DNA from: an uncultured Flavobacteriales bacterium | GTDB lineage: Bacteria; Bacteroidota; Bacteroidia; Flavobacteriales_G; Salibacteraceae | Direction of reading: 5' to 3' | DNA length: 64,000 nt | Assembly (NCBI GenBank): GCA_905479105.1 | Contig: CAJQLE010000003.1 | Span: 248,001 to 312,000 of the forward strand | In this document: piece after piece, positions 1-64,000 of the stretch | Position numbering within the stretch: the stretch's first letter is position 1 | How the letters are laid out: the number at the start of each line of letters is the position of its first letter | The notes under the pieces: generated by a model | The model's input: only the letters and a program-made list of their open reading frames with translations | Databases searched by the model: none | Told to the model about the DNA's origin: nothing | Program-made: the position numbers and the translations under genes

Positions 1-1206
1 TCAGGCGTTACGCGCGATAGGCATTACGGAAAATCAGATTGGGGAGGGCGTGAGTTCTCTTTGATTGATACCGGAGGTTTCGTTAAAGAAACAGATGATG
101 TGTTTGAAAAGGAAATCGCCAAGCAAGTCAAGATCGCTATGGAAGAGGCGACTTTAATCTTGTTTGTTTGCGATTCAAAACACGGAGTCAATGATCTCGA
201 TAGAGATGTGGCTAGATTGCTTCGTCAAAGCAATAAGCCAGTAATGATGGTCGCTAATAAGGTTGATAATCCGATAAATCATGCCGATAGTTTCGAATTT
301 TATGAGTTAGGGTTTGACAAGATCTATCCAGTTTCTGCCGTTAATGGTGCAGGAACAGGCGACCTCTTAGATGACTTGATAGGATTGCTCCCTGAGGAGG
401 AACCTGAAGATGAAAATGAACTACCAAGAATTTCAGTTGTCGGTCGTCCAAACGCGGGTAAGTCAAGTTTCGTAAATGCCCTTTTGGGTATCGATCGAAA
501 TATTGTTACAGATATTGCAGGTACCACACGAGATACTATTGATACACACTATAATGCTTTTGGATTTGAGTTCACCCTGGTCGATACGGCAGGTATTCGT
601 AAGAAAGCCAAAGTGCATGAAGATTTGGAGTTTTACTCAGTTATGCGCGCCATTAAGGCCATTGAGAGTTCGGATGTCTGCATATTAATGATCGATGCAA
701 AAGAGGGTGTAGGTCAACAAGACTTGAATATTTTTGGATTGATCGATAAGAACCGAAAAGGGGTTGTGATATTGGTGAATAAGTGGGATTTGGTTGAAAA
801 AGAAACCAATACTTCTAAAACTTTTGAAGATGAACTCCGAAAGAAATTGGCTCCTTTTGAAGACATTCCAATCATCTTTACTTCTGTGCTTCAAAAGCAA
901 CGAATCCACAAAGCATTGCAAGAAGCCCTTGACGTATATAAGAGAAGAACACAGCGTATAAAGACCAATGCATTGAACGAGGTAATGCTGCCAATCATTG
1001 AGCAAACACCTCCTCCCGCAACAAAAGGAAAGTATATCAAGATCAAGTATGTGCAGCAACTGCCTACACATGCTCCTACGTTTGCTTTTTACTGCAATTT
1101 GCCTCAATACATTAAAGAACCATACAGGCGCTTCGTTGAGAATCAAATGCGAAAGCACTTTAACTTTAGCGGTGTTCCAATTCAGATTTTCTTTAGACAG
1201 AAATAG
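1..1206 (+). CDS. der: Ribosome-assembly GTPase Der (EngA), 5' end cut by window
   Basis: Der is a double-GTPase factor needed for maturation of the 50S ribosomal subunit. Reading from base 1 in frame gives SGVTRDRHYG, the switch region of the first G domain, then LIDTGG (G3) and NKVD (G4). The second G domain has GRPNAGKSS near codon 147, DTAGIR near 195 and NKWD near 260, and the last 80 or so codons match the KH-like C-terminal domain. 401 codons are present; a full protein is usually about 435 residues, so roughly the first 30 residues, including the first P-loop, lie outside the window. A TTG at 61 is in frame but cannot be the real start, since the homology continues upstream of it. Identity is secure. 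Confidence 0.97.
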   Translation, partial: SGVTRDRHYGKSDWGGREFSLIDTGGFVKETDDVFEKEIAKQVKIAMEEATLILFVCDSKHGVNDLDRDVARLLRQSNKPVMMVANKVDNPINHADSFEFYELGFDKIYPVSAVNGAGTGDLLDDLIGLLPEEEPEDENELPRISVVGRPNAGKSSFVNALLGIDRNIVTDIAGTTRDTIDTHYNAFGFEFTLVDTAGIRKKAKVHEDLEFYSVMRAIKAIESSDVCILMIDAKEGVGQQDLNIFGLIDKNRKGVVILVNKWDLVEKETNTSKTFEDELRKKLAPFEDIPIIFTSVLQKQRIHKALQEALDVYKRRTQRIKTNALNEVMLPIIEQTPPPATKGKYIKIKYVQQLPTHAPTFAFYCNLPQYIKEPYRRFVENQMRKHFNFSGVPIQIFFRQK

Positions 1207-1232
1207 GATTATAAGGATTGCTAACATTCATG

Positions 1233-1265
1233 TTGTGAAGGCAAAGCTTGTCTGCATTACTTTTG
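1233..1265 (+). promoter_or_regulatory. Candidate Bacteroidota promoter for the metal-group genes
   Basis: TTG at 1233-1235 is followed after 22 bases by TACTTTTG at 1258-1265, fitting the Bacteroidota consensus TTG-N17-23-TAnnTTTG. The -7 element ends four bases before the GTG start at 1270, so a transcript beginning at the usual distance would have almost no leader. Inferred from motif only. Confidence 0.45.
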
Positions 1266-1269
1266 TCTT

Positions 1270-1656
1270 GTGAAATTATCAGGGGTCATTCTAGCATTGT
1301 TTTACTTCATCAGCTCCATAGGCTATGGATTGGAAGTGCACTATTGCTTAGGAGAAATTTCTGATGTGAATTACGCCTTGTTTGATACGCATTGTGCTTG
1401 TGACGACTTGGTGAAAAAGCCAATCAAAGGATGCTGTGAAGAAAAATCGTTCTTCGTTCAGCTAGAAGAAGAGCATAGCACCCCAGCATTGATTGATGTG
1501 TCCAACACGGTTCTTCCACTAATTGCTTTATTCGACTGGGGTCCATTCAATATTGAACAAGATGTCAGCGTAAAAACATATACATTCTTAGATCGCGGAC
1601 CACCCAAGTCTGTAGATCGGGTAATCGAATATCACTCGCTAATAATTTACGGTTGA
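1270..1656 (+). CDS. HYC_CC_PP family small secreted protein
   Basis: This 128-residue protein starts at GTG with a hydrophobic signal-like segment (residues 3-19), followed by HYCLGE, a CAC pair, a CC pair (GCCEEKS) and a late PP (RGPPKS). That order of His-Tyr-Cys, Cys-Cys and Pro-Pro is the hallmark of the Bacteroidota HYC_CC_PP family, whose function is not established. Cysteine and histidine clustering, and the following heavy-metal-associated protein and TonB receptor in the same direction, suggest metal binding in the periplasm, but that is inference from context. No ATG start is available upstream; the GTG gives a sensible signal peptide. Confidence 0.75.
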   Translation: MKLSGVILALFYFISSIGYGLEVHYCLGEISDVNYALFDTHCACDDLVKKPIKGCCEEKSFFVQLEEEHSTPALIDVSNTVLPLIALFDWGPFNIEQDVSVKTYTFLDRGPPKSVDRVIEYHSLIIYG

Positions 1657-1714
1657 GCGGTTTAACTTTCTTCAAAGGATTAAGCTTAAACACGTTTTAC
1701 ATAAATTATTAGTC

Positions 1715-2059
1715 ATGAAAAATTTAAAATATTTCCCCATTTTCTTTCTGTCATTATTCTCTCTTTCAGCAATTGCACAATCAACGGTGAAAGAAGATAC
1801 GCTCATCGTTAAAGGTATTTGCGGTATGTGCAAAGAGCGCATCGAAGAGGCCGCCTTTGGAAAGGGCGTAAAATTCGTGAGTTGGAATAAAGTGACAGAT
1901 GAATTGTCTGTTGCCTACAGATCCGACAAAACTTCTATTACAGAAATAGAAGATCGTATTCTGAATGCTGGACACAGCACTGCTGATCAAAAAGCACCAG
2001 AAGAAGCATATGCGAAGCTTCCTGATTGTTGCCGATACGAAGAGCTAGGTAAGCACTAG
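1715..2059 (+). CDS. Periplasmic heavy-metal-associated (HMA) domain protein
   Basis: A 114-residue protein with a Sec signal peptide (residues 1 to about 21, ending AIAQ) and one HMA/CopZ-like fold. The metal-binding loop is GICGMCKERIEEAAF, so the CxxC pair is Cys-Gly-Met-Cys; it is followed by the usual second alpha helix ending in AGHST. A second cysteine pair (DCC) sits near the C-terminus. Such proteins bind soft metal ions, typically Cu(I), and pass them to partners. It lies 59 bases after the HYC_CC_PP gene and only three bases before the TonB receptor gene, so the three are likely one transcript. The metal is not determined by sequence. Confidence 0.85.
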   Translation: MKNLKYFPIFFLSLFSLSAIAQSTVKEDTLIVKGICGMCKERIEEAAFGKGVKFVSWNKVTDELSVAYRSDKTSITEIEDRILNAGHSTADQKAPEEAYAKLPDCCRYEELGKH

Positions 2060-2062
2060 GTC

Positions 2063-4279
2063 ATGAAAAATCTCATAGTCTTCCTAGGTCTATTGATCTT
2101 AGGAAACAGCTTGCTTTCTCAAGAAAGCATCAGCGGAATGGTAATTCAAGAAAGTAAAGAGGCCAAGTTTACTCCTGTTGTTTTTGCGAATGTGTATTGG
2201 CTTGGAACCCAAAAGGGAACATCAACTGATACTTCTGGATACTTCGAAATTCCAGCTATAAAGTCGACCAACAAATTGGTGTTTAGCTATGTAGGATACA
2301 AGAGCGATACCGTAGTTGTTGATCAACCAGATAAGCTGACCATCGTACTTAAGCAAGAACAGCAGCTCGATGGAGTAGAGGTGATTTATCGTCAAAAGTC
2401 AACGGAGATTTCATACATGAATGCGATCAAGACCGAAAATATTGGTCAAGATGAACTGTACAAAGCAGCCTGTTGTAACCTTTCTGAAAGTTTTGAAACC
2501 AACCCATCCGTTGATGTTGCTTATACTGATGCGGTTACAGGAACAAAGCAAATTCAAATGCTCGGGCTGGATGGAAAGTATACCCAAATTACCAGAGAGG
2601 CGATTCCTGACGTTAGAGGTTTGTCAACGGTTCAGGGATTGACGTATATACCTGGGGTTTGGATTGAAGGAATCCAATTGAATAAGGGTGCCGGCTCAGT
2701 AGCGTCAGGATTTGAAAGTGTCACTGGCCAGATCAATGTAGAGTTACATAAGCCAGAATCAATGGATCGATGGTTTGTCAATGGCTACGCCAACCAAGGT
2801 GGTCGAACTGAGTTGAATGTGAATGTCTCTCAGAAGATCAATGACAAAGTTTCCACCGGATTGCTGTTACATGCTAACGTACGGCCGTTTGAAGTGAACG
2901 GAAATGGAGATTCATTTTTAGATTTTCCAGTAGGGCAAACGTTTAACTTGCTTAATAGATGGAAGTTCACCAATCTTAAAGGATGGGAAGGTCAGGTAGG
3001 CGCTCAAGCCATCAACGAAGAGCGCACCGGAGGTCAATCAGACAATGAATTGACTAATCCTTATAAGCTAGGATGGAATACAGAACAATACAGTGCTTGG
3101 GGAAAAATGGGTTATGTTTTTCCAAATGCTAAGTATCGCAGTGTTGGTTTCCAAGCAAAGGCATTGTATCACAACAATGAGAATTACTTTGGAAATACAA
3201 TTTATAATGCTGCCCAGCAATCGTTGTATGCTAAAGCGATTTATCAATCCATCATAGGAACATCTACGCATAAATATAGAGCGGGCATTAGCTTTCAATA
3301 TGATAAGTATGATGAGCTCTTAGATACAAATGCATTCAACCGAGAGGAAATAGTCCCAGGCGCTTTCTTTGAATACACATTAACTTATTTCGAGAAATTT
3401 TCAGCCGTGGCGGGTTTACGAGCTGATTACCATAATTATTATGGGTTTTTTGTAACACCAAGACTTCACTTGCGCTATGAAATTCGAGAAGGTTCAGTAT
3501 TACGTGCCTCTGGCGGAAGAGGACAGCGTAAAGCCAACGTGATTGCTGAAAATATTTCATTATTGGCGACATCGCGTACGTGGAATATTGCCAGAAATTC
3601 GAGTATCCAAGGCTTTGGATTACAGCCAGAGATAGCATGGAATTTTGGTCTGAATTTCACCCAAGACTTTAGGATAAACTATAAGCCAGCTACTTTGAGT
3701 ATTGATGCCTATCAAACAGAGTTTGAAAATCAAACAGTGATTGATATGGAAGACCCGAGGCAAGTGCGAGTTTACAACCTTGTTGGTCGGAGTTATGCTA
3801 CAAGCACTCAAGCCCAGTTTGATTATGAAATAGTGAGAAGATTTGACGTGCGCTTGGCTTACAGATGGTATGATGTGATGACAGAGTATAGCGGAACATT
3901 ATTGACAAAACCATTTGTTTCTCGGCACAGAGCATTCATCAACTTAGCCTATGAAACCAAGAACGATTGGAAGTTTGATTATACGCTGCAGTGGCAAGGT
4001 GCAAAACGAATTCCTAGCACAAAGTCCAATCCAGTTGAGTATCAATTGGCATCAGAATCACCTGCACTATGGTTAATGAATGCTCAAGTTTCAAAAGGAT
4101 TTAAAGATCGTTTTGACGTTTATGTCGGCATGGAAAATATAGGAAACGTTAGGCAAGCCAATCCAATTCTCTCAGATCAAAACCCCTTTGGGACTTATTT
4201 TGATGGTTCATTAATTTGGGGGCCAGTTTTTGGCCGGATGACTTATGTGGGTTTCAGGTTGAAGTCAAAGAAGGTTTAA
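2063..4279 (+). CDS. TonB-dependent receptor with carboxypeptidase-like N-terminal domain
   Basis: 738 residues: signal peptide (1-19), a carboxypeptidase-regulatory-like beta domain (about 22-95, with the GTSTDTSGYFEIPAI type repeat), a plug domain (about 110-230, with the conserved run GAGSVASGFESVTGQINVEL) and an outer-membrane beta barrel to the end. A Cys-Cys pair (KAACCNLSESF) opens the plug, a feature of a Bacteroidota receptor subgroup. Such receptors import scarce ligands using energy from ExbB/ExbD/TonB; those genes are present at 27.0-28.9 kb. Coupling to the upstream HMA and HYC_CC_PP genes points to a metal or metal chelate as ligand (inference). Its stop codon overlaps the end of the convergent lipid kinase gene. 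Confidence 0.88.
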   Translation: MKNLIVFLGLLILGNSLLSQESISGMVIQESKEAKFTPVVFANVYWLGTQKGTSTDTSGYFEIPAIKSTNKLVFSYVGYKSDTVVVDQPDKLTIVLKQEQQLDGVEVIYRQKSTEISYMNAIKTENIGQDELYKAACCNLSESFETNPSVDVAYTDAVTGTKQIQMLGLDGKYTQITREAIPDVRGLSTVQGLTYIPGVWIEGIQLNKGAGSVASGFESVTGQINVELHKPESMDRWFVNGYANQGGRTELNVNVSQKINDKVSTGLLLHANVRPFEVNGNGDSFLDFPVGQTFNLLNRWKFTNLKGWEGQVGAQAINEERTGGQSDNELTNPYKLGWNTEQYSAWGKMGYVFPNAKYRSVGFQAKALYHNNENYFGNTIYNAAQQSLYAKAIYQSIIGTSTHKYRAGISFQYDKYDELLDTNAFNREEIVPGAFFEYTLTYFEKFSAVAGLRADYHNYYGFFVTPRLHLRYEIREGSVLRASGGRGQRKANVIAENISLLATSRTWNIARNSSIQGFGLQPEIAWNFGLNFTQDFRINYKPATLSIDAYQTEFENQTVIDMEDPRQVRVYNLVGRSYATSTQAQFDYEIVRRFDVRLAYRWYDVMTEYSGTLLTKPFVSRHRAFINLAYETKNDWKFDYTLQWQGAKRIPSTKSNPVEYQLASESPALWLMNAQVSKGFKDRFDVYVGMENIGNVRQANPILSDQNPFGTYFDGSLIWGPVFGRMTYVGFRLKSKKV

Positions 4280-5154
4280 ACAACCTTCAGCGCTGAAGGC
4301 AATAATTGAACGCATAGGTGCTCACCCTCATTTAGTCGCGCGCAGAATTCACCATCCGTTTCGATAGGTAAAGTTCCTTCAAGCACTTTGATGAAGACTT
4401 CTGTGGTTTTATGGTAAGAAACACGATGGTCTTTGACGTATTCGCAGCGTTTCAACGCAGATTGGTATTTCAAGAAGTCAACAACTCCCACGTTGCCTAT
4501 GATACTTAGCCCAATCATGCCGTCATCTGCGCTAGATTGAGGGTTAAGGCCTAATCCATTGCCTGCATAAGCTCCATTTCCCATGGCCGCTAAGAACGTT
4601 TCAGACTGAATCAGCTCATCGTTAAATTTGATTTCAAGCATCGGGGCATTGTATTTGGCGAGCCAAGCTATTATGGCTGTGTAATAGTTGAAAGCAGCTG
4701 GCATTTTGAATTTTCGTGCATTAACGGTTTTTGCTATTTCAGCACCTATACCGCATGTCAGCATGTTGAGCACATGCGTTTCGAGAGAGTCACATTTCAG
4801 TTTTATAAGGTCCAAGTGACCAAAAGTTGAGCTTTTGCACTGTTGAATCATTTCATCAATCGAGCCTGAGGAGTACACCCTTGCAAAGTCATTTCCAGAC
4901 CCAGCGGGGATAAACCCTAAAGCAGGTCGATTATCAGAAGCAACGTTCATAATACCATTGACAACATGATTGTTTGTACCATCCCCTCCACAGCTAATAA
5001 CTAAGTCATAACCCTCGCATTTAGCGGCAATAGCTTGAGCATGTTCCGCACTTTGCGTTAATTCAAACTCAATGGCCTCTGCATTTTCTTTTGCTAGAAG
5101 TAAGAGCTTGTCCTTGTTTTTTGAACGCCCATGAATTATCACTTTAATCTTCAC
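4276..5154 (-). CDS. YegS/BmrU-type diacylglycerol or lipid kinase
   Basis: 292 residues of the DAGK catalytic family. The nucleotide-binding glycine-rich loop is visible as SCGGDGTNNHVVNGI, and GFIPAGSGNDFAR is the second conserved block. The C-terminal half has the family beta-sandwich with a late TDGE motif. The enzymes phosphorylate diacylglycerol or related lipids (sometimes sphingosine) with ATP at the inner face of the membrane; the exact lipid cannot be read from sequence. The gene is alone, converging on the TonB receptor and divergent from the lipoprotein gene at 5280. Confidence 0.88.
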   Translation of the reverse strand: MKIKVIIHGRSKNKDKLLLLAKENAEAIEFELTQSAEHAQAIAAKCEGYDLVISCGGDGTNNHVVNGIMNVASDNRPALGFIPAGSGNDFARVYSSGSIDEMIQQCKSSTFGHLDLIKLKCDSLETHVLNMLTCGIGAEIAKTVNARKFKMPAAFNYYTAIIAWLAKYNAPMLEIKFNDELIQSETFLAAMGNGAYAGNGLGLNPQSSADDGMIGLSIIGNVGVVDFLKYQSALKRCEYVKDHRVSYHKTTEVFIKVLEGTLPIETDGEFCARLNEGEHLCVQLLPSALKVV

Positions 5155-5279
5155 CGTTCAATCTTAAATAAAAAAAAGCGCTCCACTAGTTCTATTTTGA
5201 TGATTATCGAATTTCATTTGGATGTATAGTTGAATTAGTTCATTTGGAGTAGTATTATTGACATTCAAACGATAGAAAT

Positions 5280-6152
5280 ATGAATAATTTCAGCTTTTTC
5301 TCATTATTAGGGCTCGTCATAATTAGTTTCAGTATTACATCTTGTGGTGGGGAAGATTGCACGCCTCTTCAAAGTGAATTAGATGAGGCAAAGGCTGAAG
5401 TAGCAAATAGAGATTCTTTGCTTGAGGCCATTGGAAGCACGTTTTCGATGATTGATTCGAACATGATAAGCATGGAATCCATCGAAGGTGAATTGATGGA
5501 GCAGATGAAATCACCTGATCGCAATGGAGATGCGATTAAAGAAAATGTGGATAAACTCAAAGGAATTATGGCCATGAATCAATCCTATATTGATCGATTG
5601 GAGGATAATTTAAGTACGAGTAGTTCTACTTCAATGAATTTGTTTTCGATCATCAGCAACATGGAGGATAAAGTCATGCATAATAATTTGCGCCTGGCAC
5701 GATTAAACCATGATTTGGGTTCTTTAGGAGATGACTTCAAAGACATGTTTAATGATTACATGCAGGCGGAGGTAGATAGAATGGTCCTTCAAGAAAACCT
5801 TCAATCTATGGAAGGAAATTTGAGTACAATGGAGGCTCAAATGAATGAGCTTAAGAATAACTTGAATACGGCATATGTTGCTGTGGGTACAAAACGAGAG
5901 TTGATTAAGTCTGGAGTATAAGAAAGAGGAGGTTTTTTAAAATCAGATGGTGTTAATGATGATTTAGACAGACTGGCTTTTACTCCCTATGACATTCGTG
6001 AGCTTTCTGAGATAGAAGTCGGGATTGACACGGTCAAGATTGTTACGGATCACCCATCAGAGAGCTATAAAATCAAAGATGGCAAACTTGTAATTGAGGC
6101 ACCGAAGCTGTTTTGGAGTATCTCGAAATACCTCATTGTGATGACTGATTAA
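5280..6152 (+). pseudogene. Cbp1-like coiled-coil lipoprotein gene interrupted by an in-frame TAA
   Basis: The first part (5280-5921, 213 residues) has a lipoprotein signal with lipobox TSCG, then a long coiled coil with frequent Asn, Glu and Leu, and ends ...GTKRELIKSGV followed by TAA at 5919-5921. Translation in the same frame continues without another stop to TAA at 6150-6152, giving ERGGFLKSDG..., ...IVTDHPSESYKI..., ...LFWSISKYLIVMTD. The combined 290-codon reading matches the usual C-terminus of Bacteroidota Cbp1-like adhesin lipoproteins (GTKxEL...GGF...THPxxSYxI...LVI...FW..SKYLVV). No in-frame ATG restarts the second half. The gene is therefore either inactivated, recently mutated, or affected by a sequencing error. 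The last 20 bases overlap the convergent alkB-like gene. Confidence 0.75.
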
Positions 6153-7176
6153 GTCGCTTTAGTTTTGGGTTTACAATTTTAAACCACAACGGAGGAATTA
6201 GACTTAAAAGCATCATTCCTGGGTAACCAGTTGGCAATTGAGGGCTTTCTTCCAGATGTTGAAGAGTGTGATATTTTTTACTCGCCTTGTAGTGGTGGTC
6301 GCTATGTCTGGTTAATTCAAAAAGAATGATTCTTCCAATCGGAAAATCACTGTTCCAAGAATGCCAGGGTTGAACACGCTCATACATTCCATTTTGATGT
6401 TGTTTTCTGATCAAGCCATAATGCTCAATATAGTTTACGGTTTCAAGCAAGATGATTCCGATGATGGAACTAGTTAGGAAACCAATTAAACCTATCCAAC
6501 CGAATAATAGATATATAGAAAGCAAGAACAGTGATTCAATTGAAATGAGTTGGATCATTTCATTGTAAAAAGTGAATGTTGATCCGTGTTTTTTCTTCTG
6601 CAGACCTTGTTCGATTTTCCAAGCTGAAATGAATGTACCGATGATTGACCTGAACCAGAAAAAATAAACAGGTTCATCCAATCTTGCGGTTGCAGGATCT
6701 TGTGGAGTTGCCACATTCTTATGATGTCCTCTATTGTGCTCGATAATAAAATGCATGTAAAGTGAAGAGAGTAAAAGTGATTTGGCGAGAAATCTGTCAA
6801 AACGAGACTTTCTGTGTCCCAATTCGTGTGCTACATTGATGCCAACGGCACCACTCTGTATTCCCATGCTCAACGTCATGCCAATAATTTCATACGTCTG
6901 CAACTGTACTGTAGTGATGGTATACAAATAGAAGATGAGTAGGACGTACTGAACGGGCACCATAAAGTAAAGCAGCAGATCATAAAATCCCCACGATTTT
7001 GATGGATGTTCATCATCTTTTAGACTGGAATCTGGAGAAAGAATCAGCTCGAAAAGTGGAATAATCACAAATGATTCTATTAGCGTTGCAAAGCTCCACC
7101 ATCCATGAAGCCAGAGGCTTAAAAAGGTAACCAGAGGAATGCTGTAAGCCAGTAGATATTTGTGTTTAGATTGCAC
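6133..7176 (-). CDS. alkB: AlkB-type alkane 1-monooxygenase (integral-membrane di-iron)
   Basis: 347 residues with about six membrane segments and all histidine boxes of the AlkB family in order: HELGHR at 117-122, EHNRGHHKNVATPQDPA from 146, NYIEHYGL at 248-255 and LTRHSDHHY at 288-296. These bind the two irons that hydroxylate the terminal carbon of medium-chain alkanes or related hydrocarbons, using electrons from rubredoxin. The EHYGL and RHSDHHY boxes separate AlkB from ordinary fatty-acid desaturases. No rubredoxin or reductase gene is next to it, so electron supply must come from elsewhere. Substrate range is not predictable from sequence. Confidence 0.9.
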   Translation of the reverse strand: MQSKHKYLLAYSIPLVTFLSLWLHGWWSFATLIESFVIIPLFELILSPDSSLKDDEHPSKSWGFYDLLLYFMVPVQYVLLIFYLYTITTVQLQTYEIIGMTLSMGIQSGAVGINVAHELGHRKSRFDRFLAKSLLLSSLYMHFIIEHNRGHHKNVATPQDPATARLDEPVYFFWFRSIIGTFISAWKIEQGLQKKKHGSTFTFYNEMIQLISIESLFLLSIYLLFGWIGLIGFLTSSIIGIILLETVNYIEHYGLIRKQHQNGMYERVQPWHSWNSDFPIGRIILFELTRHSDHHYKASKKYHTLQHLEESPQLPTGYPGMMLLSLIPPLWFKIVNPKLKRLNQSSQ

Positions 7177-7269
7177 TTAAGATATTGAATGAATATATAA
7201 AGTTAAATAAATGAAACTTATTATGCACGCATAGCGTATTAGATGAAGATGAATTAAAACTACATTATC

Positions 7270-7533
7270 ATGCGTTCACCTGAAGTAAACCAACCAATTG
7301 TTTTTGCAGATCAAAAGCTTAAAAAGATTTTTGTCATGAATAGCGATCGAACAGGCACTGTACTGCCTGAGAATCTTCAACTGACTATTAAACAGGGGAA
7401 TATTTTGGAAGTGCCGTCTAATATGTCCAGCGGAATGACTGTTTTAGACGTTAAAGGAATGAAGGCAGGAGGTTATTTCCTTAATGTGCATAGCGATGTT
7501 TCGGACAAAACAATTAGAATCGTTTTGTTTTAG
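7270..7533 (+). CDS. Small protein of unknown function, sorting-domain-like C-terminus
   Basis: 87 residues, no signal peptide and no cysteine. I do not recognise a family. The C-terminal third (TVLDVKGMKAGGYFLNVHSD, then KTIRIVLF) resembles the last strands of a T9SS type A sorting domain (DISxLxxGxYxLxI...KxxxxF), but with no exported cargo in front. It could be a cytoplasmic protein of similar fold or the remnant of a larger cargo gene. Upstream DNA (7177-7269) is AT-rich with no clear longer reading frame. It ends four bases into the convergent glycosyltransferase gene. Confidence 0.5.
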   Translation: MRSPEVNQPIVFADQKLKKIFVMNSDRTGTVLPENLQLTIKQGNILEVPSNMSSGMTVLDVKGMKAGGYFLNVHSDVSDKTIRIVLF

Positions 7534-8645
7534 ATACTTATTCGCTCGTAGAAGGCTGCATATTCTTTGACGGTCCTATCATTTGACAAATGGGTAGAAA
7601 CGCGCTCCAAAGATCCTTTAGCCAGTTTATTCCTCAACTCAGGGGATTCACTTAAACGAGTAATTGCTTCGTATAACTTTGACGCATTCTTCGGGGGGAC
7701 AATTATACCCGACACATTATTCTCTATCATTCCTCGGTTACCAGAAATATCAGTCATGATCACGGCATTGCCCAAGTACATGGCTTCTATCATTGCTTTT
7801 TGAGTAGCTTCTCCATAAATGGACGCGGATATTGATATATCGCATGCCTTTACAAGGTTTGAGGCGTCTTTTCTAAAACCTGTAAACCTGAACCTATCCT
7901 GAAGTCCTAGATCCGATATACTAGCTATAACTTCATCTGTATTCAGGCCTTCGCCAATCATTAAAAAGTAGATGTTGTAGTCCTTCTGTATTTTAGAAAC
8001 AGCGTCTATCAGGTAGTTAACACCCTTCATTTTAGTTCTAAAATTTGCTACAAATGAGCAAACCACAGCGCCCTCATTAAAATTGAACTCATCCAATTTG
8101 GCGGGCTCTATGTGATCATACCAAGATCGTTTATGACCTTTGTTTATGGTAATAGCTTTGGTTTTTGACACTCCGCTTTTGAGATACATTTCTCTTACGC
8201 TCTCAGCCAAGCATACCATGTAATCAACACGAGGATTTAAAAACGATAAGTAATTCGTAGGGTCATACCATTTAATGTTGCCTGTATAACCACGATAGGT
8301 GACCAACTTTACTTTTTTGTTATTCCACAGTGCCCAAGAAGCATTGGCAATTGCCTTGCTATTAAAGGCGTGAACAACCTGAATGTTTTTTCTTTGTATG
8401 GTTTCTTTAATCAGCTCGATTGCTTTTTTATCGAATTTGTTTTTAGGCAAATAGTCAATTATTTCACATCCTGCTGATGCCAATTTTGCTGGATATTCTC
8501 CCTGCGTAGGTGTGATGACCGTTATGTTAAACTTTAATGCAGCTAATCCAATGAATATTTCTGCTTCAGGTCTTATTGGATTGACTGGGTCATTGTAGTT
8601 GCTTATGACGAGTATATTCGGTTTCACGATTGGATTGTGAATCAT
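7530..8645 (-). CDS. Glycosyltransferase, GT4-like GT-B fold
   Basis: 371 residues from the ATG at 8645. That start overlaps the stop of the upstream VOC gene by one base (TAATG); the open frame runs ten codons further upstream, but the homology begins at NILVISNY. The N-terminal acceptor domain is followed by the C-terminal nucleotide-sugar domain with FLMIGEG, FTGFRKDA and the GT4 signature region (SIYGEATQKAMIEAMYLGNA), including the two glutamates spaced like the EX7E motif. It likely transfers a sugar from a nucleotide donor onto a cell-surface glycan or lipid. The acceptor and sugar are unknown, and no polysaccharide cluster surrounds it. Confidence 0.85.
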   Translation of the reverse strand: MIHNPIVKPNILVISNYNDPVNPIRPEAEIFIGLAALKFNITVITPTQGEYPAKLASAGCEIIDYLPKNKFDKKAIELIKETIQRKNIQVVHAFNSKAIANASWALWNNKKVKLVTYRGYTGNIKWYDPTNYLSFLNPRVDYMVCLAESVREMYLKSGVSKTKAITINKGHKRSWYDHIEPAKLDEFNFNEGAVVCSFVANFRTKMKGVNYLIDAVSKIQKDYNIYFLMIGEGLNTDEVIASISDLGLQDRFRFTGFRKDASNLVKACDISISASIYGEATQKAMIEAMYLGNAVIMTDISGNRGMIENNVSGIIVPPKNASKLYEAITRLSESPELRNKLAKGSLERVSTHLSNDRTVKEYAAFYERISI

Positions 8646-9034
8646 TAAAGCGTTGATTCGCCCTTGGGTTCCCAAAGTTCTACCTTTCTTCCATCAGGGT
8701 CAATTACCCATGCAAATTTCCCATAATCGAATTCTTGCATTTCACCGATTATTTTAACCTTATTACGTTTCAGTTCGAGCAGAAGTGCTTCAAGATTATC
8801 TACGCGATAATTTATCATGAACTCACTCTTGCTGGGATGATAATAATCGGTGTCTTCTGCCATTGGGCTCCACTGAGTGATGCACTCAGTGGATTGGTAT
8901 TCTTGATCTCTCCATTTGAATGAATGACCGTATTTATCTGACTTGATGCCGAGGTTAATCTCGTACCATTCTTTAGACTTAGCTGGATTTTTTGATTTGA
9001 AGAATACTCCTCCTATGCCGGTAACTTTTTTCAC
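8645..9034 (-). CDS. VOC superfamily (glyoxalase/bleomycin-resistance fold) protein
   Basis: 129 residues containing one vicinal-oxygen-chelate unit: GIGGVFFKSKNPAKSKEWYE at the start, and FAWVIDPDGRKVELWEP at the end, the usual closing strand with the metal-ligand glutamate. Typical members are small dimeric metalloenzymes acting on glyoxal adducts, antibiotics or dioxygen substrates, but subfamily function cannot be assigned. It is translationally coupled to the glycosyltransferase gene (one-base overlap); no functional link is obvious. Confidence 0.82.
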   Translation of the reverse strand: MKKVTGIGGVFFKSKNPAKSKEWYEINLGIKSDKYGHSFKWRDQEYQSTECITQWSPMAEDTDYYHPSKSEFMINYRVDNLEALLLELKRNKVKIIGEMQEFDYGKFAWVIDPDGRKVELWEPKGESTL

Positions 9035-9044
9035 CGATTATAGA

Positions 9045-9653
9045 TTAGATGAGTATTGATTTGCGGAAGCTACTCACACTTTGCTTAATCAAGGTGATGT
9101 CTTCGCGTTTTATTCCGACTATTGTTTTACTGCCTGATTTTAATTCGTAAACAGACGGTAAATCAATTTTATTCAAAGTATTTAAAACAGTATTGAAGTC
9201 TTTGACTTCCTGCTGAATTTCAAGAGGTATTTCGTAACCATTTAATACCGATTTCAAGTTGTTTCCGTAATTCTTTTGTTGATTCAACAAATGCACGAAG
9301 AGAATAAGATCATGATCTTGGGCTTGATCTAGAACTATATTTAGACCTTCCATATAGCATCCTAGAACCATTAGGAAGCCAAGTCCTTCTTTTTCTTGAT
9401 CGATGAGAACCTTGTGGCACTCTGTAATCAGTGAATCTTCGATCAAAACCTCTGATCCAGAAGTTATTTTGCACCCTGGGTTGATTCCTGTTCGAGGTCC
9501 ATTATGATCACTATCTGACCAAGAGGCTTTTGACTCATAGGAACCGTCACTGCGAGAATAGTAGCTCTTCAGTTCCTCTTGACTTGAAGCAGTCAAGGAA
9601 CTAAAAGCAAAAAGGACTATTGCAAAATATGATATGGTCTTCTTAAAATTCAC
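9045..9653 (-). CDS. Secreted protein of unknown function
   Basis: 202 residues with a clear signal peptide (about 1-24, ending TASSQ). The mature N-terminus reads YYSRSDGSYESKASWSDSDH, close to the YYS...W.....W entry motif that opens many large Bacteroidota T9SS surface proteins, yet this protein is short and lacks a C-terminal sorting domain. The rest has two cysteines, amphipathic helices and no recognised domain. It may be a truncated or specialised relative of such proteins. Function unknown. Confidence 0.65.
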   Translation of the reverse strand: MNFKKTISYFAIVLFAFSSLTASSQEELKSYYSRSDGSYESKASWSDSDHNGPRTGINPGCKITSGSEVLIEDSLITECHKVLIDQEKEGLGFLMVLGCYMEGLNIVLDQAQDHDLILFVHLLNQQKNYGNNLKSVLNGYEIPLEIQQEVKDFNTVLNTLNKIDLPSVYELKSGSKTIVGIKREDITLIKQSVSSFRKSILI

Positions 9654-9694
9654 TGTTTTCTATTGCCCTACGCGTTTCTTTTTACTAAGTTTTA

Positions 9695-11119
9695 TTAATC
9701 AGACATATTGCTCACCTTGAGCATGTTCGACATTCCTTTTTTGGCAATCGGCATACTTGCGATATTGATGAGTAAATCATTTTCACCCAAGAATCCAGCC
9801 TTCTTCAACTCATATTTAATATCAGAGATGGTGTGGTCAGTACTGACGAATTTATCATAGTAAAAACCTTTGACTCCCCAAACTAAACTCAACATGTTGA
9901 GTATTTTGAAATTTGACGTGAATACGAAAATCCAGGCGTTGGGTCTGTAGGATGAAATTCGAAATGCTGTGTATCCTGAGAAGGTCATCGTGACGATTGC
10001 CTTAGCTCCAGTTTTTTGGCTTAGTCGAACTGCTGAGTGACATATAGCGTCAGTTATTATTCGATCATCGGTGCTTTCATGCTCTATTTCTCGGAAGTAA
10101 ATCCCATCATAGTCCTCTACGCGAGTGATGATTTTAGACATAGTGTTCACCACTTCCACAGGGTACTGACCAACACTGGTCTCACCGCTAAGCATTACAG
10201 CATCAGCTCCATCCATTACGGCATTGGCAACATCATTCACTTCGGCACGGCTTGGCGACATGTTATCAATCATACTCTCCATCATCTGAGTAGCTATGAT
10301 GACCGGCCTGCCAGCTTTCTGACATTTACGGACGATCTCTTTTTGCACCAAAGGCACATTTTGCAATGGAATTTCAACTCCAAGATCACCTCGAGCTACC
10401 ATAATACCATCGGTTTCATGAATGATGGCATCGATATTTTCTAAGGCTTCTGGTTTTTCAATTTTCGCAATGATGCTGGCTTGTTTACCGCTTTTCTTGA
10501 TGTGTTCGCGTAATTCAACAATGTCTTTTTCGCTTCTGACAAACGAAAGTGCTACCCAGCTAACATTATGACTAAGCGCAAACTCAAGGTCTTTAAGGTC
10601 TTTTTCAGTGAGACAAGGGAGTGAAATTTTAGTGTCAGGCAGGTTTACACCTTTTCGAGGCTTCAACATTCCACTTTGGGTAACCTTAGTAACCACGTCA
10701 GTTCCTTCAGATCTAATTACTTCAACCCTTAATTTACCATCATCAAGTAAGATTGTTTCTCCAGGTTTCACATCTCTGGTGAGGTTCGGGTAGCTCACCA
10801 TGACACGATTTACATCACCGATGATTTCATCAGATGTCATTCGGAGCTCAGCGCCCATTTTCAGCTCTACTTGATCGGAGGACAGACTTCCTACACGCAA
10901 CTTCGGACCGCTTAGGTCCGCCAAAAGAGCGGTGTGAGTTTGCATCTCGCCATCTAAAGCGCGAATTGTTTTTATAAACGCTTCATGATCGCTATGACTT
11001 CCATGAGAAAAATTAAGCCGAGCCACCGTCATTCCTTCAAGGATCATTTTTCTTAGCACTTCCTTATCGGAACATGCCGGACCCATAGTGGCTACTATTT
11101 TTGTTTTGTTTTTTATCAT
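9695..11119 (-). CDS. pyk: Pyruvate kinase
   Basis: 474 residues, full length for a bacterial pyruvate kinase, which converts phosphoenolpyruvate and ADP to pyruvate and ATP at the end of glycolysis. Visible motifs: KIVATMGPA near the N-terminus, LNFSHGSH, SIIAKIEKPEAL with the catalytic lysine, GVEIPLQNVP, ATQMMESM and the MLSGETSVGQYPVEVV block. The C-terminal alpha/beta domain is complete. It ends the conserved acpP-fabF-rnc-IPExxxVDY-pyk series on this strand, and starts 67 bases after the IPExxxVDY stop. Identity is secure; allosteric regulation is not predictable. Confidence 0.97.
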   Translation of the reverse strand: MIKNKTKIVATMGPACSDKEVLRKMILEGMTVARLNFSHGSHSDHEAFIKTIRALDGEMQTHTALLADLSGPKLRVGSLSSDQVELKMGAELRMTSDEIIGDVNRVMVSYPNLTRDVKPGETILLDDGKLRVEVIRSEGTDVVTKVTQSGMLKPRKGVNLPDTKISLPCLTEKDLKDLEFALSHNVSWVALSFVRSEKDIVELREHIKKSGKQASIIAKIEKPEALENIDAIIHETDGIMVARGDLGVEIPLQNVPLVQKEIVRKCQKAGRPVIIATQMMESMIDNMSPSRAEVNDVANAVMDGADAVMLSGETSVGQYPVEVVNTMSKIITRVEDYDGIYFREIEHESTDDRIITDAICHSAVRLSQKTGAKAIVTMTFSGYTAFRISSYRPNAWIFVFTSNFKILNMLSLVWGVKGFYYDKFVSTDHTISDIKYELKKAGFLGENDLLINIASMPIAKKGMSNMLKVSNMSD

Positions 11120-11186
11120 CTGATTCTAACGAAAGTATGTAAAGGCAATCCCTCTTTCAGGGGAGAATAATTAATGTATCAACACT

Positions 11187-11606
11187 TTATTCTTCAAATA
11201 GAGCATATTGAATTTTGTTGAATTTCCTTTTATCCATTACGGATACAAATTGGAAACTTTCAATATTTTGGAGTAAATCTATAAATGAAGAAGTGTCAAA
11301 AATGTCTATGTATCCTTCCACTAAAATGAAAAAGTCATATTGTTTAAACTCTTTAAAGAGATATGCGTCTTCATTTTGATTTGATAAAATGATGTAATTC
11401 AGATGTTTGTCTTCATCCTTGCCCATAAATTTTGCATAAGCTGCAGAATCTGCTCCATTCGAAGATGGGCTGACCATAGTTCTTAAAAAGTCAAGCCGAA
11501 GAGCTCGACTTAATAGCCATGCCACGCGGTAGTCTTTGAGATGACAACTCAATCCAAAGGCTAAAAACTCATATTCATCGTCTAATTGTAGCCTATGTTT
11601 TGACAT
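11187..11606 (-). CDS. IPExxxVDY family protein
   Basis: 139 residues from the ATG at 11606, four bases after the rnc stop. The open frame extends 28 codons upstream into rnc, but the family normally begins as here, MSKHRLQLDDEYEF. The C-terminal half contains FKEFKQYDFFILVEGYID, corresponding to the IPExxxVDYFLLI motif that names the family, here with altered residues. The family is small, cytoplasmic, of unknown function, and almost always found between rnc and pyk in Bacteroidota, which matches this locus. Confidence 0.8.
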   Translation of the reverse strand: MSKHRLQLDDEYEFLAFGLSCHLKDYRVAWLLSRALRLDFLRTMVSPSSNGADSAAYAKFMGKDEDKHLNYIILSNQNEDAYLFKEFKQYDFFILVEGYIDIFDTSSFIDLLQNIESFQFVSVMDKRKFNKIQYALFEE

Positions 11607-11610
11607 ATTT

Positions 11611-12342
11611 TTAAATCGTGAGATTGGAGCAAGCTTCTCGCGCAGCAATTTGTTCCGCTTTTTTCTTGGAACGCTCCTTGCCTCGTGCAATTAATTCTTG
11701 GTTCACAATGATAGAGCAAACAAAGAGGTTATCCTCATTCGGAGCATTGGAAGTATCAAATATTAACGTTAATTTTCTTTGTTGAGTCCATTCTATTAGC
11801 TTGCTTTTAAAGTCAAATGCTTGCTCAATAATTTGCTGAATATCGATATAACGGGGAAGCAAGAAGTTATCTATACTCGTTTTTACAACTTGAAAGCCTC
11901 TGTCTATGTAAATTGCGCCCAACCAAGCTTCAAGTGCATTGCCAACAATTTTATCCATGGAGTCTTCACTGCCAATGCGAGCTTCTATCACTTCATGAAG
12001 GCCTGATGCTTTCCCAACTGTTCCCAAAGTTTGCCGGTTAACAATGCGTGCTCTGATTTTGGTTAATTCTCCTTCATTGTTCTCAGGGTACCTTTTAAAA
12101 AGGTATTCAGTGATGACCGTGTCTAAGACAGAATCTCCGAGAAGTTCCAGGCGTTCATTACAGTCAGCGTGCTCATATTTTCCCGAACCGACAACAGACT
12201 TGTGTCTAAGTGCTTTTTCGTACCAGGAAATATCCTTGGCGCTCACACCCCAATTATCGCGCAGATATTGGTCAAGACGTTTTTGTCTTGGGGATAATTT
12301 TTTTGAAAAAAATAACGAGGTAAGAAGAACTTTAGCCTTCAC
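11611..12342 (-). CDS. rnc: Ribonuclease III
   Basis: RNase III cleaves double-stranded RNA in rRNA processing and mRNA turnover. The signature CNERLELLGDSVLD is present with its metal-binding acidic residues; the second acidic site lies in KIVGNALEAWLGAIYIDRGF. The C-terminal double-stranded RNA-binding domain ends in KKAEQIAAREACSNL. I chose the GTG at 12342, overlapping the fabF stop by 11 bases (GTGAAGGCTAA), which gives 243 residues and the N-terminus expected for the family; the ATG at 12378 would overlap fabF by 47 bases. Confidence 0.94.
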   Translation of the reverse strand: MKAKVLLTSLFFSKKLSPRQKRLDQYLRDNWGVSAKDISWYEKALRHKSVVGSGKYEHADCNERLELLGDSVLDTVITEYLFKRYPENNEGELTKIRARIVNRQTLGTVGKASGLHEVIEARIGSEDSMDKIVGNALEAWLGAIYIDRGFQVVKTSIDNFLLPRYIDIQQIIEQAFDFKSKLIEWTQQRKLTLIFDTSNAPNEDNLFVCSIIVNQELIARGKERSKKKAEQIAAREACSNLTI

Positions 12343-13588
12343 ACTTTTTGAAGATGACAGAGGCGTTGTGACCGCCAAATCCGAATGTGTTACTCAATGC
12401 CACTCTCACTTCTCTTTTATGAGCTTTATGAAACGTAAGATTCAATTTAGAATCTATAGCATCATCATCAGTAAAGTGATTGATAGTAGGAGGAACAATG
12501 TTGTTTTTTACAGCAAGCAACGTTGCGATTCCTTCAATGGCGCCAGCAGCACCAAGTAAATGGCCTGTCATTGATTTGGTCGAACTGATGTTTAATTTTT
12601 CAGCGTTATCACCAAACACACCGCGGATTGCCTTCAACTCTGCAACATCTCCTAATGGAGTGCTTGTACCGTGAACGTTGATGTAATCAAAACTATCAGG
12701 AGTAATGCTGGGATCATCTGACATTGCTGACCGCATAACATTTAAGGCTCCAAATCCTTCAGGATGGGGAGCTGTAATGTGATGAGCATCTGCAGAAAGA
12801 CCTCCACCGGCAACTTCAGCGTAAATTTTAGCACCTCTTGCTTTTGCATGCTCATATTCTTCAAGAATTAAGGCACCACCCCCTTCGCCCATAACAAAAC
12901 CGTCTCGATCTTTATCAAAAGGACGTGAAGCAGTTTGAGGATCATCATTTCTAGTCGAAAGTGCATGCATAGCATTAAATCCACCAATTCCGGATTCATT
13001 AATTGCTGCTTCTGAGCCACCAGTAACAAAGACATCAGCTTTTCCTAGACGGATATAGTTGAATGCATCAATCATGGAGTTTGTACTTGTTGCACAAGCA
13101 CTTACCAAACTGAAGTTTGGTCCTCTGAAACCGTATTTAATTGAAATATGACCAGAAGCTATATCTGAAATCATCTTTGGTATAAAAAATGGGTTGAAAC
13201 GAGGTATTCCTCCTCCATTGACGAAGTTTTCAACTTCATCTTGGAAGGTGGTGATGCCGCCAATTCCTGAACCCCAAATCACACCGACCCGATCAACATC
13301 TAATTTTTCCGAAACCAAATTAGAGTCTGCTATTGCTTCATCAGCTACGATCATAGCGTACTTGCTGAAAAGGTCAAGCTTCCTTCCTTCCTTGCGGTCG
13401 AAAAAATTATCGAGGTCAAGATTTTTGACCTCACATGCAAATTTGGTCTTGAAATTAGACGCGTCAAAGCCGGTAATAGGTGCCGCTCCGCTTTTGCCCA
13501 TTAGGAGATTATCCCAATATTCTTTTGCGTTGTTGCCAATAGGAGTTAAAGCTCCTATTCCGGTAACCACTACCCGCTTAAGCGTCAT
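12332..13588 (-). CDS. fabF: Beta-ketoacyl-ACP synthase II
   Basis: 418 residues. KASII condenses malonyl-ACP with acyl-ACP to elongate fatty acids. The catalytic triad is visible: Cys in VSACATSTNSM, His in NVHGTSTPLGD and His in MTGHLLGAAGAIEG; the glycine-rich end SNTFGFGGHNAS is also present. The gene follows acpP by 24 bases and overlaps rnc, the standard Bacteroidota order acpP-fabF-rnc. Full length, secure identity. Confidence 0.97.
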   Translation of the reverse strand: MTLKRVVVTGIGALTPIGNNAKEYWDNLLMGKSGAAPITGFDASNFKTKFACEVKNLDLDNFFDRKEGRKLDLFSKYAMIVADEAIADSNLVSEKLDVDRVGVIWGSGIGGITTFQDEVENFVNGGGIPRFNPFFIPKMISDIASGHISIKYGFRGPNFSLVSACATSTNSMIDAFNYIRLGKADVFVTGGSEAAINESGIGGFNAMHALSTRNDDPQTASRPFDKDRDGFVMGEGGGALILEEYEHAKARGAKIYAEVAGGGLSADAHHITAPHPEGFGALNVMRSAMSDDPSITPDSFDYINVHGTSTPLGDVAELKAIRGVFGDNAEKLNISSTKSMTGHLLGAAGAIEGIATLLAVKNNIVPPTINHFTDDDAIDSKLNLTFHKAHKREVRVALSNTFGFGGHNASVIFKKCEG

Positions 13589-13612
13589 ATTTAATGAGTT
13601 TATAATATATTC

Positions 13613-13849
13613 TTAAGAAACGTGCTCAGAAATGTATTTGATAGCCTCTCCAACAGTAGCTATATTCTCAGCCTGATCGTCTGGAATAGCAATGTTGAAT
13701 TCTTTTTCGAATTCCATGATTAATTCTACAGTATCCAATGAGTCTGCTCCTAGATCATTTGTGAAGCTTGCTTCTGGAGTAACTTCTGCTTCATCTACTC
13801 CGAGCTTATCAACGATGATAGCTACTACTTTTTCTTTAATATCGGCCAT
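13613..13849 (-). CDS. acpP: Acyl carrier protein
   Basis: 78 residues, acidic, with the phosphopantetheine attachment serine in [15 protein letters not shown]. It carries growing acyl chains for fatty-acid synthesis and hands them to FabF, encoded immediately downstream. First gene of the acpP-fabF-rnc-IPExxxVDY-pyk series; the preceding 70 bases are AT-rich and likely hold its promoter, although no full consensus is seen. Confidence 0.97.
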
Positions 13850-13921
13850 AGTGCTTATTTTTATTTATGCTTATGAGATTGCAAAGAAATATCTTTTAGA
13901 TTAATTAATCCAAATAGATTC

Positions 13922-14590
13922 TTAATCGAAAACTTTTACCACTTCCTCAAAGCTTTTTCTTTTCAGATCTGGGACTTTTATTTCTTGAGCAGGATGGCCC
14001 ACTGGAAGTAAGAGGTATGGTCGCTCATTGTCAGGCCTGTCAAGGATTTTGGTTAAAAAATTCATAGGACTTGGTGTATGAGTTAGGGTCGCTAAACCAG
14101 CATTGTGAATTGCGTTTATAAGCATTCCACAAGCGATTCCAACAGACTCATTTACGTAGTAATTCTGATGCTTTTCTCCGTTTTCATATTCGAAAGCACG
14201 CTTGAAAACGACAATTATCCATGGAACTGTTTCAAGGAAGGGTTTTCTCCAATCTGTTCCAAATGGCTCGAGGTCTTTTAGCCATTGCTCGCTCATTCTG
14301 CCCTCATAACTCTCTTTTTCTTCTTTTTCCGCGGCTGCTCTTATTTGACGTTTTATTTCTGAAGATCGAACTACGCAGAACGTCCAAGGCTGCTTGTGCG
14401 CTCCGCTTGGAGCAGAGCTTGCGGTCATAATTACGTTTTTGATCACCTCGAACGGTATGTCCTTATCTGAAAATTCTCGGATGCTTCGCCTTTTTTGAGC
14501 TAGCTCAAGTAATTCTTTTGATCTTGAAATAATCTCCTTTTCTTCAAAACGTAAGGGCTCGTGCGAAATAAATCGTGGTTTTTGATTCAT
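13922..14590 (-). CDS. Iodotyrosine deiodinase-like flavin nitroreductase
   Basis: 222 residues from the ATG at 14590; the open frame extends 20 codons further but would run into the divergent purN start. Nitroreductase fold with FMN-binding RRSIREFS near the start and SSAPSGAHKQPWTF, which matches the iodotyrosine deiodinase (IYD) subfamily rather than NfsB types. The three side chains that hold the substrate amino-acid group in IYD appear conserved: Glu91 and Tyr95 (EKESYEGRM) and Lys116 (DWRKPFL), followed by YYVNESVGIACGMLINAIHN. Bacterial IYD homologues exist; the natural substrate here is unknown, with halotyrosines the best guess. Separate transcript, divergent from purN. Confidence 0.8.
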   Translation of the reverse strand: MNQKPRFISHEPLRFEEKEIISRSKELLELAQKRRSIREFSDKDIPFEVIKNVIMTASSAPSGAHKQPWTFCVVRSSEIKRQIRAAAEKEEKESYEGRMSEQWLKDLEPFGTDWRKPFLETVPWIIVVFKRAFEYENGEKHQNYYVNESVGIACGMLINAIHNAGLATLTHTPSPMNFLTKILDRPDNERPYLLLPVGHPAQEIKVPDLKRKSFEEVVKVFD

Positions 14591-14641
14591 AGGTGATGCT
14601 ACTTTTGCCTGGCAATTTAAATAGATAAATTTTACTCTGTA

Positions 14642-15223
14642 ATGGCACAAGCTACAATCGCAATATTCGCCTCAGGAACTGGAACAAACGCTAACGCAAT
14701 TCTAGAATATTTTAAAAATGATTCGGAGATCAATGTTGGACTTATTGTTACAAATAAGGCAGATGCTGGAGTGATAAAGGTGGCGGATAAGTGGAAGGTG
14801 GAATATGCTATAATCAATAATGCTGATCTTGGTGATGAAGAGCTTGTGGAAGCGGTTCTTGAAGAAAATGGGATAGATTTTGTCGTCTTGGCTGGATGGC
14901 TGTTGTTGATACCATCTTACATGGTGAAAATGTTCAAAGGAAAAATATTGAATATCCACCCTGCCTTACTGCCAAAGTTTGGAGGAAAAGGCATGTACGG
15001 ACATCATGTTCATAAAGCAGTAAAAGCAGCTGGAGAAAATATATCTGGAATTAGCATTCACCAGGTGGGTGAAGCCTATGATGAAGGAAGTGTAGTTGTT
15101 CAACATAAAGTGTCTATTGAATCGTCTGATTCTGCTGAAGATATTGAGCAGAAAGTGAGGGCCCTTGAACTTGAATTTTATGCGGTTGAAATAAAAAAAT
15201 TCATCCTGAAAAGTTTTAAATAG
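14642..15223 (+). CDS. purN: Phosphoribosylglycinamide formyltransferase
   Basis: 193 residues. PurN transfers a formyl group from 10-formyl-tetrahydrofolate to GAR in purine synthesis. The N-terminal loop FASGTGTNANAI binds the phosphate, NIHPALLPKFGGKGMYG carries the catalytic Asn and His, and GEAYDEGSVVVQ provides the catalytic Asp. Length and motifs are complete. In Bacteroidota purN is commonly found facing away from the acpP-fabF-rnc block, as here with only the nitroreductase between. Confidence 0.96.
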   Translation: MAQATIAIFASGTGTNANAILEYFKNDSEINVGLIVTNKADAGVIKVADKWKVEYAIINNADLGDEELVEAVLEENGIDFVVLAGWLLLIPSYMVKMFKGKILNIHPALLPKFGGKGMYGHHVHKAVKAAGENISGISIHQVGEAYDEGSVVVQHKVSIESSDSAEDIEQKVRALELEFYAVEIKKFILKSFK

Positions 15224-15283
15224 CAATTGTAGAGTACAAATTGAATATTTTGGGCGCAACTTAAGTTCAAAACCTACTTAAAT

Positions 15284-18280
15284 ATGCCTCTACTTAACCT
15301 CAGAACTTGGCGTTTTGCATTAACGCTTTGCCTAGTCATTTTCACTTCTATTTCTGCCTCGGCATTATCTTTCGATTTTCTTCCTGAGTCGTTGGATTTC
15401 ATTTCAAGTGTCGAAATTGAAGACCCTCAAGACCATGAGGTTGTTGCTCATGAAGCAACGTCAGCAGAAGGTCATTCTGATCACGCAGATGAAGGTGGAG
15501 GCCATCACGGGCCAGATACGAGCCCTTTGTTTTTCATCATTCTGGCTGTCTTTATTGGAGCGGCTACACGACATTTTTTGAAGAAGATTCCAGTACCTTT
15601 TACGGCCTTACTCTTGATAATTGGTATTGTATTGGGAGTGTTGAATCGCATGGGGCTTTTCATGCATTGGGGCGATGTGGATGTGAGCTTTATTCATGAT
15701 TCATTCATCTGGGCAGCTCATATTGATCCTCACATGCTATTCTTCGTGTTTCTGCCCATCTTAATTTTTGAGGCGGCTTTTGCGATGGATCTTCACACAT
15801 TTAAGAAATCGGCTGCCAATTCCGTGATTTTGGCGGTTCCTGGTATTTTGATGGCATTGATTCTTACTGGTGTAATGGTCTATGCCATTGACATATTTGA
15901 TATTGGATTAGAAGGATGGGCAAACTGGAGTTTAGCCTTTATGTTTGGTTCGGTCATTAGTGCCACAGACCCGGTGGCGGTTGTTGCGCTTTTGAAAGAT
16001 TTAGGCGCGAGTAAAAAATTAGGGACATTAATCGAGGGTGAGTCACTATTGAATGACGGAACGGCCATTGTGTTATTCATGGTTTTCTTTTTAGGAATAT
16101 CTGGAGAAGCATCTGATAAGAATGGTTTTGTTGAATTCTTAAGAGTTGCCCTTGGTGGAGTTGGGGTCGGATTATTCTTTGGATGGATTGTATTGCGTTG
16201 GTTAAAGAAGGTGTTCAACGATGCCATGGTTGAAATCTCCGTGGTGGTTGCAGCAGCATACATTACCTTCTATGTCGCAGAGAATTTCTTGCATGTTTCA
16301 GGTGTACTTTCCTTGGTTGCATTGGGACTTTTAATTGGAGGCTTCGGTCGATCGAGTATCTCTCCTCAAGTAGAGCATTTTATGCATGAGTTTTGGGAAT
16401 TGGCAGGTTTCATTGCTAACTGTCTTATCTTCCTTATCGTTGGTTTTGTGATAGCCGAGCGAACAGAATTCAGTGCCAACGACTTCCTGTCATTAGGAAT
16501 TATATATGTTGGAATTCATGTAGTAAGGGCACTGGTTATCCTGGTGCACTATCCTTTCATGAAAAATACAGGGTATGGTCTGCCCGTGAAGGATGCTATC
16601 GTTGTTTGGTATGGAGCTCTTCGCGGAGCGATTGGGTTGGCTCTTGCGCTGATGGTGGCAGGAGTGGATTCAAATCTGATGGCCGAATCGATGGATATAA
16701 CACCGGATCAGGCTACGGTTATAAAAGACCAGTTCTTATTCTTGATTGCTGGAACAGTAACTCTGACGCTATTGGTGAATGCCACTACGATCAAAATGCT
16801 GGTTCAGAAACTTGGCTTGCTTGATCTTCCGCCAGCCAAAGCACTCATGATAAAGAGCTCAAGTGAGTATATGCTAAGCAGCGCTGAATCACACGTTCAG
16901 AAACTGAAAGCAGATCGGCAATACAGAAAAGTGAATTGGAGTTCTGTGGCAGAATATCTTCCCAAAGAAATAGCCCTCATCCAAGATATTGATGAATCAA
17001 AACTGGAGGTGGCTAAAATGGCGGAGCATAGAACGCGCATTTTGGAAAAGGAGAAAGGCAGCTATTGGCGTCAATTTAAAGATGGAACACTAGGGGCAGA
17101 TGCATTGAGAACATTGACGGATACGGTCAATGAGATTCTTGATATCAAGGGTGAGACGTCACTTTCAGCACGTAAAGACTTGGAGGAACTATGGAAACCA
17201 GCCAAATGGTTAAGTGTGACTCAATCTTGGCCGATTATAGGCCGGATTACAGAGAATGCCTTTTTCGATCGATTAGCGGTTAGTTATGATTGTGCTGCAG
17301 GTTTTGTAGCAGCCCAAGAAGATTGTCTGAAATTATTAGAAAGCATGTACCGTGCTGAAGCTGTTGAAGAGAGAAAGAATTTAGAGATAATCGAACAAGA
17401 GATCAACGAAAACGTCATTAGCGGACAAACGTTTATGAGAAACCTTCGGAATACATATCCGGAGATATTTCGAGCAATTTCAACAAGACAGGCTATTCGT
17501 TCTGTACTTAATTATGAATTGCATACCGTGCATCGATTGAAGAGTAAAGGTCGACTCAATAATTCAGAAGTAAGTCGAATTACAAGTGATATTGAGATTA
17601 GAATGAAGATGTTGATGGAGAAGCCACCGAGCATCGAGTTGCCCGACACAAAAGAGCTTATTCTGTCAATTTCATGGTTAAAGGGCTTGTCTAAAGAAAG
17701 TCAGAAGCTTGTAAACGATGCCTGTCAGACTAAAATTTACTCCACTGGCCAGCGTATCGTTAAGAATATTAAACCGGGAGATGGGCTTTACATAATAGCC
17801 AGAGGAAGTGTGAATGTTAAGGATGGAGATCACACGCTTGAAGTCTTGGGCAAAGGAGATGCCATTGGTGAAATCACTTATTTCACAAAAGAAGAGAGTG
17901 CTTTTACAGTAGTTGCAGAATCGCCAGCAACCATTCTTTGGGTTTCGTTGAATAACATAGACAAGATGATTGCCACAGATCCTGAACTTAAATCGATGCT
18001 CATGAAACACGCCAGTGGCAGATTGGCTGTAAGATTGCTGAGTACCCACGAAAAATATCGTCATATGGATGATAGACAGCTTCGCAGTGTTGGTGAAAAG
18101 GGAACAATGATTGAAGTGAAAAAAGGAAAACTGTACTCTGTTCCTGAAGGAAAAACCTCGGCTTTGATATCCGGTAAGGTAGTGTCAAGTCAAAATGATA
18201 AGCTGGTAATTTCAACTCCTAAGGCGCTGACATTTAAAGAAGTGAAGGCCCTTCAAGATGCTTGGGTAATTGAAATTTAA
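15284..18280 (+). CDS. CPA1-type Na+/H+ exchanger fused to a cyclic-nucleotide-binding-like domain
   Basis: 998 residues. A signal-like hydrophobic N-terminus and a His/Asp/Glu-rich stretch (about 45-75) precede 11-13 membrane segments (about 78-520) with the NHE core motifs ATDPVAVVALLKDLG and EGESLLNDGTA. A 280-residue soluble helical linker follows, then a cNMP-binding-like beta roll (about 800-910: GDGLYIIARGSV, GDAIGEITYF). In the phosphate-binding cassette the arginine expected before ATVVA is replaced (ESAFTVVAE), so classical cAMP binding is doubtful. The protein probably exchanges Na+ for H+ across the inner membrane under control of its C-terminal domain. The layout resembles sperm-type NHE without the voltage sensor. 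Single gene. Confidence 0.88.
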   Translation: MPLLNLRTWRFALTLCLVIFTSISASALSFDFLPESLDFISSVEIEDPQDHEVVAHEATSAEGHSDHADEGGGHHGPDTSPLFFIILAVFIGAATRHFLKKIPVPFTALLLIIGIVLGVLNRMGLFMHWGDVDVSFIHDSFIWAAHIDPHMLFFVFLPILIFEAAFAMDLHTFKKSAANSVILAVPGILMALILTGVMVYAIDIFDIGLEGWANWSLAFMFGSVISATDPVAVVALLKDLGASKKLGTLIEGESLLNDGTAIVLFMVFFLGISGEASDKNGFVEFLRVALGGVGVGLFFGWIVLRWLKKVFNDAMVEISVVVAAAYITFYVAENFLHVSGVLSLVALGLLIGGFGRSSISPQVEHFMHEFWELAGFIANCLIFLIVGFVIAERTEFSANDFLSLGIIYVGIHVVRALVILVHYPFMKNTGYGLPVKDAIVVWYGALRGAIGLALALMVAGVDSNLMAESMDITPDQATVIKDQFLFLIAGTVTLTLLVNATTIKMLVQKLGLLDLPPAKALMIKSSSEYMLSSAESHVQKLKADRQYRKVNWSSVAEYLPKEIALIQDIDESKLEVAKMAEHRTRILEKEKGSYWRQFKDGTLGADALRTLTDTVNEILDIKGETSLSARKDLEELWKPAKWLSVTQSWPIIGRITENAFFDRLAVSYDCAAGFVAAQEDCLKLLESMYRAEAVEERKNLEIIEQEINENVISGQTFMRNLRNTYPEIFRAISTRQAIRSVLNYELHTVHRLKSKGRLNNSEVSRITSDIEIRMKMLMEKPPSIELPDTKELILSISWLKGLSKESQKLVNDACQTKIYSTGQRIVKNIKPGDGLYIIARGSVNVKDGDHTLEVLGKGDAIGEITYFTKEESAFTVVAESPATILWVSLNNIDKMIATDPELKSMLMKHASGRLAVRLLSTHEKYRHMDDRQLRSVGEKGTMIEVKKGKLYSVPEGKTSALISGKVVSSQNDKLVISTPKALTFKEVKALQDAWVIEI

Positions 18281-18310
18281 TGGGAAGTTATTTGCTGTAA
18301 TAAATTACTG

Positions 18311-18340
18311 TTGCATCAAATTAACTTTCATGTATATTTG
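18311..18340 (+). promoter_or_regulatory. Promoter of the tRNA-Val pair
   Basis: TTG at 18311-18313, 19 bases of spacer, and TATATTTG at 18333-18340: an exact fit to the Bacteroidota consensus TTG-N17-23-TAnnTTTG. The first tRNA begins 20 bases downstream. Confidence 0.8.
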
Positions 18341-18359
18341 CGCCCCTTTTAAGGGTTTA

Positions 18360-18437
18360 GGGAGATTAGCTCAGCTGGTTCAGAGCACCTCGTTTACACC
18401 GAGGGGGTCGGGGGTTCGAACCCCTCATCTCCCACCA
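18360..18437 (+). tRNA. tRNA-Val (anticodon UAC), CCA encoded
   Basis: A full cloverleaf: acceptor GGGAGAT pairing ATCTCCC, D arm GCTC/GAGC, anticodon stem CCTCG/CGAGG with loop TTTACAC (U33, anticodon UAC), five-base variable loop, T arm GGGGG/CCCTC with loop TTCGAAC. Discriminator A and an encoded CCA follow (18434-18437). It decodes GUA and related valine codons. Confidence 0.96.
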
Positions 18438-18441
18438 ATTT

Positions 18442-18466
18442 AAGCCTCGCTAGTCGGGGCTTTTTT
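18442..18466 (+). terminator. Intrinsic terminator after tRNA-Val(UAC)
   Basis: Eight-base stem AAGCCTCG / CGGGGCTT (one G-U pair), loop of five, followed by a run of six T from 18461. It sits between the two tRNA genes, so the second tRNA may depend on read-through or on its own promoter. Confidence 0.75.
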
Positions 18467-18480
18467 GACTTACTAAGTTT

Positions 18481-18555
18481 GGGATATTAGCTCAGTTGGT
18501 TTAGAGCGCTACCTCGACAAGGTAGAGGTCACTGGTTCGAACCCAGTATGTCCCA
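18481..18555 (+). tRNA. tRNA-Val (anticodon GAC) with unusual C33, CCA not encoded
   Basis: Cloverleaf pairs throughout: acceptor GGGATAT/ATGTCCC (one wobble), D arm GCTC/GAGC, anticodon stem CTACC/GGTAG, T arm ACTGG/CCAGT with loop TTCGAAC. The anticodon loop is TCGACAA, which puts GAC at 34-36 and C, not the nearly universal U, at position 33. The 3' end after discriminator A is CTA, so CCA must be added after transcription, unlike its neighbour. It would read GUC and GUU. Confidence 0.9.
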
Positions 18556-18565
18556 CTAGATGATA

Positions 18566-18599
18566 AAGTCTGTCTCGCGAAGCGAGACGGGCTTTTTTT
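18566..18599 (+). terminator. Strong intrinsic terminator after tRNA-Val(GAC)
   Basis: Thirteen-base stem (18566-18578 with 18582-18594, two G-U pairs), GAA loop and a run of T to 18599. This closes the tRNA transcript. Confidence 0.85.
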
Positions 18600-18650
18600 A
18601 TGGAGCAAATCAAAAAGCGAAGCGCATTTGAATTTGTGAACATCAAAAAA

Positions 18651-18721
18651 AGCTCAAGACGTGCGGAGCTCAGCAGGCTTTATCCACTTCTCGGATAAAC
18701 CTGGATCACTAAGTAATCCAG
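18651..18721. other. Three short tandem hairpins in non-coding DNA
   Basis: In the gene-free stretch between the tRNAs and the ABC-F gene three inverted repeats follow one another: AGCTC/GAGCT (18651-18670), TTTATCC/GGATAAA (18679-18699) and CTGGAT/ATCCAG (18701-18721). They precede a very strong terminator. No reading frame or tRNA fold covers them. They could be a small RNA or a relic of an RNA gene; this is speculative. Confidence 0.3.
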
Positions 18722-18730
18722 TTTGTCGTA

Positions 18731-18771
18731 TAAAAGAAAAGCTGCTCAATCTTCGAGCAGCTTTTCTTTTA
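18731..18771. terminator. Bidirectional terminator between tRNA region and ABC-F gene
   Basis: A perfect 17-base inverted repeat (18731-18747 with 18755-18771) around a seven-base loop, with A-rich and T-rich flanks on either side so that it can work on both strands. It serves the leftward ABC-F gene, which stops at 18803, and anything transcribed rightward from the tRNAs. Confidence 0.85.
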
Positions 18772-18802
18772 TGATCAATTATTTTCCTTGAATAAGGATG
18801 GT

Positions 18803-20530
<1,728 letters not shown>

Positions 20531-20532
20531 CT

Positions 20533-21366
20533 ATGAAAAAAAATTACTTCGCTTTTTCTTCTGTTGTGCTTATCGCAATAGTTACCCTTTTACAATCTAA
20601 TGCAAGCGGTCCTGCTTCTAACGGGAATCGAGCTACTGGCGCTCCTGGTGATGGTGCTTCTACTTGTGTAACGTGTCACTCAGGTGGTGGTTTTGGAAGT
20701 GTAAGTGTCTTAGTAGAATTGAAAGACTCAGAAAACAATACTGTAACAGAGTATGTGCCAGAGCAATTGTATGACGTTGATGTAACGGTAACTAATTCTG
20801 CTGGCAACCCTGCTGGATATGGCTTTCAGGTAATCTCCATGAGTGGAAACACCAGTCTAAACAGCTTTAGTGATCCAGGAAATGGTGTAAAACTTTCTAC
20901 GTCCAGCTCAAGACAATATGCAGAACACAATTCTCCGAATAGTGGTGGCTCATTTACACTAAAGTGGACGGCTCCTAGCCCAGGGACTGGTGATGTAGAT
21001 TTCTACTTTGGAGCAAATGCTGTGAATGGAAATGGAAACAATGGATCTGATAATGCTACAATTGGTGATGTGACTTTCTCAGAAATTATTGGAGACACCA
21101 CTGATACAACCGGCAATGGTGAACCGCAAGGATTGAGCGAGTTGTCGTTTAATGAGAACAGCCTTTCAGTTTATCCTAATCCTGCTCAAAACATGGTATT
21201 CGTGGAAGGTTATATTGCCAATGGAACAATCAATATCTATGCGATCAATGGTTCGTTAGTCAAGTCATTTGTTTTGAATCAAGATCAATTTGATGTTTCT
21301 GAACTTGAAGCAGGTATTTACTTCATTCAAGCCGGCACTAGGCTTGGAAAGTTTGTGAAGCTATAA
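20533..21366 (+). CDS. Secreted choice-of-anchor V type protein with CxxCH and T9SS sorting domain
   Basis: 277 residues. Signal peptide (about 1-24), then GAPGDGASTCVTCHSGGG, giving one CVTCH heme-c-like motif close to the N-terminus, a beta-rich Reelin-like domain (about 50-185), a Thr/Asp linker, and a C-terminal type A sorting domain (about 205-277: LSVYPNPAQNMVFVEG ... LEAGIYFIQA ... KFVKL). This is the pattern of choice-of-anchor V proteins, which carry varied C-terminal anchors; here the anchor directs export by T9SS. Whether the CxxCH actually carries heme is unknown. Function unknown. Confidence 0.82.
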   Translation: MKKNYFAFSSVVLIAIVTLLQSNASGPASNGNRATGAPGDGASTCVTCHSGGGFGSVSVLVELKDSENNTVTEYVPEQLYDVDVTVTNSAGNPAGYGFQVISMSGNTSLNSFSDPGNGVKLSTSSSRQYAEHNSPNSGGSFTLKWTAPSPGTGDVDFYFGANAVNGNGNNGSDNATIGDVTFSEIIGDTTDTTGNGEPQGLSELSFNENSLSVYPNPAQNMVFVEGYIANGTINIYAINGSLVKSFVLNQDQFDVSELEAGIYFIQAGTRLGKFVKL

Positions 21367-21612
21367 CAGACAAGTGCAAACTATTCTGCGCTTTTCTCCA
21401 TTTCGAAACCGATTATACCACTCATCAATGGATCGATTGGAGCCTTCTATTCTTCGGGCGTGAATCTATTTTTCGTGATGCCTTCTTTAACCTTAGCAGT
21501 TGCCAACAACTGGTACTCCTCCGTTTTTTCTCAAACAAGTATGCTTGAAAATGGGCTGAATTTTAGAAACTATGGAACTTCAGTATTTGCGCGTTTGAAA
21601 TGGGGTTTCTAA
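21367..21612 (+). pseudogene. Headless 3' remnant of a probable outer-membrane barrel gene
   Basis: Directly after the stop of the sorting-domain protein, the same frame stays open for 81 codons to TAA at 21610-21612. It has no credible start or signal peptide, but alternates hydrophobic and polar residues, is rich in aromatic residues (AVANNWYSSVFSQTS) and ends SVFARLKWGF, the typical C-terminal phenylalanine strand of a Bacteroidota outer-membrane barrel. I read it as the tail of a deleted gene. A chance open frame is less likely given the composition but cannot be excluded. Confidence 0.45.
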
Positions 21613-21614
21613 CG

Positions 21615-22592
21615 CTAAAAAGATACCGTAACAGAAACCCTTTCTTTCCGCTCGTTAACGTTCCATTTAGGACCGTTTTCAATAACTCTCATCGCTTCAG
21701 CATCACATGCCGTGCACAATGATTTGGCTACTTCTAATTTTTTTGGAGCGCCATCTTTATCAAATTCAAACGTAACCACAACAGAGCCGCTGGGCATTCC
21801 ATTGGATTTTTGAAGGCTCTTTTTTAAATAAGTTTGATATGACGCCATCCCACCTTTTGGCTGAGATACAGGCGTTGCTGTTTGTTCACTAGAAATATTT
21901 TCTTCTTGCGCGGCTGTGGAAGGTGCGCTTGAAGCACTTACTGATTTTGTGCGGGGAGATACTGAAGCAACTTCATCTAATTCCTCATTAGCACTACCAT
22001 CATTTGAATCTGAGATAGTTAGATCTGATTCGGCATCTACCTTCTTTTTTTGTGTACTTGGTTCTTCGGAGGTCTCAAGTATTGCATCTTTCTTGATCAG
22101 CTCCTTTTTAGGCTGAGGATCGTTCACCGCAAAATCAATCTCTTTTGATGACGGCTCATTTTCAGCTTCATCTAATTGCTCTTCGTTATCGTTTGAAGCC
22201 CACGTATCTTTAAGTTCATCCATTTCAGAAAACGATGGATTCACGTTTCGTGGATTGTAGTCTGTTTCGTCAGTTGTGTAGGTTTCACTAGAGTCATCTC
22301 CACTACCTAAAATCGCAAATACAGATACGCCAACAATTAAAACCAATCCGATGGCGGCAGCTTGCCAAGTGAAAACGAACAGACTCTTTTTCTGTTTTTC
22401 ATCCAATCGGTCATCTAACTCATCAAGGGCTTGCTGAATGTCAGACGTGAGCATGTCTTCAAACCCTTCCACGGCTTCATATAAAAATGGATCACGTTCT
22501 ATTTCGCGTTCGAATTTATAGGCTTCTCCCGCGCTTTTTCTTTGCATGAAGTAGCTTTTAATTCGCTTGATTATATCGCTGTCGTGTTTCAT
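21615..22592 (-). CDS. Membrane protein with anti-sigma-like N-terminus and TonB-like C-terminal domain
   Basis: 325 residues: a cytoplasmic N-terminus (1-67) with charged helices, one membrane segment (about 69-93, LFVFTWQAAAIGLVLIVGVS), a long acidic Ser/Glu-rich linker, and a C-terminal TonB-type domain (about 240-325, with GSVVVTFEFDKDGAPKKLEV). It starts four bases inside the upstream sigma-factor gene (ATGA overlap), so the two are translated together. The position and topology suggest it holds the sigma factor or senses the periplasm, while the C-domain resembles an energy transducer; the split role is inference. Confidence 0.75.
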   Translation of the reverse strand: MKHDSDIIKRIKSYFMQRKSAGEAYKFEREIERDPFLYEAVEGFEDMLTSDIQQALDELDDRLDEKQKKSLFVFTWQAAAIGLVLIVGVSVFAILGSGDDSSETYTTDETDYNPRNVNPSFSEMDELKDTWASNDNEEQLDEAENEPSSKEIDFAVNDPQPKKELIKKDAILETSEEPSTQKKKVDAESDLTISDSNDGSANEELDEVASVSPRTKSVSASSAPSTAAQEENISSEQTATPVSQPKGGMASYQTYLKKSLQKSNGMPSGSVVVTFEFDKDGAPKKLEVAKSLCTACDAEAMRVIENGPKWNVNERKERVSVTVSF

Positions 22593-23164
22593 TTTCCTGC
22601 TTCAATGCAGATTTTTAAGTTTCTCTTTCCGTTTTGAATATGGCTTTTTACAGCATTGAGGTTCATTTTCAAATCGTGACTGATTTCTAAATAACTCTTC
22701 TTTTTCAGGTAGAACATTGTCACACATTCTTTCTGAAAATCTTTGAGCGTCTTCATGCACTTCTGCAAAAGTTGATCTTGTTTCTCATCGGGCTCACTAT
22801 CAATAAGATGCATTTGCAGGGCCGATTCCATATCAGACTCTGAAATTTCTATACTCATCATTCGTTCTCCTCGCTGTTTCATTAGGCAATGATTTTTGCT
22901 TACGACATACAAGAAGGCTTTGAAGTTTTTTATTTCAGATGCTGGTTCGTGTTGGATCAATCGCTCAAAAACTTCCATTGTGCTGTCTTGAGCCTCATGT
23001 TTTTCACGCAGATACTTCATGCAAACACCAAATACTAAAGGCATATACTTCCTGAAAAGCGTGCCCAAAATCTCTCGATCTTGTTTTTCGATGTAAGAGT
23101 TGTAAAGCTCTTCATCGCTCAGTGCTGGGGCATTTGCTAAATCTATGAAAGTGTTTTTATTCAA
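22589..23164 (-). CDS. ECF-type RNA polymerase sigma factor
   Basis: 191 residues with sigma-70 region 2 (about 22-95, LFRKYMPLVFGVCMKYL) and region 4 (about 125-185, helix-turn-helix YLEISHDLKMNLNAVKSHIQNGKRNLK). No region 1 or 3, as in ECF sigma factors. It is coupled by ATGA overlap to the downstream membrane protein, a typical regulator arrangement. The divergent VWA gene is a likely target, since the same trio recurs in Bacteroidota, but no promoter motif for this sigma can be recognised here. Confidence 0.9.
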   Translation of the reverse strand: MNKNTFIDLANAPALSDEELYNSYIEKQDREILGTLFRKYMPLVFGVCMKYLREKHEAQDSTMEVFERLIQHEPASEIKNFKAFLYVVSKNHCLMKQRGERMMSIEISESDMESALQMHLIDSEPDEKQDQLLQKCMKTLKDFQKECVTMFYLKKKSYLEISHDLKMNLNAVKSHIQNGKRNLKICIEAGK

Positions 23165-23236
23165 AATTTATTAAAGTGAATTGTGGAATTCCGTGTTGGT
23201 GTGCATCCTATTAGTGAACATCAAATTTAAACTACT

Positions 23237-25108
23237 ATGAACAAGCTAAGCATTTTTATCGCCATTATGATCTGTGCATTGGTTTCGCAGGGCCAATTAA
23301 ATCAAAACGTTCTTAAAGGACAAATCACTCAGTCGAAAGGAATTCCCATAGCAAATGTTTCAGTTATTAATCTTAAAGATACCACGGAACGAGCGATTAC
23401 CGATGCCAATGGCTTATTTACACTTTTTAGTAAAGATCTGATAATGAAAGTATCATCATGGAAGAGTGGTTTTCATGTTCAATTATCAGAAGTGTCTTCA
23501 TCAAGGTTTATTGCGATTGAATTAAAGCCAATTCTCATTGAGGTGGATGTGCTCGCAGAAAGTGAGATGGATGTGATGTCTTTGAGTGAAGACATTCCAG
23601 CTTCGACTGGTGCCAGCAAGAGGATGAGTTATTCGTTCGCGCCTTCTCATCCGTCCGAATTGATGTATAATACGGAGTCATACAGTCCTATAAATGAAAA
23701 TGATTTTCATGCTACAGTGGATGAACCATTAAGCACTTTTAGCATTGACGTTGACAGGGCCTCTTACTCCAATGTTCGAAGGTTTATTAATGGCGGAGCA
23801 TTGCCGCCTATCGATGCCGTTAGGGTTGAAGAAATGATCAATTATTTCAATTATGACTATGATTCTCCATCGGGAGATGATCCTGTTGAAATATTTTCTG
23901 AAGTCGCCATTGCTCCATGGAATTCTGAGCATTACGTGATGCATATTGGGTTAAAGGCCAAAGAGTTGGACAAACATCAACTGCCTGCAAGCAATTTAGT
24001 TTTCCTTTTGGATGTATCTGGATCAATGAACGCAGCCACTAAGTTGCCATTACTCAAATCTGCCATGAAAATGCTTGTAGGTGAACTGAGAGATGATGAT
24101 CGTGTGGCAATTGTTGTGTATGCTGGAGCGGCAGGGCTTGTATTGGAGTCGACACCTGGTTATGAAAAGGATAAAATATACAGAGCCATCGACAATCTGA
24201 ATGCTGGAGGTTCTACCGATGGAGGAGCAGGGATAAAGTTGGCTTATTCAGTAGCTGCGCAAAACTTAATTGAAAAGGGAAATAATCGTGTGATTTTGGC
24301 CACCGATGGAGACTTCAATATAGGTGCTTCTGGCGATGGAGAGATGCAACGACTGATAGAAGAAAAAAGAGAATTGGGGGTTTTTCTGACAGTGTTAGGG
24401 TTTGGAACGGGCAACTACAAAGACTCTAAAATGGAAACTTTGGCTGATAAGGGAAATGGTAATTATGCCTACATCGATAACTTGACTGAAGCTAAGAAGA
24501 CGCTGGTGAATGAGTTTGGAGCTACATTGTTTACAGTCGCGAAAGATGTAAAGCTTCAGGTAGAATTTAATCCTCAGAATGCAGCTGAATACAGATTGAT
24601 AGGGTACGAGAATCGATTACTCAATAAGGAAGACTTTAATGATGACACCAAAGATGCTGGAGAAATGGGTGCAGGGCATGTGGTTACAGCATTGTATGAA
24701 ATTGTGCCAAAAGGCAACAACGGAAACTCTAAAGTGTATCCACTAAAATATGGGCTGGGTCCTAAGCTCAGCAAACCGCCCTTCAAAGAGCAATTTACCA
24801 ATGAGCTTGCAACTGTAAAGATGCGCTACAAACCTACAGAAAGAGGGGCCAGTGAGCTTCTTGCGCAAACAGTGCAAAATGACATAAGATCTGCTGAAAT
24901 GACCAGCAATAACCTTAAATGGTCTATGGCCGTGGCTGGGTTTGGAATGCTCCTCAGACATTCAAAATATGCGAGGGGGTTGGATTACAGATCGGTTATT
25001 GAATCAGCAGAAAACTCCCTGGGAGAAGATCGAGAAGGTTATAGACGAGAATGCCTGCAGTTAATGAAATTAGCTGAAATCTTAGACAAAAGCACCGCTT
25101 TAAAATAA
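23237..25108 (+). CDS. VWA-domain protein (YfbK-like) with carboxypeptidase-like N-terminal domain
   Basis: 623 residues: signal peptide (1-19), a carboxypeptidase-regulatory-like domain (about 25-100), the YfbK N-terminal region (about 145-225, FSIDVDRASYSNVRRFINGG), a von Willebrand A domain (about 250-430) with an intact metal-ion site LLDVSGSMN, and the C-terminal DUF3520-type region ending at the LDKSTALK tail. It is exported to the periplasm or surface and probably mediates protein contacts. It stands divergent from the sigma factor gene, separated by 72 bases. Confidence 0.88.
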   Translation: MNKLSIFIAIMICALVSQGQLNQNVLKGQITQSKGIPIANVSVINLKDTTERAITDANGLFTLFSKDLIMKVSSWKSGFHVQLSEVSSSRFIAIELKPILIEVDVLAESEMDVMSLSEDIPASTGASKRMSYSFAPSHPSELMYNTESYSPINENDFHATVDEPLSTFSIDVDRASYSNVRRFINGGALPPIDAVRVEEMINYFNYDYDSPSGDDPVEIFSEVAIAPWNSEHYVMHIGLKAKELDKHQLPASNLVFLLDVSGSMNAATKLPLLKSAMKMLVGELRDDDRVAIVVYAGAAGLVLESTPGYEKDKIYRAIDNLNAGGSTDGGAGIKLAYSVAAQNLIEKGNNRVILATDGDFNIGASGDGEMQRLIEEKRELGVFLTVLGFGTGNYKDSKMETLADKGNGNYAYIDNLTEAKKTLVNEFGATLFTVAKDVKLQVEFNPQNAAEYRLIGYENRLLNKEDFNDDTKDAGEMGAGHVVTALYEIVPKGNNGNSKVYPLKYGLGPKLSKPPFKEQFTNELATVKMRYKPTERGASELLAQTVQNDIRSAEMTSNNLKWSMAVAGFGMLLRHSKYARGLDYRSVIESAENSLGEDREGYRRECLQLMKLAEILDKSTALK

Positions 25109-25148
25109 CATCCAGAAGGAAGGGATTGTTAAGAGAATGGAACGCTTA

Positions 25149-25769
25149 TCAGTCCCTTTTTGGTTCATTTGTAACGTGGACATTACTCCAGTTTTCACCA
25201 GTTTTGATTCTGTAAAGTTGCATTTCGGAAATTCCAAATTGCTTCGCAAGAATTTTATACCGCGTCTTACGATTTGGGTCAAATATTTTCTTCTTTAAAC
25301 GGATTACTTCCGTTTCGCTCAGCTTCGTGTTGTAGCGATCAGGCTTCTCTTTACGGAGTCTTTTCGCCTCAATGTAATGAGGGTTTTTCGCCAAGTGTTT
25401 TTCAACTTGTTCCTTATTAGCCCATTTTAAATTTCGAACTTGATTATTGACTTTATCATAATCGAGATGTAAAACAAAGTGGTATTCTTCGGATGGCGGA
25501 GCAGTTAAATAGTACTCTGCAACTAATTTATGAATGTACTTGGTAACTGTTTTTACGCCTTTTTCTCCATTTTTAATGGTCGGCTCTTTGTATCTAAAAC
25601 TTGGATAGCCATCTATGGGATAGCATTTGATTAATCGTCCATCTTCTTCAACGGATTTGAAATAACTGATTACCCGACCATAATTCGAAAGGAGATATCG
25701 TTTCCTTTGAATGGTATAGTCCAACTTCAGCTCTTTCCAATCTTCACCTTGATAGTATTTTATCATCAT
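25149..25769 (-). CDS. NUMOD4/HNH-type DNA-binding endonuclease-like protein
   Basis: 206 residues from the ATG at 25769; the open frame extends upstream over the end of folC, but the family start WKELKLDY lies just after this ATG. Features: NUMOD4-like YLLSNYGRVISYFK, IHKLVAEYYL, an HNH-like core HLDYDKVNNQVRNLKWANK, and a C-terminal helix-turn-helix (LAKQFGISEMQLYRIKTGENW). This is the make-up of intron homing endonucleases, yet there is no intron or intein around it. In Bacteroidota such stand-alone genes occur in fixed chromosomal places; function unknown. Confidence 0.72.
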   Translation of the reverse strand: MMIKYYQGEDWKELKLDYTIQRKRYLLSNYGRVISYFKSVEEDGRLIKCYPIDGYPSFRYKEPTIKNGEKGVKTVTKYIHKLVAEYYLTAPPSEEYHFVLHLDYDKVNNQVRNLKWANKEQVEKHLAKNPHYIEAKRLRKEKPDRYNTKLSETEVIRLKKKIFDPNRKTRYKILAKQFGISEMQLYRIKTGENWSNVHVTNEPKRD

Positions 25770-25818
25770 CTTCACTTTAACCCCCTCAGAACCGTAGACG
25801 ATAAGTATACAATATAGT

Positions 25819-27048
25819 TTAAACGATCGACAATAGATCGGCAACTACAAAGGTACTTCCCCCGATGAATATTATGTCATCTTGTTTGGCTCGTATTTTA
25901 GCGGCTTCTAGCGCTAATTCAACATTTTCGAACCGCTTGTAGTTAATGCGCTTTCCATCAGCGATTTGTTCAAGACGATCTAAAGGCATGGCTCTAGGAA
26001 TCGAAGGTTGTGTCAGGTAGAATATGGCGTTTTTTGGAAAAAGAGATATTAATTCTTCTACATTTTTGTCAGATACAAATCCCAATACGAGATGCAGCTG
26101 CTTAAATTCTTCCGATTCAAGTTGATGAACAATGGATTTTATGCCGTCTAGATTATGTCCGACATCGCAGATGGTTTTTGGCTTTTCATTAAGAATTTCC
26201 CAGCGACCTCTAAGACCAGTATTCTTGAGCACATTCTCGAAGCCTGCACTTATAGCTTCGTTAGAAAGCTTCCAACCTGCTGTATTAAGATGATCTGCAG
26301 CGATTAGAACAGTTTGAAAGTTTTCGGCTTGATAGTGACCCTTTAATGGACAAGGTGGAATATCCATTGGAAATTGCTGATCAGCAAATAAAATGGTTGA
26401 CTCATGGGCAAGGGCGATTCTTCTAAAAGAACCTTCTGTTTCTCTCTGGAATTTACCGATAACTACTGGAACCTTGGGTTTGATTATACCGGCTTTTTCT
26501 AAGGCGATTTTATCTAAAGTATCACCCAAGAATTGTGCATGATCCAACCCAATATTAGTAATGACAGATAGTTCAGGAGAAAGAACATTTGTCGAATCAA
26601 GTCTGCCTCCCATGCCTACTTCTACGATCGCGATATCGACTTGGTTTAAAGCAAACGAATGGAATGCTAAACCTACTGTCCACTCAAAAAACGAAAGGTC
26701 GAGTTGCTCACAGCTGATTTTATTTTCTTCGACAAAAGAGCTGACTTCTTTTTCGGAAATCATTTCTCCATTGATTCTAATGCGTTCTCTAAAGTCTAAA
26801 AGATGAGGTGAGGTATAGAGTCCAGTTTTATATCCTGCTTCTTGAAATACGGATGCTAATAGGTGTGAGGTAGATCCTTTACCGTTAGTCCCTGCAATAT
26901 GTATTGATTTGAATTTAGATTCCGGATTGCCCAATAGTTTCATTAGGGCAATAGTGTTGTTCAGATCTGCCTTATAGGCCGCCTGTCCAACCCGCTGGTA
27001 CATTGGGAGTTGGCTTAAAAGATAATCAAGTGTTTCAGGATAGGTCAT
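25819..27048 (-). CDS. folC: Folylpolyglutamate synthase / dihydrofolate synthase
   Basis: 409 residues of the Mur-ligase superfamily. ATP loop IHIAGTNGKGSTSHLLASVF near residue 50, the GGRLDSTN block, and CDVGHNLDGI in the C-terminal domain. It adds glutamate to dihydropteroate and to reduced folates. The start overlaps the end of the tonB-like gene by four bases (ATGA), so it is the fourth member of the exbB-exbD-tonB-folC series, a conserved Bacteroidota linkage without obvious biochemical reason. Confidence 0.94.
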   Translation of the reverse strand: MTYPETLDYLLSQLPMYQRVGQAAYKADLNNTIALMKLLGNPESKFKSIHIAGTNGKGSTSHLLASVFQEAGYKTGLYTSPHLLDFRERIRINGEMISEKEVSSFVEENKISCEQLDLSFFEWTVGLAFHSFALNQVDIAIVEVGMGGRLDSTNVLSPELSVITNIGLDHAQFLGDTLDKIALEKAGIIKPKVPVVIGKFQRETEGSFRRIALAHESTILFADQQFPMDIPPCPLKGHYQAENFQTVLIAADHLNTAGWKLSNEAISAGFENVLKNTGLRGRWEILNEKPKTICDVGHNLDGIKSIVHQLESEEFKQLHLVLGFVSDKNVEELISLFPKNAIFYLTQPSIPRAMPLDRLEQIADGKRINYKRFENVELALEAAKIRAKQDDIIFIGGSTFVVADLLSIV

Positions 27049-27830
27049 TCAAGGATAAACTCGAAGGTCAAGGTACCCTTTTGTTCTTCAGGTGCATCAG
27101 CTTTCGGTGTAAATTTTGCTTTACGAGCAGCTTCTACGGCTTTCTTGACTAATTCGTTATTGTTGATTGTAGAGCCTCTTCCACCTGGCGTAACCCGAAT
27201 CACATTTCCTAGTCTATCTACAATGATGTCTACGACAATTTTGCCGCTTTCTTGCATGTTTCCTTGAATGGAAGGAGCGCCTTTGAAACCTCTTCCACCT
27301 AAATTATAGGATATACCTCCACCAGTCTTATCTCCTTGTAAAGCATCTCCTGTTGGTGACCCATCTGCCTTGCCATGATCTCCGGGTTGATCGGTTGATC
27401 CTTGTCCTTTGCTATCGTTGTCCTGCTTGGTCTGGAAAGGATTGCTGCTAATCACTTTTTTCAAACGTTCATCAAGCTCTGGCTTTTTTTCTACCGGTTT
27501 CTCCACTGGCTTTACTACAGGCATAGTCATATCAGAAACTTCGTCTTGAGTTGCAACTTCCTCAACCGTTTCAGCAGGAGCTGCTTCCACAGGCTCTGGT
27601 TCACTTATGGGTTCTGTGACCTCAGGCTCAGAAGTGCTTTGCGGCTGCTCATCACCTGAACCAAAATCAGTATTTCCAAGATCAAGTTCAACAGGAAGTC
27701 CCTCTTCTTCTGGCATTGGCACAGGGATAACGAGGCCTGTAAATAAAAAGATAAGTAACAAGACCAAGTGAAACACAATCGTGCCAATTAGTCCTCTTCT
27801 CTTATTCTTATCTTGAAATCGGTCCATCAT
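27045..27830 (-). CDS. TonB-like energy transducer
   Basis: 261 residues: a short cytoplasmic N-terminus, one membrane anchor (about 15-35, GTIVFHLVLLLIFLFTGLVI), a Pro/Glu-rich periplasmic spacer (about 40-120), Gly-rich linker and the TonB C-terminal domain (KIVVDIIVDRLGNVIRV ... ARKAKFTPK). It transmits the proton-motive force gathered by ExbB and ExbD to outer-membrane receptors. It overlaps exbD by one base and folC by four, so all are cotranslated. Confidence 0.9.
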   Translation of the reverse strand: MMDRFQDKNKRRGLIGTIVFHLVLLLIFLFTGLVIPVPMPEEEGLPVELDLGNTDFGSGDEQPQSTSEPEVTEPISEPEPVEAAPAETVEEVATQDEVSDMTMPVVKPVEKPVEKKPELDERLKKVISSNPFQTKQDNDSKGQGSTDQPGDHGKADGSPTGDALQGDKTGGGISYNLGGRGFKGAPSIQGNMQESGKIVVDIIVDRLGNVIRVTPGGRGSTINNNELVKKAVEAARKAKFTPKADAPEEQKGTLTFEFILE

Positions 27831-28219
27831 TAGGGTTTAGTAGCTATAACGACACTAAAGCCATATTCTTTTGCAACACTTAAAAAACCTACTGTTTCTC
27901 CAGTTGGAACTTGTTTGTCAACCCGTAAAACGATACTTGGCTTATCAACTTCGGCTTTGCGTTTTACAAGTATTGCTTCCACTTGATCCTTGCGTACATC
28001 CTGCCCGTCAATATTATAAGATAAATCTGGTCGGATAGAAACAGAGATTTTTGGATGCTCTTTGGTTCTGGCTTTTCCGGTTGGTAGGTCAACTTTAGCT
28101 CCGAAAGGAGACACCAATGTAGAAAGTATGATGAAAAAAATGAGTAATAGGAATACGATATCAGTCATGCTAGACATGCTGAAACTCACGCTCACCTTGT
28201 TTCTTGACTTAATACTCAT
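27830..28219 (-). CDS. exbD: ExbD/TolR-family biopolymer transport protein
   Basis: 129 residues with one N-terminal membrane segment containing the proton-conducting aspartate (MTDIVFLLLIFFIIL) and a small periplasmic domain (SIVLRVDKQVPTGETVGFL). Works with ExbB to energise TonB. Overlaps its neighbours by one base on each side (28219, 27830). Confidence 0.93.
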   Translation of the reverse strand: MSIKSRNKVSVSFSMSSMTDIVFLLLIFFIILSTLVSPFGAKVDLPTGKARTKEHPKISVSIRPDLSYNIDGQDVRKDQVEAILVKRKAEVDKPSIVLRVDKQVPTGETVGFLSVAKEYGFSVVIATKP

Positions 28220-28929
28220 TATTCAGCTGGTTCTTGAAGCAGGTCCATAAATTCTATGGTAGTTGCTTCCATTTTGTAAACTACTTTTTCAACGCGAGCA
28301 ACTAGTATGTTGTATGCGATGTATGCGATAATTCCGATTACGAGTCCAGCCACAGTGGTTACCATAGCTTGCATGATGCCTCCTGATAATTGCTCGATTT
28401 CGATGCCTGAAGAACTGATTCTCATTTCGTGAAAAACGACAATCATTCCGATTACAGTTCCCAAAAATCCTATCATAGGTGCCGCTCCAGCAATGGTTGC
28501 AAGTGTGGAAAGACTTTGCTCTAATTTAAATAACTCCAGCTTTCCTACATTCTCGATTGCAGCGCTAATATCTCCAAGTGGTTTGCCAATTCTCTTGACC
28601 CCTTTTTGGATCATTCGGGCAAATGTTGAATCGGTTTGCTTGCATAAATGGTTTGCCGCGTCAATTTTTCCTTCATGAATGAAATCTTTAATTTGATTCA
28701 TGAATTGAGGATCTTCTTTGCTCGCTTTTTGAATGGCTAAAAAGCGCTCAATGAAAATGTAGATAGCAACTACAGATAATACAGCAAGAGGAATCATAAT
28801 ATACCATCCTCCGCTTACTATAAGATCAATGACGGATAACGTCTCTTTATGAGGAACGATTTCCTCAACACCTTCAGCAGTCAGATCTTCAGCTCCAGTA
28901 GAGATCTGTAATAACAGATTTAAAAACAT
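28219..28929 (-). CDS. exbB: ExbB/TolQ/MotA-family proton channel protein
   Basis: 236 residues with three membrane segments (about 33-55, 135-158, 178-203) and a cytoplasmic loop, the standard ExbB layout; the APMIGFLGTVIGMIVVFHEM block is the family core. First gene of the series. Context with exbD and tonB-like fixes it as ExbB rather than a flagellar MotA; no flagellar genes are seen. Confidence 0.92.
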   Translation of the reverse strand: MFLNLLLQISTGAEDLTAEGVEEIVPHKETLSVIDLIVSGGWYIMIPLAVLSVVAIYIFIERFLAIQKASKEDPQFMNQIKDFIHEGKIDAANHLCKQTDSTFARMIQKGVKRIGKPLGDISAAIENVGKLELFKLEQSLSTLATIAGAAPMIGFLGTVIGMIVVFHEMRISSSGIEIEQLSGGIMQAMVTTVAGLVIGIIAYIAYNILVARVEKVVYKMEATTIEFMDLLQEPAE

Positions 28930-28934
28930 ATGTA

Positions 28935-28975
28935 AGGGAATTAATGAATGGCTAAGGTATAAGCCATCATTCCCT
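28935..28975. other. Long inverted repeat between nhaD and exbB
   Basis: AGGGAAT...ATGGCT / AGCCAT...ATTCCCT forms a two-part stem (28935-28941 with 28969-28975, and 28948-28953 with 28962-28967). No T run follows on either strand, so it is more likely a structured leader of exbB or a weak processing site than a classical terminator. Confidence 0.4.
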
Positions 28976-29019
28976 AAACGACTGAATCAAAATGTAATTG
29001 TGAATAGCCGACTGTTAAT

Positions 29020-30426
29020 TTAGTGCATGTAAATATCTGCAAGGATAAATACTGCAGCACCTGAAACATATCCGATAAGAGCGAGCCAAGTTATTTTCTT
29101 CATATACCATATGAAATCAATACTCAAAATACCCATAACAGCTACTCCCGCTGCAGATCCAATAATTAAACAGCTTCCTCCTGTTCCTGCGCAATAAGCT
29201 AGGAACTCCCAGAAACTATGATCTACTGGATAGGCTACACCAGAAATGGCTTCAGCCCCAACTGGTAGTAATTCATACATTCCCATAGCTCCTGCAACCA
29301 GAGGGACATTATCTACAATCGAACTCAAAACTCCGATAACCATATTTATGGCGTACATATTTCCGATTGATTCTTCTAAGAATCCGGCCATAATTCTTAA
29401 GTGACCTGCAGACTGAAGTGAACCCACCGCGGCAAGAATTCCGAGGAAGAATAATACACTTGGTGTATCAACTTTCTGTAATACACCAACGACAGAGAGC
29501 TTCGATTTATCTGTTTGGTTTTTAGATCTATGCATTATTTCAGTCACGGTCCATAAAACGCCAAGACCAAGCAAAACTCCTATATATGGAGGTAAGTGAG
29601 TGACCGTTTTGAAAATTGGAACAAACAGCAAGCTGCCAACCCCTAAAAATAGAACCGTTTTTTGTTCTCCAGGAGTTGTGCGATCTTCTAAATGCGCCCG
29701 ATCAACCATGCCAAGCTTTCTTTCCACATCACCTTTAAGAGTAAAAGAAAGAACGACCAGTGGAACGAAAAGCGCAACCATTGATGGAAGTATCAGCTTG
29801 AGAACGATATTAGCCGCTGTTACTTGACCTCCTATCCAAAGCATGATAGTTGTTACATCGCCAATTGGCGACCATGCACCTCCAGCATTTGCAGCAATAA
29901 TTACCATACCGGCAAAAAGCCATAAATCTTCCTTGCTTTTTATCAATTTCTTAAGCAGAGCAGACATGACAATGGCTGTAGTAAGGTTGTCTAATGCTGC
30001 TGAAAGAAAGAAAGTAAGAACGCTTAAAATCCAAACGAGCTTTATTTTATTAGCTGTGTTGATTCGATCCGTGACAAGCGCAAACCCTTCATGGGAGTCT
30101 ATTAACTCAACAATGGTCATTGCACCTAGAAGGAAAAATAAAATTTCCGCAATCTCGCCCAAGTGATGGCTTAGCTCATGCGTAACGTAGTGCATGGCAT
30201 TGGTCTCTTCTCCTGGGTTTAGGAGTCTGAATTCAGTAAGATAAGTTCCTAACAGCTGTTGACTCTCAACCGTGCTATTCATGATTGAATCTGCGCCTAA
30301 AGCAAAAATTGTCCATGTAATTGAGCCAATTAGTAAAGCACTTGCCGCTTTATCAATTTTAATCGGATGCTCCAAAGCAATTGCCAAATACCCCAATACG
30401 AATACAACAACCATTAATAGATACAT
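29020..30426 (-). CDS. nhaD: NhaD-type Na+/H+ antiporter
   Basis: 468 residues with about 12-13 membrane segments. The NhaD/ArsB-fold signature regions are visible: LSAALDNLTTAIVMSALLKKL, IAANAGGAWSPIGDVTTIMLW and IVDNVPLVAGAMG. NhaD extrudes sodium in exchange for protons and is typical of marine and alkaliphilic bacteria. It lies 11 bases after mscS, which in turn overlaps gdh, so the three likely form one transcript. Confidence 0.92.
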   Translation of the reverse strand: MYLLMVVVFVLGYLAIALEHPIKIDKAASALLIGSITWTIFALGADSIMNSTVESQQLLGTYLTEFRLLNPGEETNAMHYVTHELSHHLGEIAEILFFLLGAMTIVELIDSHEGFALVTDRINTANKIKLVWILSVLTFFLSAALDNLTTAIVMSALLKKLIKSKEDLWLFAGMVIIAANAGGAWSPIGDVTTIMLWIGGQVTAANIVLKLILPSMVALFVPLVVLSFTLKGDVERKLGMVDRAHLEDRTTPGEQKTVLFLGVGSLLFVPIFKTVTHLPPYIGVLLGLGVLWTVTEIMHRSKNQTDKSKLSVVGVLQKVDTPSVLFFLGILAAVGSLQSAGHLRIMAGFLEESIGNMYAINMVIGVLSSIVDNVPLVAGAMGMYELLPVGAEAISGVAYPVDHSFWEFLAYCAGTGGSCLIIGSAAGVAVMGILSIDFIWYMKKITWLALIGYVSGAAVFILADIYMH

Positions 30427-30437
30427 AATCTGATACT

Positions 30438-31532
30438 TTATTTGTCTTTTTCTAAGTGAATTGTTTGAGTAGGGAATGCGAAATCAGCACCGTGAGCTTG
30501 AACGATACGCATAATTTCAAAGTTGATTTCTTCCTTTATTTTTAGGAATACACTCCAGTCCATCGTGTCGATGTAATAGAGCACCATAATGTCTAATGAG
30601 CTTGCGCCAAATTCTATAAAATGAATCTCCCCGTCTTGGTTGGTGTGAGGGTGATTATCTATGAAGTTCTGAATTTCCTCAACAATCTGCTTCAATTGTT
30701 CTTCGCTTGTCCCGTATAGAACGCCTATTTTGAAGCTCACCCTTCTGAAAGTCCTTAAGGATAGATTATCCAAGACATTGTCGATCATTAATCTGTTTGG
30801 AAGGGTTAGGTAACTCTTTTCTAGGGTTCTAATTCGTGTGCTTCTAAAGCCAATTTTTTCAATTGAACCAGTAACTCCATTTACGGTAACTAAATCGCCA
30901 ATCACAAAAGGTTTGTCAAAGAAAATCACGAAGGAAGCGAGTAAGTTTTCTAAACTCTCCTTAGCTGCGAGAGCCAGAGCTAATCCACCAATTCCTAGTC
31001 CAGCAATTAATGCTCCAACATCTACTTTAAACACAGAGCCCATAAAAATGAAAGTACCAAGTGTGACTGCCACAACTTTAATGATTTCCATTAAGAAAGG
31101 AATGATTTGATCATCGCTTTTGCTCTCCGTCAATTCAGCTTTTGCCATGAGAATAATGCCCAAAAACTTTATGATTTTCAGAGCAGCCCACGTAATCACA
31201 ATAATCAAGAAAGCAATGAAAGATCTGTGCAAAAACATCCTTAAGCCAAATTCTTCCTTAGGGGCTAAATTCCATTCTTGGGGATAATCAAGATGTGATG
31301 TGCATACGTAAAGAATAATCAGCATGATCAACCATTTCAATGGCTTTTCAAGTAGATTATATAGCTCGTTTTTGTTGACACCTTGAGTCTTCCCAGCAAT
31401 CACACGGAAAAGTGTATTACTTATTCGATGTGCAATAAATCGCACAAGGATCACACCAAACAATAACGACCCTACTACCCATAGGTAGTCTTGAACGGTA
31501 TTACCAAAATATATGTCTTTGAGGAACTCCAT
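30438..31532 (-). CDS. MscS-family mechanosensitive channel
   Basis: 364 residues. Several N-terminal membrane segments lead to the pore helix (GALIAGLGIGGLALALAAKE) and the beta-domain (FVIGDLVTVNGVTGSIEKIG), followed by the cytoplasmic cage domain. Such channels release solutes on sudden drop of outside osmolarity. Its ATG overlaps the gdh stop (TAATG). Confidence 0.93.
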   Translation of the reverse strand: MEFLKDIYFGNTVQDYLWVVGSLLFGVILVRFIAHRISNTLFRVIAGKTQGVNKNELYNLLEKPLKWLIMLIILYVCTSHLDYPQEWNLAPKEEFGLRMFLHRSFIAFLIIVITWAALKIIKFLGIILMAKAELTESKSDDQIIPFLMEIIKVVAVTLGTFIFMGSVFKVDVGALIAGLGIGGLALALAAKESLENLLASFVIFFDKPFVIGDLVTVNGVTGSIEKIGFRSTRIRTLEKSYLTLPNRLMIDNVLDNLSLRTFRRVSFKIGVLYGTSEEQLKQIVEEIQNFIDNHPHTNQDGEIHFIEFGASSLDIMVLYYIDTMDWSVFLKIKEEINFEIMRIVQAHGADFAFPTQTIHLEKDK

Positions 31533-32761
31533 TAAACCAATTGCCTTAAAGCAATTTCAAAACCAGTTTTGGCGATTCGTTTATCATCACTGTGAGTCGC
31601 ATGAACCTTTTCAAGAGCAATTCTAATGGTCTCAGAGGCATCTTTGAAAATATGTTTATCCTCTGCTACATAGTCATCACTCATGCAATAAGCGAAAACT
31701 CTAGCCATGCCGCAGTTAGCTATGAAATCAGGGATTAAACTCACTTGATTGTCAACATAGTCTCCAATTGGCCCGAAGAAAATTTCTGAATCAGCGAATG
31801 GTACATTAGCTCCAGAAGAAATAACTTCCAGCCCATTATTGATCATTAAGTCGCTCTGTGCTTGAGTGATTAATCGTGACGCTGCGCATGGTAAAAAGAT
31901 CTCTGCTCCCATAGACCATATTTTTTCGTTTATTTCTTCATAAGGAAGAATTTTATTCGAAACTAAGGTGTTGCCCTCTTTTCTCGTGAAAAGGTTTTTA
32001 ATTTCATCGAATGTAAAACCATCTGAATTCATTATTCCACCGGTTCGATCTATAATGCCGACTACCTTAGCCCCAGCTTGGGCCATAAAGAAGGCTGCTG
32101 CAGAACCAACATTTCCCCATCCTTGAATAATCACTCTTTTACCACGAACGTCCTTGTTTTTCCATATTTTATAAAAATGGAGAACTGCTTCTGAGACTCC
32201 ATATCCTGTAATCATATCGGCAACCACATACTTTCTTTCAATGTCCGGAGAGAATCGAACGTCTGTTAAGACTTTTGAGACACCCTGTCTAAGATGAGTT
32301 ACTTTTTTTAAATGCTGTCCTGCATCAGGGGTGAAGTGTCCATTTACTATACCCTCTTGAGGGTGCCAAAGGCCATAGTCCTCTGTGATTGGAATCACTT
32401 CGTGAATTTCATCTACATTTAAGTCTCCACCCGTGCCGTAATAGTTTTTCAAAAGGGGGTATACAGCCTTGTACCAGCGTTTTAATACACCTTCTTTTCT
32501 TGGGTCCTTTGGGTCAAAATTTATGCCTGATTTTGCACCACCAATTGCAGGTCCTGCAACTGTGAACTTCACTTCCATTGTTTTCGCAAGTGATTCAACC
32601 TCGCGCTTGTCGAGTCCTAAGCGCATTCTTGTGCCTCCACCTGCAGCTCCGCCTCTCAGACTGTTGATTACAACCCATCCTTTAGCTTCTGTTTCTGAGT
32701 CTTGCCATTCAAAAACAATTTCCGGTGTCTTATTTTCGAATTTGGCTAATAGATCTTTCAT
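31532..32761 (-). CDS. Glu/Leu/Phe/Val-family amino-acid dehydrogenase
   Basis: 409 residues. The N-terminal domain has the catalytic lysine region PAIGGAKSGINFDP and GTGGDLNVDE; the C-terminal Rossmann domain has IQGWGNVGSAAAFF. The enzyme interconverts an amino acid and its 2-keto acid with ammonia and NAD(P)H. Substrate specificity (glutamate most likely) is not fixed by the motifs I can read; this Bacteroidota variant differs from standard GDH. First gene of the run with mscS and nhaD, with a -7 box about 30 bases ahead. Confidence 0.85.
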   Translation of the reverse strand: MKDLLAKFENKTPEIVFEWQDSETEAKGWVVINSLRGGAAGGGTRMRLGLDKREVESLAKTMEVKFTVAGPAIGGAKSGINFDPKDPRKEGVLKRWYKAVYPLLKNYYGTGGDLNVDEIHEVIPITEDYGLWHPQEGIVNGHFTPDAGQHLKKVTHLRQGVSKVLTDVRFSPDIERKYVVADMITGYGVSEAVLHFYKIWKNKDVRGKRVIIQGWGNVGSAAAFFMAQAGAKVVGIIDRTGGIMNSDGFTFDEIKNLFTRKEGNTLVSNKILPYEEINEKIWSMGAEIFLPCAASRLITQAQSDLMINNGLEVISSGANVPFADSEIFFGPIGDYVDNQVSLIPDFIANCGMARVFAYCMSDDYVAEDKHIFKDASETIRIALEKVHATHSDDKRIAKTGFEIALRQLV

Positions 32762-32793
32762 ACTGCAGTTTTTTAAGCTTTAAAAAAGCGCTG

Positions 32794-32801
32794 CAAATGT
32801 A
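32794..32801 (-). promoter_or_regulatory. -7 element upstream of the amino-acid dehydrogenase gene
   Basis: TACATTTG on the minus strand is a perfect TAnnTTTG and lies 32 bases before the ATG at 32761. The -33 partner is not clear. Confidence 0.5.
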
Positions 32802-32848
32802 TAAATTCAGGCGTGCTTAGTGCATTATACTAATATTAATACAGGCTG

Positions 32849-33910
32849 TCATGGAAGGTATACTGCACCTGCACATGAATTTTGATTTGCACCTGTTGTT
32901 GACCTAGATATATTATCTGATTGCAGTAGCCTTAAATTACCCAAAAAGGCAAAACAAATGGCCTCTTTAAAGTTTATGATGGATGCACTTGGAATGATAA
33001 TGTCAGATTTCGAAAAATGCTTAATCCTTTCTATTAAATGGGCATTATGCACTCCACCGCCACTTACCAGGCAAATCTCTTTTTCAATGTTGAGGATTTT
33101 ACCAATTTGAAAAGCGATATGCTCTGATCCAGTCGCTAATAGGTCTTGAGTTCTGATTGAATTGAAGTTCTCAATTACAGGCAGCAAAACCTGATCAAAC
33201 CATTCCTTTCCCAAAGATTTGGGACCTGATTGTTTAAAAAAAGGAAGATCGTTCAGTTGATTCAACAGCTGTTTATTGACTTGTCCAGACTTTGCTAATT
33301 CTCCCCCTTCATCGAAAGTGCAATTCAATCTCATGCTCAGATGATTCAGCAACAAGTTGCAAACTCCAATATCAAATCCAGTAACTAGATTTTTCAAGCG
33401 AGAAATATTTGCAAATCCTCCAAGGTTTAAAGTAGCATCATAATTACTAAACAGCATGCTATCAGCGTAAGGAACTAATGGGGCGCCTTGTCCACCTTTG
33501 GTAACATCTTGAATTCTAAAGTCGCTTATAGTTTGTAAACCTGTTAACGCAGCAATGATTGCACCAGATCCAAGTTGAGTCGATATACCTCGTTCTGGTT
33601 GATGAAAAATAGTGACTCCATGTGAAGCTATAAACGATGCTTTTGACGTAGATTTTTTAATGAAATTGACAACAGCCTCAGCGCTGAAAGTGGCAAACTC
33701 CTTGTCTAGAATGACATATTCAATAGCCGTCATTTCAGTTGCTAGGGATAGTTTTTCCTTTAAAGGACCGCTAAGTGGAATAGAATCTGACGCGTGAACA
33801 TCAAAGCTCCAAGTTGAATTGGACAGTTCAAAAGAAACATCGCATATGTCTATGCCATCATGCGATGTTCCGCACATTAAACCTATTCCTCTAAATGGTG
33901 TTTGAATCAT
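32849..33910 (-). CDS. anmK: Anhydro-N-acetylmuramic acid kinase
   Basis: 353 residues of the hexokinase/actin-like fold. The phosphate loop GLMCGTSHDGIDICDV opens the protein, LNLGGFANIS is the second phosphate element and VSGGGVHNAHL binds adenosine. AnmK converts anhydro-MurNAc to MurNAc-6-phosphate during cell-wall recycling. Its start faces the acyl-CoA dehydrogenase; the two ATG codons are 56 bases apart. Confidence 0.93.
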   Translation of the reverse strand: MIQTPFRGIGLMCGTSHDGIDICDVSFELSNSTWSFDVHASDSIPLSGPLKEKLSLATEMTAIEYVILDKEFATFSAEAVVNFIKKSTSKASFIASHGVTIFHQPERGISTQLGSGAIIAALTGLQTISDFRIQDVTKGGQGAPLVPYADSMLFSNYDATLNLGGFANISRLKNLVTGFDIGVCNLLLNHLSMRLNCTFDEGGELAKSGQVNKQLLNQLNDLPFFKQSGPKSLGKEWFDQVLLPVIENFNSIRTQDLLATGSEHIAFQIGKILNIEKEICLVSGGGVHNAHLIERIKHFSKSDIIIPSASIINFKEAICFAFLGNLRLLQSDNISRSTTGANQNSCAGAVYLP

Positions 33911-33966
33911 TGCAAAAGTTACTTTTGTCGGCTACCGCAAAGTTTAACAGGAAAACGCATATAACT

Positions 33967-35115
33967 ATGTTTTTTGAATTATCAGAAGAACAAAAAGCTG
34001 TCAGAGACGCAGCTAGAGATTTCGCTCAAAGTGTTTTAAAGCCAGGAGTGATTGAAAGAGACGAGACACAAACATTTCCAAAGGAAGAAATAAAACAGCT
34101 CGGTGAACTTGGATTCATGGGTATGATGGTCGCGCCAGAATATGGAGGCGGTGGAATGGATGCAGTGTCTTACGTGTTGGCAATGGAAGAGATTTCTAAA
34201 ATTGATGCGAGTGCTTCCGTATGCATGTCGGTCAACAACAGCCTTGTATGTTGGGGTTTAGAAAAGTTTGGCAACGAAGAACAAAAGCAGAAGTATTTGG
34301 TACCCTTGGCTAAAGGAGAGGTAATTGGTGCCTTTTGTTTGAGTGAGCCAGAAGCGGGCTCAGATGCTACAAGCCAACGAACAACGGCTGAAGATAAAGG
34401 TGATCATTACCTTCTTAATGGAACAAAGAATTGGATAACGAACGGAGGCAATGCTTCAGTTTATTTGGTAATGGCTCAAACCGATGTTGAAAAAGGTCAT
34501 AAGGGAATCAACTGTCTCATTGTTGAAAGAGGAATGGATGGTTTTATCCTAGGGGCAAAGGAGAATAAATTAGGTATTCGCGGTTCTGATACTCATACAT
34601 TATTATTTAATGATGTTAAGGTTCCAAAGGAGAATAGGATAGGTGAAGATGGTTTTGGATTTAAATTCGCCATGAAAACATTGGAAGGCGGAAGAATTGG
34701 TATTGCCGCTCAAGCTCTGGGAATTGCCTCAGGATCAATGGAGTTAGCTGCCGCGTATTCTAAGGAAAGAAAAGCCTTTGGTAAAACAATTAGCCAGCAT
34801 CAAGCAATAGCCTTCAAGTTGGCAGATATGGCAACAGAAGTAGAAGCTGCTAGGCTATTATGTTTGAAAGCGGCTTGGCTTAAGGATCAAGGCCTTCCAT
34901 TTGGTAAGTTCAGCGCTATGGCTAAGCTTTTTGCCTCAGAGGCTGCAATGAAAGCTTCGGTGGAGGCAGTGCAAGTCCATGGAGGTTATGGATTTGTGAA
35001 AGAGTATCACGTTGAGCGATTAATGCGTGATGCTAAAATCACTCAGATTTACGAGGGAACCAGCGAAGTGCAGAGAATCGTAATAAGTCGAGCTGTGCTT
35101 GACGAAGCCTCTTAA
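33967..35115 (+). CDS. Acyl-CoA dehydrogenase
   Basis: 382 residues from the ATG at 33967, where the family N-terminus MFFELSEEQKAVRDAARDFA begins; the frame is open 24 codons further, overlapping anmK. Signatures: AFCLSEPEAGSD and the C-terminal QVHGGYGFVKEYHVERLMRDAKITQIYEGTSE broken into its usual parts, with the catalytic glutamate in YEGTSE. FAD enzyme for the first step of fatty-acid or branched-chain acyl-CoA oxidation, probably short-chain by overall likeness. Chain length is not certain. Confidence 0.92.
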   Translation: MFFELSEEQKAVRDAARDFAQSVLKPGVIERDETQTFPKEEIKQLGELGFMGMMVAPEYGGGGMDAVSYVLAMEEISKIDASASVCMSVNNSLVCWGLEKFGNEEQKQKYLVPLAKGEVIGAFCLSEPEAGSDATSQRTTAEDKGDHYLLNGTKNWITNGGNASVYLVMAQTDVEKGHKGINCLIVERGMDGFILGAKENKLGIRGSDTHTLLFNDVKVPKENRIGEDGFGFKFAMKTLEGGRIGIAAQALGIASGSMELAAAYSKERKAFGKTISQHQAIAFKLADMATEVEAARLLCLKAAWLKDQGLPFGKFSAMAKLFASEAAMKASVEAVQVHGGYGFVKEYHVERLMRDAKITQIYEGTSEVQRIVISRAVLDEAS

Positions 35116-35134
35116 AGGAAGAATATATATAGTT

Positions 35135-36439
35135 TTAGAGAAGCTCGAGCAGTTGTTCGAGCTTCATTTTTCTTGAGCCTTTTAGTAAGATAGATGAATT
35201 TTCAAGTTTGTTTTTCATGAGGTATTCAGCAACATCAGAAGTATTCTCGAAGAAACGCCCATGTTTCATAGTGTCTTTGATTTTTAAGAACTCATTTCCT
35301 ACGAAATATCCTTGAATTTTCTTGTCAATCAGTATTTGAAGGATCTCTTTATGCTTCTCAATAGAACTCTCACCTAATTCTAGCATATCCCCTAAAATCA
35401 CAAAGGGATTGTTGAATGATTCGTTGCTGATGTTTTCTATAGCAGCCAGCATACTACTGGGGTTCGCATTATAACAATCTACTATTACAGTATTGTTTAA
35501 GGGAGTATGTTCTATTTGAGATCGATTGTTTTCAGGTATGTAATTTTCTAGGCCAACTTTGATTTTCTGATCTGGAACCCCAAAATATCTTGCCAATGCT
35601 ACTGCACTCATTACATTACTGAAATTATAGGCGCCAGAAAGCTGAGTTTTTATTAATCGTTTGAATGGGTCTATATCTCTCCACCAAGAGACGTTGAGTA
35701 GACCATTTTCGATCGCGTATTCTCCTTGATATAGAGCATTATGAGATTGACCATAGGAAATATAGTTAAGCCCTTCGGAAGCCTTTTCAACTTTTTGATC
35801 ATCTGTATTCACGAATACTTTTCCATCATTATTCCGGAGAAAGTCAAAGAGTTCTTTTTTCCCAATATATACGCCTTCTTCACCTCCAAACCCTTCTAGG
35901 TGAGCTAAACCTATATTAGTGATGTATCCAAAATCAGGCGCAGCTAGAGAGCACAAAAAACTAATCTCTTTTTGATGATTTGCCCCCATTTCAATGATGG
36001 CAATTTCATGCTCGTTGTTTACTTCGAGAAGTGAAAGAGGAACCCCAATATGATTATTGAGATTGCCTTTAGTGGCATATGTATTATAACTTTGGGAGAG
36101 AGCAGCGTTCAATAATTCTTTCGAGGTAGTTTTGCCATTGCTTCCCGTTAGTCCGATAACAGGAATTTTGAACTTAGACCTGTGGTATTTTGCCAGTTCT
36201 TGGAGAGTTTCTAATCCATTAATGACAATTGTTATCCTTGAATTCCCTCTGAACTCTTCTCTGTTTTCATCTGCAAATGCATGCGAAGCGCCCGCGTTAA
36301 GGGAGGCAAGGATGAAATCATTTCCATTGAAAGATTCACCCTTTAAAGCGATAAAAAGAGAGCCTTCCTTGATGTTTCTGGTGTCTGTGCAAACGCCAGA
36401 AGAATCCAAATAAGTAGAGTAAATTGTTGAGATCATCAC
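35135..36439 (-). CDS. murF: UDP-N-acetylmuramoyl-tripeptide-D-alanyl-D-alanine ligase
   Basis: 434 residues. Mur-ligase core with the ATP loop GLTGSNGKTTSKELL, AIIEMGANHQKEI and DCYNANPSSM. MurF adds D-Ala-D-Ala to the peptidoglycan precursor in the cytoplasm. The first two codons are both Met, so the start may be 36436. It follows gldJ on the same strand but a perfect palindromic terminator lies between. Confidence 0.95.
   Translation of the reverse strand: MMISTIYSTYLDSSGVCTDTRNIKEGSLFIALKGESFNGNDFILASLNAGASHAFADENREEFRGNSRITIVINGLETLQELAKYHRSKFKIPVIGLTGSNGKTTSKELLNAALSQSYNTYATKGNLNNHIGVPLSLLEVNNEHEIAIIEMGANHQKEISFLCSLAAPDFGYITNIGLAHLEGFGGEEGVYIGKKELFDFLRNNDGKVFVNTDDQKVEKASEGLNYISYGQSHNALYQGEYAIENGLLNVSWWRDIDPFKRLIKTQLSGAYNFSNVMSAVALARYFGVPDQKIKVGLENYIPENNRSQIEHTPLNNTVIVDCYNANPSSMLAAIENISNESFNNPFVILGDMLELGESSIEKHKEILQILIDKKIQGYFVGNEFLKIKDTMKHGRFFENTSDVAEYLMKNKLENSSILLKGSRKMKLEQLLELL
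35140..35171 (+). terminator. Rightward terminator inside the end of murF
   Basis: GAAGCTCGA (35140-35148) pairs with TCGAGCTTC (35157-35165), followed by ATTTTTCTT. It starts 25 bases after the acyl-CoA dehydrogenase stop and would end that transcript, while its sequence also encodes the Leu/Glu-rich end of MurF on the other strand. Confidence 0.6.
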
Positions 36440-36451
36440 CGTTCGAAAATA

Positions 36452-36477
36452 ATGAAGGCCTCAATTGAGGCCTTCAT
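36452..36477. terminator. Perfect 26-base palindrome between gldJ and murF
   Basis: A fully self-complementary 26-base run centred on CAATTG, with TTATTTTCG on the leftward side. Transcribed from gldJ, it would form a 10-12 base hairpin and work as a terminator. Confidence 0.7.
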
Positions 36478-36503
36478 AAAACTTATATATATATCAACAA
36501 TCC

Positions 36504-38279
36504 TTATCTAGAACCGCCTAATCCAACTGGGCTACCAACTCTGTCCATTGCACATCTGAAGCCTAAAGTTGATAATGATTGTCTTTCATCAAGGAATCTT
36601 CTTGTTCCTGGAACCATCCAATAAGCCCTGTCATTCCAAGAAGCACCTTTGTAGACTCTCGCTTGATCATTGATTAGAGAAGAGTAGTCTTCTGCGGCCT
36701 CACCTTGACCAGGATAAGCATACATAGAGCCTGTCTCAGTTCTTTCTGAATCATCGTATTCTCCCCAACTTAATTCGCTTGAATGTGACAATGGGTCTCC
36801 ATCAAGATAATTGATGTTGTCAGAACGTTTATAGTTTCTTCTGTCGATATTCTCTTCAACTTTTGATTCTCTGTATCTTAACTCTCCTGGACGAGCAGTA
36901 ATATATGTGCTATAATCTTTCAAGAGTATGGGTGCAATTTTCACCATTTCATCAGAAGCCTTGATAGCTTCAATTGACTCTTCAACAATTACAAGGTTTG
37001 CTTCATATTTCTGATCATCTATTAATAGTTGATTGGCTCTATCTGCTTGTTCTTGAAGAGCAGCAATTAAATCGAATTCTAAATCATTAATAGTTTCGGC
37101 AGTCTTGTCTTGGAACTCTACTAAGTAATTGATTAGACCTTGAATGTTGTAGATTGGAATATCATACTTGTCAAGAAGGATACCTTCATTATCGCGTTGC
37201 TTCGTATTGAAAACGTTACCTCTGAAAGGTCTAAAATCATCCATGTCTTCGAACGAAAGAGGACGGTAGACATCCATTACCCATTCACTTACATTTCCAG
37301 CCATGTTGTATAAACCGTAGTCATTAGGCCAATAAGAAAATACAGGAGCTGTAATATCTGCGTTGTCATTCAATTTACCAGCAACACCCATGTTGTCACC
37401 TCGACCTCTTTTGAAGTTTGCCAACATCATACCAATATAGGCCTCATCTGGATTTCTAACCGCATGACCATTCCATGGATAGAGACGTCTTTCAACAACT
37501 CTTTCTCCAATACTATTTCCAACCAAACCAAATGCAGCAAATTCCCATTCAGCCTCTGTTGGAAGACGGTACTTTGGTAGAAGAATTCCATCTTCCATTT
37601 TTACGTTTCTGTAACCACTGCTATTCGCATTTAAGTCTGGAAGACCTTCAATTCTTTTTCCAGAGTTGTACTGATTTGATAAGTATGCGTCAGTATTGAA
37701 GTTGTCCTCACCGATTTGATCAGGATAGTGATCTAAAATACCTTCTCTGATCAGAATGTATTCATTTACGCGATCAGTTCTCCAACTGCAGAAATCGCTT
37801 GCTTGAAGCCAGTTCACGCCAACTACAGGGTAATCGCGGAAGGCAGGGTGTCTTAAATAGTAATCAACATAAGGCTCATTGTAAGCCAATTTTGACCTCC
37901 ATACTAAAGTATCGGGCAGCGCTTTTTTATACAATTCAGGATAATCAACACCATAAACTCTTTTCACCCAATAGAGGTATTCTAACCAGTGAAAATTGCT
38001 AATTTCAGTTTGATCCATATAAAATGAAGAAACAGTGGCTCTTCTAGGAATGTTATTCCAATCGTACATGAAATCTTGTTCAACCCGTCCCATAGTGAAC
38101 GTACCACCCTCAATCAAAACTAAGTTTGGTCCAGTCTCCTGTTCTTCAAAAGGATATTTCTGGAATCCTCCATTGTCTGGATCGTTGAAATTCCAACCCG
38201 TGATAGAAGACTTTTCGTATCCGCAGGATGCAATTAGAAGGGGCGCTACTAATAGAGCAAAAAGGTTTTTTGCTTTCAT
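36504..38279 (-). CDS. gldJ: Gliding-motility / T9SS lipoprotein GldJ
   Basis: 591 residues from the ATG at 38279, which opens a lipoprotein signal with lipobox LLIASCG; the frame extends 25 codons upstream without support. The protein contains an FGE-sulfatase (SUMF1-like) domain, with LVLIEGGTFTMGRVEQD and the C-terminal YKGASWNDRAYWM and LGFRCAMDR, interrupted by a helical insertion. In Flavobacterium johnsoniae GldJ is an outer-membrane lipoprotein required for gliding and for stable GldK, and its gene lies beside porU and porV, just as in this window. That synteny separates it from GldK. Confidence 0.9.
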   Translation of the reverse strand: MKAKNLFALLVAPLLIASCGYEKSSITGWNFNDPDNGGFQKYPFEEQETGPNLVLIEGGTFTMGRVEQDFMYDWNNIPRRATVSSFYMDQTEISNFHWLEYLYWVKRVYGVDYPELYKKALPDTLVWRSKLAYNEPYVDYYLRHPAFRDYPVVGVNWLQASDFCSWRTDRVNEYILIREGILDHYPDQIGEDNFNTDAYLSNQYNSGKRIEGLPDLNANSSGYRNVKMEDGILLPKYRLPTEAEWEFAAFGLVGNSIGERVVERRLYPWNGHAVRNPDEAYIGMMLANFKRGRGDNMGVAGKLNDNADITAPVFSYWPNDYGLYNMAGNVSEWVMDVYRPLSFEDMDDFRPFRGNVFNTKQRDNEGILLDKYDIPIYNIQGLINYLVEFQDKTAETINDLEFDLIAALQEQADRANQLLIDDQKYEANLVIVEESIEAIKASDEMVKIAPILLKDYSTYITARPGELRYRESKVEENIDRRNYKRSDNINYLDGDPLSHSSELSWGEYDDSERTETGSMYAYPGQGEAAEDYSSLINDQARVYKGASWNDRAYWMVPGTRRFLDERQSLSTLGFRCAMDRVGSPVGLGGSR

Positions 38280-38354
38280 AGTGTTATTAATTTTAGAGCG
38301 AAGTCGCTGATTTGTTAAGTAAACGAAGATAGTTGAGTTTTTATTATCGCGCAA

Positions 38355-39314
38355 TTAAAACTGAGGGCAACGCATCATTTTAAATTTTCTGCGCTTTTGT
38401 TTACACGGCAACAATAATGTTACGCTGATCTCATGTGAGCCTAAAGTTTGCGTACCCAAACTTGAAACAGTTATATCATAGCTATAGCCAAACCTGAACT
38501 GATCGGTGTGCAGACCTACTAGAAAGATTAAGGCGTCATCCCATCTATACCAAACTCCTCCGGTAATTGGGCCTTTATTCAAGTACAGACCTAAATTTAA
38601 ATGGTTGAATTCTCCTTGCCTTTGATAAATAATGTTTGGAGATATGCTTCCGTCTTCTGGATTCGTCTTATCAAGAGGGATTACAGCACCAGCGTGAGCA
38701 GTATATTTTCTTGGTAATCTACTTTCTGCTGATTTGAAGAATGATTCATTCGGCTCAAATAAGTGATGCGCAGCAAAACCTAAGTAAAATGTTTGAGTGA
38801 ATAATAAGCCACCCGCTGAGAAGTCTAATTTGTTCACAGGAGCTTCAATTGGAACTTCTCCTGTTGGGTAGATGAAGCCATAACGAGCGTCAATCATATC
38901 TCCAAAGGTCAACTGACTCCAATCGATGGATTTATTATAGTAAGTCGCTTGCATCCCTGCTTTGAAGCTAATGTTGCGATCTAAAGCAACCTGATATGCG
39001 TACATTCCACTAATGGAATTGGTTTGAATAATTCCTGTCCCTTGTCTGTCGTGGTAAGCTTGAATACCTATACCTCCACTTAATGCATCAACGTATTGGT
39101 CGTAAGATGCTGAATAGGTCACATAGGTTGAAGGTATTCCAGGCCATTGATTACGATAGTTCAATGTAACTCGAGGACACCTAGCTGACCCAGCTAACGC
39201 AGGGTTTAAATAAAGTTGATTAGCATAAAATTGACTAAAAGCAACATCTTGTGCTTGTAAGTCCATGTTTAAGCATGCTAACGCTAATATAAATAGTAAT
39301 CCTAGTTTTTTCAT
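38355..39314 (-). CDS. T9SS membrane protein, PorP/SprF family
   Basis: 319 residues from the ATG at 39314, which opens a signal peptide (ending DLQAQ); the longer open frame has no signal. The mature start DVAFSQFYANQLYLNPALAG is the PorP/SprF signature, and the rest is a beta barrel. These barrels anchor T9SS cargo or partner with adhesins; many paralogues exist per genome, so which role this one plays is unknown. It precedes gldJ on the same strand (75 bases apart) and faces away from porU. Confidence 0.92.
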   Translation of the reverse strand: MKKLGLLFILALACLNMDLQAQDVAFSQFYANQLYLNPALAGSARCPRVTLNYRNQWPGIPSTYVTYSASYDQYVDALSGGIGIQAYHDRQGTGIIQTNSISGMYAYQVALDRNISFKAGMQATYYNKSIDWSQLTFGDMIDARYGFIYPTGEVPIEAPVNKLDFSAGGLLFTQTFYLGFAAHHLFEPNESFFKSAESRLPRKYTAHAGAVIPLDKTNPEDGSISPNIIYQRQGEFNHLNLGLYLNKGPITGGVWYRWDDALIFLVGLHTDQFRFGYSYDITVSSLGTQTLGSHEISVTLLLPCKQKRRKFKMMRCPQF

Positions 39315-39497
39315 AGCCAATCGACTTCCAATATCCGCAATTATACGAATATATTTACCCCGTGAACTTTTACCTTCCAACATTCGTTCTTCCTTTTGCA
39401 ATAACATCCTTTGCGGTGCGTTAAGCGTCTGAAAAAAAAAGAATGACAAATATAACCACAAAAAATATTGATTTGTCGAAAAAATAGACCCTTTAGT

Positions 39498-42400
39498 ATG
39501 AAGTTTAAATATTCCTTTCTGATTCTAGGTTTGCTTTTCGGGTTTGATTTGTGTGCGCAGAAGGTGTTACCCAATAGGCAATCCGCTCTGAACTCTGATC
39601 AGAAAGGAGTCGAATTGGCTAGTGATTACGTTCTTGATTGGCGCGGTGTTAGGGAATATAGAACTATTGACGAAAGGATGATTTCTCAGATCGTTTTTGA
39701 TGGAGCACGCGTAAAGTCAGATTCTTATCTGCCTTATTTTGCAATTACAATTGAACTTGATAATGCCACTGAATCAGTGAAAGTTTCTTTAGATGGAGTT
39801 AAGTCAACTTTAGTAAACTCTATTGAGACTGCTCTACTTAGTAAACATGATTTACCATCAGATTTCAAGGTAAGCTCAATAATTAGAAATTCTTCAGGCA
39901 AAAAGTATCTAGTGATTATGGTTGAGCCTTTGAGGAGATCGTCATCGCAGGTTGAAAAACTGCTTGGGTTTAACATTCGATTGACAAAGCAAAATCAAGT
40001 CAACTCCTTTTCACGAGGCGGAAGAGGGTCGAACTCTTGGGTTGATAACAGTGTTTTAAATGCTGGTCAGTGGTTTAAATTGGCGACAGGGAAAGACGGT
40101 ATTTACAGGGTTTCTTTAGCTGATATGCAGGAATATGGATTTGGTATATCGGGGTTGAATAGCGATCAAATAAAGATGTTCGGTGCAAAGGCAGGGATGT
40201 TATCTATGAGGAACAGTGATGAGCGACCTGATGATCTTGTTCAGATTCCAATAGATGTTATAGATGGAGGGGATGGCACTTTTGATCAAGGCGATTTCTT
40301 CTTGTTTTATGGACAAGATCGTATTACATGGACATCAAAAGATGGAGAATTTGCGCATGATTTGAATCCGTTTTCAGATTCCGTGTTCTACTTTCTAACG
40401 ATAAATGGTAGCGCAGAGCCTGCAAAAAGAATTCAGGAAGAAATTTTAACTGCTGCTGCAACCTCTACTTCTGCTTCGTATGATTTTCTCGACTTGTATG
40501 AAGAAGAAAATATGAATCTTATAAAGTCTGGCAGGAGATGGTATGGTCAAGAATTTGGTTCAGTGAATTCAAGAGATTATGGATTCAATGTTCCAAATAT
40601 CGATAGAAGTTCTTCAGTTAATCTCAAGGCTCGCTATGCGGCTCGATCTATAGGTATTTCGGGAGTTTCAGTTTCATTGTCTTTGCCGAGCCAAGGAAGC
40701 GTCTCTGATGTTAATTCTATTTCTCCAGTAGCAGATTTTTATGGAGCATTATATGCAGACAATGGTTTGCTTGAACTTTCTACGATGCCTTCTGATGGTG
40801 ATTTGTTGACCAAGTTTGAACTCATTCAGGGGCCTAATCTTCAGTCTAAAGCTTGGCTTGACTACATTGAACTACACGCGAGAAGATCTATAAATTTCTT
40901 ACCTCCTTTTATGTCATTTAGAGACATTAAAAGTGTAGGAGTAAATGCGATAACTCAATTTAATGTTAAAGCCTCAGAAGCGATTCGGGTATGGGATGTT
41001 ACTAATATTAATGAAGCCAAAGAAGCAGATCTGACTGGCGGAGTTGTAAATGGATTCTCCTTTAAATCATCTACTTCTATTTTAAGGGAGTTTGTGGTTT
41101 TTAATGAATCGAGTTATTTATCACCTAGGAAAATTGGTTTTATCGAAAATCAGAATCTACACTCTCTATCAAACATTGAATATGTCATTGTTTCGCACCC
41201 TACTTTTAAAGTAAACGCAGAACGCTTAGCGGATTTACATTCGTCTATTGATGGGCTAACTTCGGTTGTTGTAACTCCAGCTCAGATTTATAATGAGTTT
41301 TCGGGAGGTGCTCAAGACATAACTGCGATCAAAGAGTTTATGCGAATGCTTTATCATGAGGCCGACTCTTCGGGCGGAATAAAGCCGCGTTACCTTTTGT
41401 TGTTTGGCGATGCCTCTTATGATTATAAGGACAAAATTTCTGGCAACTCAAATTTTGTTCCAACACACCAAATGCTCAATAGTCTTTCGCCCACAGGTTC
41501 TATTGCTTCGGATGATTATTATGGTCTACTTAATGATGATGAAGGTGAATCTCAGTACGATTTCCTTGATATAGGAATCGGAAGGCTTCCAGCAAGAAAT
41601 AGGAAGGAAGCTGAAGACATGGTGAATAAAATCGAGCGTTATGCTCAAAATTCATCTTCGTTTGGAGAGTGGAGGAATAAGATTGCTTTTGTTGCTGATG
41701 ATGCTGATAGAGGCGATGGGCTAACATTCATGAGAGATTTTGAGACGTTGGGCACTGTGCTTGATCAGAATGCAAAGGAGTTTTTAATTGATAAGATTTA
41801 TATGGATTCTTTTAAGCAGCAGTTGGGATCCGGAGGAGCGCGCTATCCTGATGGAGCTGATGCCGTTTCGGACAGGATTGGAAAGGGTGCCTTGATGATG
41901 TATTACATCGGGCATGGTGGGGAATTGGGTTGGGCGCACGAAAGAATTTTAGAAGTGCCTACCATTAATAAATGGACCAATATCAGCAACCTGCCACTGT
42001 TCATTACTGCGACTTGTGAGTTCGGCCGTTTCGATGATCCGAGAAGAACTTCTGGTGGAGAGTATGTGCTATTAAACCCGAGTGGTGGTGGAATTGCTTT
42101 GTTGACTACTACGCGGGCTGTCTACTCTAGTCCGAACTTGACACTCACTACAGAATTTACGGCTCAAGCGTTTGAAAATCTGGGTTCAGAAAAGCCACGA
42201 CTTGGTGATCTTATGCTTCAAACCAAGATTCGGACTTTAGATACAAATTCAAGTGCCGCATTAAACAGTCGGAGCTTTGCGCTTTTAGGAGATCCAGCAC
42301 TTAGGCTTGCATATCCAGAAAACCGAATTGAGATTACATCTATGCCGGATACAATTGGTGCTTTGGGGAAGGTCAAAGTCAGTGGGATTATTACGGATTA

Positions 42401-43373
42401 CCTTGGAAATCAATTGAACGATTTTAATGGAATACTATATCCATCGGTATTTGATAAAGCTGCAAACACGCAATCTTTGAATAACGACAATTCTGGCCCT
42501 TTTTCATACCAGGAATGGAGGAATTTGGTTTTTAAAGGAAAAACTAGTGTTAAAAATGGAGCGTTTTCTTTTGAGTTCGTAGTACCTAAGGATATTAATA
42601 GAACTTTCGATATTGGCAGAGTGAACCTTTACGCAGATAACTCGAAATTGGATGCAAACGGAGATTTTAGGTTGTTTAATATTGGTGGTTTGTCCGACAA
42701 TCCGATTGATGATAGTGAAGGTCCTGCAGTTGATCTTTACCTGAATAATTCAAAATTTATTTTCGGTGGCTTGACAAATGAGAGTCCTAATTTGTATGCG
42801 GAGGTTGAGGACGAAAACGGAATTAATATGGTGGGAAGTGGAATAGGTCATGATATAACGGCTGTTCTCGATAATAACACGTCAAACACCTTGGTGTTGA
42901 ACGATTATTATGAATCTGACCTAGATTCTTATACCAGTGGTAAGGTAAGTTATCCTTTTAATGATTTAACAGAGGGTAAGCACAGTCTGAAGCTTCAAGT
43001 ATGGGATGTCAATAACAACCCTTCTGATTCTTACACGGAGTTTATTGTAGCGAATGATGAGGAGTTAGCGCTCGATCATGTGCTAAACTACCCTAACCCA
43101 TTTACTACGAACACAGACTTTTATTTTGAGCACAACAAACCGGGGCAATCGTTAAGAGTGAGAATTGAAGTTTTTACGATCGCTGGTAAATTGGTGAAAA
43201 CAATGGATGGTGATTTTGTATCCGATGGTTTTAGAATTGGCCCAATCAATTGGAATGGGCGCGATGAGTTTGGAGATGTTATTGCCAGGGGCGTCTACCT
43301 CTACCGTGTATCCGTTAAAACGATCTTGGGAGAGTCCGTTGAAAAATACGAACGTCTAGTTTTGTTAAAATAG
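39498..43373 (+). CDS. porU: T9SS C-terminal signal peptidase / sortase PorU
   Basis: 1291 residues from the ATG at 39498, which starts a signal peptide MKFKYSFLILGLLFGF. The gingipain-type (C25) catalytic domain contains YLLLFGDASYDY near 635, the catalytic His in YIGHGGELGW near 804 and the catalytic Cys in FITATCEFGRFD near 838. The C-terminus (NYPNPFTTNTDF ... AGKLVKTMDG) is a FlgD-like T9SS-type domain. PorU cleaves the sorting domain of cargo at the surface and attaches the cargo to lipopolysaccharide. PorV, encoded 78 bases downstream, shuttles cargo to it. Confidence 0.95.
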   Translation: MKFKYSFLILGLLFGFDLCAQKVLPNRQSALNSDQKGVELASDYVLDWRGVREYRTIDERMISQIVFDGARVKSDSYLPYFAITIELDNATESVKVSLDGVKSTLVNSIETALLSKHDLPSDFKVSSIIRNSSGKKYLVIMVEPLRRSSSQVEKLLGFNIRLTKQNQVNSFSRGGRGSNSWVDNSVLNAGQWFKLATGKDGIYRVSLADMQEYGFGISGLNSDQIKMFGAKAGMLSMRNSDERPDDLVQIPIDVIDGGDGTFDQGDFFLFYGQDRITWTSKDGEFAHDLNPFSDSVFYFLTINGSAEPAKRIQEEILTAAATSTSASYDFLDLYEEENMNLIKSGRRWYGQEFGSVNSRDYGFNVPNIDRSSSVNLKARYAARSIGISGVSVSLSLPSQGSVSDVNSISPVADFYGALYADNGLLELSTMPSDGDLLTKFELIQGPNLQSKAWLDYIELHARRSINFLPPFMSFRDIKSVGVNAITQFNVKASEAIRVWDVTNINEAKEADLTGGVVNGFSFKSSTSILREFVVFNESSYLSPRKIGFIENQNLHSLSNIEYVIVSHPTFKVNAERLADLHSSIDGLTSVVVTPAQIYNEFSGGAQDITAIKEFMRMLYHEADSSGGIKPRYLLLFGDASYDYKDKISGNSNFVPTHQMLNSLSPTGSIASDDYYGLLNDDEGESQYDFLDIGIGRLPARNRKEAEDMVNKIERYAQNSSSFGEWRNKIAFVADDADRGDGLTFMRDFETLGTVLDQNAKEFLIDKIYMDSFKQQLGSGGARYPDGADAVSDRIGKGALMMYYIGHGGELGWAHERILEVPTINKWTNISNLPLFITATCEFGRFDDPRRTSGGEYVLLNPSGGGIALLTTTRAVYSSPNLTLTTEFTAQAFENLGSEKPRLGDLMLQTKIRTLDTNSSAALNSRSFALLGDPALRLAYPENRIEITSMPDTIGALGKVKVSGIITDYLGNQLNDFNGILYPSVFDKAANTQSLNNDNSGPFSYQEWRNLVFKGKTSVKNGAFSFEFVVPKDINRTFDIGRVNLYADNSKLDANGDFRLFNIGGLSDNPIDDSEGPAVDLYLNNSKFIFGGLTNESPNLYAEVEDENGINMVGSGIGHDITAVLDNNTSNTLVLNDYYESDLDSYTSGKVSYPFNDLTEGKHSLKLQVWDVNNNPSDSYTEFIVANDEELALDHVLNYPNPFTTNTDFYFEHNKPGQSLRVRIEVFTIAGKLVKTMDGDFVSDGFRIGPINWNGRDEFGDVIARGVYLYRVSVKTILGESVEKYERLVLLK

Positions 43374-43397
43374 TCCCTGACTTATTAGTTATATTTG
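43362..43397 (+). promoter_or_regulatory. Candidate promoter for porV and following genes
   Basis: TATATTTG at 43390-43397 is an exact -7 match 54 bases before the porV ATG; the nearest TTG (43362-43364) lies 25 bases upstream, slightly beyond the usual 17-23. It suggests porV can be transcribed apart from porU. Confidence 0.45.
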
Positions 43398-43451
43398 CCG
43401 TCCTTATAAAAAACGCCTATTGCAAGAAGTTTACTTGATTGAAATTTAAGT

Positions 43452-44744
43452 ATGAGAAGGAGAAAAATATTGAGCATTATCATATGCTCACTTTCTATGA
43501 ATGCAATTCAGGCTCAAGGTCTAGGTAGTGTTGACGGAAGCACATTACAATTAAATACGATAACCACAGCGGTTCCGTTTCTAATTATTAATCCAGAAAC
43601 CAGAGGTGGTGGAATGGGTGATGTTGGTGTTTCAACAAGCCCTGATGGGAATTCTATGCACTGGAATGTTGCTAAGTATGCTTTTATTGAAGGAAAGTCA
43701 GGCGCTTCCATTTCCTACACCCCCTGGCTAAGGGCTTTGGTTCCAGACATTTCTTTATCCTACCTTACTGGATACTACAAGATTGATAAAATGAGCGCTG
43801 TTGCGGTAAGCTTGCGTTACTTTTCTTTGGGTAGTATTCAGTTTACCGATATGTTCGGAAATAACACGGTTCAATTTACTCCAAATGAGTTTGCTTTGAA
43901 TGTTGGATATTCTAGAAAATTGGCTGAAAGACTCTCAGGTGGATTGAGTGCGAAATATATTACGTCCAACTTAACAGGAGGTCAAACAGTAGGTGGGGCA
44001 AATTCAAAGCCAGGAAGAACTGTTGCGGTTGATTTAGGAGTGTTTTACACCAATGATGATATCGTGATGTTTGATAAAGATGCCATTATCTCATGGGGTG
44101 CAGCTATTAGTAATCTTGGTGCGAAGATTTCTTATACCGATGCCACTACACGTGATTTTTTACCGATTAATTTGAGGCTGGGTCCAACAATGACCTGGAA
44201 TTTAAATGATTTTAATAAGTTGAGTGTTTCGGTTGATTTGAATAAATACTTGGTTCCGAGTCCACCGAAATATGCTCAAGATCCATTAACAACAATTCCT
44301 GTTAAAGATGCGAATGAAAATTATGTTATTTCTTCAGGTAAAGATCCTGACAGACCTGTTCCTTCTGCTGTTTTCACCTCTTTTTATGATGCTCCGGGTT
44401 ATGGAGACTACGATCAATCTGGTGAGTGGGTTCCCATCAATGCTGGCGTCCTTCGTGAGGAACTTAATGAAGTTTCAGTAGGGGTTGGTGTTGAGTATTG
44501 GTATGATGAGCAATTTGCCTTTAGAACTGGTTATTTTACAGAGCATTACTCAAAAGGAAATAGAAAATATGTAACGCTAGGAGCTGGGCTTAAGTTGAAT
44601 GTATTTAGTCTCGATTTCAGTTATCTGATTTCTACATACAATGTTCGCAGAAATGTTGGAACGACATCTCCTCTTGCAAATACGCTTCGGTTCTCATTGT
44701 CCTTTAATTTTGATGAGATGTCTAAATCTGAAGATTCGAATTAA
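43452..44744 (+). CDS. porV: T9SS outer-membrane protein PorV (LptO)
   Basis: 430 residues with a signal peptide (ending AIQAQ) and a beta barrel with the PorV opening FLIINPETRGGGMGDVGVST. PorV is the outer-membrane shuttle that binds cargo sorting domains and presents them to PorU. Follows porU as in F. johnsoniae; its stop overlaps the ispF start (TAATG). Confidence 0.95.
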   Translation: MRRRKILSIIICSLSMNAIQAQGLGSVDGSTLQLNTITTAVPFLIINPETRGGGMGDVGVSTSPDGNSMHWNVAKYAFIEGKSGASISYTPWLRALVPDISLSYLTGYYKIDKMSAVAVSLRYFSLGSIQFTDMFGNNTVQFTPNEFALNVGYSRKLAERLSGGLSAKYITSNLTGGQTVGGANSKPGRTVAVDLGVFYTNDDIVMFDKDAIISWGAAISNLGAKISYTDATTRDFLPINLRLGPTMTWNLNDFNKLSVSVDLNKYLVPSPPKYAQDPLTTIPVKDANENYVISSGKDPDRPVPSAVFTSFYDAPGYGDYDQSGEWVPINAGVLREELNEVSVGVGVEYWYDEQFAFRTGYFTEHYSKGNRKYVTLGAGLKLNVFSLDFSYLISTYNVRRNVGTTSPLANTLRFSLSFNFDEMSKSEDSN

Positions 44745-45223
44745 TGAAGATTAGAGTCGGATTTGGTTATGACGTTCATCAACTTAAAGAAGGGCGGCTT
44801 TGCAGACTAGGAGGAGTAGAAATACCATCAGATATAGGACCCGATGGCCATTCAGATGCTGATGTGCTTTTACACGCTATTTGCGATGCTATTTTAGGTG
44901 CAGCGGGGTTAAGAGATATTGGTTTTCATTTCCCTAATACGAGCGATGACTTTAAGGATGCAGATAGCAGAAATCTACTTACGGCTGTAATGACGCTGAT
45001 TAAGGATAAAGGCTATAATGTAGGTAATATTGATGCCACTCTTGTGTCTGAAGTGCCGAAAATATCTCCCTATATATCTGACATTAAAGCTTCCATTTCG
45101 TCACTGTGCAATCTTGCCGATGATGAAGTTGGGGTAAAAGCTACCACAAGCGAAACAGTAGGATTCGTTGGCAGAAGAGAAGGAATTGAGGCCTATGCGG
45201 TGGTTTTGCTTGAAAAGCAATAG
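44744..45223 (+). CDS. ispF: 2-C-methyl-D-erythritol 2,4-cyclodiphosphate synthase
   Basis: 159 residues, complete. Metal-binding GYDVHQL at the N-terminus, GHSDADVLLHAICDAILGA and DIGFHFPNTSDDFK in order. IspF makes the cyclic diphosphate intermediate of the non-mevalonate isoprenoid pathway. Coupled to porV by a one-base overlap and followed by cdd after three bases. Confidence 0.96.
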   Translation: MKIRVGFGYDVHQLKEGRLCRLGGVEIPSDIGPDGHSDADVLLHAICDAILGAAGLRDIGFHFPNTSDDFKDADSRNLLTAVMTLIKDKGYNVGNIDATLVSEVPKISPYISDIKASISSLCNLADDEVGVKATTSETVGFVGRREGIEAYAVVLLEKQ

Positions 45224-45226
45224 AGA

Positions 45227-45718
45227 ATGAAACAGCAGGTTACGAAATCCATTAGTTACGAATTTCATGATGATTTTGCTGATCTCTCAGTAGAACAAGT
45301 TAACCTAATTAATGCAGCTGAAGAGGCCTCTTCTTTAGCATATGCTCCTTACTCCGATTTTTATGTTGGCTGTGCTGTGCTTCTGAATGACGGCACTGTT
45401 GTCACAGCCAGCAATAAAGAAAACGCTTCGTTTCCAGCAGGAATATGTGCGGAGAGAAATGCATTGAACTTTGTTTCAGATCACCATTCAGGAAAATTGA
45501 TTCTAAAGCTAGCAGTGGTCGCAAAACCTAACCGTTTTCAAATGGATGAGCCTGCTGCGCCATGCGGTATTTGTCGTCAAGTAATATGCGAAACGGAGAA
45601 ATTACAGGATTCTAACATTGAAATTATCATGGCTTCCGTCTCAGGTAAGGTTCTGATAGTTAATGATTCAGAGTCTATATTACCATTTCATTTTTATCTT
45701 TCACAGCTGAAGAAGTGA
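45227..45718 (+). CDS. cdd: Cytidine deaminase
   Basis: 163 residues, homotetrameric type by length. Zinc site: Cys in GICAERNAL with the catalytic Glu, and PCGICRQV giving the other two cysteines. Deaminates cytidine and deoxycytidine in pyrimidine salvage. Last gene of the porV-ispF-cdd run. Confidence 0.94.
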   Translation: MKQQVTKSISYEFHDDFADLSVEQVNLINAAEEASSLAYAPYSDFYVGCAVLLNDGTVVTASNKENASFPAGICAERNALNFVSDHHSGKLILKLAVVAKPNRFQMDEPAAPCGICRQVICETEKLQDSNIEIIMASVSGKVLIVNDSESILPFHFYLSQLKK

Positions 45719-45757
45719 GCAATTTGATCTGAATGCTATTTTGAAGTATTCATGTTA

Positions 45758-45765
45758 TATTTTTG
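45758..45765 (+). promoter_or_regulatory. -7 element upstream of pdhA
   Basis: TATTTTTG, 20 bases before the pdhA ATG, fits TAnnTTTG. The nearest TTG is only 14 bases upstream, so the -33 part is uncertain. The flanking GCCGTCC also follows the porV -7 box. Confidence 0.35.
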
Positions 45766-45785
45766 CCGTCCATCAATAAGAAATT

Positions 45786-46799
45786 ATGGCTCAGAAAACA
45801 GCTTCTAAGAAATTAGACTTTAGCAAAGAAGTTTACCTAAAATGGTATAAGGATATTCTCCTTATGAGACGCTTTGAGGAAACATGTGGAAATCTATATC
45901 TACAACAAAAATTCGGTGGTTTTTGCCACTTATATATTGGTCAGGAAGCAATTGCTGCTGGATTTGCTTCAGCAATGCATAAAGGCGATAAAATTATCAC
46001 AGCATACAGAGATCACGCGCATCCCCTTGCTTTAGGTATGCATCCTAAATATGTGATGGCAGAGCTTTATGGAAAAAGTACAGGTTGCTCCAAAGGAAAA
46101 GGGGGCTCAATGCACATGTTCAGCAAAGAGCTAAACATGATGGGTGGTCATGGTATTGTTGGAGCTCAAATCCCTATGGGTGCTGGAATTGCATTCGCAG
46201 AGAAGTATAACGGAACTAAAAATGTTTGTTTAACCTTTATGGGAGATGGTGCTGTTCGTCAAGGAGCACTTCATGAAACCTTTAACATGGCGATGCTTTG
46301 GAAATTACCAGTTGTATTTATTGTGGAGAATAATAATTATGCGATGGGTACTTCAGTTGCAAGAACTACGAATGTTACCGACCTTTCGAAATTAGGTTTG
46401 AGTTACGATATGCCAGGCGAGTCCGTTGATGGAATGAGCGTTGAAGCCGTTCATAATGCTATCAAAAAGGCAGCTGATCACGCTCGTGAAGGCAACGGAC
46501 CTTATTTGTTAGATATTAGGACTTATCGATACAAGGGACATTCTATGAGTGACCCTCAGAAGTACAGATCAAAAGATGAGGTTAAAGAATATAAAGACAA
46601 GGATCCTTTGAGCCAAGTTCTCAATACTATTTTGGAGCAGGGCTGGTTAAAGGACGCTGATGTCCAAAAGATTGAAGCTGATATTAAGGACATGGTCGAG
46701 GAGTCTGTAAAATTTGCAGAGGATTCGCCAATGCCTGATGAAAGCGAGCTTTACACCGATATTTATTCTCATGATGACTATCCATATATAATGGATTAA
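45786..46799 (+). CDS. pdhA: Pyruvate dehydrogenase E1 component, alpha subunit
   Basis: 337 residues. Thiamine-diphosphate site GDGAVRQGALHETFNMA with the following ENNNYAMGTS, plus FGGFCHLYIGQEA and the phosphorylation-loop-like TYRYKGHSMSDPQKYR. It decarboxylates pyruvate together with a beta subunit. The beta gene is not next to it, which is normal in Bacteroidota; E2 follows after 14 bases. Confidence 0.95.
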   Translation: MAQKTASKKLDFSKEVYLKWYKDILLMRRFEETCGNLYLQQKFGGFCHLYIGQEAIAAGFASAMHKGDKIITAYRDHAHPLALGMHPKYVMAELYGKSTGCSKGKGGSMHMFSKELNMMGGHGIVGAQIPMGAGIAFAEKYNGTKNVCLTFMGDGAVRQGALHETFNMAMLWKLPVVFIVENNNYAMGTSVARTTNVTDLSKLGLSYDMPGESVDGMSVEAVHNAIKKAADHAREGNGPYLLDIRTYRYKGHSMSDPQKYRSKDEVKEYKDKDPLSQVLNTILEQGWLKDADVQKIEADIKDMVEESVKFAEDSPMPDESELYTDIYSHDDYPYIMD

Positions 46800-46813
46800 T
46801 AAAAGATATTTAG

Positions 46814-48076
46814 ATGGCTGAAGTAATTAAAATGCCCAAGTTGAGTGACACCATGGAAGAGGGTGTGATCGCTACATGGGAGAAAAAAGTTGGAGATCAA
46901 GTCAATGCAGGAGATGTTCTAGCTGAGATTGAGTCTGATAAAGCAACAATGGAATTTGAGTCTTTCCATGCAGGTACTCTTCTGCATATTGAAATTCCGG
47001 CTGGAAAGTCAACCCAGGTTGATGGCGTAATTGCTATTATAGGTGAGAAAGGTGAAGATATTGAAGCTATTCTGAAGGCGGCTAAAGCAGAAACTCCGAC
47101 TAAAAAAGAAGAAACAGTAGAATCTAAACCCTCGACTTCGGCTCCTGTAAAGCAGGAGTCAAAGCCTTCACCCGCTGCTCCTGCTGTGAAAGCGCAGCCA
47201 AGGCCAGTTGAGAAATCTCCTGTAGTTTCAGATGATTCTCGCACGAAAATCTCTCCATTGGCAAAGAGATTGGCTGAAGAACGCGGTGTGAGTTTAAGGG
47301 GAATTAGAGGTTCTGGTGAGAATGGACGAATTGTGAAGCGAGATATTGAAAGCTCCAATCTTTCTCAAATCCCACAAGTTGAAAGATATAGAGACGTTGA
47401 AACGTCACAAATGCGAAAAACGATTGCTCGAAGACTGAGTGAAAGTAAGTTCACCGCACCGCATTTTTATTTGACTATCGATCTTGACATGGACAGAGCA
47501 GTTGAAGCTCGCAAGGCAATTAATGATGCCATTACTCCTGAAAAAATTTCATATAATGACCTTGTGATAAAGGCTGCTGCCATAGCGCTGAAAGATCATC
47601 CAAATGTAAATGCAGGTTGGTTTGGTGATTTCATTAGATACAACGAGCACGTTCATATTGGTGTAGCAGTAGCTGTTGATGAAGGTTTGTTAGTGCCAGT
47701 TGTAAGGCATGCTGACGGTAAGGTACTTACTCAAATCTCCGCAGAGGTAAGAGACTATGCTAAACGTGCAAAGACAAAGAAATTGCAACCAGAAGATTGG
47801 CAAGGGAATACCTTCACTATTTCTAATTTGGGAATGTTTGGGATCGAAGAATTTACTGCTATTATCAATCCACCTGATAGTTGCATTATGGCTGTCGGTT
47901 CTATCCGACAAGAGCCTGTGGTGAAGGATGGAGAGATTAAAATTGGTAATAGAATGAAGGTTACCCTAAGCTGTGATCACAGAGTAGTTGATGGAGTATT
48001 AGGGGCTCAATTCTTAGAGACCTTCAGAAAATATATTGAGAACCCGATTGTATTATTGGGAATGTCTTCTATTTAG
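46814..48076 (+). CDS. pdhC: Pyruvate dehydrogenase E2 (dihydrolipoamide acetyltransferase)
   Basis: 420 residues: one lipoyl domain (1-80) with the lipoylated lysine in ESDKATMEFES, an Ala/Pro/Lys linker, the peripheral-subunit-binding domain (ISPLAKRLAEERGV, about 140-178) and the catalytic domain with SCDHRVVDGVLGAQFL near the end. Transfers acetyl groups to CoA. Converges on the M23 peptidase gene with an eight-base overlap. Confidence 0.95.
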   Translation: MAEVIKMPKLSDTMEEGVIATWEKKVGDQVNAGDVLAEIESDKATMEFESFHAGTLLHIEIPAGKSTQVDGVIAIIGEKGEDIEAILKAAKAETPTKKEETVESKPSTSAPVKQESKPSPAAPAVKAQPRPVEKSPVVSDDSRTKISPLAKRLAEERGVSLRGIRGSGENGRIVKRDIESSNLSQIPQVERYRDVETSQMRKTIARRLSESKFTAPHFYLTIDLDMDRAVEARKAINDAITPEKISYNDLVIKAAAIALKDHPNVNAGWFGDFIRYNEHVHIGVAVAVDEGLLVPVVRHADGKVLTQISAEVRDYAKRAKTKKLQPEDWQGNTFTISNLGMFGIEEFTAIINPPDSCIMAVGSIRQEPVVKDGEIKIGNRMKVTLSCDHRVVDGVLGAQFLETFRKYIENPIVLLGMSSI

Positions 48077-49361
48077 TAGAAGTACGTAAAGCGAGATTAT
48101 TACTTTCTTGAGAAGCCAGGCCGATGTTATCGAGTCTGGCTTTCCATTTTTCTAGATGCTGATCAAATTCAGACCTATACGCATCTTGTATCGGTTCACT
48201 CGGTGGAATTTTCTCTCTTCTGTGATCAACCTGTTTGCCATATTTCCAAAACCTGAAGCATACATGCGGACCTGTAGCCAGACCTGTGCTTCCAACATAG
48301 CCTATGGTTTGCCCTTGTTTAACTCTTGTTCCAGGTTTCATCCCACTCGCTATTTTACTCATGTGCAAGTATTGAGTAGTATAGGTGCCATTGTGTTTCA
48401 CTTTCACATAGTTGCCGTTAAACTTTGAATAGCGCGCTTCAGTTATTACACCATCTCCAACGGTCATTATTGGAGTTCCAGTTGGTGCGGCATAGTCTGT
48501 TCCTAAGTGGGCTTTCCAACGTTTTTGAACGGGGTGAAATCTCCTTTGGGTATAGCCAGAGGTCAATCTACTGAATTTTAAAGGGGCCTGAAGAAAGGCC
48601 TTGCGCAAACTATTGCCTGTTTCATCAAAGTAATCTTCCTTTTGGTTTTGGGCGAATTTGAATGCATAAAAAGGATTGCCGTCATGGTTAAACAAAGAAG
48701 CCTGAATTTCATCAATACCAACAACTTCATCATTTACTTTTTTAACCGTATAAATCAGTTTGAAGTTATCCTTCTTTTGGATGCGATAAAAGTCAATAGA
48801 CCAAGCGTAAATATCCGATAACTCCATTGCAAGAGCTGGACTTAAACTTTGATCAATGAGTGTTTGATATAATGATGAGTTTATTTCTCCAGACGCCACA
48901 CGTTCTTCTAATTCAGTTGGACGACTTCCAAAGTAGATATCGAGTGTATCTCTTAAATCATAAACGACAAAATCTATGGCTGAGATTTCATAGATGAAAA
49001 ATTTAGCAGTCAGTGAGTTGCTGTCAGATGAGCAAATTAAGGTGTAGTTTTTACCTGCATTTAGTTTTCTGATGTCAAAAGATCTTTTGGATTTTTCTGC
49101 TAGTGAAGTAATTAAAGAATAGCTAATTCCATATGGCAGGAGAATATCAGCAAGAAATTGGTTTGGTCTGATTCTGCCTTTTTCTACATGAAAATCATGC
49201 AGATCGATACCGAATTCTTCATTGCATTCCTCTATAATAAGAGAGTCGGCAGTTTCATAAGTGGCCATTTCTTTATTCCACTCTTGCTTAGAAAGGAATA
49301 CGCTCAACCCAATGAGGAAGATAATCGCAAAGGGGATAAGAATTCTTAAGTTAAGATTCAC
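48069..49361 (-). CDS. M23-family peptidoglycan endopeptidase with HxC metal site
   Basis: 430 residues: a single N-terminal membrane anchor (about 7-24), a periplasmic helical/LysM-like region, and a LytM-type domain from about residue 265. Zinc ligands HLGTD (His and Asp, near 281-285) and the catalytic His in QYLHMSKI are present, but the usual HxH near 364 reads GPHVCFRFW, replacing the last zinc-binding histidine with cysteine. The same HxC form is, as I recall, common in a Bacteroidota M23 subgroup, so the enzyme may still bind zinc. It probably trims peptidoglycan cross-links. It follows tryptophan dioxygenase by three bases. Confidence 0.85.
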   Translation of the reverse strand: MNLNLRILIPFAIIFLIGLSVFLSKQEWNKEMATYETADSLIIEECNEEFGIDLHDFHVEKGRIRPNQFLADILLPYGISYSLITSLAEKSKRSFDIRKLNAGKNYTLICSSDSNSLTAKFFIYEISAIDFVVYDLRDTLDIYFGSRPTELEERVASGEINSSLYQTLIDQSLSPALAMELSDIYAWSIDFYRIQKKDNFKLIYTVKKVNDEVVGIDEIQASLFNHDGNPFYAFKFAQNQKEDYFDETGNSLRKAFLQAPLKFSRLTSGYTQRRFHPVQKRWKAHLGTDYAAPTGTPIMTVGDGVITEARYSKFNGNYVKVKHNGTYTTQYLHMSKIASGMKPGTRVKQGQTIGYVGSTGLATGPHVCFRFWKYGKQVDHRREKIPPSEPIQDAYRSEFDQHLEKWKARLDNIGLASQESNNLALRTSTK

Positions 49362-49364
49362 AGC

Positions 49365-50378
49365 TTATCCTTTAGTTTTGATTCGATCAGAAAGCACTTC
49401 TTCAACCCAGCCCTTTCCCCAGTTGTCAATTTCTTCTTTGCTCCAAAGATTTGGGAAGAAAATTCGAAGTTGCAATTTTGGAGGCAAGTATTTTTGCCAA
49501 TTAGTTCCTCCAGTTGCAGGGGCATCACCATCTTTAGATGCTAAATATCTTACTGCGCTTTTATAGTGCATGAGAGGCCAATTGATGTTTACGTTCACAT
49601 CCAATTGTCTCATTTCTATGATAAGATCCTTTGATGACTTTTCTGTTGTGGTAAGACTGCTGAATTTTTGCCACACATTGATAGATTCATATTCCCGGGC
49701 CATCTTGAGTAATTCGTCACTGTACTTTTGCTCAAATTGCTTGAGCGTTAAAGTTTTTTTGCCGGTCTCCGCTTCTGTGGCGCCTTGTTTCCAATAGATG
49801 CAGGCGAATTTTTCTTCGATGGTTCTTGTGTCTTCTGAATTCAGGTCAACGCGCTCTGCTTTGCTAACCAAGAAGCGCATGTCAGTTGATGCAATTTCTA
49901 CCATGCGGTATTGTGCACTTTGAAAACCACTGGCAGGAAGCAATGCCATTCTAAAACGAAGAAATTGTTCTTTCTCCATTCCATTTACCATGATTTCAAA
50001 ACTTTTAGTCAACGCTTCAAAATATGAGTTTATACGAGCTAAACGAGCGGTTAGAAATTCACCAGTAATTTTTTCATTCCAACCCATGTCATGGCCATTT
50101 TCACCAATGACTTTTCCGTTTTTTGAAATCTGATCGAATTCATGGAGGCTTAACTTGAAGTAAAGCTCAGTGATCTGGTGATACATGATGAAGATTTGCT
50201 CATCAGGATAATCTGTTTTTGGATGTTGCAAGGTGAGCAAGGTGTCCAGATGTATATAGTCCCAATAAGTAAGGTAGTTGGATAATAATAGTCCGTCTAA
50301 GTAGGCGTTTATATCCTGCCCCATCGACTCATATTTTTCGTTGAGCTTGGCTAGCTTTTCTTCTTTTGAATCAATCAC
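49365..50378 (-). CDS. kynA: Tryptophan 2,3-dioxygenase
   Basis: 337 residues of the heme dioxygenase family. Distal histidine region LTYWDYIHLDTLL, MYHQITELYFKL, and RMALLPASGFQSAQYRMVE are the family landmarks. It opens the indole ring of L-tryptophan to N-formylkynurenine, the first step of the kynurenine route. Kynureninase, a later enzyme of the same route, begins at 63.8 kb in this window. Confidence 0.94.
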   Translation of the reverse strand: MIDSKEEKLAKLNEKYESMGQDINAYLDGLLLSNYLTYWDYIHLDTLLTLQHPKTDYPDEQIFIMYHQITELYFKLSLHEFDQISKNGKVIGENGHDMGWNEKITGEFLTARLARINSYFEALTKSFEIMVNGMEKEQFLRFRMALLPASGFQSAQYRMVEIASTDMRFLVSKAERVDLNSEDTRTIEEKFACIYWKQGATEAETGKKTLTLKQFEQKYSDELLKMAREYESINVWQKFSSLTTTEKSSKDLIIEMRQLDVNVNINWPLMHYKSAVRYLASKDGDAPATGGTNWQKYLPPKLQLRIFFPNLWSKEEIDNWGKGWVEEVLSDRIKTKG

Positions 50379-50475
50379 TAAATCACTGTTTATGCAATGT
50401 TCGAAATTAGCGTCTAAAAGAGGGTTGGCTAACCTGAAGATCAGCAGTTTCTAACAATCAGAAGTGAAGGCGGAA

Positions 50476-51288
50476 TTAATCGACTTTAGAAATGGGATTT
50501 GCCAAGCCTTTATAGTCACGAATTTCCATCGTAACTGAACCCACAACGACTTTTGCTTTCGCTAGAATTGGAATTTTATTTTGATCATTTGTAACCCAAA
50601 CCATCATGTCTTCTTCCTTTTTGAAGATACGCCCTGTTTGAACAACTGGCACGAAAACCATACAGTCAAAGTCGCCTTTGTCAACTTGAATGGTTTCGTT
50701 TCTTAGATACTTAATCTTCAATGGCCAAAATTCATTGTCAACGAAGGCTTGAATTTCGAAGACTTGACCTGGTTTAACCTGGCTTACATCCAATGCGCGT
50801 GCTCTGTATAGCGCTGAGATCATGTCTTGAACACCCAATGGTATGTCGTATTCTTTCCCTTTGTTGGTCTTTACTTTTTCTTTGAAATGATCAAACGTAT
50901 AGTATTGTTTCAGATCGAACCCTCCTTCATGGATATCTCGAATAAATATCCATGGAAACACGCCCTTTTCATCAACGTAGGTTTCATACCTATCCCTCAC
51001 TTTAAAAAACCAATTAAAAGTTCCTAGGGAGTTTCCAGTTCCAATCACATGAAAAACATCTCGTCCTGCAATTTTCTCTTTTTCTTGTGTGATTTCTATG
51101 ATTGCTTCACCAGCATCTAACCAACCGTAAGAAACTTCGTACTCCAGACGCTCGCCTCTTTTGAATGCATGATGATTAACCTCAGGCAGCACAATTGTTA
51201 ACTCTTGCTCAGTAATTTGAGGAGATGAATCACTAACAACTGGCTGCAGAAATAATAGCAACCCCGATAAGATGAAACTAAATTCCAT
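50476..51288 (-). CDS. DUF3108-family exported protein
   Basis: 270 residues with a signal peptide (about 1-19). KRGERLEYEVSYGWLDAGEA and GVQDMISALYRAR are typical of DUF3108, a lipocalin-like or beta-barrel periplasmic family of unknown function sometimes tied to envelope lipids. It precedes the tryptophan dioxygenase gene by 97 bases on the same strand, an arrangement common in Bacteroidota. Confidence 0.85.
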   Translation of the reverse strand: MEFSFILSGLLLFLQPVVSDSSPQITEQELTIVLPEVNHHAFKRGERLEYEVSYGWLDAGEAIIEITQEKEKIAGRDVFHVIGTGNSLGTFNWFFKVRDRYETYVDEKGVFPWIFIRDIHEGGFDLKQYYTFDHFKEKVKTNKGKEYDIPLGVQDMISALYRARALDVSQVKPGQVFEIQAFVDNEFWPLKIKYLRNETIQVDKGDFDCMVFVPVVQTGRIFKKEEDMMVWVTNDQNKIPILAKAKVVVGSVTMEIRDYKGLANPISKVD

Positions 51289-51335
51289 AATTCATTGTTT
51301 GTCTGAATGAAAACAAAGTATGTGCCAAATACAAT

Positions 51336-53939
51336 TTAAACCACGATGTTGACTATTCTTCCGGGAACAACAATTACTTTCTTCGGAGAATTTCCATCAA
51401 GCCACTTAACCGCCACTTCATGACTCAAAGCAGCTTCTTCAATAGATGATTTATCCAAGCCGGCAGGCAGCTCAAGATGAAAACGCGTTTTACCATTGAA
51501 AGAAACAGGGTAATTCACAACATCAGACTTTAGGTATTCTTCATTCAATTCAGGCCACTCAGCTTCGGAGATAGAATGTTCATGTCCCAGTCGATTCCAC
51601 AATTCTTCTGCAATGTGAGGTGCGTGGCAACTTAAAAGAATTACGAGGTTTTCTAGAATTTCTCGTTTGTTGCATTTTAACTCAGTCAGTTCATTCACCG
51701 CTACCATAAAGGCACTTACAGAAGTATTGAAGGAGAACCTTTCCATGTCCTCAGTAACTTTTTGGATGCATTTATGCAGTGCTTTTAGCTCGTCTTTCGC
51801 AGGGGTTTCATCAGACACAACGAATTCATCTCCAACATGAAATAGGCGCCACAGTTTTCTCATGAATTTAGAGACGCCTTCAATGCCTTTTGTATTCCAA
51901 GGTTTATGCATTTCAATAGGGCCAAGAAACATTTCGTGCAAGCGCAAAGCATCTGCGCCATGCTCTAAAATGACATCATCTGGGTTGACTACATTTCCAT
52001 ATCGCTTACTCATTTTTTGACCATCCTCAGCTTGAATCATTCCTTGATTCACCAATTTCTTAGCAGGCTCGTCAAAAGGAATATATCCTAAGTCAAAAAG
52101 AAACTTGGTGATGAATCTGAAATACAATAAGTGGCCTGTAGCATGCTCTGCACCTCCCATATATAAATCCACCTGCTTCCAGTATTGAACAGCGTGTTTC
52201 GTAACGAATTCCTTCGACCTCTTTTCTGGATTACCTTCCATCATATAGCGCAGGTAATACCAATTTGAACCTGCCCATCCCGGCATAGTGTTCAAATCCA
52301 TTGCATATCCTTTGCCATTTTCAACTATTTTGCCTGCTTCACGGTCCCAATTCCATTGCGTTGCTCTACCCAATGGTGGTTCTCCTGTTTCAGTGGGCTT
52401 GAAGTTGTCAATCTCGGGTAGTTTTATTTCATCAAGCCTGTCCTCATCTATAGTATACGGTATGTCGTCTTTGTAGTAAATTGGAAAAGGCTCGCCCCAA
52501 TATCGTTGGCGACTGAAAACGGCATCACGCAATTTATAATTCACTTTTTTCTGGCCTATTTTCATGGACTCGAGCTTGGTGATAACCTCAATTTTCGCTT
52601 CTGTAACAGATTTACCATCAAGATAGTCGGAGTTAATCATCATACCATCTTTTCTGTCATCTGCACCTTGACTGATGTCTTGATTTTCAATTATCGGTAC
52701 GATCGGCAAGTCAAATTTTGTTGCGAAATCCCAATCTCTTTGATCACCCGCTGGAACAGCCATGATAGCTCCAGTGCCATAGTTGGCCAAGACATAATCA
52801 CTAATCCAAATAGGAACTTGCTGACCAGTAAGTGGGTTTTCAGCATATGCGCCTGTAAAAGCACCCGTGACATCCTTAACTTCAGTCATTCGTTCACGTT
52901 CCGATCGAGATTTTGCGAATTCTAAATATTTCTGAATTTCAGAGCTGCAATTGGTTGTGGTGATTTTGGATACTAGTTCATGTTCTGGTGCAAGAACCAT
53001 GAATGTAGCACCAAAAATTGTATCTGGACGAGTTGTGAATACTCGAAAGTTTTGGTCATGCTCCGCAACCTTAAATTCGATTTCGGCACCTTCACTTTTC
53101 CCAATCCAATTTCTTTGAATGTCTTTTAGAGAATCTGTCCATTCTATTGTTTCAAGTCCGTTAAGAAGACGCTGAGCAAAGGCTGTTATTCGCAATGACC
53201 ATTGCTTCATTTTTCTTTGCTCAACTGGGAATCCGCCTCTTTCGCTTACCCCATTCACAACCTCATCATTGGCTAAGACAGTGCCTAATTCTGGGCACCA
53301 ATTGACTGTTGTTTCAGCCCTGTAAGCTATTCTGTAGTTTAATAGAATTTCACGTTTCTTATTATCTGCAAATGACTTCCATTGTTCAGCTGAGAAGTTA
53401 AAGACATCATCACAAGCAGCATTTATGGTCTCATTACCGTTCTTTTCGAATTGCTCAATTAGAGTTTGAATGGGTCTTGCTTTTTCATTTGCCTGATCAT
53501 ACCAGCTATGAAATAATTGAATAAAAATCCATTGAGTCCATTTGTAGAAGTCTGGTGAAGAGGTATTTACCTCTCTGCTCCAATCAAATGAAAAACCAAT
53601 AAGGTCTAATTGTTCTCGATATCTCTTTATGTTGGCCTTTGTCGTTGCTGCAGGATGCTGACCGGTTTCAATAGCATATTGTTCTGCTGGAAGTCCAAAC
53701 GCGTCATAACCCATCGGGTGCAAGACATTGAAACCACAATGTCTCTTGTATCTAGCATAGATGTCACTGGCGATATAACCCAGTGGATGTCCAACATGAA
53801 GTCCAGAACCAGAAGGGTATGGGAACATGTCTAGGACATAGTATTTGGGTTTTGTTGTTTGAGTCTGTGCTTTGAACGTTTGGTTTTCAGACCAATGTGC
53901 GCGCCATTTCGATTCAATATCTGAGAAATCGTATTCCAT
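51336..53939 (-). CDS. leuS: Leucyl-tRNA synthetase
   Basis: 867 residues of class I LeuRS. HIGH motif as [17 protein letters not shown] near residue 45, CP1 editing domain ([20 protein letters not shown]), and KMSKR as [15 protein letters not shown] near 640. Charges tRNA-Leu. The insert between the HIGH region and the editing domain (about 155-215) is a Bacteroidota feature. A TAAATTCG box at 53957-53964 on this strand may be a weak -7 element. Confidence 0.96.
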
Positions 53940-54056
53940 TGCTAAAAAATGATCCGCGAATTTAGCGTTAGTGAATCTTTATTCGTCTTAATCCGTATAG
54001 TATTCCTTAAAGTTTTTTTTAAATGCATTTTTTTGATAAAAACCTGATAATTAACA

Positions 54057-55751
54057 ATGAAAGTCTCCAATAGAATCAGAACGAATGCTATGAGTGTTAT
54101 CTTAGCCAACCTTTATTTTTCAGGTGGGTTTTGGTCACTAATGCGGGAATACGTTTTTATGGAGAGGTTTCGTCACTTGGAATTTTGAGAAATAATGACA
54201 AATACTTTGATATACAGGAATTTTAAGCCCTTAGCAGCTGATGCTGATGGAGATGGAATTTCTGATGCATTTGATCCAGATGCTGGAGGAACATATTTGA
54301 CTCCGGTGAATACTGATGGCACTGGTAATCCGGATTATTTAGACTTAGATTCTGATGATGATGGAGAATCAGACCTTATTGAAGGTTGGGATACAGATGG
54401 TGATGGTGTTGCGAATACAACGGCAGCCGGTGCAGATGCAGATGGAGACGGCTTAGATGATAATTTCGATCAGTTTGTCGGACCTTACGGAATTGCTAAT
54501 GCTTCAAATAATAATCAAGATGCTCTTGACTTTCCTGATACAGATGGAGGCACCGTTGAGAGAGATTGGCGAGATGAGCCTTGCATCGGAGGAGTAGTAA
54601 TATTGTCGCCTTCAAATACTACAATCGTGATTTCTTCGACTTGTGAAAATGATCCTTGGACTTACTATTATGATCCAGCGAATCCAAAGCAGCTTTTATT
54701 TGCGATTGAACATACTCCTGCAGATGCAAATACGAATCCATTCACTGTTCAGGCCTCTTTGCCGGCCTAGGCCTCTTTGCCGGCCTCGATTAATCCTTCT
54801 ACAGAAGCTGGTTTATACAGTGCAATTGATTTAGGAAATCAAGATGCGACATTTGTCCTTGGGCGTTATTGGAATTTGAACATAACCAGTGGTAGTTTAA
54901 ATGGTAATGTTAATATTCGATTCTTCTATGACAGTCAGGAGTCGGACACACTAGAGGCTGCAGCCATTCGCTGGAATCAGCAAAATGCGGGAAATACCGG
55001 TAATGTCTCTGGCTTGAGATGGTTTGCAGTAAATTCAGGAACCTTTGATCCAGCTAGTCCTGATCTTCAAGCTTTGGGTGTCTCTAATTCTTCTCAACTT
55101 TTCCCAACCAACCAAGGGCTTCAAGATGGCGTTGATTTTGTTGAATTTTCTACCAATATATTAACGGGTGGCGGGCTTGGTTATACAATAGGCACTAACT
55201 CAGTAATCTTACCAGTTGAATTATTAATGTTTGAGGCTATTCCAACGAGCGATCGTCAAGTAAATCTGACTTGGGTTACAGCTTCTGAGGTGAATAACGA
55301 TCTTTTTGAGGTTCAAAGAAGTTCCGATTTAGCAAATTGGGAAACGATTGAAAAAGTTATTGCTAAGGGTAATTCATCTGAAGAGCAATACTATTTTACT
55401 ACAGACCTCTTTCCATTACTTGGTCGTTCTTACTGCAGATTAGAACAATTGGATTTTGATGGAACTTTAGATATTAGCGAGGTAAGGGATATTTATTTGT
55501 CTTCAAATGAAAGCGGAGATATTAAGTTCACTGTATACCCAAATCCTTCAAACAACCTCATTCACTTGTATGTCGCTTCAGATGTTGATTGTACGTTCGA
55601 AATTCGAAATGCTATGGGTCAAATAGTTAGAGAAGTTCAAACTCGAGGCAGCGAAACCACAATTATAAGTGGACTTGGGTCAGGTGTTTATTTTTTAACG
55701 TGCCTAAATAGTGCGATTAACGAATCATTCAAAATCGTTATTACAAAGTAA
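54057..55751 (+). pseudogene. Broken T9SS cargo gene with thrombospondin-3-like repeats
   Basis: All pieces lie in one frame. From ATG at 54057 a 43-codon start ends at TGA (54186). After an ATG at 54195 comes an Asp/Gly-rich region of calcium-binding type 3 repeats (DADGDGISDAFDPD, DTDGDGVANTTAAG) to TAG at 54768. The frame then runs on to 55751 through NLTWVTASEVNNDLFEVQRS and a C-terminal type A sorting domain (FTVYPNPSNNLIHLYV ... GVYFLTCLN). The TAG lies in the first copy of an 18-base tandem duplication. There is no signal peptide in frame; 54128-54226 in another frame (NAGIRFYGEVSSLGIL) looks more cargo-like and may be the real N-terminal part after a frameshift. Intact relatives are large surface proteins. 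Confidence 0.8.
54753..54788. repeat. 18-base tandem duplication creating a stop codon
   Basis: Copy one GCCTCTTTGCCGGCCTAG (54753-54770) is followed at once by GCCTCTTTGCCGGCCTCG (54771-54788). They differ at one base, and the difference turns TCG (Ser) into TAG (stop) in the first copy. Confidence 0.95.
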
Positions 55752-55897
55752 TTTTCATGAGTATAATTGATATTCCTGAAGTAAGTCGGGAATCTTTCTT
55801 GTTCATCAACAGAAAATACCAAGCATGAAAAAGTATTGTTGTTAACGAAGGTAATAGCAGTTAATCTTGAGTGATTTAAGGTCTTAACTTTATCGCC

Positions 55898-56197
55898 ATG
55901 ATAATTTACAACGTCACCGTTAAGGTTGATAATGATGTTCACGATGAGTGGATGGAGTGGATGAGATCAATTCATATTCCTGAGGTTATGGCAACTCAAA
56001 AGTTTATCGATCATCAGGTAGCTAAAGTTTTAGTGGATGATACGGATGGCATCACGTATTCTTTTCAATATAAATGCCAAAGCATGGATAAGTTGGAAGA
56101 GTATTATGCAGACCATGCTCCAGCTCTTCAACGCGATCATGCCAAAAAGTATAAGGACAAGTTTGTTGCTTTCAGAACATTATTAGAAGTTATCTAA
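55898..56197 (+). CDS. DUF4286-family small protein
   Basis: 99 residues, cytoplasmic, beginning MIIYNVTVKVDNDVHDEWMEW with TQKFIDHQV and the late KDKFVAFRTLLEVI. This matches the DUF4286 family, ferredoxin-like in shape, function unknown. It is coupled to rsmA by a one-base overlap (TAATG), the usual Bacteroidota pairing, which suggests a link with ribosome maturation but does not prove it. Confidence 0.85.
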   Translation: MIIYNVTVKVDNDVHDEWMEWMRSIHIPEVMATQKFIDHQVAKVLVDDTDGITYSFQYKCQSMDKLEEYYADHAPALQRDHAKKYKDKFVAFRTLLEVI

Positions 56198-56964
56198 TGA
56201 GATCTCCAGTTCGAGCAAAAAAGCATCTTGGCCAGCATTTTCTGAGAGATGAGAATGTAGCATTGAAAATTGTTGATGCGCTGGCACCACTTTCTTTTGA
56301 TTCACTGATAGAAGTTGGAGCAGGGGATGGAGTGCTCTCCAAACATCTGGTTGAGCGATATAGGAAGCTTGAACTTTTTGATGTTGATCAAGAGTCTATC
56401 GATTATTTGAAACGCACCTATCCCATGCACGTGGATAAAATTAAGCTTCAGGATTTTTTGCAGTGGGATATCAAAGACGAGATAGCTGTTATTGGTAATT
56501 TTCCATACAATATTTCAAGTCAAATTGTTTTTAAGATCATCGAGAATAAGTACAACGTTGTGGGTATGGTTGGCATGTTTCAAAAGGAAGTAGCCGCAAG
56601 AATTGCCTCAAAAAAAGGAAGCCGAGTTTATGGAATAATTAGTGTCTTGACTCAAGCCTACTATGATGTGGAATATCTATTTACGGTTGATGCTCAAGCG
56701 TTTGAGCCACCACCTAAAGTGCAGTCAGGAGTCATTATCTTGAAACGCAAGGAAAAATTGAAATTGGATTGCGATGAAATCGCCTTCAAGTCAATCGTCA
56801 AACGGTCTTTTAATCAAAGAAGAAAAATGCTGAGAAAGTCTTTGAAGGACTTGATAAACGAGGAGAACAGTAAGCTTATTGATCGATATTTAACGATGCG
56901 ACCTGAGCAATTAGATTATACTGAATTTGTTGAGCTCACAAACGCTTTAGCACCGCTTAAATAA
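56197..56964 (+). CDS. rsmA: 16S rRNA dimethyladenosine transferase RsmA (KsgA)
   Basis: 255 residues. KKHLGQHFLRDENVA and the SAM-binding EVGAGDGVLSKHL, then GNFPYNIS, the family's N-x-P-Y catalytic motif. It dimethylates two adjacent adenosines near the 3' end of 16S rRNA during small-subunit assembly. Second gene of the DUF4286-rsmA pair; mgtE follows after 30 bases. Confidence 0.96.
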   Translation: MRSPVRAKKHLGQHFLRDENVALKIVDALAPLSFDSLIEVGAGDGVLSKHLVERYRKLELFDVDQESIDYLKRTYPMHVDKIKLQDFLQWDIKDEIAVIGNFPYNISSQIVFKIIENKYNVVGMVGMFQKEVAARIASKKGSRVYGIISVLTQAYYDVEYLFTVDAQAFEPPPKVQSGVIILKRKEKLKLDCDEIAFKSIVKRSFNQRRKMLRKSLKDLINEENSKLIDRYLTMRPEQLDYTEFVELTNALAPLK

Positions 56965-56994
56965 TTATACTTTTGGCTCGATCATTACTGAGGC

Positions 56995-58350
56995 ATGCAG
57001 TTCGAATTAACCAGAGAATATCTTAATGACCTAAAAGAGGCCATTGTTCGCAATGATGAGCTTGCTCTTATTGAGCTTGTGCATGAGCTGCATCCAGCAG
57101 ATGTTGCCGAAATTCTGGACGAACTTGAGTTGGAAGAAGCCACAGTACTTTATAAAGTGCTAGATGCCAATATCGCTTCTGATGTGCTTACGCACATGGA
57201 CGAGGATAAACGGGATAGATTTCTTGGATCCCTTTCTTCAAAAGAAATTGCAGAGCAGCTTATTGATAATCTCGATAGTGACGATGCTGCAGACATGTTG
57301 AATCTCTTTGCTCAAGAGCAAAAGGAGGAGATTATCTCCATGATTGAAGACCGTCAACAAGCAAGAGATATTGTTGACCTATTGCATTACAAAGAGGGCA
57401 CGGCAGGTGCGCTCATGGCAAAAGAATTGATCAGAGTAAACGTGAGTTGGACAGTTTCAACAGCCGTTAAAGAAATGCGGAAACAAGCGGAAGCAATTGA
57501 TCATGTTTACACGATATATGTAGTTGATGGAGAAGGTGTCTTGGTTGGAAGATTGCCTATTAAAAAGATGCTCTTGACACCATTAAAAACCTTAATTTCT
57601 GATATATATGATTCCCAGATAAAATTTGTGAAGGTTGATGAAGATCAGGAGGAAGTAGTGAGTATAATGGAGAAGTACGACATTGTTGCGCTTCCTGTTG
57701 TTGACGAATTGGGTCGCTTACAAGGTCGGATCACGATTGATGATGTCGTTGATGTAATTCGCGAGGAGGCGGAGAAGGATTATGCTCTTGCTTCGGGTAT
57801 TTCTGGCGATGTAGACTCATCCGATAATGTTCTCACTTTAACTCGAGCTAGATTACCTTGGTTGTTAATAGGATTGCTTGGTGGTATTCTTGGAGCAAGA
57901 GTAATTGAGTTGTATGAAGGAGACCTTCAACTTTATCCAGAAATGGCGTTTTTCATTCCGCTGATAGCAGCGATGGGTGGAAATGCTGGTGTTCAGTCAT
58001 CAGCAATTATTGTTCAAGGCTTGGCAACAAAGTCAATGGGAATGTCCGGAATACTCCCTAAGCTTGGAAAGGAATTCATGGTTGGCCTATTGAATGGACT
58101 TGTTTGTGCAGTCATCATATTTGGATATAATATGATTTTTGGCGATTCTCTTGCTTTGAGCTATACCGTGAGTTTAGCGCTGTTGAGTGTGATTATTATC
58201 GCTACTCTTTTCGGGACCTTTGTGCCATTAATTTTAGATAAGTACGATATAGATCCAGCGCTTGCTACAGGACCTTTTATCACGACAGTAAATGACGTGC
58301 TTGGCTTGTTTATTTACTTCATTATTGGACACCTTCTTTACATCGCATAG
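56995..58350 (+). CDS. mgtE: Magnesium transporter MgtE
   Basis: 451 residues: N-terminal superhelical domain (about 1-130), two CBS domains (about 135-260, including VALPVVDELGRLQGRITIDD), a connecting helix and five membrane segments (about 285-451, PLIAAMGGNAGVQSSAIIVQ). It is a Mg2+ channel gated by cytoplasmic Mg2+ through the CBS and N domains. Three bases separate it from the OmpA-like gene. Confidence 0.95.
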   Translation: MQFELTREYLNDLKEAIVRNDELALIELVHELHPADVAEILDELELEEATVLYKVLDANIASDVLTHMDEDKRDRFLGSLSSKEIAEQLIDNLDSDDAADMLNLFAQEQKEEIISMIEDRQQARDIVDLLHYKEGTAGALMAKELIRVNVSWTVSTAVKEMRKQAEAIDHVYTIYVVDGEGVLVGRLPIKKMLLTPLKTLISDIYDSQIKFVKVDEDQEEVVSIMEKYDIVALPVVDELGRLQGRITIDDVVDVIREEAEKDYALASGISGDVDSSDNVLTLTRARLPWLLIGLLGGILGARVIELYEGDLQLYPEMAFFIPLIAAMGGNAGVQSSAIIVQGLATKSMGMSGILPKLGKEFMVGLLNGLVCAVIIFGYNMIFGDSLALSYTVSLALLSVIIIATLFGTFVPLILDKYDIDPALATGPFITTVNDVLGLFIYFIIGHLLYIA

Positions 58351-58353
58351 AGA

Positions 58354-58824
58354 ATGAAACTGCTTTTGATTTTCTTCACTTTACTCTCATCTGTATCATT
58401 CGCCCAAGGCAGAAAAATGCCTCCTTTTAGTTTTCAAGAACACAGTTTTCAATTTGCAGATGCGAACAGAAGCTATTCTCAAGATGGCGGCTTTACACAA
58501 GCTGACACCCTCAGTGATGAGATTATTTTAGCTTCACTTGCGAAAATTTTAGAGCTGAACCCAGCACTTCAAATCGAACTTGTTGGGCATATAGCATTAA
58601 ACGAAAAGCCAGAATTAGGGCTAGAAAGAGCAACTTACGTTAAAACTAAGTTGGCTGAGAAAGGAATAGATCAGTTGCGAATTTCAACTGTAAATGAAGA
58701 ACATAATGCTCCCCTACTTGCTGATAAAGTAATTATGTCTTTGCCAAGTAAGATTGAAAAAGATGCGGCTAATGAAAGAAACCGCAGGGTCGAAGTGAGA
58801 GTAGTTGCAGCCAAGAAGGAATGA
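58354..58824 (+). CDS. OmpA-domain exported protein
   Basis: 156 residues: signal peptide (ending SFAQG) and one OmpA-C-like domain (QIELVGHIALNEKPELGLER ... KLAEKGI ... NERNRRVEVRVV). The helix residues that bind peptidoglycan are only partly as expected. It could tether the outer membrane to the cell wall. No barrel is attached. The start of the next gene overlaps its end by four bases. Confidence 0.8.
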   Translation: MKLLLIFFTLLSSVSFAQGRKMPPFSFQEHSFQFADANRSYSQDGGFTQADTLSDEIILASLAKILELNPALQIELVGHIALNEKPELGLERATYVKTKLAEKGIDQLRISTVNEEHNAPLLADKVIMSLPSKIEKDAANERNRRVEVRVVAAKKE

Positions 58825-59765
58825 AAATTATAGTAATAGATACCATTCAAGCATCACTGTATTCTAGATTAGAAGAAAACGGACATGTGTGTGTTGATGC
58901 TTCTCGATTAAATGATAATGAAGTCTTTGAGCTTTTTGCTAAGGCTGATGGATTGGTTTTGAGAAGCAGGATGACTTTGGATAAGGAGTTTATGGATCGT
59001 TTTTCCCATTTAAAGTTTATTGGACGGGTTGGAGCGGGTTTAGAGCATATTGATAATGAGTACGCTCTTGAGAAAGGTATTGCTGTATTAAGTTCTCCAG
59101 AAGGAAATAGGCAGGCAGTAGCAGAACATGCATTAGGTTTGCTGCTAACGTTGTTTAATCGCATAAATACTGCTGACACTGAGGTCAGAAAAGGGCGGTG
59201 GATTCGAAAAGCCAATGAAGGAGTTGAGCTCCAAGGAAAGACAATTGCGATCATCGGATTCGGAAATACAGGAGAAGCATTTTCTAGAGTGTTAAGTGGT
59301 TTTCAAACACCAATAATTGCCTTCGATAAATATAAATCAGGCTACGATTCTGCAGTTGTGAAGGGGAGCGCAATGGAAGATGTATTTGAATCAGCTGATG
59401 TGGTGAGCATTCACCTTCCTTATAACGAGGAAACACATTGCCTAGTCAATGATCAATGGTTGGCGTCTTTTAAAAAGCCAGTTTATTTAATCAATACATC
59501 ACGAGGAAACATAGTTGATACCTCTGCTTTACTTAAGGCTATAGATAGCGGAAAAGTTTTAGGTGCGTGCTTAGATGTTTTAGAATTCGAAACGGAGAAT
59601 TTAAAGATGCCTCCTTTAGAAGAACTTCCTGAAACTGCAAATGCTTTAATGAAGAATGAAAAGGTAGTTCTAACACCTCACATTGCAGGACTGACAGTAG
59701 AATCATACGAGAAGCTTTCATCCATTTTAGCGGACAAGATTATAGAAGCTTTTGGCCACGCATAA
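58821..59765 (+). CDS. D-2-hydroxyacid dehydrogenase (phosphoglycerate-dehydrogenase-like)
   Basis: 314 residues. NAD-binding TIAIIGFGNTGEAFSRVL, and catalytic Arg (INTSRGNIVD), Glu (CLDVLEFE) and His (LTPHIAGLT). The substrate side is consistent with phosphoglycerate or another 2-hydroxyacid, but no ACT domain is present, so it is not a standard long SerA. The last 26 bases overlap the convergent aspartate kinase gene. Confidence 0.88.
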   Translation: MKIIVIDTIQASLYSRLEENGHVCVDASRLNDNEVFELFAKADGLVLRSRMTLDKEFMDRFSHLKFIGRVGAGLEHIDNEYALEKGIAVLSSPEGNRQAVAEHALGLLLTLFNRINTADTEVRKGRWIRKANEGVELQGKTIAIIGFGNTGEAFSRVLSGFQTPIIAFDKYKSGYDSAVVKGSAMEDVFESADVVSIHLPYNEETHCLVNDQWLASFKKPVYLINTSRGNIVDTSALLKAIDSGKVLGACLDVLEFETENLKMPPLEELPETANALMKNEKVVLTPHIAGLTVESYEKLSSILADKIIEAFGHA

Positions 59766-61017
59766 GTATGCGCATTGTGTGCCTTGTTTTCTGCTCCAGC
59801 ATAACCTCTCTGTCTTTTATTAGCTCAGACACTATTTGCTCATTGAAGTGTCGAATAGTGAGTAACTCCAGACCGTCATTGTAAAGCACTTTATAGTCTT
59901 TTTGTAATTCTTTTATGAGCGCTTTGATCTGGCTCGGATGGTTGGCCACACTTACTGAAAAACTTATGGCTGAATTTTGCATCGTTTGAATTTTCAGACG
60001 GTGGGCTGCAAATCGTTTGAAAATGTCGCTGATATGTTCTTCAACAATGAATGAAAAATCTCGACTTGAAATTGAAATCAAAACTTGGTCTGACTTGAAG
60101 ATGTAGCTCGGAATTTTGCTGTCTTCGCTCGTGTTATCATTAATGGAACTTCCAGGTTCGGTTGGTTCTTTGAAGCTTTTTACATAAAGCGGAATGTGCT
60201 TATTCTCTAGAGGTTTTATGGTTTTAGGATGAATAACGGAAGCGCCATAATAGCTCAACTCAATTGCTTCGCGATAAGAGATGTTCTCAAGTAAACTAGT
60301 ATTGGAAAAATGTTTTGGATCTGCATTCAACATTCCTGGCACATCTTTCCAAATGGTAACTGATTCTGAAGTGAGGCAGTAGGCGAAAATTGCAGCTGAA
60401 AAATCTGATCCTTCACGTCCTAATGTGGTCATTCGATTGTGTTCACCGCCACCAATAAACCCTTGAGTGATGACAAAATTTGCTTTTTCAGAAGACCAGA
60501 ATTCCTTTATTCTACTTTCTGTTTCTTCCCAATTAACTTTTGCATCGCGATAGGTATTGTCTGTATGAACCAATTTTCTAGCATCGGCCCATTTGATATC
60601 CAGTCCTTCGCGCTCTAAATATGCGGCAATGATTTTCGTAGAGAGGATTTCTCCTAACGATACGATTTGATCATAAACAAAATCGAAGTCAGTGTTTTCG
60701 TCTTGCTCCAAGAAAGTGAACGCATAATGTTGGATTTTATCGATTGATTCAGTGGCTGAGCTTTGTTCTTTGCCCACTAATAATTCAAGTTGTGCGCGAT
60801 GAAAATCAAATACTTTAAGAAGCAGCTCTTTCCAAGCTTGATTTGCACTAAATGCTTCTACCACGCGTTCAAGCCAGTTGGTCGTCTTATCCATGGCGGA
60901 AATCACAATGAGAAGTCGATTGCCGGTTTCAGTCTCAATAATTTGCTTGAGGTTTCTGACTGCTTGAGCATCTTTGACAGAGGCGCCACCGAATTTGAAC
61001 ACTTTCATAGACTTCAA
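59740..61017 (-). CDS. lysC: Aspartate kinase
   Basis: 425 residues, monofunctional. KFGGASVKDAQAV at the N-terminus, ITQGFIGGGEHNRMTTLGREGSDFSA as the phosphate/aspartate site in parts, and a C-terminal ACT region (ISISSRDFSFIVEEHISDIF) for feedback control. First step of lysine, threonine and methionine synthesis. The gene begins three bases after the stop of the GNAT gene on the same strand, so they may be cotranscribed. Confidence 0.93.
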   Translation of the reverse strand: MKSMKVFKFGGASVKDAQAVRNLKQIIETETGNRLLIVISAMDKTTNWLERVVEAFSANQAWKELLLKVFDFHRAQLELLVGKEQSSATESIDKIQHYAFTFLEQDENTDFDFVYDQIVSLGEILSTKIIAAYLEREGLDIKWADARKLVHTDNTYRDAKVNWEETESRIKEFWSSEKANFVITQGFIGGGEHNRMTTLGREGSDFSAAIFAYCLTSESVTIWKDVPGMLNADPKHFSNTSLLENISYREAIELSYYGASVIHPKTIKPLENKHIPLYVKSFKEPTEPGSSINDNTSEDSKIPSYIFKSDQVLISISSRDFSFIVEEHISDIFKRFAAHRLKIQTMQNSAISFSVSVANHPSQIKALIKELQKDYKVLYNDGLELLTIRHFNEQIVSELIKDREVMLEQKTRHTMRILMRGQKLL

Positions 61018-61019
61018 GA

Positions 61020-61481
61020 TTAGTCAAAATATAGCCTTCCGTTAAGCCACTCAGATGATAAGTCAGCCCCATACGTCTCGTAGAATTTAATGGCGGGCTC
61101 ATTCCAATCTAGCACTTGCCATCCCATTCTTTTTACACCTTCTTCTTTGGCAATATTCACAATGAACTGAAACAGTGGCTTTCCAATTCCTTTACCGCGC
61201 ATTTCTTCTTTCACCACAAAATCTTCTAAATAGAGATAGCGCCCTTTCCATGTAGAGTAGGCGAAATAGTAAAGGGCAATCCCAAGGACCGAGCCTTCGT
61301 ATTCAGCAACGGCTAATTGATAAAGCGGATGTTCGCCAAAGCCATCTCTGATAAGAATTTCTTCGGTAACGATGACTTCATTTTCAGCTTTCTCGTAGAT
61401 GGCTAATTCTTTGATTAAACTTAACAAGGATGGCACATCCTGTTGAGTTCCTTTTCGAATAATGAGGTTATTCACGTTCAT
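61020..61481 (-). CDS. GNAT acetyltransferase, diamine/thialysine N-acetyltransferase-like
   Basis: 153 residues from the ATG at 61481; the frame is open 34 codons further into the lipoprotein gene but the fold starts at LIIRKGTQQDVPSLLSLIKE. Acetyl-CoA site: VVKEEMRGKGIGKPLFQFIV. The overall string IRDGFGEHPLYQLAVAEY, YLEDFVV and DWNEPAIKFYETYGA closely follows the spermidine/spermine and thialysine acetyltransferases. A polyamine or lysine-like amine is the likely acceptor; unproven. Confidence 0.82.
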   Translation of the reverse strand: MNVNNLIIRKGTQQDVPSLLSLIKELAIYEKAENEVIVTEEILIRDGFGEHPLYQLAVAEYEGSVLGIALYYFAYSTWKGRYLYLEDFVVKEEMRGKGIGKPLFQFIVNIAKEEGVKRMGWQVLDWNEPAIKFYETYGADLSSEWLNGRLYFD

Positions 61482-61497
61482 AATGACGCAAAAATGA

Positions 61498-62268
61498 TCA
61501 ATTGATGGAGATTTCCAATTGATCGGTAAATGGTTTGCCTTCAGGACGCCAGCTTCTGACTTGTGCATTGAGGTACGCATCAAAGCCTATCGCGTATTTT
61601 ATCGATTCGAAACCACGTCTTTCTGAAGATAATCCTTCGTATCGAGCATTTTTAAGTTGGGTTGAATAAGATGCGATGATGGTTTTATTCGGACTTGACA
61701 ATGCGTAAAATAATACGTGTCTAAATCCATCAGAATCCAATCTTTCAATATAGTTTGGATGAAGAGTATCCAATGGTGGATAATTTAAAAAAACGGTATC
61801 CATATCTACCAATCCTAAATTAATCGAGAGGCTCAGGTCCATTTCTTGAGTAGTATATATCTCGAGTTCTGAAAGGTTTCTGTTTGAAGGAAAACAAGAA
61901 AAAGAGGTGTTGTTTCCTGCCCTCATCCGTAGGCCTTCGCTTTCGGAATTGCCGTAGGTATCAGAGCCAACTATTTTATTGTTCTGTTTGTAAGTAAAAG
62001 AGAAGAATCCATTTTCATCGGTAGTGTCTTTATCAAGTATTATCTGATCAAGAAACGCTGCATTCATAACAGGGTTTCTCAGATAATCTAGCGTCAATAT
62101 AACTCTTTGGTTCGCTATTGCTGAGTCTCCATCAAACATCAGGTTTCCTGAAACAACGATGTCATTTGCAAATTCAAATTCATTGAATTCGTCTTCGCAA
62201 GACGAAAAGTAAAAACTCAGCACAAATGCGATGACCCCGAATAATGAATAACGAAAAACTTTGCTCAC
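61498..62268 (-). CDS. Lipoprotein of unknown function
   Basis: 256 residues with a lipoprotein signal (lipobox YFSSC, Cys at about 24) and Asp/Glu-rich mature start. A beta-sandwich-like region (VVSGNLMFDGDSAIANQRV ... TDENGFFSFTYK) resembles a carboxypeptidase-regulatory-like domain, and a YGNSESEGLRMRAGN stretch follows. Family not recognised. It probably sits on the periplasmic or surface face of the outer membrane. Confidence 0.7.
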   Translation of the reverse strand: MSKVFRYSLFGVIAFVLSFYFSSCEDEFNEFEFANDIVVSGNLMFDGDSAIANQRVILTLDYLRNPVMNAAFLDQIILDKDTTDENGFFSFTYKQNNKIVGSDTYGNSESEGLRMRAGNNTSFSCFPSNRNLSELEIYTTQEMDLSLSINLGLVDMDTVFLNYPPLDTLHPNYIERLDSDGFRHVLFYALSSPNKTIIASYSTQLKNARYEGLSSERRGFESIKYAIGFDAYLNAQVRSWRPEGKPFTDQLEISIN

Positions 62269-62318
62269 GCTTTAAAGACCTAGAAATAGGTAAGTTGGTT
62301 GGTGAACAAATGTGATAA

Positions 62319-63258
62319 TTAATCTTTAGCCATGACTATTTTCCACATACCTCTTACTTCGTTTTCAGAGTAACCAGTTGCTTTATCTTCTGGATAAAGG
62401 TTATTAATGCTGGCAAGCACTTCAGGTTTTATCGATTGTTCAGAGCCATGACATTGAGTGCAAAGCTTATGTGGTGATGGGAGAATAGTAAACAAATGTT
62501 TCTCCTAGATCATTCAAAATGACTTCAAAATCTTCCCCGTTTTCCAGCTGAGCTTTGAATATGTTGATATAACCGATTTCTTCTTTGTTGGCTATGTTTT
62601 TTGGGTTTCGGGCTTTGTCACTAACTCGTTGAATGCTTTCAACTCCCATTTCGTTTCGCATACTATCAGTTATGCTTATCGCATGAATATTGCAAAATTC
62701 TATTGCTCCTTTCGTTCCTTTAGACTTTATTGCAGCCATTAGATTTTGACCAAGGTTCGCCTTGGTTGCACTCGCAACAAACTTTCCTCTCTGCTTTGGT
62801 TGAAGCTTCTCGCCTTTCCCATTTGCTGGCTGATTTCCAGGATGTGTGAAGTCAACTTGGTAGATGTATTCAGCGATTCTTAGAACGTCTGATTTGTCAT
62901 ATGCCATTGGAGGCATAAGTCCGAATTTTTCAATGGCATCATACATTAATACGCTGTCTTCACTCGGGTTCAGGGTGAATTCAGCTAATGCGCTAACAAA
63001 GGCATCCATTTCTGAATATTCCATTTTGTAGCGTCTTTGAATAGCAAAAATAGGAGGAGCAATTCTTGAATCTTGCCTTGCTTCTCCATTGTGACATGAG
63101 TAGCAATAAGCATTGAATAGATTTTCTCCTGGGTGAGGAACAACCGCAATCATTTGATCTGCACTTTCCGTTGTAATCTCGTTCTCTTTAACACTCGAAG
63201 TGCAAGATGCCGTTAAGCCAAGTGTGAAGAGTAAAACATAAGTGATGGTGTGATTCAT
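62319..63258 (-). pseudogene. Cytochrome c / DUF3365 (Tll0287-like) lipoprotein gene with a frameshift
   Basis: From the ATG at 63258 the protein has a lipobox (LTASC), a c-type heme motif CYSCHNGEA (Cys52-His56) and a DUF3365-like region. In this frame it stops at 62467 after YYSPITT. The neighbouring frame then reads HKLCTQCHGSEQSIKPEV ... YPEDKATGYSENEVRG ... VMAKD to a stop at 62319, exactly the end expected for DUF3365, with a second heme motif CTQCH. One extra base between about 62469 and 62482 explains the break. Open upstream codons to 63354 are not supported. Whether the change is real or a sequencing error is open. Confidence 0.75.
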
Positions 63259-63410
63259 TGTTTCCAAATTGAGCTCAAAAATAGAGATGTTAATCCATAG
63301 CCTGAGTGACAATGTATACAGATGAGATTCACACTTAAACCAAACGAAAATCATGTTATTGTCAATTCAGAAATCTAACTTTCGCGCTTCAAACAAAAAC
63401 AAAAATTGTA

Positions 63411-63488
63411 ATGAAAATTGTCACGGCAGAGGAAGCAATGTCCCATTTAAAGAGTAATGACCTCGTTTACATCCATAGTGTGGCTTGT
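63411..63488 (+). pseudogene. 5' stub of an acetyl-CoA hydrolase/CoA-transferase gene
   Basis: ATG at 63411 opens MKIVTAEEAMSHLKSNDLVY then IHSVA, the standard N-terminus of acetyl-CoA hydrolase / CoA-transferase proteins (SAEEAVxxIKSGDRVFIHSxAA). After 25 codons (63485) the similarity ends and the frame stops within seven codons. The rest of the gene is missing. Confidence 0.6.
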
Positions 63489-63666
63489 TTTCTTCCATGT
63501 TTACAGTGATGGATTTAACCTGCGACTCACAATGCTCCGGCCAATCATGCACATTACTTGTACCGTATATTGAGATGTTAGAAGTAGAGGTTATTACCAT
63601 TTTTGTTTGGCCGAAAGCTGAGCTTGATATTAAGGTGGCTATTAGTATAGTGTTGATTGCTTTCAT
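63484..63666 (-). pseudogene. 5' stub of a YceI-like secreted protein gene
   Basis: From the ATG at 63666 (signal peptide MKAINTILIATLISSSAFGQ) the protein runs TSNISIYGTSNVHDWPEHCE to about codon 61, typical of the start of a Bacteroidota YceI-like domain (GTSxxHDW). A full domain needs about 170 residues; here similarity ends near 63484 and the frame terminates at 63421 with unrelated codons. The cut coincides with the end of the rightward stub. Confidence 0.6.
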
Positions 63667-63824
63667 TTGTTTTTGTTTGATGGTACAAATGTGGAGGCGT
63701 TTGTACTCCCATTTTATGCCCGGTATCACAGCGAAATGTGACTTTTGTCACCTAGATATATTGATTACGGTACCTATTTAATGATGATAGAAAGCCTTAC
63801 CTTACTTAACATTGCAATAGATAA

Positions 63825-64000
63825 TTGAATACTGTGGAAAACACCCTTAAATACGCCCAAAAGCAAGATGCAGCTGATATTCTTGCATCTTTTAGAGACC
63901 TGTTTTATCACCCTGAGATCAATGGAAAACAGGCCTTATACTTTACCGGAAATAGCCTTGGACTTCAGCCAAAATCTGCAGAGGCTTATCTGAAACAAGA
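63825..64000 (+). CDS. kynU: Kynureninase, 3' end cut by window
   Basis: The frame runs from TTG at 63825 or GTG at 63834 to the window end: [20 protein letters not shown], then [20 protein letters not shown], the N-terminal mark of kynureninase (YFxGNSLGLxPK). The enzyme is PLP-dependent and cleaves kynurenine or 3-hydroxykynurenine to anthranilate derivatives and alanine. No ATG is available near; GTG at 63834 is my preferred start. About 55 of some 420 residues are visible. Confidence 0.85.

Follow-up and report, generated by a model that had tools for sequence, protein, structure and literature searches.

Why does a T9SS cargo gene lying between leuS and rsmA carry a stop codon inside an otherwise open frame, and can such a gene be restored? 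The question arises from a 64-kb window (the whole stretch of DNA analysed here, 64,000 nucleotides). Descent from a T9SS cargo gene, as claimed in the original prediction, was supported by profile searches. Read through the stop, the frame encodes 518 residues, of which residues 447-516 form a Por_Secre_tail domain scoring over both cut-offs (PF18962, E 2.3e-8; TIGR04183, E 3.9e-11), like the C-terminal sorting domain of T9SS type A cargo; a TIGR04183 search of the genome placed the domain at the same spot. T9SS substrates carry a Sec signal peptide together with the C-terminal domain, as described in a published account (PMC12618676). Unlike type A cargo, the window copy is missing its signal peptide and the greater part of its body, and a stop interrupts its frame between the start and the sorting domain. 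Its N-terminus is not hydrophobic by eye; a signal peptide is visible by eye in the relatives G007, G005, G006, G008, G010 and G011. As judged on SprA, the window genome has the secretion machinery (TIGR04189 over the cut-off, in an open frame of 2,463 codons). Compared with the intact ortholog of G007 at the same leuS-rsmA place, the window frame is interrupted, and the TAG together with the missing 5' part leaves the cargo gene dead, in agreement with the prediction.

At E 0.01, no Pfam domain besides the sorting domain was found in the intact G007 protein or in the 962-aa piece of G008, and AlphaFold gave only a weak model for the last 498 residues of the G007 protein (mean pLDDT 59, pTM 0.40). 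The remnant matched 12 places elsewhere in its own genome, by its C-terminal part only, and none of these matches revealed a second gene copy. The 324-aa downstream piece, used alone as a query against the named genomes, found no relative. In an alignment-based search, the only close relatives among the best 80 of 163 were K_MB250, SI074_bin77 and UBA6057 (49-89% across the greater part of the query); the rest of these 80 were 24-31% identical over most of the length or covered the query partially.

The in-frame TAG was indeed born in an 18-base tandem duplication. Two exact 18-bp units span positions 54751-54786 (TRF match 100%), and period-18 identity covers exactly 36 bases and no further. 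The TAG straddles the unit junction; therefore, the stop arises without any base change. The single-base difference between the copies (TCG to TAG) that had been held responsible was a matter of reading the repeat in another register, as the units are identical. Apart from this TAG, the frame is open from 54195 to 55751, as originally described. The duplication is the sole exact adjacent copy with units of 12-199 bp in a scan of the 64 kb, and the unit occurs there twice at up to 3 mismatches; two such matches were obtained in 0 of 100 shuffles. Protein alignment showed a single unit at the site in all six aligned relatives (G003, G007, G009, G001, G005 and G008), with DNA alignment at the site covering G003 and G007. 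The second unit is thus derived in the window lineage.

Three other accounts of this site were considered and set aside. The 18-mer does not represent a repeat family: allowing up to 2 mismatches, the whole genome has, besides the duplication site, a single further occurrence, at 2 mismatches. The hairpin that each unit can form is weak (fold z -1.7, matched by 14 of 200 shuffles), which leaves a special DNA structure unsupported. Reassignment of TAG was judged unlikely from stop usage, since 7 of the 44 stop-to-stop window frames of at least 200 aa end in TAG, 32 in TAA and 5 in TGA; TAG looks like an ordinary stop here.

The 5' end of the remnant proved different from its first description, in which the locus was given from 54057 and its 5' part seemed shifted. 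The ATG at 54057 opens a 43-codon frame that stops at 54188 and lies outside the gene, which starts at 54195. The 12 residues from 54195 score 35 by BLOSUM62 against the gene start in the sister genome G011, MENLITYRDLKP, with 6 of 12 residues identical by eye; the next-best score against the G011 start was 24, among 1,525 stop-free ATG-started 12-mers from both strands of the window. The tblastn alignment with the G007 protein opens at window position 54225, corresponding to G007 residue 1396, and the leuS-rsmA interval is 2,257 bp in the window vs 6,307 bp in G003, 6,317 bp in G007 and 6,313 bp in G009. From alignment and interval length, the copy has lost, in frame and behind codon 12, the signal peptide and some 1,380 codons. 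The 5' anomaly is therefore a large sequence loss rather than a shift of frame. As a whole, the remnant shares 73% identity with G003 and 60% with G007 (Table 1).

In the leuS-proximal intergenic stretch, at positions 53944-54130, identity to G011 is about 79% and to G003 73%, higher than in the gene body (65-70%). Either a promoter or a short frame ahead of the gene may lie here.

Table 1. Features of the cargo remnant and its neighbours, in window coordinates.
Feature	Position	Strand	Basis
leuS (presumed; named from its sequence), left neighbour	51336..53939	-	Stop-free single frame in 13/13 genus genomes
Kept start and first 12 ancestral codons, MTNTLIYRNFKP	54195..54230	+	BLOSUM62 vs G011 start
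Junction (approximate) of the loss of signal peptide and ~1,380 codons, frame kept	54225..54237	+	tblastn, interval lengths
Upstream piece: D/G-rich (DADGDG-type) repeats and following region, to the stop	54228..54767	+	Open frame
First unit of 18-bp duplication	54751..54768	+	TRF, period scan
In-frame TAG at unit junction	54768..54770	+	Sequence, frame
Second unit of 18-bp duplication	54769..54786	+	TRF, period scan; aligned relatives (n=6) with single unit
Downstream piece, open to its own stop	54771..55751	+	Open frame
Por_Secre_tail T9SS type A C-terminal sorting domain	55533..55742	+	Pfam PF18962, TIGR04183
Small protein, presumably of DUF4286-type family, right neighbour	55898..56197	+	Open frame; like frame at rsmA-proximal interval ends
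rsmA (ksgA)-like gene (presumed; named from its sequence), right flank	56197..56964	+	12/13 genus genomes, no internal stop

We located the same interval in the 13 genomes of the genus via leuS and rsmA-like orthologues, counting a trace of the gene when it lay in the interval or on contigs ending there. The giant cargo gene left a trace in 12 of the 13 genomes and is broken in 10 of these 12. The intact homologue that the original prediction had proposed to look for was found within the genus: the gene is intact in G007 (1,898 aa) and in G008, where it is read across two contigs that overlap exactly by 55 bases and has a signal peptide and a 962-aa frame. The intact relatives seem to have a signal peptide; their body is a long series of D/G-rich repeats, and they share the C-terminal end. 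The broken copies carry diverse lesions. The window genome (G000) combines the missing signal peptide and codons with the TAG from the duplication. In G009, a G-run after residue ~83 carries a one-base change and no other lesion was seen; G003 has lost the signal peptide and has a G-run frameshift; and G005, from two contigs taken as one gene, has nonsense codons and a G-run frameshift. Further lesions are 5' loss and nonsense (G001), a large internal loss with a frameshift (G011), several frame changes (G004), a frameshift (G006), nonsense with the middle replaced and the C-terminal end inverted (G010), and absence of the N-terminal part with nonsense (G012). No trace was found in G002 in the 2,125 bases before leuS, where its 6.9-kb contig has a different gene beside leuS. 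Compared by eye, no lesion was identical between two genomes, but G000 and G003 could owe the loss of their signal peptides to a single event.

Flanking and control genes gave a different picture. leuS is unbroken in 13 of 13 genomes and the rsmA-like gene in all 12 in which it was found. Three control T9SS cargo genes of 1,263, 781 and 713 aa are unbroken in 13/13, 8/8 and 4/4 genomes with a match, that is, 0 breaks in 25 cases, a comparison biased by their having been picked as intact in the window genome. The difference from the giant cargo gene (10/12 vs 0/25 broken) has a Fisher p of 1.9e-7, or 1.4e-6 without G000 (9/11 vs 0/22). In these counts, the 1,263-aa control is cut short in G012, where it lacks residues 1-112 because the 3,881-base contig ends there, and an extra partial copy of the 781-aa control in G011 was left out. 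Two further cargo genes of the window genome, both broken, also served as controls: one has relatives in G012 (broken) and G004 (two open copies), and the other only a 27% match in a single genome.

We consider it highly probable that the remnant is a recent pseudogene of a giant T9SS-secreted surface protein and one case of recurrent loss at the leuS-rsmA locus. On this account, the signal peptide and the bulk of the N-terminal body of an ancestral giant cargo, of the size seen in G007, were removed with the frame kept, and the 18-bp duplication made the TAG, before or after that removal. The downstream piece is without an export signal; hence, even if translated, it is not expected at the T9SS. 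Across the genus, the same gene would have been broken repeatedly and recently through slippage in repeats and G-runs, nonsense mutations, deletions and inversion. The duplication, the TAG, the missing 5' part, the broken copies and the coding constraint are observed; as a last step, we infer that loss was tolerated or favoured, with the protein being dispensable or sometimes costly.

Several measures bear on when the breaks occurred. Between intact G007 and its broken sister G009, dN/dS is 0.042 over 1,814 codons, next to 0.037 for leuS. As synonymous sites are saturated in most pairs, no ratio is given for those; for G000-G003, differences at codon positions 1/2/3 are 0.238/0.160/0.569 in the gene and 0.165/0.073/0.549 in leuS. 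Because these codon-position patterns show constraint, the breaks look recent. Private first- and second-position changes on the G000 vs the G003 branch number 98 v 71 (outgroup G007), 95 v 60, 74 v 63 and 88 v 63, and outgroup G008 reverses the order (64 v 71); the five outgroups are not independent, and the excess on the G000 branch is weak. On the leuS tree, several forks of which are weakly supported, the intact genomes are nested among the broken ones. If losses cannot be reversed, the tree as drawn requires a minimum of five, and the distinct lesions suggest more.

Decay was also seen in other cargo genes. Among the 105 sorting-domain matches listed for the window genome, with 34 of 184 first-look candidates unscored, four have a stop inside and eight lie in a frame shorter than 200 aa (one near a contig end), although these short frames may be real small proteins. 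The union is nine broken-looking loci, or 10 with the window gene. Two adjacent paralogous small T9SS cargo genes on the - strand, L175:1887-3534 (G000:C2, ~160.4-162.0 kb), are both broken; the G012 relative of this family has stops and two G004 copies are open. The two broken genes used as controls argue neither for nor against a special status of the leuS locus. As about 10 of 105 sorting-domain loci look broken and a second small family is broken in G000 and G012, cargo decay is partly a genus-wide habit, with the leuS locus the clearest syntenic case seen.

The alternative that survives best shares the pseudogene reading and differs only in the last step inferred above. Under a neutral, clade-wide relaxation, the protein would be unneeded and each lineage would lose the gene without selection for loss. 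This would fit the different lesions at 10 of 12 loci, the higher count of changes at codon positions 1 and 2 that G000 shows relative to G003 with four of the five outgroups, and the decay of other cargo genes. However, the dN/dS of G007-G009 and the third-position bias in other pairs point to constraint until recently, two intact genes have been kept, and G008 as outgroup gives the opposite result. We give neutral relaxation about an even chance. Less probable is that the giant cargo is a surface protein repeatedly selected for loss, for example as a phage receptor or costly adhesin, with functional alleles persisting and most sampled lineages bearing a fresh, independent knock-out. Recurrent loss is described in a study of the FadL/OmpP1 surface protein of Haemophilus influenzae (PMC6156194), whose gene, as in the genus here, is inactivated independently in several lineages; those losses occurred in patients and their effect was measured, whereas the losses here lie between species and any benefit is putative.

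Could the duplication and other lesions be consensus errors of metagenome assembly? The named relative records are MAGs and G-run lesions occur in three genomes; such errors could explain the one-base lesions there (G009, G003 and G005). Many of the lesions, though, do not look like homopolymer errors: there are large deletions, nonsense codons and one inversion. The same assemblies show unbroken leuS (13/13), rsmA-like (12/12) and chosen cargo genes (25/25). As an explanation of the whole pattern, artefact is very unlikely.

The original prediction further suggested that the duplication is a slippage hotspot and that loss of one copy could revert the gene. In slipped-strand contingency genes, repeat number switches expression; here, correspondingly, the 18-bp duplication would expand and contract by slippage and turn the cargo on and off. 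The resemblance consists in a short direct repeat within a surface-protein gene and in G-run lesions in three relatives. Exact 18-bp repeats can slip, and the units can form a weak hairpin. Each of the three G-runs of at least 6 inside the gene (in G003, G005 and G009) coincides with a frameshift, as slippage predicts; neither the C-run of G009 nor the T-run of G004 does. Unlike contingency genes, however, the locus has two copies only, no variation was seen (one genome per species), and other, irreversible lesions are present. No array occupies the site in the six relatives aligned, and several relatives have two or more lesions each. A phase-variable gene is otherwise intact; the window copy is not, and with the signal peptide and those codons absent, copy number alone gives no secreted protein. 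Practical reversibility is thus unsupported, and we regard a reversible switch as highly improbable. Slippage contributes to breakage, but because large deletions, nonsense codons and inversion also occur, a simple on-off switch is unlikely. Continued use of the 518-residue frame, as a functional truncated protein or by stop-codon readthrough, is scarcely credible in spite of the open rest of the frame and the retained sorting domain, given that no signal peptide is visible, TAG terminates other frames here, and the first possible restart listed (TTG 54777) has no evident export signal.

A lone pseudogene would be ordinary; the recurrent breakage of one syntenic surface-protein locus, in which coding constraint points to a working gene until recently, is moderately interesting. 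Were selection behind the pattern, the locus would mark a surface molecule in contact with phages, grazers or particles. Annotation of such assemblies will list the stumps as short cargo genes. No report of the leuS-rsmA cargo locus was found in the listed titles and abstract openings on T9SS pseudogenes, parallel pseudogenization (adhesins included), phage resistance and gliding, Flavobacteriales phase variation or stop codons from tandem duplications, and no paper was found linking thrombospondin type 3 with T9SS.

Two further observations concern neighbouring and control genes. A 623- to 637-codon membrane/TPR-like gene, named by eye, lies beside leuS in five genomes (L079 in G010, L044 in G004, L041 in G006, L045 in G012 and L080 in G002) and is inverted in G010; the leuS-side interval of G004 and G006 also contains a methyltransferase-like gene, likewise named by eye. 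The leuS-side interval is perhaps a local insertion hotspot. The 713-aa cargo gene (G000:C3:17121-19259; L089:3122-5260, - strand) has matches in only 4 of the 13 genomes and is 91% identical between G000 and G012, with LeuS at 74%; from these identities it looks horizontally transferred.
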